Source: a virus. Taken from it: a DNA stretch of 28,465 bases. The stretch is taken from positions 1 to 28,465 of the IMG/VR virus record IMGVR_UViG_3300043395_001552. One strand, given 5' to 3'. The notes beneath the pieces are model-generated. The model had not been told where the DNA came from. It worked only from the letters and a program-made list of their open reading frames with translations, and searched no databases. Both the position numbers and the translations under genes were made by a program. Shown here piece by piece: positions 1-28,465 of this stretch (position 1 is its first letter; the number at the start of each line of letters is the position of its first letter).

Positions 1-36
1 TAGTTAGTATGGATTTCTTCGTCATCGGATATTTAG

Positions 37-471
37 TTATAGTCCGAGGTGGTCTTCCGTTATTATTTTGAACTCCCAACCTCTGTCCAAACAATATTCA
101 TTTGCGGCTTTCCATTTTGCTTGATTGACACCCCATGTTGCAACTTCAGTGATGTATCTTTTTGTTGCTCGCTTTTGTGGAGCTGGTGCTTGAGTTTGTT
201 TCTTTGGTTTGACCTCAAGCATCATAGTTTTCAGTTGACCGTTTCTATTTCTAACTTTGACTAGGAAATCTGGAAAATATCGGTGCCAACGACCATCAAC
301 AGGAGAAATATAGGGAATAGTTAATTCTTCAGAAGCCCACGATAAAATATCTGGATTTTTGTCGAGCCAATTCATCACTCGGCATTCCCATGATGAGCGA
401 TAAATGATATTTCTATAATCTCCAATGTATTTCTTTGGATTTGTTGGTCGGAACTTTCCTGAATATGCCAT
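37..471 (-). CDS. 4: Head completion protein gp4 (T4 gp50/65-like, nuclease fold)
   Basis: The 144-residue protein opens with MAYSGKF and carries YRSSWE near residues 24-29, both hallmarks of the T4 gp4 family (T4 gp4 is about 150 residues). In T4, gp4 acts after DNA packaging, when the filled head is made ready for tail joining. Acidic and basic positions typical of a PD-(D/E)xK nuclease core are visible: E29, D68 in YFPDF, and E86 with K88 in LEVKPK. The family is usually discussed as having an endonuclease-like fold; whether it cuts DNA here is inference. It is the only gene on the minus strand and is divergent from the tube-cap gene at 505, whereas T4 has gene 4 on the same strand as 53 and 5. 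No strong Shine-Dalgarno sequence precedes its ATG. Assignment is confident from sequence pattern and from its place beside gp53. Confidence 0.93.
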   Translation of the reverse strand: MAYSGKFRPTNPKKYIGDYRNIIYRSSWECRVMNWLDKNPDILSWASEELTIPYISPVDGRWHRYFPDFLVKVRNRNGQLKTMMLEVKPKKQTQAPAPQKRATKRYITEVATWGVNQAKWKAANEYCLDRGWEFKIITEDHLGL

Positions 472-476
472 AAATA
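469..476 (+). promoter_or_regulatory. T4-type late promoter -10 box (CATAAATA)
   Basis: CATAAATA matches the T4 late consensus TATAAATA at 7 of 8 bases. Its first three bases are the complement of the start codon of the divergent gp4 gene. Transcription would be expected to begin around 482, giving a leader of about 23 bases before the ATG at 505. No -35 box is expected for this promoter class. The same octamer recurs in gaps at 26703 and 27837, which supports it being real. Confidence 0.65.
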
Positions 477-504
477 CTATATATCAATCTTTCTAAACAC
501 AACA

Positions 505-1560
505 ATGGCAATAATTTCAATACCAACATCAATCAGTGGTCTGAATATACCTGGATCCATCTTTGGTGGTCCACTGTCCGATTTATATGACGATGGCGGT
601 TCATTCTACTATCAATACCCAAGAGATTTGGGTAGTTCCACTAAAGCACACTCTGTTGAATTTTCTTTCCTTGAAGTCCAAGAAATGACAATGGAAGACT
701 TACAAGGTTTTGCACAAGATGCTGTTGATATTGTGGGTAATCAAATTGATGAGTTTACTGGTTCATTTGGGGAAGGTAGTGCAAATGAATGGTGGAATTC
801 TTTAACAACATCACTAAATGGTTTTGCAGAAGAAACAAACAAATTTTTGGACGGTGGCTTTAAAAATGCTGCTAGCAGCATTGTAGGTGGTATATTCAAA
901 AGTGCTAACATGTTGGCCGGTGGTTATGAATATCTTGGTGAAAAAATGTCGGAACCTAGAGTAAACCAGGTGGGTGTTGTTGGATTGTATATGCCTGAAA
1001 ATTTCAGTTTGTCAACTAGTGTTGATTATGATTCCAATTCAACACTAGCTGCAGCTATGGGAGCACTACCAATTTTGGGTTCAGTCATTAAAGCGGGAAC
1101 AAATGTGGCTGAAGGTGGTGGAAATGATGCAATGAAGTTGATGTTAAACAGAGCAGGTTATGTTTTCAACCCCAATCGTCAAATTTTGTTCCAAGGTGTT
1201 GAGTTTAGAGATTTTGAAATGGCGTTCACATTCACACCATATTCTGCCGGTGAACAACAACAAGTTAAAAATATCATCGAAAAATTCAGAATGTATGCTT
1301 CTCCAAAGAAAAACACACAAATTGGAACAAACATGTTTTGGGTTCCTCCTGCTTTGTTTGAGATTAAATTTAAACAAGGTGGACAAGAAAATGAGAATCT
1401 GCCGAAATTAAAGAGATGTGTTATTGAGTCTGTTGATGTTAACTACACACCAAATGGATGGACAACTTTTGCTGATGGTGCACCGGTTCAAACAACCATG
1501 AACATAAAGTTCAAAGAAATTGCTCTAATTGGCAGAGATGATATCAAAGAAGGTTACTAA
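505..1560 (+). CDS. 48: Baseplate tail tube cap (gp48-like)
   Basis: This 351-residue protein resembles T4 gp48 in length (T4 about 364) and in its C-terminal pattern: an IESVDVNYTPNGW segment near residue 315, a short loop, then a strand ending FKEIALIGR. T4 gp48 has the related order ...SIRFDKTPNG...MREIITLNR. In T4, gp48 sits on the hub and, with gp54, starts tail tube polymerisation. The middle (residues about 60-150) is acidic and helical; the C-terminal half is beta-rich, as expected for tube-like domains. It follows a late promoter box but has no clear Shine-Dalgarno sequence. Only two bases separate it from the next gene. gp54 is the main alternative; the C-terminal pattern and position beside gp53 favour gp48. 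Confidence 0.75.
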   Translation: MAIISIPTSISGLNIPGSIFGGPLSDLYDDGGSFYYQYPRDLGSSTKAHSVEFSFLEVQEMTMEDLQGFAQDAVDIVGNQIDEFTGSFGEGSANEWWNSLTTSLNGFAEETNKFLDGGFKNAASSIVGGIFKSANMLAGGYEYLGEKMSEPRVNQVGVVGLYMPENFSLSTSVDYDSNSTLAAAMGALPILGSVIKAGTNVAEGGGNDAMKLMLNRAGYVFNPNRQILFQGVEFRDFEMAFTFTPYSAGEQQQVKNIIEKFRMYASPKKNTQIGTNMFWVPPALFEIKFKQGGQENENLPKLKRCVIESVDVNYTPNGWTTFADGAPVQTTMNIKFKEIALIGRDDIKEGY

Positions 1561-1562
1561 AA

Positions 1563-2159
1563 ATGAAATATTTTAACACCTTACCTAAAATTTCATATGT
1601 TGATAAAAATGGTGTATCAACATATTACACAAATTTATTGTCACGAGCTAGTCTCATACCAAGCACACTAACTAATGTGTTATCTTTTTATGAATATTCT
1701 ATACAAGATGAGGACACACCAGAAATTATTGCACACAAATATTATGGTAGTGTGGATCGTTTCTGGATGGTATTGTATGCAAATCAAATTAATGACCCAC
1801 AATGGGATTGGCCTTTGAGTGGAAGAAAATTTGAAAAGTATGTTAAAGCTAAGTATGGAAACACATTGGATGATTTACACCATTATGAAATGGTTATAAC
1901 AAAATCAATTGAAGGTTCTTTAAGTGAAACCACAACTGAAAAACATGTGATATCAGAAGAAGATTATAATGCGCTTGTTCCTCAGGAAACACATACATAT
2001 ACACTTCCAGAAGAAGTTGTGACAATAACAACAACAAAACAGGAAGTTTCTAATTATGAATATGAAATTTTAGAAAATGAGAAGAAAAGAAATATAAAGT
2101 TGTTGAACAAAGATTATGCAACACAATTAGAAAAAGAATTTATGAAATTGATGAAATAA
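1563..2159 (+). CDS. 53: Baseplate wedge protein gp53
   Basis: The 198-residue length is close to T4 gp53 (196). Residues about 51-86 hold the family signature: DTPEIIAHKYYGS, then DRFWMVLYANQ, then DPQWDWPLS. This LysM-like segment is typical of gp53, which in T4 joins the wedge last and is needed for wedges to assemble around the hub. Residues about 110-170 are rich in Glu, Thr and Val and look like a lineage-specific extension. The gene starts two bases after gp48 and ends one base before the hub gene, so the three are probably translated from one message. Confidence 0.9.
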   Translation: MKYFNTLPKISYVDKNGVSTYYTNLLSRASLIPSTLTNVLSFYEYSIQDEDTPEIIAHKYYGSVDRFWMVLYANQINDPQWDWPLSGRKFEKYVKAKYGNTLDDLHHYEMVITKSIEGSLSETTTEKHVISEEDYNALVPQETHTYTLPEEVVTITTTKQEVSNYEYEILENEKKRNIKLLNKDYATQLEKEFMKLMK

Positions 2160-2160
2160 A

Positions 2161-3456
2161 ATGGCTATATTTGCACAAGATTTTGATTTAGAAGCGGTAG
2201 ATATTATTGCCGACAACGGAGAAGCATTCAAGATTAAATATCTTGTTGTTGAACTCAATTTTTTTGAGGACATTTTTTCATTTTCATGTTCTGGTAATGT
2301 TGTTATTAAAGATGCTATCGGTATCATCGAAAAATTGAAGCTTGATGGTTCAGAAATTATACAAATAACATATGGCAAAACAAAAGATTCCGCCAAGGTC
2401 GAAAGAAAATTCAGACTGTATAAGGTTGGTAACAGAACTCCAGTGGGAAACAAATTTGTAGAAAATTACACATTACATTTCACATCTGAAGAATTGTTTT
2501 TGTCGGAACAATTAAAAATATCAAAATCTTTTTCTGGTATGACAATATCGGAAATGATTTACAAAATAATGGGTGATAGCTTTGAAAACAACGGTTTAAA
2601 TGCGGATAGAGACAGAATAAAAATACAACCATCATATGGATTGTATGATATGTTGGTTCCAAAATTAAAACCTTTTGAAGCTATAAGTTGGTTATCAAAC
2701 TATGCGATACCTGAAGAAGGTGCTGGTGCTGACATGGTTTTCTTTGAAAACAAGAACGGTTTTTATTTTGCATCAATTCGTTCTTTGTTTAATAATAATC
2801 CTGTAACCACATACAAATACCAACCATCAGACTTCAATGAATCAAAACTTGAAAATTTATACACAATACTGAATTATGAATTTGTAAAAACATATGATTC
2901 ATTGGAAGCAACAAAAGCGGGATTGTTTGCGAATAGATTGATTTCTATTGATCCATTGTCGAGAACAAAAACGGTAACAGACTTTAACAAAGGTGCATTA
3001 CCAGGATATCCATCATACGGAACCTCTCAAAACAGATTTGGAAAATATTCCGAGGAAATGTATGAAAGTAATCTGAAGTTGGTGTTTACGAATTCTTCTC
3101 AGGTAAATGAACAATATATAAACCAAAGTCCAGGAAGTATTGCAAAAAACATTCGTATCGAAACATTTGTGCCACACAGAACAGCACAAATCGGTTTAGC
3201 TAACTATACAGTTATGAAAGCCATAGTTCCAGGAAATAGTAATTTGGTTGCTGGACAAACATTGGACATAAATTTGAACTCTATTAGTTCAAAAGGTTCA
3301 AATGATGTGACAGAGGACACATTCTATTCTGGTAAATATCTAATTACTGCTGTCAGACACATAATACAAACACAAGGTGTGTATCAAACTGTTTTGGAAT
3401 TGGCCAAAGATACTGCTTCTATGGACAATTATTCAAGTCAAGCGTTTGCAATATAA
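2161..3456 (+). CDS. 27: Baseplate hub protein, gp27-like
   Basis: This 431-residue protein is probably the hub ring on which the spike is mounted (T4 gp27 is 391 residues). The N-terminus is beta-rich, and the C-terminal part shows a pattern common to phage hub proteins: PGNSNLVAGQTLDI near residue 360, then YSGKYLITAVRHII, then YQTVLELAKD near residue 415. In gpD/gp44/gp27-type hubs these strands belong to the tube-like domains facing the tail tube. The gene lies directly before the OB-fold spike gene, so hub and spike are encoded side by side. In T4, gene 27 is in a separate cluster. Sequence similarity to T4 gp27 itself is not obvious by eye, so the name rests on pattern and context. Confidence 0.7.
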   Translation: MAIFAQDFDLEAVDIIADNGEAFKIKYLVVELNFFEDIFSFSCSGNVVIKDAIGIIEKLKLDGSEIIQITYGKTKDSAKVERKFRLYKVGNRTPVGNKFVENYTLHFTSEELFLSEQLKISKSFSGMTISEMIYKIMGDSFENNGLNADRDRIKIQPSYGLYDMLVPKLKPFEAISWLSNYAIPEEGAGADMVFFENKNGFYFASIRSLFNNNPVTTYKYQPSDFNESKLENLYTILNYEFVKTYDSLEATKAGLFANRLISIDPLSRTKTVTDFNKGALPGYPSYGTSQNRFGKYSEEMYESNLKLVFTNSSQVNEQYINQSPGSIAKNIRIETFVPHRTAQIGLANYTVMKAIVPGNSNLVAGQTLDINLNSISSKGSNDVTEDTFYSGKYLITAVRHIIQTQGVYQTVLELAKDTASMDNYSSQAFAI

Positions 3457-3468
3457 TGAGAGAAATAA

Positions 3469-3798
3469 ATGGAAAAATTTTTAGGAAAAGACGGTTTTAT
3501 ATGGTGGGTCGGAGTAAATGAATTTAGAGGTGATCCTCTAGGCCTTGGTAGATGCAAGGTCAGAATTTTTGGATGGCACACCGACAATATGTCCGAACTA
3601 CCAACAGATAAGTTACCGTGGGCATTACCAATGTATCCGGTTAACAATTCTAAATCTTTTTCAGCACCTATGTTGGGTGAATGGATTGTTGGATTCTTTT
3701 TAGATGGAGAAGCAGGTCAAGCACCAGTAATGATGGGTGTTTTACCGGGAATACAAAGAGATCCACAAGAAGTTAATAAAAATCAGGAGTATTATTAA
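3469..3798 (+). CDS. 5: Spike OB-fold protein (gp5 N-terminal domain as a separate gene)
   Basis: The 109 residues correspond to the N-terminal OB-fold domain of T4 gp5, which plugs into the gp27 hub. The visible pattern is WWVGVNEFRGDPLGLGRCKV at residues 12-31, followed by an RIFGWHT strand, then PWALPMYPV near 50-58 and a long strand EWIVGFFLDG near 71-80 with VMMGVLPG near 87-94; the last part is typical of gp5/VgrG/gpV OB folds. The protein ends there, whereas T4 gp5 continues into lysozyme and beta-helix. Its stop codon shares one base with the ATG of the next gene (TAATG), so translation is probably coupled. A GAGA just upstream is only a weak ribosome site. Confidence 0.85.
   Translation: MEKFLGKDGFIWWVGVNEFRGDPLGLGRCKVRIFGWHTDNMSELPTDKLPWALPMYPVNNSKSFSAPMLGEWIVGFFLDGEAGQAPVMMGVLPGIQRDPQEVNKNQEYY
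3785..3789 (+). promoter_or_regulatory. Shine-Dalgarno AGGAG inside the OB-fold gene
   Basis: AGGAG lies eight bases before the ATG at 3798 and inside the 3' end of the OB-fold gene. It fixes the start of the helical protein and shows that this protein is made separately, not as a read-through fusion with the OB domain. Confidence 0.6.
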
Positions 3799-4637
3799 TG
3801 GCTTATGATTGGTCACAAGAACCCGCAGAACCTCAAGCAACGGATGTTCCTGTTGTAATTGGAAATCAAAATTTAACACCACCGCCAGGCGCAGAAAATG
3901 ATGGTCGTGTTGTAGGAACACCAACAATACCAGCAAGTGCAAGAGGTGTTGTAATCAATACCAGCAGAGGTAATAACAATAGAAAACTAACACATGTTTG
4001 TAGTTTTATTGATGAAATGCAAAAAAACATCTATTTGAAAAAATTTATCAAAGCAACTGCACAAGCTATCAGAGATGGTATTCGTTATGTAATGAAAACT
4101 TTGGGTTTCGCTGATAGAACTGGTGTTTTTGCATGGATTACAGCAAAACTTAAAGAAGCAGTTAGATGGTTGAAACAGGTTCAAAAGTTTTTAAAGGATG
4201 TAATCAATTTCGAAAGATATGTTTTAGCATACATAACCAAAATCAGAGCATTCATCACATGGATTCGTTCACTACCAGCAAGATTCATGGCACTATTAGC
4301 ACAATGTTTGACCAAATTTCTTAAATTGGTTGGTAGCGTTTTAACAGATTTCTTTAAAGAATTAACAGCTGGGCCAGACAACGGTTTTGGTGCTTTAATT
4401 TCAGAAACAAAAAATCTAATATCAAATACAGTGACAACTGTTAAATTGGCAACAACCGCAGCTGCTGGTGCAGTAACAATTGCGGGTATGGCAACCACAG
4501 GTTTGATGGTGCCAGCATCGGCCGCAGATTTAAAAGCTGCAAATAAAACGATTGCTGCATATGAAGCTTCATTGCCATCAAATGCTTCGGTTGCTGCAAG
4601 TATTGCTCCTTCACCACAGAAAAAATCGAAACCTTAA
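3798..4637 (+). CDS. Basic helical protein in the lysozyme position of the split spike
   Basis: I do not recognise this 279-residue protein. Residues 1-60 are Pro/Gly/Asn-rich and probably extended. Residues about 66-190 look almost wholly helical, with spaced Trp, Phe, Lys and Arg residues (AVRWLKQVQKFLKDV near 121-135, TWIRSLPARFMALLAQ near 154-169), giving basic amphipathic helices. Residues 217-243 are an uncharged Ala/Thr/Gly/Val-rich stretch that could sit in a membrane. The C-terminus is Ala/Ser-rich and ends in a Lys cluster. It lies between the OB gene and the needle gene, exactly where T4 gp5 carries its lysozyme domain, but shows no lysozyme catalytic pattern. It may be a structural or membrane-active hub part, a tape-measure-like factor, or a chaperone; none of these is proven. 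Confidence 0.8.
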   Translation: MAYDWSQEPAEPQATDVPVVIGNQNLTPPPGAENDGRVVGTPTIPASARGVVINTSRGNNNRKLTHVCSFIDEMQKNIYLKKFIKATAQAIRDGIRYVMKTLGFADRTGVFAWITAKLKEAVRWLKQVQKFLKDVINFERYVLAYITKIRAFITWIRSLPARFMALLAQCLTKFLKLVGSVLTDFFKELTAGPDNGFGALISETKNLISNTVTTVKLATTAAAGAVTIAGMATTGLMVPASAADLKAANKTIAAYEASLPSNASVAASIAPSPQKKSKP

Positions 4638-4639
4638 TT

Positions 4640-5515
4640 ATGTCAGACGATACCTCTATTCAATCACCACCAGGTGATAATACTTGGACAGAACCAGAAT
4701 CTGCGGCCAATACATATTATCAACCTGTATATCCTTACAATAATGTGACACAAACAGAAGCTGGTCACAAGTTTGAGATGGACGACACACCTACTAGAGA
4801 ACGTGTTTGTTTATCACACAGAACAGGAACATTCATTGAAATGCATCCAAATGGTGATGAAGTCCATAAGGTCTATGGTAATGGTTTCACAATCATAGTT
4901 TCAAACAACAATGTTTTGATTGGTGGTGATTGTAATATCACGGTTAATGGAAATTGTAATTTGGAAGTCTTAAAGGATTACAACATTCAAGTTGGTGGAA
5001 ATTACAATTTACAGGTCAAAGGTGAAACAAATATTAGAGGAATTGGTGAAATAGACATTTTGGGTGATAGTGATGTTAGAGTTACAGCCGATGAAAATTT
5101 TGGTGGTTCACTCTATATTGGCGCAGCCGACCACATTTCTATTGCATCAGATTTAAATGTTGGTGGTTCAATCCATGCTGATACAATTCATGCAGAATCC
5201 AGAGTAACTGCTGGTAGTGGTGTCTTTGCTGGTGATGCAGGATTCACAACTTCTGGTGGAGTTTCTGCTGGATTCCCAACACCAATGTCACCGGTTGCAG
5301 TTCCGGGGCAGATTAATGCTGTCGGAACAATTAATGCTGTTGTTTCAGTAAATGCGCCTTTGTGTAATTTTAGTTTAGCAAAACTTGGTATTATGGATGC
5401 GGTTTTGATGGCAGACCAAGTTAATTCACAAATCTTTAATACACATTTTCATGGAAACGGAAATATGGGTTCACCAACAACGAACCCAATATCACCTCCG
5501 TTTGTGGGTTTATAA
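4640..5515 (+). CDS. Spike needle: beta-helical protein (gp5 C-terminal-like) with HxH tip motif
   Basis: This 291-residue protein is probably the membrane-piercing needle. Residues about 60-85 (LSHRTGTFIEMHPNGDEVHK, then VYGNGFTI) match the start of gp5/VgrG-type needles. Residues about 88-150 are short repeats of V/I-x-x-G-N/D strands (VGGNYNLQVKG), as in the T4 gp5 beta-helix. Asn/Gly/Ala-rich strands continue to about 240. Near the C-terminus H269-F-H271 within NTHFHGNGNMG, followed by a Pro-rich tail, resembles the metal-binding tip of P2 gpV and VgrG spikes. There is no lysozyme domain. The ATG follows the previous stop by two bases with no clear Shine-Dalgarno, so coupling is likely. 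The product should trimerise below the OB-fold protein. Confidence 0.82.
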   Translation: MSDDTSIQSPPGDNTWTEPESAANTYYQPVYPYNNVTQTEAGHKFEMDDTPTRERVCLSHRTGTFIEMHPNGDEVHKVYGNGFTIIVSNNNVLIGGDCNITVNGNCNLEVLKDYNIQVGGNYNLQVKGETNIRGIGEIDILGDSDVRVTADENFGGSLYIGAADHISIASDLNVGGSIHADTIHAESRVTAGSGVFAGDAGFTTSGGVSAGFPTPMSPVAVPGQINAVGTINAVVSVNAPLCNFSLAKLGIMDAVLMADQVNSQIFNTHFHGNGNMGSPTTNPISPPFVGL

Positions 5516-5527
5516 TTAGGAGTTAAT

Positions 5528-6322
5528 ATGGTAGCAGTGGCAAACGCAGCAGGTATCTGGCATTCATTCGGATACAATTTTGATGATCCAAATGGATGTG
5601 TGCAGGAATTATCTTCCGCAACGAAAGAACATTTGGATTCTATACCACCATTCATTACTGAATGGATGGCAAAAGACATAAGAGAAAATGATTTTGATGG
5701 TTATTATCAAAATCCTGTTCAAAGTGTTACGATGAACATTTATAATACAGCAAATGCAATTTATATTGCAACAACTGGTGTAACGAATTTGGCTAATGTG
5801 CATACTTCAGCTGGTATACTCATGGGTAATGCACAAACATTCCTAACCCATACATCAAAACAATCTGGTTTAATAGAATATGATGGCAGTGACAATCTTA
5901 CACCATACTTACAACCTGCACTAAGTGCTGGAAGAACAGCGATGTATATAACAAACCAAACGGATGGTATAACAAACAATGCACCTATGTTGGGATGTTT
6001 CTCTTGTCTTTTAATTGAACCACAGTTGATATCCAACACAACCACATTAATTACATATTCAAATGACATTTCTGGTAGTATATACCTAGGTTCATCCACT
6101 CTAACCGGTTCAGAAATAACTGAAATCGACACACATATTAAAAATCTGAATAATTTTATGTCATACAGACTCAATTCAGATTTAAATTTTTATAGTAATA
6201 TCAAACGACTTATTGATGGTTATAATAAAACCAAAAAACTTAATGCAGTCGGTGAAACAGAATCGTATTTAATCAACAACCTCATCGGAACAGCTAAAGC
6301 GAAAGCGAGACTTAATTCCTAA
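5528..6322 (+). CDS. Unrecognised protein between spike and gp25
   Basis: The 264-residue product matches no family I recognise. It starts after a good AGGAG (5518-5522). The N-terminus has GIWHSFGYNFDDPNGC; residues about 60-110 are Asn/Thr/Ala-rich and probably helical. Residues about 135-165 hold MLGCFSCLLIEPQ, two Cys separated by two residues in a hydrophobic setting. The C-terminal 65 residues (about 200-264) are a Lys/Asn-rich helical region. No signal peptide or catalytic motif is evident. It is the last gene before a 91-base gap with a new promoter, so it ends the hub/spike unit; a hub, spike-tip or assembly role is a guess from position. Confidence 0.75.
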   Translation: MVAVANAAGIWHSFGYNFDDPNGCVQELSSATKEHLDSIPPFITEWMAKDIRENDFDGYYQNPVQSVTMNIYNTANAIYIATTGVTNLANVHTSAGILMGNAQTFLTHTSKQSGLIEYDGSDNLTPYLQPALSAGRTAMYITNQTDGITNNAPMLGCFSCLLIEPQLISNTTTLITYSNDISGSIYLGSSTLTGSEITEIDTHIKNLNNFMSYRLNSDLNFYSNIKRLIDGYNKTKKLNAVGETESYLINNLIGTAKAKARLNS

Positions 6323-6413
6323 AATTTCGAATTTTTGCGTTCCGGCCCAAGAATTTTTTGCCGCACGTCCAAAAGTCCAAAAAGCGAATCCACTCCTAGC
6401 GTATAAATAAAAC
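6323..6413 (+). other. Gap between the spike and wedge units
   Basis: This 91-base gap is the longest on the plus strand in the window and is locally richer in G and C than its flanks. It contains an A/T-only inverted repeat with a TCG loop (6321-6335), a tandem 8-base repeat gtccaaaa (6367-6382), and the TATAAATA box at 6402. The A/T hairpin is too weak to call a terminator firmly. No gene is visible in it. Confidence 0.5.
6402..6409 (+). promoter_or_regulatory. T4-type late promoter -10 box (exact TATAAATA)
   Basis: This is an exact match to the T4 late -10 consensus, located in a true gap. T4 late transcripts start roughly six bases past the box, so the mRNA would begin about 6415, at or just inside the gp25 ATG (6414). 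There is no Shine-Dalgarno sequence between box and ATG. Confidence 0.72.
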
Positions 6414-6806
6414 ATGGCAACCTTACAAAAACTCTACTCGGACATAGACTTCACACTAGCTAGAAAGCCGGTGGCTGGTGACATAGCTTTAAGTTATGAT
6501 AACCAAGCTGTCATTCGTTCTATTAGAAACATTTTACTGACTAAAAGATTTGAAAAACCTTGGAATCCAGGATTTGGAACCAATATAGATGCCCTTTTAT
6601 TTGAAAATATATCATACTTAGCTGCAGGGGCCTTGGAAAAAGAAATCTCAAATGCTATTGCTAACTATGAACCAAGGGTGAACCTTAAGCAAGTTGTTGT
6701 TAAACCAGTTGCTGATAAAAATGCATATAGCGTCACATTGACATTTTTTATATCAAATGCAACACAACCAACTACTGTAACAGTTTTTTTAGAGAGAAAC
6801 AGATAA
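6414..6806 (+). CDS. 25: Baseplate wedge protein gp25
   Basis: At 130 residues this matches T4 gp25 (132). The N-terminal QKLYSDID and the NYEPRVNL motif (EPR at residues 86-88) are diagnostic of the GPW_gp25 family, which is also the TssE family of type VI secretion. In T4, gp25 is part of the gp6-gp25-gp53 wedge core and links the baseplate to the sheath. The start is fixed by alignment with T4 gp25 (MANINKLYSDID), so the ATG only four bases after the TATAAATA box appears correct. gp6 follows after one base. Confidence is high. Confidence 0.95.
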   Translation: MATLQKLYSDIDFTLARKPVAGDIALSYDNQAVIRSIRNILLTKRFEKPWNPGFGTNIDALLFENISYLAAGALEKEISNAIANYEPRVNLKQVVVKPVADKNAYSVTLTFFISNATQPTTVTVFLERNR

Positions 6807-6807
6807 A

Positions 6808-8892
6808 ATGGCAGGTGCTAACTCAAATTTCAACATCACAGAATTAGATTTTGACTCAATAAAAACAAGTTTGAAGAATTATATGAAGAACAATGGTGTT
6901 CTTCAAGACTACAATTATGAAGGTTCGGCTATATCCACTTTGTTGGACATATTAGCATATAATACGCAATATAATGCATATTATTTAAATATGGTAGCGA
7001 ACGAAATGTTTTTAGACACAGCAATGCAAAGAAATTCTGTGGTTTCGCAAGCAAAATTATTAAATTACACACCGAAATCAGCAATTGCTCCCTCAGCAAC
7101 TGTGAATATTACAGTAAGTAATGTCAGTAACACACTTAATTCCGTGACACTACCAAAATACACAAAATTCTTATCAGAATCTTTGGATAATGTCAACTAT
7201 AACTTTCTTAATGCTGAAACATATACAACTGATGTAATTAATGGTGTTGCACAATTCAATGATGTTATATTGAAACAAGGTATATCACACGCATATTCAT
7301 TCACAGTGAATAATGGAACCAATCCAAAATCATATTTTAAGATACCAGATGTTGATATCGACACAACAACACTTCTGATTTCGGTTCAAGAATCTTCTAC
7401 AAACACATATTCCACAATCTATAATTCTGCCACAGACTTCTTGACTTTGGATAATAATTCTTTAGTATACTTCTTACAAGAAGGTCAAAATGGTTACTAT
7501 GAAATATATTTCGGTAATGGTATATTAGGTAAACAATTGAGTGATGGAAATATTGTTAGGTTATCCTTTATCTCTACGAATGGATTGAGTTCTTCTGGTG
7601 CAAATAATTTTGTCGCTATGCAAACCATAGGTGGTTCAGGTGATATTATTGTTAATTCCATCACCGAAGCATCACAAGGTTCAGCTAGAGAAAGTATTGA
7701 TTCCATTCGATTCCAAGCACCAAAATCTTATGCATCTCAGAATAGAGCTGTAACAAAAGATGATTACATTACTGCCATTCAACAAAATAAATTAGGTTAT
7801 TCTTTTGATGCGGTCAATGTTTGGGGTGGTCAACAAAATGATCCTCCTGTGTATGGTCGTGTATTTGTTTGCATGAAACCAACAGGTGCATACACAATTA
7901 CTGAGAATCAAAAGGCAAAATTGATTAAAGATGTGTTGAAACCTATTTCCATAATGACAGTTGAACCAACAATTGTTGATCCTGATTATACTTACATCCA
8001 AATTACAGCAAATGTTTTGTATGATCCTAAGAAAACTACTGCGACCTCTGCACAAATTCAGGCCGCAGTAAAAAACACCATCAATTCTTATGCTAGGGCC
8101 ACACTAAACACTTTCAATTCAACATTCAAGTCATCAGATTTTAATAATAAAATTAATGCTGTTGACCCAGCAATTATTACAAACGAAATTTCCATAAAAT
8201 TACAGAAGAAATTCTTTCCGAATCTAACCACACCAACAACATACAAGTTGAATTATGGTTCAGAATTGGAAAAAGGTATGTTTTTAAGTGGTATATTGAG
8301 CACACCAACAGTTGTTTATAGAAATCCTTTAAACTTGGCACAAACAATCCAAGGTTTAATTATTGAAGAAGTGCCATCATCAACAGGTGGAATAGAATAC
8401 ATCACGGTGACAAATCCTGGTTTTGGATATCAGTATCCGCCAGTAGTGACAATTCTTGGTGATGGAACTGGTGCAACTGCCGAAGCGGTAGTTGTGAATG
8501 GTATCGTCAGAGAAATTAAAGTGTTAACAAAAGGAACTGGTTACACATCTGCAATCGTAAAAATTACCAACGCAGCAAATGACACATCAGGTGTATTGTG
8601 TGCCGCAACACCAACACTTGAAGGTAGATACGGAACACTAAGAACATATTTTAATGACACAGAAAATGTTAAAACAGTTTTCAATGGCAACATAGGAACA
8701 GTAGACTATAAAGCAGGCATCGTTACATTGAATGCCTTTGCACCAATTTCTGTTGACAACCCTTTAGGACAATTAACGTTGACAGCCACACCTTCAACAA
8801 TGATTGTATCATCTTCCCAGAATAGGATAATTACTGTGGATGAATATGATCCACAATCAATTATTGTTAATGTAACGGCTAAATCAACATGA
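6808..8892 (+). CDS. 6: Baseplate wedge protein gp6 (Baseplate_J-like)
   Basis: This 694-residue protein (T4 gp6 about 660) is the wedge dimer that closes the inner baseplate ring in T4. The N-terminus has the usual helical start DFDSIKTSLKNYMKNNG, then LLDILAYNTQYNAYYLNM and MFLDTAMQRNSVVSQA, all typical of the family. The core around residues 290-330 has GSARESIDSIRFQAPKSYAS and NRAVTKDDYITAI, the baseplate J signature. Residues about 529-591 are an inserted Gly/Tyr-rich beta module (NPGFGYQYPPVVTI, then GTGATAEAVV, then GTGYTS) also seen in the next baseplate genes. The stop codon overlaps the next ATG (ATGA). Confidence 0.93.
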   Translation: MAGANSNFNITELDFDSIKTSLKNYMKNNGVLQDYNYEGSAISTLLDILAYNTQYNAYYLNMVANEMFLDTAMQRNSVVSQAKLLNYTPKSAIAPSATVNITVSNVSNTLNSVTLPKYTKFLSESLDNVNYNFLNAETYTTDVINGVAQFNDVILKQGISHAYSFTVNNGTNPKSYFKIPDVDIDTTTLLISVQESSTNTYSTIYNSATDFLTLDNNSLVYFLQEGQNGYYEIYFGNGILGKQLSDGNIVRLSFISTNGLSSSGANNFVAMQTIGGSGDIIVNSITEASQGSARESIDSIRFQAPKSYASQNRAVTKDDYITAIQQNKLGYSFDAVNVWGGQQNDPPVYGRVFVCMKPTGAYTITENQKAKLIKDVLKPISIMTVEPTIVDPDYTYIQITANVLYDPKKTTATSAQIQAAVKNTINSYARATLNTFNSTFKSSDFNNKINAVDPAIITNEISIKLQKKFFPNLTTPTTYKLNYGSELEKGMFLSGILSTPTVVYRNPLNLAQTIQGLIIEEVPSSTGGIEYITVTNPGFGYQYPPVVTILGDGTGATAEAVVVNGIVREIKVLTKGTGYTSAIVKITNAANDTSGVLCAATPTLEGRYGTLRTYFNDTENVKTVFNGNIGTVDYKAGIVTLNAFAPISVDNPLGQLTLTATPSTMIVSSSQNRIITVDEYDPQSIIVNVTAKST

Positions 8893-11800
8893 TACCAAAC
8901 GGACAATTAACATCTCTATTGGTCAGAGACCAATTACCTGAACACATCCGTGATAATGCGGACTATGAAAAGTTTCATACTTTTCTAAAGGCATACTATG
9001 AGTGGATGGAACAAACAGGTAAGGTTGCAGAAAGAACCAAAAATTTACTAAGTATTAAAGACATTGATGAAACTTCATCAGAATTTATAGACTATTTTGT
9101 AAATGATTTCTTACCATTCTTTCCAAGAGATACACTATTAAACAAAGAAGAAACTGTCAAGGTTGCAAGACAGTTATATCAAACAAAAGGAACTCCAGCA
9201 TCATATGAGTTTCTTTTCCGCATACTATTCAATTCAAACTTTGAAGTTTTTAACACTAAAGAGGCAGTTTTCAAAGCCTCAGCAGGTATATGGTATGTCT
9301 CCAAAAGTCTGAAGTTAGCCTCATCAAATAGAAATTTCTTAAACACTAAGAATCTTAGAATATTTGGTATCGAATCGAAATCAATTGCAACCATTGAAGC
9401 TGCGGTTTTGGTTGGAGAAAAAACAGAAATTTTTATCTCAAACATTGAACGACTTTTCCAATCTGGTGAATTCGTTAAGATTGTAGATTCAAATAACCAA
9501 GATGTGTTGTTTGATGGTGAAATACTTACAGCAAAAATTGTAGGTCAAATCAGTCAAATTAAAGTGAACCCACAAAAACGAGGTTCACTGTATCAACCTG
9601 GTGATCCTGTTGTATTAGTTGATGGTTTGGATGACCCACTTACTGGTGTTCCCGCTTCAGCAATCGTATCTGAAACAACTAAAGGTTCGTTACAGAGAAT
9701 CAATGTTGTCAATGGTGGTTTCGGATACTCATTAAAACCAAACACGATTGTTACTGTCGTCAATGGTGGTGGTGCCAAAGCAAATGTATATCAGTTGGCA
9801 GATTACTTACCACCATCTTACATCATCACAAATGGTGGAACAGGTTACAAGATTAATGATAAAGTGGTCCATCAAAACGGAACATTCGCCTTCGTCAGTG
9901 GAGTCGATGCAAATGGAACAATTACAAGCATTAAGTATGTTCCATCGGTGAATGCTCAGGCTATCGTGGGTCTAACTGCGAGTGTTGAATCTTCAAATGC
10001 TTCAGCCACTGGTGCAATTATCAAAACATCCACATCCACAAGAACAGCCAAAGCCAACATAAGTTACATCACAACCGATGTTATTGGATATAAGGATGAT
10101 GTTGTGATTAGTAACAGTAGTTACTTTTTCGCAAATATGGCCAGTGCGAATGTTGACACACGATTAATTGATGCATTTTCTTTTGCAGAACTAGAAACAA
10201 GTTCCATTTTCAGTATGATTGTTGATAATGGTGGTGGCGGTATATCATCCATGCCAGATATTGAAGTTGTATCAACCATACCAACAGAAGATGAGTTTGA
10301 TGTTTATGGATCCAAACAATCTCCAATAGCACCACTAGGTATTTTGGCACCCATTCAGGTCCTTGATGGTGGTGGTTGGTATCAAGTTAACGATAAGATT
10401 ATTTTCAGTGGTGGTTCTGGCCGTGGAGCATATGCAAATGTCACTTCAGTTGGTGCTAATGGCACTATCACAGGCATCACTTATGTGTTTAATCCTGAAG
10501 ATCCTTTCCCATTATATCCTTTGGGTGGAACAGGGTATACAAATGAATTCTTACCATCTGTAACTGTTCAATCAGCAAATGCACATGCTTCTGGAGCATT
10601 GATAGAAGTTCCATCAATCATGGGAACAGGAGCAGACTTCTCATTGGTAGTGGATCGTGTTGGTTCTGTCACAACAATTAAAGTTGAAAACTATGGTGAA
10701 GATTATTCTTCACAACCTGGTGTGTCATTGAAGGTTCAAGATATTGTTGTATCAAATGTTGCGATTGAAAATCTACCAAGAAAAGGTGAGTATCTATATC
10801 AAGGACCAACAATTAATTTGGCAACATATGTTGCTAGAGTTAACTCAATATCTCTATTGGCACCAGATGCAAACACAGAATTGTCACTATACAACCTACA
10901 AGTTTTTAACTATAATTCTAATCCAAATCCAAACTTAATGTTGACAATTGAAGGTGAAGGTAGAAACATCAACATGAAGATGGCCAATTCTGCTTTCCCA
11001 CAATTCGAAAAAACATATACATATTTCGATTCGGTTGGAAATAAAACTGTATTTAAGAGAAACTATAATAAATTTGGTTACATCAACTATGGTGATGGAT
11101 CAGCCAAGGCCAATGCAACTTTCTTAAATGGCCTTGTTATTGGTGATGGACAATACTTGACCTCACAAGGCCAACCAAGTTCATACGACATTATGCAGGA
11201 TGATAGATACAACAACTTCACCTACTTGATTACAGTTGACAAAGAAATTTCAAAATACCGAGATATACTATTGGGATTAATACACCCCGTTGGTGCTAAC
11301 ATCATTGGTCGTTATGGATTAAAATCTAAGAATAAATTAGAATTACATAAAGAAATTTCCACATATAGATCCAAACCATTATCATATTATATTGGTTCGT
11401 ATGCGAGTGATGTGGTTTCAATTGTCACCGACTTTGAAAATAAGAGCAATAATATACTTGTATTTGACCATTTATTGGGTGCAAATTTAGAAACATTCAT
11501 CGACACAAATTCTTCTATACACATAGAATCACAAAATGGTCCAAATATTTTTTCAGAAATTGTTTCGGTTAACGGTGCAGCAAATACAATTACACTTGCA
11601 AGTAATGTATTTTTAACATATTCAAATGTTGCTGTTGTAACTGGAACAAGTGGTTCCAACACACTAAATATTACATCTCTTACTGGTAACTATGATTTAA
11701 TGAACAATGGGAACTATAAGTATCCCACACAACCAATTAGAGATATTGTTTATGTTGGTGATACCATTCTTGTTGATAACAACACAAGTAAAATTGTTAA

Positions 11801-12023
11801 AACGGTTGATTATACTAATGATAAGATAGTTTTGACAACAAATTTAACTTCAACAACAAACTCATATCTATCTGTGAAAAGAAAGTTTGTGGCGAATAGC
11901 ACCGTGTCATCAAATCAGGTAAAAATAACCAGTTCAATTGGAATTCCATATGTGCCGCAAATTATAACGCAAGATGGTAATTTAATAACAACAGAAAATG
12001 AAGAAACAATCCTATTGGGGTAA
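8889..12023 (+). CDS. 7: Baseplate wedge initiator, gp7-like by position
   Basis: The 1044 residues match T4 gp7 in length (1032) and the gene lies between gp6 and gp8 as in T4. The N-terminus (residues about 15-120) has YEKFHTFLKAYYEWMEQTGK, then FLPFFPRDTL and TKGTPASYEFLFRILF, a pattern seen in gp7-position proteins of aquatic T4-like phages. Residues about 265-620 contain several Gly/Tyr beta modules (NGGFGYSLKPN near 273, NGGTGYKINDKV near 314, DGGGWYQVNDKI near 492, GGTGYTNE near 546). Residues about 770-830 carry a conserved-looking helix-rich part (KYRDILLGLIHPVGANIIGR). In T4, gp7 starts wedge assembly with gp10 and gp8. Direct similarity to T4 gp7 is not obvious by eye; the call leans on length and order. 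Confidence 0.68.
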   Translation: MIPNGQLTSLLVRDQLPEHIRDNADYEKFHTFLKAYYEWMEQTGKVAERTKNLLSIKDIDETSSEFIDYFVNDFLPFFPRDTLLNKEETVKVARQLYQTKGTPASYEFLFRILFNSNFEVFNTKEAVFKASAGIWYVSKSLKLASSNRNFLNTKNLRIFGIESKSIATIEAAVLVGEKTEIFISNIERLFQSGEFVKIVDSNNQDVLFDGEILTAKIVGQISQIKVNPQKRGSLYQPGDPVVLVDGLDDPLTGVPASAIVSETTKGSLQRINVVNGGFGYSLKPNTIVTVVNGGGAKANVYQLADYLPPSYIITNGGTGYKINDKVVHQNGTFAFVSGVDANGTITSIKYVPSVNAQAIVGLTASVESSNASATGAIIKTSTSTRTAKANISYITTDVIGYKDDVVISNSSYFFANMASANVDTRLIDAFSFAELETSSIFSMIVDNGGGGISSMPDIEVVSTIPTEDEFDVYGSKQSPIAPLGILAPIQVLDGGGWYQVNDKIIFSGGSGRGAYANVTSVGANGTITGITYVFNPEDPFPLYPLGGTGYTNEFLPSVTVQSANAHASGALIEVPSIMGTGADFSLVVDRVGSVTTIKVENYGEDYSSQPGVSLKVQDIVVSNVAIENLPRKGEYLYQGPTINLATYVARVNSISLLAPDANTELSLYNLQVFNYNSNPNPNLMLTIEGEGRNINMKMANSAFPQFEKTYTYFDSVGNKTVFKRNYNKFGYINYGDGSAKANATFLNGLVIGDGQYLTSQGQPSSYDIMQDDRYNNFTYLITVDKEISKYRDILLGLIHPVGANIIGRYGLKSKNKLELHKEISTYRSKPLSYYIGSYASDVVSIVTDFENKSNNILVFDHLLGANLETFIDTNSSIHIESQNGPNIFSEIVSVNGAANTITLASNVFLTYSNVAVVTGTSGSNTLNITSLTGNYDLMNNGNYKYPTQPIRDIVYVGDTILVDNNTSKIVKTVDYTNDKIVLTTNLTSTTNSYLSVKRKFVANSTVSSNQVKITSSIGIPYVPQIITQDGNLITTENEETILLG

Positions 12024-12026
12024 TCA

Positions 12027-13460
12027 ATGTCAACAGTAAAGATAACACAACTACCAGAAAATACTCTAACCTCAAACACATCCAATACAATTTTTATTGG
12101 TGTTGATTTGGAGAATGATGTTACTGGAATTTATACATATGAACAACTATTTGCGGATCCAAATGCATATACTGATGCAGCATTTTTAAAAGCAAATACA
12201 CCTTCGGTTGTATCTAATTCAGCGTTTGTTCATGCTAATGCTGCATATAATACAGCAAATTCAGCTGAAGATTTTGCAAATGCATCTTTTATTACGGCAA
12301 ACTCCGCATATGTATCACAAAACACTACAGCCAATTTTGCTAATGCGGCTTTTGTAACTGCAAACGCATCATATAATTCACAGAATACAACATCATCATT
12401 TGCTAACGGCGCCTTCACTAAGGCAAATTCTGGTTTTGCAACTGCAAACTCTGGTGCATCCTTTGCTAACGGTGCATTTGTAATGGCCAACTCTGGTTAT
12501 GCCGCAGCAAACTCCGGTGCAACATTTGCTAACGCAGCCTTTACAAGAGCTAACTCAGCATATGCAAAGGCAAACTCAGCACTCGCAAACACTTCAGGTA
12601 TATTTGATGGTTCACTGACCGTGACCGGAGATTTACAATTACTGAATGGTTCAGTATCGTCAGCAGGGAACATGACAGTTAACGGAACAATGGTTCTTGC
12701 TAACTCAAACTTCACTGCAACAGAATCAGCAATCACCATCAAAGCAACGGCCAATGTGGCAACACCATCAAACGATGGTTATATGTTACATATTTCCGGT
12801 AAACAGAATGTTCCATCACGAATCGTATTTGATTCATATAGTGAAACAGGCAATTCATATGGTCTAGTTGCAGGCCGCACCGCTCGTGGTAATGTGGACT
12901 ATCCCGCACCGGTGCAAGCAGGCGATGTGTTAATGCGTCTTTCTGGTAACGGATATGGAACATCAGAGTTTGCACCATTAGGTATTGCTCGTATTGATAT
13001 CGTTGCGACAGAAACTTATACAAACTCTGCTCGTGGTTCTCAAATCAAATTCTACAATATTGAGAACGGTTCAAACACACTGGTAAATATTGCAACATTC
13101 AATGCAAATAATGTGACATTTGCTGGTGCGGTATCTCCATTGAAAGGATTCGTTTGGACACCAAGAGTTGAACCAGATAATTCTTCTTTAGTAATTGACT
13201 TTGCAAATGATTCACTCATTAAAGCCAATTTATCTGGTAGTTTTTCTATTAGTTTTGCAAATTATACTGCTGGTAAAGTTGTGGAAGTGTGGTTGGTAAA
13301 CACATCAGGTTCAACACAAACAATTACACACGGATGTTCTTCTACAAATTCAACAGTGAATTCGACAACATTCACTATACCATCTACATCCTCTGCTCAT
13401 TTAAAATATTTTAGTATTAGTGGTGACCTAGCAAACACATTCGTTTCTGTAAATGCATAA
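12027..13460 (+). CDS. Repeat-rich fibre-like virion protein between gp7 and gp8
   Basis: This 477-residue protein begins with a short adaptor-like region (VKITQLPENTL, then IFIGVDLENDVTGIYTYEQL). Residues about 50-190 are roughly ten-residue alternating repeats of the type FANAAFxxANSxY, predicted to form a trimeric coiled or helical shaft. From about 195 it becomes beta-rich, with a domain near 260-345 (SRIVFDSYSETGNSYGLVAG and a later ARGSQIKFYN) common in phage fibre proteins. The end is a Ser/Thr-rich beta domain. It follows the gp7-like stop by three bases with a GGGG upstream. T4 has no fibre gene between 7 and 8, so this is an insertion in the wedge operon. Fibre or short baseplate appendage is likely; receptor binding is not shown. 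Confidence 0.72.
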   Translation: MSTVKITQLPENTLTSNTSNTIFIGVDLENDVTGIYTYEQLFADPNAYTDAAFLKANTPSVVSNSAFVHANAAYNTANSAEDFANASFITANSAYVSQNTTANFANAAFVTANASYNSQNTTSSFANGAFTKANSGFATANSGASFANGAFVMANSGYAAANSGATFANAAFTRANSAYAKANSALANTSGIFDGSLTVTGDLQLLNGSVSSAGNMTVNGTMVLANSNFTATESAITIKATANVATPSNDGYMLHISGKQNVPSRIVFDSYSETGNSYGLVAGRTARGNVDYPAPVQAGDVLMRLSGNGYGTSEFAPLGIARIDIVATETYTNSARGSQIKFYNIENGSNTLVNIATFNANNVTFAGAVSPLKGFVWTPRVEPDNSSLVIDFANDSLIKANLSGSFSISFANYTAGKVVEVWLVNTSGSTQTITHGCSSTNSTVNSTTFTIPSTSSAHLKYFSISGDLANTFVSVNA

Positions 13461-13466
13461 TAAATA
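13459..13466 (+). promoter_or_regulatory. Possible late promoter -10 box (AATAAATA) before gp8
   Basis: AATAAATA differs from the T4 late consensus at one base. It overlaps the stop of the fibre-like gene and ends four bases before the gp8 ATG, the same spacing as at gp25. No Shine-Dalgarno sequence lies in between. The motif is short and A/T-rich, so chance is possible. Confidence 0.4.
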
Positions 13467-13470
13467 AATC

Positions 13471-14850
13471 ATGGCAAATAAAAATATACTCACAAATAGT
13501 TCGAAGTTGTCGTTCATCGACCTTCTTTACTACGCACCTGTGTCTGTTGTTCCACCAGCAATTGATATTCCTCTGCACACATATTATTGTTTTCTAGCAA
13601 AACCTACACCATGGACGGATGAAAATGATCCGGCCACGCCAACATCCGATGTGAAATCATTGAAACAAATACAAAAAAATATGTTTGTTGCAAAACAAAT
13701 AAAGACTAGTGATATTTGTCCAGTTATAGAACGTGTTGATTGGACAGAAGATACAGTCTATGATTATTATCAAGATGATGTGGACATGTTGGAGAAAGAC
13801 GCCAACAGTTTCTTAACGAAAAAATTCTATGTTAAGAACAAATATGACCAAGTGTTTAAATGTTTGTGGAACAATAACGGAAGTGGTTCAACAAGAGAAC
13901 CTTATTTTGAACCAGGAACATATTCAGCCAATAAAATTTTCCAAGGTGATGATGGTTACAAATGGAAATTTATGTATACAATCGACACCGGTTTAAAACT
14001 GAAATTCATGGACAGAGAATGGATGCCAGTCCAAATTGGATCCAACACACCAAACCCATTAATTACTAGCGCAGGTGCGGGTAGTATTGATGCAATCAAT
14101 GTGGTGAACGGTGGTAACGGATATGATACTGTAAATGCTGTGGTCTACATAACAATTACCGGTGACGGCACAGGTGCTACCGCTGCAGCTAATGTGGAAA
14201 GTTTAGCTGATGGTGGTTCAATTAGAGATATTATTGTGGTCAATCCAGGTAGCAATTATACCTATGCAAATGTCACAGTTACATCCGCTATAGGTGGTAA
14301 TGCTGTGTTGCATTGGGCAACCTCACCAGTTGGTGGCCACGGTTTCGACTCCATTTCAGAGTTGGGTTGTGAACACATCATGTTAACTTGTGAATTTGAT
14401 GGTGATGAAAATGGTATTGTTCCAACAAACATCGACTATCACCAAGTTGGTATTTTGATGAACCCAACAACAAAACAATATAGTCCAAATCCTGCTAATG
14501 GTGCAATATACAGCACGACTACAAACATTATTGTTGCTCCTGGTTCTGACGCAGGCTTTACCCCAGATGAATTTGTATTTCAGGGTTCAGAAACAAGCCC
14601 AACATTTTATGGAACTGTTTTAAACTTTGAGTCTGATTCCAATATGATTAGGCTCATAAATACATCAGGAACTCCATCAAATAACAGTCCAATATTTGGT
14701 CAATCGTCAACGACAACAAGAACATTATTGTCACACAACACTCCAAATTTTGCAGTCAATTCGGGTTATCTAATTTATGTTGAGAATAGAACTGGTGTTC
14801 AAAGAAGTGACGATGGTATAGAACAATTCAGATTCGTATTAGGATTCTAA
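13471..14850 (+). CDS. 8: Baseplate wedge protein gp8
   Basis: The 459-residue protein is longer than T4 gp8 (334). The N-terminal half shows the gp8 pattern: YYCFLAKPTPWTDENDP near residue 38, then IERVDWTEDTVYDYYQ near 86 (T4 has RRDWGDTRYPDPY), and GDDGYKWKFMYTI near 160 (T4 GDGYVWEYLFEI). Residues about 203-282 are an inserted Gly/Tyr beta module (VVNGGNGYDT, TGDGTGATAAANV, NPGSNYTYANV) absent from T4 gp8 and similar to those in gp6 and gp7. gp8 forms dimers that lock gp7 and gp10 in the T4 wedge. The gene lacks a Shine-Dalgarno sequence and follows an AATAAATA box by four bases. Confidence 0.85.
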   Translation: MANKNILTNSSKLSFIDLLYYAPVSVVPPAIDIPLHTYYCFLAKPTPWTDENDPATPTSDVKSLKQIQKNMFVAKQIKTSDICPVIERVDWTEDTVYDYYQDDVDMLEKDANSFLTKKFYVKNKYDQVFKCLWNNNGSGSTREPYFEPGTYSANKIFQGDDGYKWKFMYTIDTGLKLKFMDREWMPVQIGSNTPNPLITSAGAGSIDAINVVNGGNGYDTVNAVVYITITGDGTGATAAANVESLADGGSIRDIIVVNPGSNYTYANVTVTSAIGGNAVLHWATSPVGGHGFDSISELGCEHIMLTCEFDGDENGIVPTNIDYHQVGILMNPTTKQYSPNPANGAIYSTTTNIIVAPGSDAGFTPDEFVFQGSETSPTFYGTVLNFESDSNMIRLINTSGTPSNNSPIFGQSSTTTRTLLSHNTPNFAVNSGYLIYVENRTGVQRSDDGIEQFRFVLGF

Positions 14851-14859
14851 GGGAAAAAA

Positions 14860-17800
14860 ATGGCTTTAAATTTTAACGTTGATCCATACTATGACGATTT
14901 CGATGGAACAAAAAACTTCCACCGCATATTGTTTAAACCTGGTGTTGCTGTGCAGGCCAGAGAATTAACGCAAGCACAAACAATATTACAAAATCAAATC
15001 ACAAGTTTTGCGGACAACATCTTTAAGCAAAACTCTCCTGTATCTGGTGGTCAGGTGACCACAAACTTCAATGCAAGTTACATAAAGATTCAATCTGAAT
15101 TTAATGGAATTACAATTGATGTTGAACAATTCCAGGATAAACTGATTAGAAATGCTGATGGATCGGTTGTTGCTCGTGTTTTGACAACATCTGTGGCCAC
15201 AGGAATTGCCGGTGAAGGTGATCCAGCAACATTATATGTTACATACAAAACAGGAACACATTTTTCGGACAACGATGTAATCTATGATGCAGATTCTAAT
15301 CTGACATGTCAAGCCATGCCTACAGCGGCAACTGGTGGAACATCCTTGGTTTCAATTTCACAAGGTGTGTTTTATGTTTTAGGTAACTTTGTTCAAGTTA
15401 ATCCAACAACCATTATCTTAGACAAATACTCAAGCACACCATCAAAGCGTGTTGGTTTGGATATAACCGAAACAATTTATGATTATGCAACCGACAATTC
15501 TTTATTGGATCCTGCGGTTGGTGCATCCAACTATCAAGCACCTGGTGCCGACCGTTATGTAATCAGCCTACAACTATCACACAGACCATTATATTTTGGT
15601 GATGACGCTTTGTTCATTGAATTGGTTCGTATAGAAGAAGGCAATGTTTACAAAATGGTTGATGGTTCGATTTACGCAACCATTGATGACTATTTTGCCA
15701 AGCGTGATTATGAAACTAATGGTGATTACATTGTAAGTGATTTCAAATTCACACCAAAAGCACACGAAACTGATACAGACAAATATGTTTTAAGTGTTGG
15801 AACAGGTTTGGCTTATGTTCACGGTTATCGTGTTGAGAATCCATCTCCACTTCCATTAACTTCAAATCGTGCAAGAACAACTGCATCACAAAACAACGAA
15901 CCGTCATTCATTGATTTCGGAAGTTATTTCTTGGTAAGTAATGTTGCAGGTTCAGGAACATACACCTTCCCAGTAACAACCGCAAACACAGTTGATTTCC
16001 ATTGCGTTGCAAATACAGATATCAACAAAGCAAATTCAACAACATACAATTCCACTTTAGTTGCTAGAGCATATATTCGTGGACTTGGATTTGATTCTAG
16101 TCCTGATGCTGAAGATTCTAGCACATATGTATTTAAAGCACATGTGTATGATGTTGAACAACAATCCATATCAGCAAACGTAATAAGTGCAACATCTACA
16201 ACAATAACATTACCTTTCGTTAATGGTAAAACATCTAGTGTTGATGGTGCTTACGATGGTGTGGATATTAAAATCACTAAAGGCACTAACGCAGGTGAAA
16301 TTAGAACAATTGCATCTTGGGATGGTGATACCCGCACCGGAACATTGACACAACCATGGAGTGTTGTTCCAGATTCAACATCAATATTTGTATTGGCATT
16401 CAACACACCAGATATTGAATCAATGGTTTATACTGGCACAACATATCCAAAAACAGTATATGCCAGTGCAGAGATTGACGATACTGGCAAAATAGGAAAT
16501 ATTGCCTCAGGTGATACAGAGTTTTTCAATCCTAATGTGCCAGAAATGATTTATCCGATTGGGAATCCATATGTTTCAACAATCACTTCACCATCATATA
16601 CAACATACCAAGAATTAAAGGGTGTGAACTTCAACGTTTCTGGTGGCACAATCACAGCATCAATCGACTTCACCGGAAGTTATGCTGGTGTTATTAAACA
16701 TTTGGGTAACGAAGGAACAACATTGTCTGGTGATGTTGTAGAACAATGTTTCACTATTATTGTTACTGATAGACAATCAAATAGTGGTTTAACAAATGGT
16801 CAAGTTGTTCCATGGACAATCAACGGAAGAAGTGTTGTTATAAATGGTGATGGTTCAGTTGCCAATTTCAGCACAGCAACATCCGATTTGACCGCTTTTA
16901 CCGCAACAATCATTGCAAAAGTTTTTGTAACAGATGGAACAAACACAAGTCATGTGTTGAAAATTAAAAACCTTGTTCAAGGAAACACTTCTGTTGTAAG
17001 TTCCAATTCTTCCGCATACATGACAACAGTTGCTACCAACACATTCGTTGATGATTCAGCAGACTCTAAAGGTCATGTATACATTAAAGCTGCGGGTGTG
17101 TTGTCTAGTGGCGCACAAACATTATATCTTTCCGATGTGAAAAGAATCCTCAAAATTATTGACACAAAAGATAGTGATGTGATGCCGACAACAGCAATGT
17201 TGACTGACAGTTCATATGATGTTACAAACCGTTACACATTTAACAATGGTCAAAGAGACAATTACTATGACCATGCAAGCATCACATTAAGACCTGGTGC
17301 AGCTAAGCCATTGGGTAACATCCTTGTAATCTTAGACTACTATAAACATGCGGGTGGTGATGGTTACTTTAGTAAAATGTCATACATTGATAACTCATCT
17401 TCACCAGAAGATTATAGAGAAATTCCCGTTTACATTGCAAAACACGGAGCGTCATATGCACTAAGAGATTGTTTGGATTTTAGACCAGCAAGACTTAATG
17501 CACAGACACAATTTGTTTATCGTTATTCAAACCCTGCATCCACAAGAATAGGTTCATTGCAACCAGCAGATTTGTCCACATTTGTATGTGACTATTCTTA
17601 CTACCTTGGTCGTAAAGACAAGTTGATTATAACAAAAGACAAGTCAATTGAAATTGTGGAAGGTTCTCCATCTATAAACCCAGCACCACCAAATGAACCA
17701 GATAAGTCATTGGTGTTGGCAAATATTACACACAAACCATATACAGGTTATGTTCCAACAGAACTGACTTCTGGTTTGTCAGATTTGTCCATAGAAGCAA

Positions 17801-20800
17801 CACAACACCGCCGTTACACAATGGCAGATATTGCTGGTCTGGACAGCAGAATTAATCGTGTTGAATACTATACCGCTTTGAGTGCATTGGAACAAAACGC
17901 AAATGCATTACAAATTTCTGATGCATATGGTTTAAATAGATTCAAAAACGGTATTATGGTTGATGATTTCTCCAGTTTTGCCGCATCAGAAACAGGTGTA
18001 ACAGATTTCAACGCATCAATCAACCGCAGAACAAAACAATTAACAGCAAAACAAGATGTTAAGAACTTCCCTCTTAAGAGCTTGTCTTTGATTTACAGTA
18101 TGAATAAGACAGATGATGCATCAATTCTGTCACAAAATTTTGCAAAAGGTTCTGATGGTTCTAACAACTTTTTCACCTTGCCATATGTAACAACCAATTT
18201 GGTTGCACAAAAATTGGCAAGTAGAAGTGTCAACGTTAATCCATTTTCGGTAACAAATTCAAAAGGCCTGTTGTCACTATCACCAAACGTTGACAACTGG
18301 GTTGATACAACTTACTCACCATCACTATTGATTGTGGATCCAGATTTGCACATATGGCAAAGTTCAGATACACTAAACACTTTACTTTCAGGTGACTGGC
18401 AAACTGTTGGTGGAACAACAGAATTAATAAGTCAAACTTCCAGCACCAGTTCTTATAATGTTGACCATGAAAACCATGGTAGATTTAATGGACCATACGG
18501 AACACAGGTTGGTTACACAGAACATATTACGGACACAACTGTAACATCAACATATAAAAACACTACCTTCCAATCCGGAACAGACGTTATTGGTAAATAT
18601 AGTCAATTAGACAATACATATTCATTGAACAATGGATACATTAATGACATTAGTATTTTACCATACATCAGAAAACAAGAAAGTGCAATTAAGGCCACTG
18701 GTTTATTGTATCAAACACAGTTATATTCTTTCTTCGATTCAGTATCAGTTGATAAGTATGTTAGAAAAACCAATGAAATTGAATTAACAAACACATCCGG
18801 AACATTTATTGAAGGTGATATTGTTGGTTACTACACCTCAGGAACATTTACTCCTACAGGTGTCATTATTGGAATCTATGAATATCCAGATTCAGACAAT
18901 GTTAGATTGTATGTTGCAGCTGACGGTAAAGCCACCACATATAATAATTCTCTTCCATTGAGAAATGCTTACTTCGATGAAGATGGTGTGTTCACTTCAA
19001 CAACTGCCCAAGGAACAGTGTCAAGCACAGTACACTCAGGTGGTTTGGTTCAATCTGTAAACAGTTCAACATCAGTAACACTATCTGATTTGGCATCAGC
19101 AACAGATTCATACTATGTTGGTAAAAAATTGTTCATCACTTCAGGTGATGGTGCAGGACAATCGGCAATCATCGACACATACAATGGAACAACTAAAGTT
19201 GCCACATTAGATGGTGCTATAACATGTTCTGAAGGAGATATCTATTCAATTGGACCATTAATGTCTAATGAAGAAGGTAGTTTCTTTGCAATCTTCACTA
19301 TACCAGCAAACACATTCCAAACAGGAACTAGAGTGTTCCGTTTAGATAATCGTGAAAATGGTTTGAATGAATCCACTGTAACAACATTTGCAGAAGGAAC
19401 ATTCTATGCATCCGGTCTACAAGTCAATAAACAAAACATTGATTTTGGTGCATCACCTGCTGGTGCAAAAGACACCTTCACACAAACAAAGAAACAATCT
19501 TTGGTATCAAAGTCTGTTGCAACTAAATTCAGTCAATCAATATGGTATTCACCATATGATCCTGTTGCACAAACATTTATCATTGAAAGAGATAACTATC
19601 CAAATGGTGTGTTCTTATCTTCTATCAGAATTTTCTTCAAAACTAAACCAGTTAAAGATACCGCACCAATAACATTGTCTATTGTTGGAACATTGAATGG
19701 TTATCCAGACGGCAAAACATTAGACCATTCTATCGTAAAACTACCAGCATACAAAGTTAAAACTTCTGATTCTCCACAATACTTGGATGAAAATGCATAC
19801 ACAGAATTCAAATTTGATGTGCCTGTATACATTCAACCAGAAAAATTGTATGCCTTCATCTTGAAGTCATCTTCTAATGAATACACAATGTATTCCGCAT
19901 CTAATGGTGACACTGCATATGCATCTTCTGTTAAGAATTTGGTTTCAGATCCATATCCAAGTTCAATCACAAAGATTTCTGGAGCTCCATATGTTGGTGG
20001 TCTGTTCTTGTCCCAAAATGCACAGACATGGACAGTAGACCAAAACCAAAGTTTGATGTTCACAATCGAACGTTGCAAGTTTGATACAACAAAAACTCCT
20101 TCTATCAGATTGGTTGTTCCTAAAAAGATGCCACAAAGAACTCTTTTGGAAAGTTCTGTTGATTACTACTCAAACGCAAACAACTTAACGGACAATATTG
20201 GAACCACTTCTAATAGTGACCTATTGGTTGATGCATTAAATCTAACAACAACCGATTTTGTCCCATCTGGTTCAAAGATTAGTTACACTTATACAACAAC
20301 ATTACAAAGTGGTAATGAAACATCTGAAATGAGTGTAAATCCAGGTAAATATGGAACAACAATGTATGACCATGTCTACTTGAATGATAACAAAGGTGAG
20401 AGAAAGTTCGTGGCAAACTCCACAACATCATTCTCAATGTATGCATACCTTGAATCGACAGATGATGCAGTAACACCTATCATGTCCGATGCGGGAACAT
20501 CCGTTTTTGCTATTCAATATGATATCAATAACTGTCCTCTATCCAACAATTTAATCACCGTTACTGATAGTGGTAGTGGTTATAATGCTTCTTGCACATC
20601 AGTTAGTTTCTCTGCACCTACAGGTAAAAATGGAGAACAGGCTTATGGTGTAGCAAATGTTGTCAACGGAGTTGTTGATGCTGTATATGTGACCATTCCT
20701 GGTGCAGGATACATTGAAACACCAACCGTAACAATTGTTGATGCAAACAATACTCCAGGAACAGGCGCAACAGCTGTTGTTGTTGGTGAAACATCCACAA

Positions 20801-21237
20801 AAGGTGGACCTGCAGCTGCAAGATACCTAACTAAGAAAGTTGTTTTGGATTCTGGATTTGATTCCGGAGATTTGAATGTGTATCTGTCTGCATATCGTCC
20901 AGTTGGAACAGATATTAATGTTTATTACAAAATCTTGAATAGATATGACACACAACAGTTTGACGATGGTGCATGGCAATTAATGACCAAGACCAACAGC
21001 TCAGACGGTTCTTATTCACAATCTAGGGATGACATTCGTGAATATACATTTGCTCCTGGAACAAATGGAAAAGAACAAGGTTATGTTACATATGAAGGTA
21101 ATAATGGACAAACATATGACAACTTCAGTCAGTTTGCAATCAAGATTGTTATTACAACAACAGACAAAACTCTTGTTCCATTCTTGACCGACATGAGATG
21201 TATTGCATTACCACAAAATATTAACACAACATTCTAA
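14860..21237 (+). CDS. Giant baseplate/virion structural protein (DUF4815-type)
   Basis: At 2125 residues this is the largest product in the window. The N-terminus (NFNVDPYYDDFD, FHRILFKPGVAVQARELTQA, then FADNIFKQNSPVSGGQ) fits the DUF4815 pattern found in large structural proteins of T4-like phages of aquatic bacteria. Residues about 300-760 are beta-rich; about 820-1110 include YRYSNPASTRIGSLQP and TMADIAGLDSRINRVEYYT. Residues about 1560-1720 (YDPVAQTFIIERDNYPNGVF, then LSSIRIFFKTKPV) are a recurrent block in such proteins. Residues about 1897-1980 hold a Gly/Tyr beta module. No cysteine-rich, protease or lysozyme domain is seen. It occupies the T4 gp9/gp10 position and may replace one or both as outer wedge and fibre socket; that is inference. 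AAGGG just before the ATG gives a good ribosome site. Confidence 0.8.
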   Translation: MALNFNVDPYYDDFDGTKNFHRILFKPGVAVQARELTQAQTILQNQITSFADNIFKQNSPVSGGQVTTNFNASYIKIQSEFNGITIDVEQFQDKLIRNADGSVVARVLTTSVATGIAGEGDPATLYVTYKTGTHFSDNDVIYDADSNLTCQAMPTAATGGTSLVSISQGVFYVLGNFVQVNPTTIILDKYSSTPSKRVGLDITETIYDYATDNSLLDPAVGASNYQAPGADRYVISLQLSHRPLYFGDDALFIELVRIEEGNVYKMVDGSIYATIDDYFAKRDYETNGDYIVSDFKFTPKAHETDTDKYVLSVGTGLAYVHGYRVENPSPLPLTSNRARTTASQNNEPSFIDFGSYFLVSNVAGSGTYTFPVTTANTVDFHCVANTDINKANSTTYNSTLVARAYIRGLGFDSSPDAEDSSTYVFKAHVYDVEQQSISANVISATSTTITLPFVNGKTSSVDGAYDGVDIKITKGTNAGEIRTIASWDGDTRTGTLTQPWSVVPDSTSIFVLAFNTPDIESMVYTGTTYPKTVYASAEIDDTGKIGNIASGDTEFFNPNVPEMIYPIGNPYVSTITSPSYTTYQELKGVNFNVSGGTITASIDFTGSYAGVIKHLGNEGTTLSGDVVEQCFTIIVTDRQSNSGLTNGQVVPWTINGRSVVINGDGSVANFSTATSDLTAFTATIIAKVFVTDGTNTSHVLKIKNLVQGNTSVVSSNSSAYMTTVATNTFVDDSADSKGHVYIKAAGVLSSGAQTLYLSDVKRILKIIDTKDSDVMPTTAMLTDSSYDVTNRYTFNNGQRDNYYDHASITLRPGAAKPLGNILVILDYYKHAGGDGYFSKMSYIDNSSSPEDYREIPVYIAKHGASYALRDCLDFRPARLNAQTQFVYRYSNPASTRIGSLQPADLSTFVCDYSYYLGRKDKLIITKDKSIEIVEGSPSINPAPPNEPDKSLVLANITHKPYTGYVPTELTSGLSDLSIEATQHRRYTMADIAGLDSRINRVEYYTALSALEQNANALQISDAYGLNRFKNGIMVDDFSSFAASETGVTDFNASINRRTKQLTAKQDVKNFPLKSLSLIYSMNKTDDASILSQNFAKGSDGSNNFFTLPYVTTNLVAQKLASRSVNVNPFSVTNSKGLLSLSPNVDNWVDTTYSPSLLIVDPDLHIWQSSDTLNTLLSGDWQTVGGTTELISQTSSTSSYNVDHENHGRFNGPYGTQVGYTEHITDTTVTSTYKNTTFQSGTDVIGKYSQLDNTYSLNNGYINDISILPYIRKQESAIKATGLLYQTQLYSFFDSVSVDKYVRKTNEIELTNTSGTFIEGDIVGYYTSGTFTPTGVIIGIYEYPDSDNVRLYVAADGKATTYNNSLPLRNAYFDEDGVFTSTTAQGTVSSTVHSGGLVQSVNSSTSVTLSDLASATDSYYVGKKLFITSGDGAGQSAIIDTYNGTTKVATLDGAITCSEGDIYSIGPLMSNEEGSFFAIFTIPANTFQTGTRVFRLDNRENGLNESTVTTFAEGTFYASGLQVNKQNIDFGASPAGAKDTFTQTKKQSLVSKSVATKFSQSIWYSPYDPVAQTFIIERDNYPNGVFLSSIRIFFKTKPVKDTAPITLSIVGTLNGYPDGKTLDHSIVKLPAYKVKTSDSPQYLDENAYTEFKFDVPVYIQPEKLYAFILKSSSNEYTMYSASNGDTAYASSVKNLVSDPYPSSITKISGAPYVGGLFLSQNAQTWTVDQNQSLMFTIERCKFDTTKTPSIRLVVPKKMPQRTLLESSVDYYSNANNLTDNIGTTSNSDLLVDALNLTTTDFVPSGSKISYTYTTTLQSGNETSEMSVNPGKYGTTMYDHVYLNDNKGERKFVANSTTSFSMYAYLESTDDAVTPIMSDAGTSVFAIQYDINNCPLSNNLITVTDSGSGYNASCTSVSFSAPTGKNGEQAYGVANVVNGVVDAVYVTIPGAGYIETPTVTIVDANNTPGTGATAVVVGETSTKGGPAAARYLTKKVVLDSGFDSGDLNVYLSAYRPVGTDINVYYKILNRYDTQQFDDGAWQLMTKTNSSDGSYSQSRDDIREYTFAPGTNGKEQGYVTYEGNNGQTYDNFSQFAIKIVITTTDKTLVPFLTDMRCIALPQNINTTF

Positions 21238-21239
21238 TT

Positions 21240-21473
21240 ATGAATCAAATCTTGAAAGTTAAAGGCACCAAACTGGTAAGAGATACCAGAAGTGGTGCCA
21301 TTATAAACCAAGACAAAGGTGGACTGGACGAATATTTGGCCAAGCGCCGTGGTATGGAACTCCAGAAACAAGAAATAAATAAAGTAAAGACCGATATCAC
21401 AGAACTAAAACAAGACATGTCTGATATCAAAGATTTGTTAAGAAAACTATTAGAAAAAGGCTCAAATGGCTAA
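21240..21473 (+). CDS. Short coiled-coil protein upstream of the large fibre
   Basis: This 77-residue product has a charged N-terminal part (LKVKGTKLVRDTRSGAII, then a GGLDEYLAKRRG motif) and a C-terminal heptad-like helix from about residue 37 to 73 (INKVKTDITELKQDMSDIKD, then LLRKLLEKG). Similar small proteins are familiar as hypothetical genes in T4-like cyanophages. Its start lies two bases after the giant protein's stop, and its last eight bases overlap the start of the 1417-residue fibre, so it is probably translated together with the fibre. A role as oligomerising adaptor or assembly factor is a guess. Confidence 0.78.
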   Translation: MNQILKVKGTKLVRDTRSGAIINQDKGGLDEYLAKRRGMELQKQEINKVKTDITELKQDMSDIKDLLRKLLEKGSNG

Positions 21474-24400
21474 TACAATTACTACATTAACGTATGCCAA
21501 CACATTCGGCCATTGGTTGGCAGCAACGGACGCACTGATTGCTGAAAACAATATATTGGCTTCCGACAATTACACAAAAGATTCCGGAACAATTTATCTT
21601 TCCGAAGGAACGTTAACAGCATTACAGTCAAATGGTAATGTGGTAGTCCAAAAAACCCTATCGGTTTCTGGTCCAGGTTCTTCAGCACTAATCGAAAAAG
21701 ATTTAACCGTTCAGAGACAAGGTCTTTTTACAAATACAGGCACAAGTGTTGTTGCAACAGGTAATGTAATTGTTGGTAATGTATTGCATGTTGATGGAAC
21801 TGGTTACGGCCTACAAGTAGACCATGATGCAAAGGTTGATGGTGACCTTTATGTTGGTGGCAACTTGGACTTGGATGTTTTGGAAGCCAGAACCAAAGTA
21901 AACACAGCAACACTATCTGTTACAGGAACAACTTACACAAGTAAACTACAATCCAACAACCAGATTGTGACAGGCATCTTAACTGCCAACAGTGATGTTT
22001 ACACAAGTCGTATTCAAGCCAACACAAGAATCGTAACAAGTGAATTACAAGCAAACACAGGTATGAATTCCACCACCATTTCGGTTACAACTGGAATGTA
22101 TGGAAACTCCTTGCAAGCTAACTCAAGTGTTAATACATCCAATGCTTCCATTGTTGGAACAACTTACACCAAATTCTTACAAGCAAACTCATCTGTAAAC
22201 ACAGCCAACGCTTCCATTACTGGAACAACATACACGGATATATTAATTGCTAACACAGAATTGTCCACACCAACAGCATATGTTACAGCAAATGCATATG
22301 TTAGTGAAAACATGTATGTTACAGGTAATGTATTTGCTTACGATGTTTATGCATCAAATACATCGTTTAGTGATGTTGTATTCTCAAACACAGTATACAT
22401 ACAAAATAATAGTCTTACTGTCGGAAATACAAACTCAACCTCGTTCTTTGCTGTATCAAATGTAACTTCACCAACAGTATACAGTGTTGAAATGTTTGGT
22501 GATTACTTGACTGCCAACTTAAAAGTGTATGCAGCTGCTGTTGATGTTGAAGGAACAACACTTACAAGAAACTTACAAGCAAATTCATCTGTAAATACAG
22601 CGAATGCTTCCATCACTGGAACAACCTACTCAAAATATGTTGTTGCCAATACACAAACAACAACTGCGGCACTTGCCGTTACAAACAAAACCTTTACAGG
22701 TAGTTTACAGGCAAACACTTTTGCCAATACACAAACACTCTCTGTAACAGAACGTGCATTGATTGATAGGGTTCAAGCCAACACTTCCGTAAACACAGAT
22801 ATAGTTAGTGTTGCGACAATCACATATTCAAAAAATATACAAGCTAATACTGGTGTTAATGCTGCGGTTATTAGTGTAACAGGAAACACCTATACTAATA
22901 GAGTTCAGGCAAATTCCTCAGTTAACACAGCAGTATTGTCTGTCACACAACAAATCACGGCCAACGATGCTACAATGTTTGTTGATAGTATTCAAGTCTT
23001 GGACCAATTGTCTGTTGATGGAAACTTTGTAATCAATGGTGACACGGTATACAACTCAAATACTTTCACATTGAATGCTGGTTCAGCTGGCGCACAGATT
23101 AGTTCTATTGTGGTCAACAGAGGAACTGATGGAGCTAATGCTGAGTTGAGATGGAATGAAGCATCTGAACAATTTGATGTTCTAAATGTCACAGACTCCA
23201 ACTATTACAGATTACTTACAGATGAATATTTGAGTGATTCTATCACCTCAACCGATTCGGCTTATGTTGCTTCAAGTGCTGCAGCAAATACTTTGAATGA
23301 CAACATTCAATCTGCAAACACTTTCTTACAGTCAAGAATTTCTTCTTCTGATAGCTATGCCAATGGTGCATACAGAAGAGCCAACTCATCATATGCCGCA
23401 CAAAATACAACGGCATCTTTTGCCAATTCAGCGTTTGCTCATGCTAATGCTGCATATGAATCCGCAAATAATGTGGCACCTCAGGTGGCACCAGCCTTCA
23501 GTCAGGCAAATGCGGCATTCGACAAAGCAAATACTGTTGTTGCAACAATCAGAGGAACTTCTGGTTCTGTATCTGCAAGCAATGCTGGTGTGACACTAAA
23601 GAGTAATAATGGTGTTGTTATTTGGGCAACCAATGACAACTCAACAGGTAATACATTATCCATTAGCACACCACAAGATTTAAGAACTTCTGCTTCACCA
23701 ACATTTGCATCGTTATCACTAACAAGTCCTTTGGCTGTAGGTAATGGTGGAACAGGAACAACATCACATGCGTCATTGTTTGACCTAGCAATTTCAGCAG
23801 CTGCTGGAAGTGGTTCATCCACAGCAGGTAAAGTATTGTCAACTGACGGTAATGGAAGTTATTCTTGGGTGACAGGAGGTTCAGGTGGTGGCGGTGGAAC
23901 ACAACCTGGATCCAGAATCACTTCTTCTCGTTTATCATACACAGGTGACAGTAGCAATACAAAATTTACTACACCAACATTTAGCACAGGCACACAACTT
24001 CGTGCATACATTAATGGTGTTCGTCAATTAGAATCTGAATACAATGCATTTACATCCAACTCAATCATCTGGTTCAATTCAGCTCCAGTAACTGGCGATA
24101 AGATTCTGATTGAAGTTGATGGTTATGCAGTGTATGAATACTTTGCAAACAACATTGTGTATGGTCCTGCGGCCGGAGATATTGTTGGTTCAACGATACA
24201 GGATGCCATCGACAATTTGGAATCAAGAAAGATGCCAAAAATTGGTGGAACATTCACAGGAATCGTTGAAGGTATCACGCTAGCAATCAACACACCATCT
24301 GGTGGAAACACTGCATTTGCAACAACAAAATATGTCAATGATTTGGCAAACTCTGGTTACACATTTGCACATAGTATATCAGGTCGTGCTGACTCTGTGT

Positions 24401-25719
24401 TGAATGGTGTATATACAAATCAATCATATTCAAATCCAAGTTGGATCACAAGTATTGCGAACACAAAGATTTCAGGTCCTGTTAATACAAATCTTGTGGA
24501 CAGTGGTGCTACCGCAGGTTCTTATGGTGCAACAAACAAAACAGTAACAGTAGTTGTAGATGCAAAAGGTTTAGTCACATCTATTAGTAATAACACCATA
24601 TCTATTACTAAATCTCAAATCAGTGACTTCCCATCATTAGCAGCATCAGCTACAACAGATACAACTAATGCTACAAACATTGGATCTGGAACATTAGCTG
24701 CTGCTCGATTGGCGGACCAATCTGGATTAACCGCACAAGCATACGGTGGCGCCAACAAGGTTGCCAAAGTTACAGTCAGTGCAAAAGGTATAGTTACTGC
24801 CGCTGAAGAAGTTCAAATCAACATCACCAAATCCCAAATCAGTGACTTCCCGAATTTAGCAGCATCAGCTACAACAGATACAACTAATGCTACAAACATT
24901 GGATCTGGAACATTAGCTGCTGCAAGATTACCATCTGGTATAGCATACACCTCAGGCGCAACATTCACTGGTGGTGTTACCGTTTCGGGAACAGGTGCTG
25001 CTTCATTGGCCACAAATGGTGACATTACAGCATACAGAAGTGGTGGTAGCACAGGTGTATTATACTTGAACAGTTCCGGTAATAGATATTTGTATAATGA
25101 TGGTTCAAAATATGTAATGCCAGGACAATCATTGGAAGTTAACGGTTCAACAGTTACAAATACTTCTGACACCTATACAATTACAGGAACAAGATATCAT
25201 AGGTCACAGGGTTCTACTGCGACAGGTGGACCAGGAGGAACTCTACAAGTTTATGGTGATGGTGGTGCTATAGGAACAAACCATGCAACTATGTCTTTCC
25301 ATAGACCAGGTGCATATGCCATTAACATGGGTCTAGATAATGACAACGTGTTCCGTATTGGTGGTTGGTCCGCTTCAGCCAATAGATTCCAATTGGATAT
25401 GTCTGGAAACCTAACTGCTGCAGGCAACATAACTGCTTACTCAGATAAGAGATTGAAAACAAATATTAATACCATCGAAAATGCATTGGATATGGTATCC
25501 AAGATGCGTGGTGTTAGATATGAAAGAATCGACACAGGTGAACCTAATGTTGGTGTGATTGCACAAGAAATTAAAGAGATACTTCCTGAAGTTGTTATGC
25601 AACATCCTGGAGATGACCAGTTCATGTCTGTTTCTTACGGAAATATTGTTGGTGTTTTGATTGAAGCTATCAAAGAACTAAAAGACGAAATCGAAGTATT
25701 AAAAGGACAGATTAAATGA
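21466..25719 (+). CDS. Large tail fibre with C-terminal S74 self-cleaving chaperone
   Basis: This 1417-residue fibre protein has an N-terminal virion-attachment part (residues about 1-145), then about 145-520 made of roughly 20-residue repeats of the type LQANSSVNTANASITGTTY, predicted as a beta or mixed trimeric shaft. ANAAFDKAN-type repeats lie around 620-690. A glycine linker (GGSGGGGGT near 805) is followed by a fold including AYINGVRQLESEYN, then two 73-residue repeats (about 1040-1150). The end is a peptidase S74 intramolecular chaperone: S1326-D-K-R-L-K1331 matches the Ser cleavage site and Lys of endosialidase-type chaperones, with GVIAQEIKEILPEVV following and a C-terminal coiled coil. 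The chaperone is expected to trimerise the fibre and then cut itself off before S1326. Confidence 0.9.
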   Translation: MANTITTLTYANTFGHWLAATDALIAENNILASDNYTKDSGTIYLSEGTLTALQSNGNVVVQKTLSVSGPGSSALIEKDLTVQRQGLFTNTGTSVVATGNVIVGNVLHVDGTGYGLQVDHDAKVDGDLYVGGNLDLDVLEARTKVNTATLSVTGTTYTSKLQSNNQIVTGILTANSDVYTSRIQANTRIVTSELQANTGMNSTTISVTTGMYGNSLQANSSVNTSNASIVGTTYTKFLQANSSVNTANASITGTTYTDILIANTELSTPTAYVTANAYVSENMYVTGNVFAYDVYASNTSFSDVVFSNTVYIQNNSLTVGNTNSTSFFAVSNVTSPTVYSVEMFGDYLTANLKVYAAAVDVEGTTLTRNLQANSSVNTANASITGTTYSKYVVANTQTTTAALAVTNKTFTGSLQANTFANTQTLSVTERALIDRVQANTSVNTDIVSVATITYSKNIQANTGVNAAVISVTGNTYTNRVQANSSVNTAVLSVTQQITANDATMFVDSIQVLDQLSVDGNFVINGDTVYNSNTFTLNAGSAGAQISSIVVNRGTDGANAELRWNEASEQFDVLNVTDSNYYRLLTDEYLSDSITSTDSAYVASSAAANTLNDNIQSANTFLQSRISSSDSYANGAYRRANSSYAAQNTTASFANSAFAHANAAYESANNVAPQVAPAFSQANAAFDKANTVVATIRGTSGSVSASNAGVTLKSNNGVVIWATNDNSTGNTLSISTPQDLRTSASPTFASLSLTSPLAVGNGGTGTTSHASLFDLAISAAAGSGSSTAGKVLSTDGNGSYSWVTGGSGGGGGTQPGSRITSSRLSYTGDSSNTKFTTPTFSTGTQLRAYINGVRQLESEYNAFTSNSIIWFNSAPVTGDKILIEVDGYAVYEYFANNIVYGPAAGDIVGSTIQDAIDNLESRKMPKIGGTFTGIVEGITLAINTPSGGNTAFATTKYVNDLANSGYTFAHSISGRADSVLNGVYTNQSYSNPSWITSIANTKISGPVNTNLVDSGATAGSYGATNKTVTVVVDAKGLVTSISNNTISITKSQISDFPSLAASATTDTTNATNIGSGTLAAARLADQSGLTAQAYGGANKVAKVTVSAKGIVTAAEEVQINITKSQISDFPNLAASATTDTTNATNIGSGTLAAARLPSGIAYTSGATFTGGVTVSGTGAASLATNGDITAYRSGGSTGVLYLNSSGNRYLYNDGSKYVMPGQSLEVNGSTVTNTSDTYTITGTRYHRSQGSTATGGPGGTLQVYGDGGAIGTNHATMSFHRPGAYAINMGLDNDNVFRIGGWSASANRFQLDMSGNLTAAGNITAYSDKRLKTNINTIENALDMVSKMRGVRYERIDTGEPNVGVIAQEIKEILPEVVMQHPGDDQFMSVSYGNIVGVLIEAIKELKDEIEVLKGQIK
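24637..24704 (+). repeat. 68-base exact direct repeat, copy 1
   Basis: A 68-base stretch (starting ttagcagcatcagctacaac) recurs without a mismatch at 24856-24923, 219 bases or 73 codons downstream and in the same frame. The similarity extends upstream with a few substitutions over the codons for TKSQISDFP. It encodes part of a fibre repeat, so identical DNA points to a recent duplication or gene conversion. Confidence 0.93.
24856..24923 (+). repeat. 68-base exact direct repeat, copy 2
   Basis: Second copy of the repeat at 24637-24704. A 29-base related segment with one mismatch occurs in the next fibre gene at 26262-26290, so the unit is shared between genes. Confidence 0.93.
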
Positions 25720-26699
25720 CAACTAAGATAACACCATCAGTATTGGCCAACACTGCGGTTACGGCTGGAACTTATGGAACAACATCACAAATACCAATCG
25801 TAACGATTGATGCTCAAGGTAGAGTTACATCCGCCACACAATCTCCCGTTGCAGTTTCAACAAGTCAAGTTACATCAGGAACATTTGATGATGCTAGGTT
25901 GCCAGACCAAAGTTCTTTGGTAGCTTCCACATATAGAGGTTCGGCATCAACAACAATTCAAATTGTTGTTGATGCAAAAGGAAGAATTAAAAGTGCAACC
26001 AATGTGGCAATACAAATTTCCACATCACAAATTACTGGTTATCCAACATTTGCCACTTCAGCAACAACTGATACCACAAATGCAGATAACATTACATCGG
26101 GTGTTTTGGATGATGCTAGACTTCCTGAGACAGCAGTTACTGTGGGAACATATGGTAAAAGTGATGGAACATCATACAGTAGATTTGCGGTTGATGCTTA
26201 CGGAAGAATAACTTCCGCAGCGAATGTGGAAATTCAAATACCATCAAATAAAGTGACAGGATTAGCAACATCAGCTACAACAGATACAACCGATGCAGCA
26301 AACATCACAACAGGTTTCTTACCATCCGCACGATTGACAATCACTGGTGTGAATGCTGGTTCATATGGTTCCGCATCACACGCAACACGATTCACGGTTG
26401 ATAACAGAGGAAGATTAGTATCAGCAAATAATATTGCAATTGCAATTAATGCTTCTGCGGTTGCTGGACTGGCTGCTGTAGCTACATCAGGTTCATATGT
26501 TGATTTGGCAGATAAACCAACCATAACACCAATGTTAACAACTTTGGCAGCTGCATATCCTATTGGTTCAATTTATATGAATGGATTGGACCCTGCAAAC
26601 CCAAGCACATTGTTGGGTTTCGGAACATGGACAGCAGTTGCAAATACAAGTTTCACTCCAGATATAGATCCATTGTATGCTTGGATGAGAACCGCATAA
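25716..26699 (+). CDS. Second tail fibre with a short collar-like C-terminus
   Basis: The 327-residue product is made almost wholly of repeats of about 70 residues with the core AGTYGTTSQIPIVTIDAQGR, then SATTDTTNAxNITxGxLDDARLP. The same unit occurs near the end of the preceding fibre and in the fibre gene at 27886. The last ~47 residues (from about 281) have YPIGSIYMNGLDPANPS and LLGFGTWTAV, the opening of a T4 gp10/gp12-type collar-like domain, but the protein then ends within about 20 residues in YAWMRTA, which resembles the usual closing VYMWKRTA. The central part of that domain is missing. Its ATG overlaps the preceding stop (ATGA), so translation is coupled. Probably a fibre or fibre-tip partner of the S74 fibre. 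Confidence 0.8.
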   Translation: MTTKITPSVLANTAVTAGTYGTTSQIPIVTIDAQGRVTSATQSPVAVSTSQVTSGTFDDARLPDQSSLVASTYRGSASTTIQIVVDAKGRIKSATNVAIQISTSQITGYPTFATSATTDTTNADNITSGVLDDARLPETAVTVGTYGKSDGTSYSRFAVDAYGRITSAANVEIQIPSNKVTGLATSATTDTTDAANITTGFLPSARLTITGVNAGSYGSASHATRFTVDNRGRLVSANNIAIAINASAVAGLAAVATSGSYVDLADKPTITPMLTTLAAAYPIGSIYMNGLDPANPSTLLGFGTWTAVANTSFTPDIDPLYAWMRTA

Positions 26700-26702
26700 C
26701 AA

Positions 26703-26710
26703 CATAAATA
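26703..26710 (+). promoter_or_regulatory. T4-type late promoter -10 box (CATAAATA)
   Basis: This is the same octamer as at 469 and 27837, placed in a 29-base gap. The expected start near 26716 leaves a leader of about 13 bases that contains an AAGGG ribosome site (26718-26722) six bases before the ATG at 26729. Confidence 0.65.
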
Positions 26711-26728
26711 CCTTTAAAAGGGTTAAAA

Positions 26729-27070
26729 ATGCCAGCAGGTTATCAAGAATTATTTTTAGAACAAGGTTCAAACTTCAACACATCAGTAGCACTAGATGAG
26801 GCCGATGGTTCTCCATTCCAATTGGTTGATTGTGATGTTAAAGCTGTTATGAAAAAATCATATTATTCTAGCAGCACAACCGCTGAATTTGTTATAACCA
26901 TTAATGATCCTACGGAAGGTATTCTGATTTTATCATTACCTTATGCAAATACAGCCAACATTCCAGCAGGAAGATATGTATATGATGTTTTGATTAAAGA
27001 TTCTTCAAACACCGTTTCGAGGGTTTTAGAAGGAATTGTGAACGTTTTACCTCAAGTTACTGTATTTTAA
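26729..27070 (+). CDS. Small beta-rich virion protein (BppU N-terminus-like pattern)
   Basis: The 113-residue protein has a compact beta pattern: FLEQGSNFNTSVALDEADG, then CDVKAVMKKSYYSS, then GILILSLPYANTANIPAGRY, VYDVLIKDSSNTVSRVLEG and a final strand. This resembles the N-terminal fold of baseplate upper proteins and small virion proteins common in T4-like phages of aquatic bacteria, where GRYVYDV and RVLEGIV are recurrent. It follows a late promoter and good ribosome site, and is the first of four small genes in a row. A role as fibre-to-baseplate adaptor is plausible but not shown. Confidence 0.75.
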   Translation: MPAGYQELFLEQGSNFNTSVALDEADGSPFQLVDCDVKAVMKKSYYSSSTTAEFVITINDPTEGILILSLPYANTANIPAGRYVYDVLIKDSSNTVSRVLEGIVNVLPQVTVF

Positions 27071-27079
27071 GGAAATCAT

Positions 27080-27613
27080 ATGCCAACAGTAACAGTCAGA
27101 CAACCTGCAACAATAAAAGTTAGAGTTGAAGGTCAAAGAACAAGAGTTCAAACACTTTCTTACGGAACAAAAACACTTAGAAGTTTAACCGACATGTCAC
27201 TCACTGGTGCAAACACTGGTGATGTGATTGTTTATAATGCCGACACAAAAACATTTAGTGCTAAAGGTCTTGGAACAGATACTCCAGTCCATGGACATTT
27301 AATTCCAACCGAATCCAGAACTTATGACCTAGGTTCAAGAACTAAAAAATTCCGAAGTCTTTACCTAAGTGGAAACACGATTGACTTGGATGGAACAGTT
27401 ATTAAATCTGAATCAACAACTGGTGCAATTTCTTTTGCTGCTGCTCCAACGGCAGCAAATCCAAATCCAATTGCAATTGTGGTGTCACCAGTTGGTGGGT
27501 TTGCACCGGTTCAAACAGTTGGTGGTGAAATTCCACCGGAAGCAATCCAAGCCGCAGTGGCAAATTCAATAACTTACTTGGCATTTACAGGTGCGGACGC
27601 AGGAACATTTTAA
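27080..27613 (+). CDS. Short fibre-like virion protein
   Basis: This 177-residue product starts six bases after an AGGA that overlaps the preceding stop. Residues about 40-75 contain GANTGDVIVYNADTKTF; residues about 84-115 contain YDLGSRTKKFRSLYLSGNTI followed by DLDGTVIKSE, a motif widespread in fibre and structural proteins of T4-like cyanophages. The rest is Ala/Pro/Gln-rich, with VGGEIPPEAIQAAVANS near the end. No enzymatic motif is visible. Probably a fibre connector or short fibre; three bases separate it from the next gene. Confidence 0.75.
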   Translation: MPTVTVRQPATIKVRVEGQRTRVQTLSYGTKTLRSLTDMSLTGANTGDVIVYNADTKTFSAKGLGTDTPVHGHLIPTESRTYDLGSRTKKFRSLYLSGNTIDLDGTVIKSESTTGAISFAAAPTAANPNPIAIVVSPVGGFAPVQTVGGEIPPEAIQAAVANSITYLAFTGADAGTF

Positions 27614-27616
27614 ATT

Positions 27617-27841
27617 ATGTCAAATACAACGATACAGATACTGCGTTCATATGCTAATACAGCACCAGCTAACCTAGCTGATGGTGAATTGGCATACTCA
27701 TTTCTGTCGAACACTCTTTTTATTGGTAGTACAACACTAAATGTAGAAACACAATTGTGGTCCAACAACATTATAAGCATTGGTGGACCAGATTATATCG
27801 CTAATGCGGTAAGTGTAATTGACGGCGGCGAGTTTTCATAA
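27617..27841 (+). CDS. Small protein resembling an isolated fibre N-terminal adaptor
   Basis: The 74 residues align with the start of the next gene's product: TTIQILRSYANTAPANLADG, then ELAYSFLSNTLFIGS, against TSILIKRSTTVGRPVSLQAG, then ELAYSYLSNTIFIGS. This N-terminal pattern is like the Mtd N-terminal domain and related fibre heads that fix a fibre to the baseplate. Here it stands alone and ends soon after the head, with DGGEFS at the C-terminus. The DNA of the two copies is well diverged, so the duplication is not recent. Its stop codon overlaps the next CATAAATA box. It may be a genuine small adaptor or a remnant of a longer fibre gene. Confidence 0.7.
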   Translation: MSNTTIQILRSYANTAPANLADGELAYSFLSNTLFIGSTTLNVETQLWSNNIISIGGPDYIANAVSVIDGGEFS

Positions 27842-27844
27842 ATA
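27837..27844 (+). promoter_or_regulatory. T4-type late promoter -10 box (CATAAATA)
   Basis: Third copy of CATAAATA outside or at gene edges; it overlaps the stop codon of the 74-residue gene. A start near 27850 gives a leader of about 36 bases, with AAGGA at 27873-27877 eight bases before the ATG at 27886. Confidence 0.62.
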
Positions 27845-27885
27845 GATAATAGGATTAATCCAACACAACAACAAGGATAATAAGA

Positions 27886-28465
27886 ATGGCGAATACCTCA
27901 ATTTTAATTAAACGTTCCACCACGGTAGGGCGTCCAGTAAGCTTACAAGCTGGTGAACTGGCGTATTCCTACCTTTCAAATACAATATTCATTGGTTCTC
28001 CAGACGGAAATGGTGTTGTTAATGTTGGTGGTCAATACTACACTTCTCAGATTGATGCTGCTACCAATTTAAACACAGGTGGAACGATTGTTCGCCGTGA
28101 TTCAAATGGTAATGTTGCATTGGGTCATGTTACTGCAACAAGCATTACTGCAAATATTGATGGTACTGCAAACGCTGCCACACAATTTGAAACAGACAGA
28201 TATATTGATGTTTCTGGTGGCGACATTACTGCATCTGCACAGTTGTTTAATGGTACTGCAAATGCCACATTGAGTGCATCACTTAACGCAGTTACTGGTC
28301 TAACTGCTGGTGTATATGGTGGTGTAACAAATATTCCAGTTGTTACTGTTGCTGCAAACGGCCGTGTTATGGCCATCGCAAACACCAGTATTTCAACAGA
28401 CTTGTCAATCTCTGGTGATTCTGGCACAGACACAATCCATTTAGCTGATGATACATTGAGATTCA
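27886..28465 (+). CDS. Tail fibre protein, 5' part (runs off the window)
   Basis: An open frame of 193 codons from ATG 27886 reaches the window end without a stop. The N-terminus (MANTSILIKRSTTVGRPVSL, then QAGELAYSYLSNTIFIGSPD) is a fibre head of the Mtd_N-like kind. Residues about 65-130 have the pattern GGTIVRRDSNGNVALGHVTA, then GTANAATQFETDRYIDVSGG, typical of phage fibre shafts. Residues about 140-165 repeat the TAGVYGGVTNIPVVTVAANG unit found in the two fibres upstream. AAGGA lies eight bases before the start, after a late promoter box. The C-terminal, likely receptor-binding, end is outside the window. Confidence 0.85.
   Translation, partial: MANTSILIKRSTTVGRPVSLQAGELAYSYLSNTIFIGSPDGNGVVNVGGQYYTSQIDAATNLNTGGTIVRRDSNGNVALGHVTATSITANIDGTANAATQFETDRYIDVSGGDITASAQLFNGTANATLSASLNAVTGLTAGVYGGVTNIPVVTVAANGRVMAIANTSISTDLSISGDSGTDTIHLADDTLRF

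Follow-up and report, generated by a model that had tools for sequence, protein, structure and literature searches.

The cell-piercing spike of bacteriophage T4 is built on gp5 (PDB 1K28, 5IV5), the product of one gene, which has an OB domain at one end, a lysozyme in the middle and a beta-helix needle at the other end, and which docks on the hub as a trimer and is tipped by the PAAR protein gp5.4. T4 gp5 is cleaved at Ser351/Ala352 during maturation and its needle is a separate chain afterwards (PMC3004832), so that a non-covalently mounted needle is not in itself new. Several departures from the T4 plan are also already known. The gp5 of Vibrio phage KVP40 is accepted as gp5 though it is without lysozyme, cyanophages likewise have gp5 proteins without lysozyme, gp5 is split between two genes in Methylophilales phage Melnitz EXVC044M, and spikes of the P2 gpV type are metal-tipped, with a His-x-His motif near the C-terminal end and iron held on the axis of the trimer. 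In Anabaena myophage A-1(L) (PDB 8KEA) the spike is without enzyme and the wall-cutting domains are found in the hub, another baseplate protein (PMC10966104).

Here we analyse a virus record of 28,465 bases, itself a fragment, the whole of which is referred to as the window. The likeness of its spike locus to T4 gp5 lies in the two ends, an OB domain at one and a beta-helix needle at the other. It differs from T4 gp5 in that the spike occupies three genes, the protein between the two ends is predicted to be helical, no PAAR protein was found and the needle ends in HxH.

RESULTS

The two ends of gp5 are encoded by separate genes

The baseplate genes of the window follow a T4-type order: gp4 (minus strand), gp48, gp53, hub, OB, middle, needle, a 264-aa protein, gp25 and gp6. 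The three reading frames of 109, 279 and 291 residues that the initial annotation had assigned to the spike were confirmed in length and position, as were the AGGAG ribosome-binding site of the middle gene (3785..3789, plus strand), 8 nt ahead of its ATG, and the TAATG in which the OB stop and the middle start overlap (3796..3800, plus strand). The needle ATG lies 2 nt past the middle stop. Upstream of OB, in a gp27-like position, the hub gene (2161..3456, plus strand) encodes a product matching phrog_350 'tail protein' (E 8e-75), with which, by analogy with T4, the OB piece would be expected to dock. Elsewhere in the window, positions 13471-14850 encode a gp8-like protein (Phage-Gp8 E 1e-6) with a BLAST match to the window gp6 at 38% identity, perhaps reflecting a shared domain.

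The OB-domain protein (109 aa; 3469..3798, plus strand) is the counterpart, in a separate gene, of the hub-binding N-terminus of gp5. It matches gp5 N-termini in phrog_694 (E 6e-29) and Pfam Gp5_OB at E 2.9e-5, just under the cut-off, and a profile of its family (20 rows) aligns with T4 gp5 residues 6-107 (E 3e-12). The needle protein (291 aa; 4640..5515, plus strand) corresponds to the C-terminal beta-helix; it matches phrog_430 positions 317-457 (E 1e-37), and its family profile (32 rows) aligns with T4 gp5 residues 372-497 (E 9e-36), the next matches being VgrG and the central spike of A-1(L). This confirms the claim that the OB fold and the needle are carried by separate genes, matching the N- and C-terminal parts of gp5, the needle matching VgrG as well. 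The part of T4 gp5 matched by neither product, approximately residues 108-371, comprises linker, lysozyme and linker. Given the cleavage of T4 gp5 at 351/352, the needle gene of the window starts near the start of the T4 needle chain.

Comparison with three relatives (L001, L005 and L007) gave dN/dS of ∼0.08-0.18 for the OB, middle and needle genes, indicating purifying selection. The OB-middle-needle order recurs in dozens of metagenomic contigs, far beyond chance, and the OB/middle junction differs among them, being an overlap, a 1-nt gap, a 38-nt overlap or interrupted by an extra ORF.

The needle has an HxH end

PAAR was absent from the window and from the related records G001-G004, all of which may be fragments; it was found in KVP40, avDM6, HTVC008M, Mosig and, weakly, Melnitz. 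HxH was present near the C-terminal end in 32/32 aligned needles, at residues 269-271 of the window protein, and was absent from the single-chain gp5 proteins compared. The needle probably ends in a His-x-His tip that stands in for a PAAR protein and that, by analogy with P2 gpV, may be a built-in metal tip. The gene following the needle encodes a conserved 264-aa protein (5528..6322, plus strand), which adjoins the needle in nearly all relatives, lies between needle and gp25 and occupies the place of the PAAR gene in other T4-like phages. The window protein had no match in phage records or PHROGs; it is a putative member of the spike.

The middle protein belongs to a new family

Profile searches, an IMG/VR family alignment and AF2 modelling place the middle protein (279 aa; 3798..4637, plus strand) in a new family of predicted helical proteins. 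It had no Pfam match, no tblastn match in phage records and no convincing PDB match, and its PHROG matches were weak, the best being a tape-measure profile (E 0.006); some other members of the family also match tape-measure profiles weakly. A match to known glycan-hydrolase families was sought and none was found, in agreement with the initial annotation, which had seen no lysozyme pattern here. The family, built from IMG/VR relatives, has invariant H66, C68, R92, P160 and C170, and the closely related L007 protein is 74% identical to that of the window. An alignment-based scan for the family gave nothing because it is without conserved stretches, and the records of KVP40, avDM6, ACG-2014g, HTVC008M, Melnitz, Mosig and S-WAM2 gave no match to the family profile.

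The description of this protein as basic and helical stands in part. The window protein is indeed basic (pI 9.9), but the family spans pI 4.7-9.9, and the AF2 model (33-row alignment) consists of helices, but at a pLDDT of 45.6, too poor for a fold search.

The middle protein had further been described as unrelated to the spike parts on either side, and this is not supported. In three relatives (L065/L103, which lie on one contig, L104 and L105) a member of the same family, recognized by the middle profile at E 1e-38 to 1e-40, is fused in frame behind OB, and the needle is the next gene after the fusion. It is chiefly from these fusions that the middle protein can be assigned to the spike; the preferred reading makes it one piece of the spike chain, formerly the middle domain of gp5. 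No single OB-middle-needle chain with this middle family was found, so that descent from a single-chain gp5 is inferred from the two-part fusions.

Spread of the three-gene order

We scored 75 loci with OB and needle, picked by similarity to the window OB or middle protein and including the window itself and two isolate references; four contigs are counted twice among them. Three adjacent genes were present in 57, and a further 14 had three genes with a gap of ∼210-260 bases, usually holding a small ORF, before the middle gene. The remaining loci were an OB-middle fusion (1/75), a long OB fusion without a recognizable middle (1/75) and the isolate references, which are single chains (2/75). 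The three-gene order is therefore not peculiar to this phage but ordinary in its close relatives and the rule in the clade (71/75 loci), but not for T4-like phages at large. The middle gene is present almost wherever OB and needle are separate. The gp6 tree supports the clade at 98/96 and scatters the fusion rows, so that fusion or fission occurred more than once.

Other arrangements were seen in the course of this survey. In deep-branching members of the clade, a conserved ORF of ∼70-78 aa separates OB from middle (L012:640-851, L059:6333-6549, L064:4422-4649, L072, L073, L076 and L079); it is His/Cys-rich, with an HCHxD..EHHAE motif in several. At L083:294-2099, an Ala-rich, apolipoprotein-like helical stretch of ∼490 residues is fused to OB; it shows no detectable similarity to the middle family and may be a helical replacement of independent origin. 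Marine relatives L111-L118 have tandem gp5 genes, the products being 270-278 aa without enzyme and 501-504 aa with Phage_lysozyme (E 3e-17), as at L112:3986-4798 and L112:4831-6345.

A candidate wall-cutting enzyme lies elsewhere in the tail cluster of relatives

Phage_lysozyme (PF00959) had no match in the window record or in relatives G001-G004, which, together with the three frames, bears out the earlier view of a split spike lacking lysozyme; M15 (PF08291) was not found in the three-gene records tested. The relatives checked encode a protein of ∼540-615 aa (790 aa in G002) upstream of gp4, beside the tail tube and gp26. The start (MKLFGNKKE in many) and end (DDRPAHQRK) of this protein are constant and its centre differs. 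Examples with these constant ends and an exchangeable centre are L121:4900-6648 and L160:5255-7099 (both minus strand); the centre is SLT in L148:5995-7716 (SLT E 3e-11; phrog_4067 transglycosylase), VgrG3-like in L142:5995-7731 (E 1e-4, below cut-off) and GH19 in the contig of L007 (E 1e-6, above cut-off). In some of these proteins the centre has no assigned family, and an AF2 model (7 rows) reached a pLDDT of 37.3, too poor for a fold search. The pattern suggests that close relatives exchange this domain rapidly. This gp26-side hydrolase presumably sits in the virion. The suggestion that another enzyme opens the wall thus finds support in relatives that share the spike (SLT, GH19, VgrG3-like), while the window itself stops just short of the place of that gene. 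Hydrolase_2 was found in G001, G002 and G004, but it also occurs in G006, whose gp5 has lysozyme, and is therefore probably the endolysin (phrog_938) rather than the tail enzyme.

DISCUSSION

It is likely that the locus encodes a T4-type gp5 spike in three pieces, in which a helical middle protein stands in for the lysozyme and digestion of the wall is left to a separate tail protein. In such a spike, the OB piece would cap the hub and the beta-helix piece would form the needle, while the 279-aa helical protein, once the central domain of that chain, would stand at the place of the T4 lysozyme. The adjacent, translationally coupled genes may serve to deliver the parts together, in a predicted 3:3:3 assembly on the hub. 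If the parts do assemble, mounting of the needle by contacts between separate proteins, as the initial annotation proposed, would follow. The needle would end in a His-x-His tip of its own, with no PAAR protein, and the wall would be digested by the different tail-cluster protein with its exchangeable hydrolase centre, the gene for which is seen in relatives and the product of which we would place in the virion. The middle protein most likely links the needle with OB and hub; it may also act at the membrane. A bolder version, which we regard as improbable, makes the middle protein the first of a new class of virion parts: a helical sleeve between hub and needle which, once piercing is done, would be released or inserted into the inner membrane and thereby open the channel for DNA, wall cutting again being left to the exchangeable tail hydrolase.

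Alternatively, the middle protein may be an assembly chaperone or adaptor that loads the needle onto OB and hub and would be missing from mature virions. As a separate, coupled gene between two spike parts, with a product matching no known structural folds, it resembles the adaptor proteins of type VI secretion, whose genes adjoin that of VgrG. However, the OB fusions in three relatives would fix such a chaperone permanently in the spike, and the middle gene is kept almost wherever OB and needle are separate; we consider this role unlikely.

It is also conceivable, at a considerably lower probability, that the middle protein is a peptidoglycan-cutting enzyme of unknown fold that has replaced the gp5 lysozyme in place. 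It sits exactly where the T4 lysozyme would be, and its invariant H, C, R and C residues might be taken for those of an enzyme, yet it matches no hydrolase family or fold, its composition points to long helices and its matches are tape-measure-like, and relatives with the same spike have SLT or GH19 in a neighbouring tail gene. Just as improbable is the view that the middle protein is outside the spike altogether, an operon neighbour such as a tape-measure-like or hub-plug protein: the weak tape-measure matches of some members and the ∼70-aa ORFs that can also lie between OB and middle would agree with this, but the OB-middle fusions and the fixed place between OB and needle argue against it. 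Finally, that one gp5 gene was broken by sequencing or assembly errors, for which the OB-middle fusions in some relatives and the gaps of ≤2 nt between genes might be cited, is refuted by the recurrence of the same breaks in dozens of contigs with varied junctions, by the AGGAG and TAATG at the junction and by purifying selection in each frame.

With a spike of three parts as the preferred reading, these uncultured T4-like phages present a core phage machine dispersed over several genes. Comparison of related phages with fused and with split forms offers a natural test of the contacts that hold the spike together, and of the role of the central domain where it is not a lysozyme. The results also suggest that gp5 homologues in Kyanoviridae and relatives, automatically named 'baseplate hub and tail lysozyme', are misleadingly labelled, since another gene can hold the enzyme.

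Relation to described spikes

The KVP40 gp5 is without lysozyme, like the spike of the window, and is so annotated in its record; the gp5 proteins of the Pelagibacter phages HTVC008M and Mosig share this feature. Unlike the window, all three have a single chain of 350-421 aa with no middle protein, and a PAAR gene is present. In Melnitz the OB and needle genes overlap by one base, and their products are named in the record as OB domain protein and baseplate hub/tail lysozyme. Unlike the window, Melnitz has two genes, no helical middle protein and a peptidase-like (VanY/M15) segment on each part; the VanY/M15 segments (L093:8364-9404 and L093:9404-11407) are weak by Pfam, with the expected motifs seen by eye. 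In A-1(L) the central spike is matched by the needle profile, with OB and a beta-strand part in one short chain, and, unlike in the window, no middle protein is described.

In the cyanophages S-SKS1, P-SSM2, S-SRM01 and S-CAM7, gp5 has OB followed by a helical region and no lysozyme match, and a separate small gene after gp5 gives weak needle-like matches. This arrangement may be another two-gene split of gp5, less certainly so than in Melnitz, and it differs from the window in that OB and the helical part are in one chain. In S-SM1, gp5 is again without lysozyme but is a single 850-aa chain, and Phage_lysozyme (E 4e-16) is found in a hub-cluster gene after gp26 and gp51. Outsourcing of the enzyme therefore has a precedent, although this 'lysozyme murein' is another, larger protein than the gp26-side enzyme protein of the relatives.

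More generally, in cyanophage (Kyanoviridae) gp5 the place of the middle protein, after OB and before the needle, is taken by a long helical region. The hhalign comparison of the middle protein with this region gave 46%. A search with the region ranked middle-family ORFs at the top (AUC 0.97), but this apparently strong homology failed a reversed-sequence control: reversed sequences scored alike on average (7.4 bits forward against 7.1 reversed), the best forward score being 27 bits (L105) and the best reversed 16. A fragment of L105 matches the cyanophage gp5 profile phrog_694 in the right place (E 2.5e-4), but tape-measure profiles score better. The middle protein and the cyanophage helical region may share a common descent. 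No description of a three-gene gp5 was found in the literature searched (open-licence papers). Compared with the described systems, the three-gene form, the middle family and its repeated fusion or fission are, as far as the sources searched show, new, as are the swapped-centre hydrolase beside gp26 and the contrast between PAAR and HxH tips.
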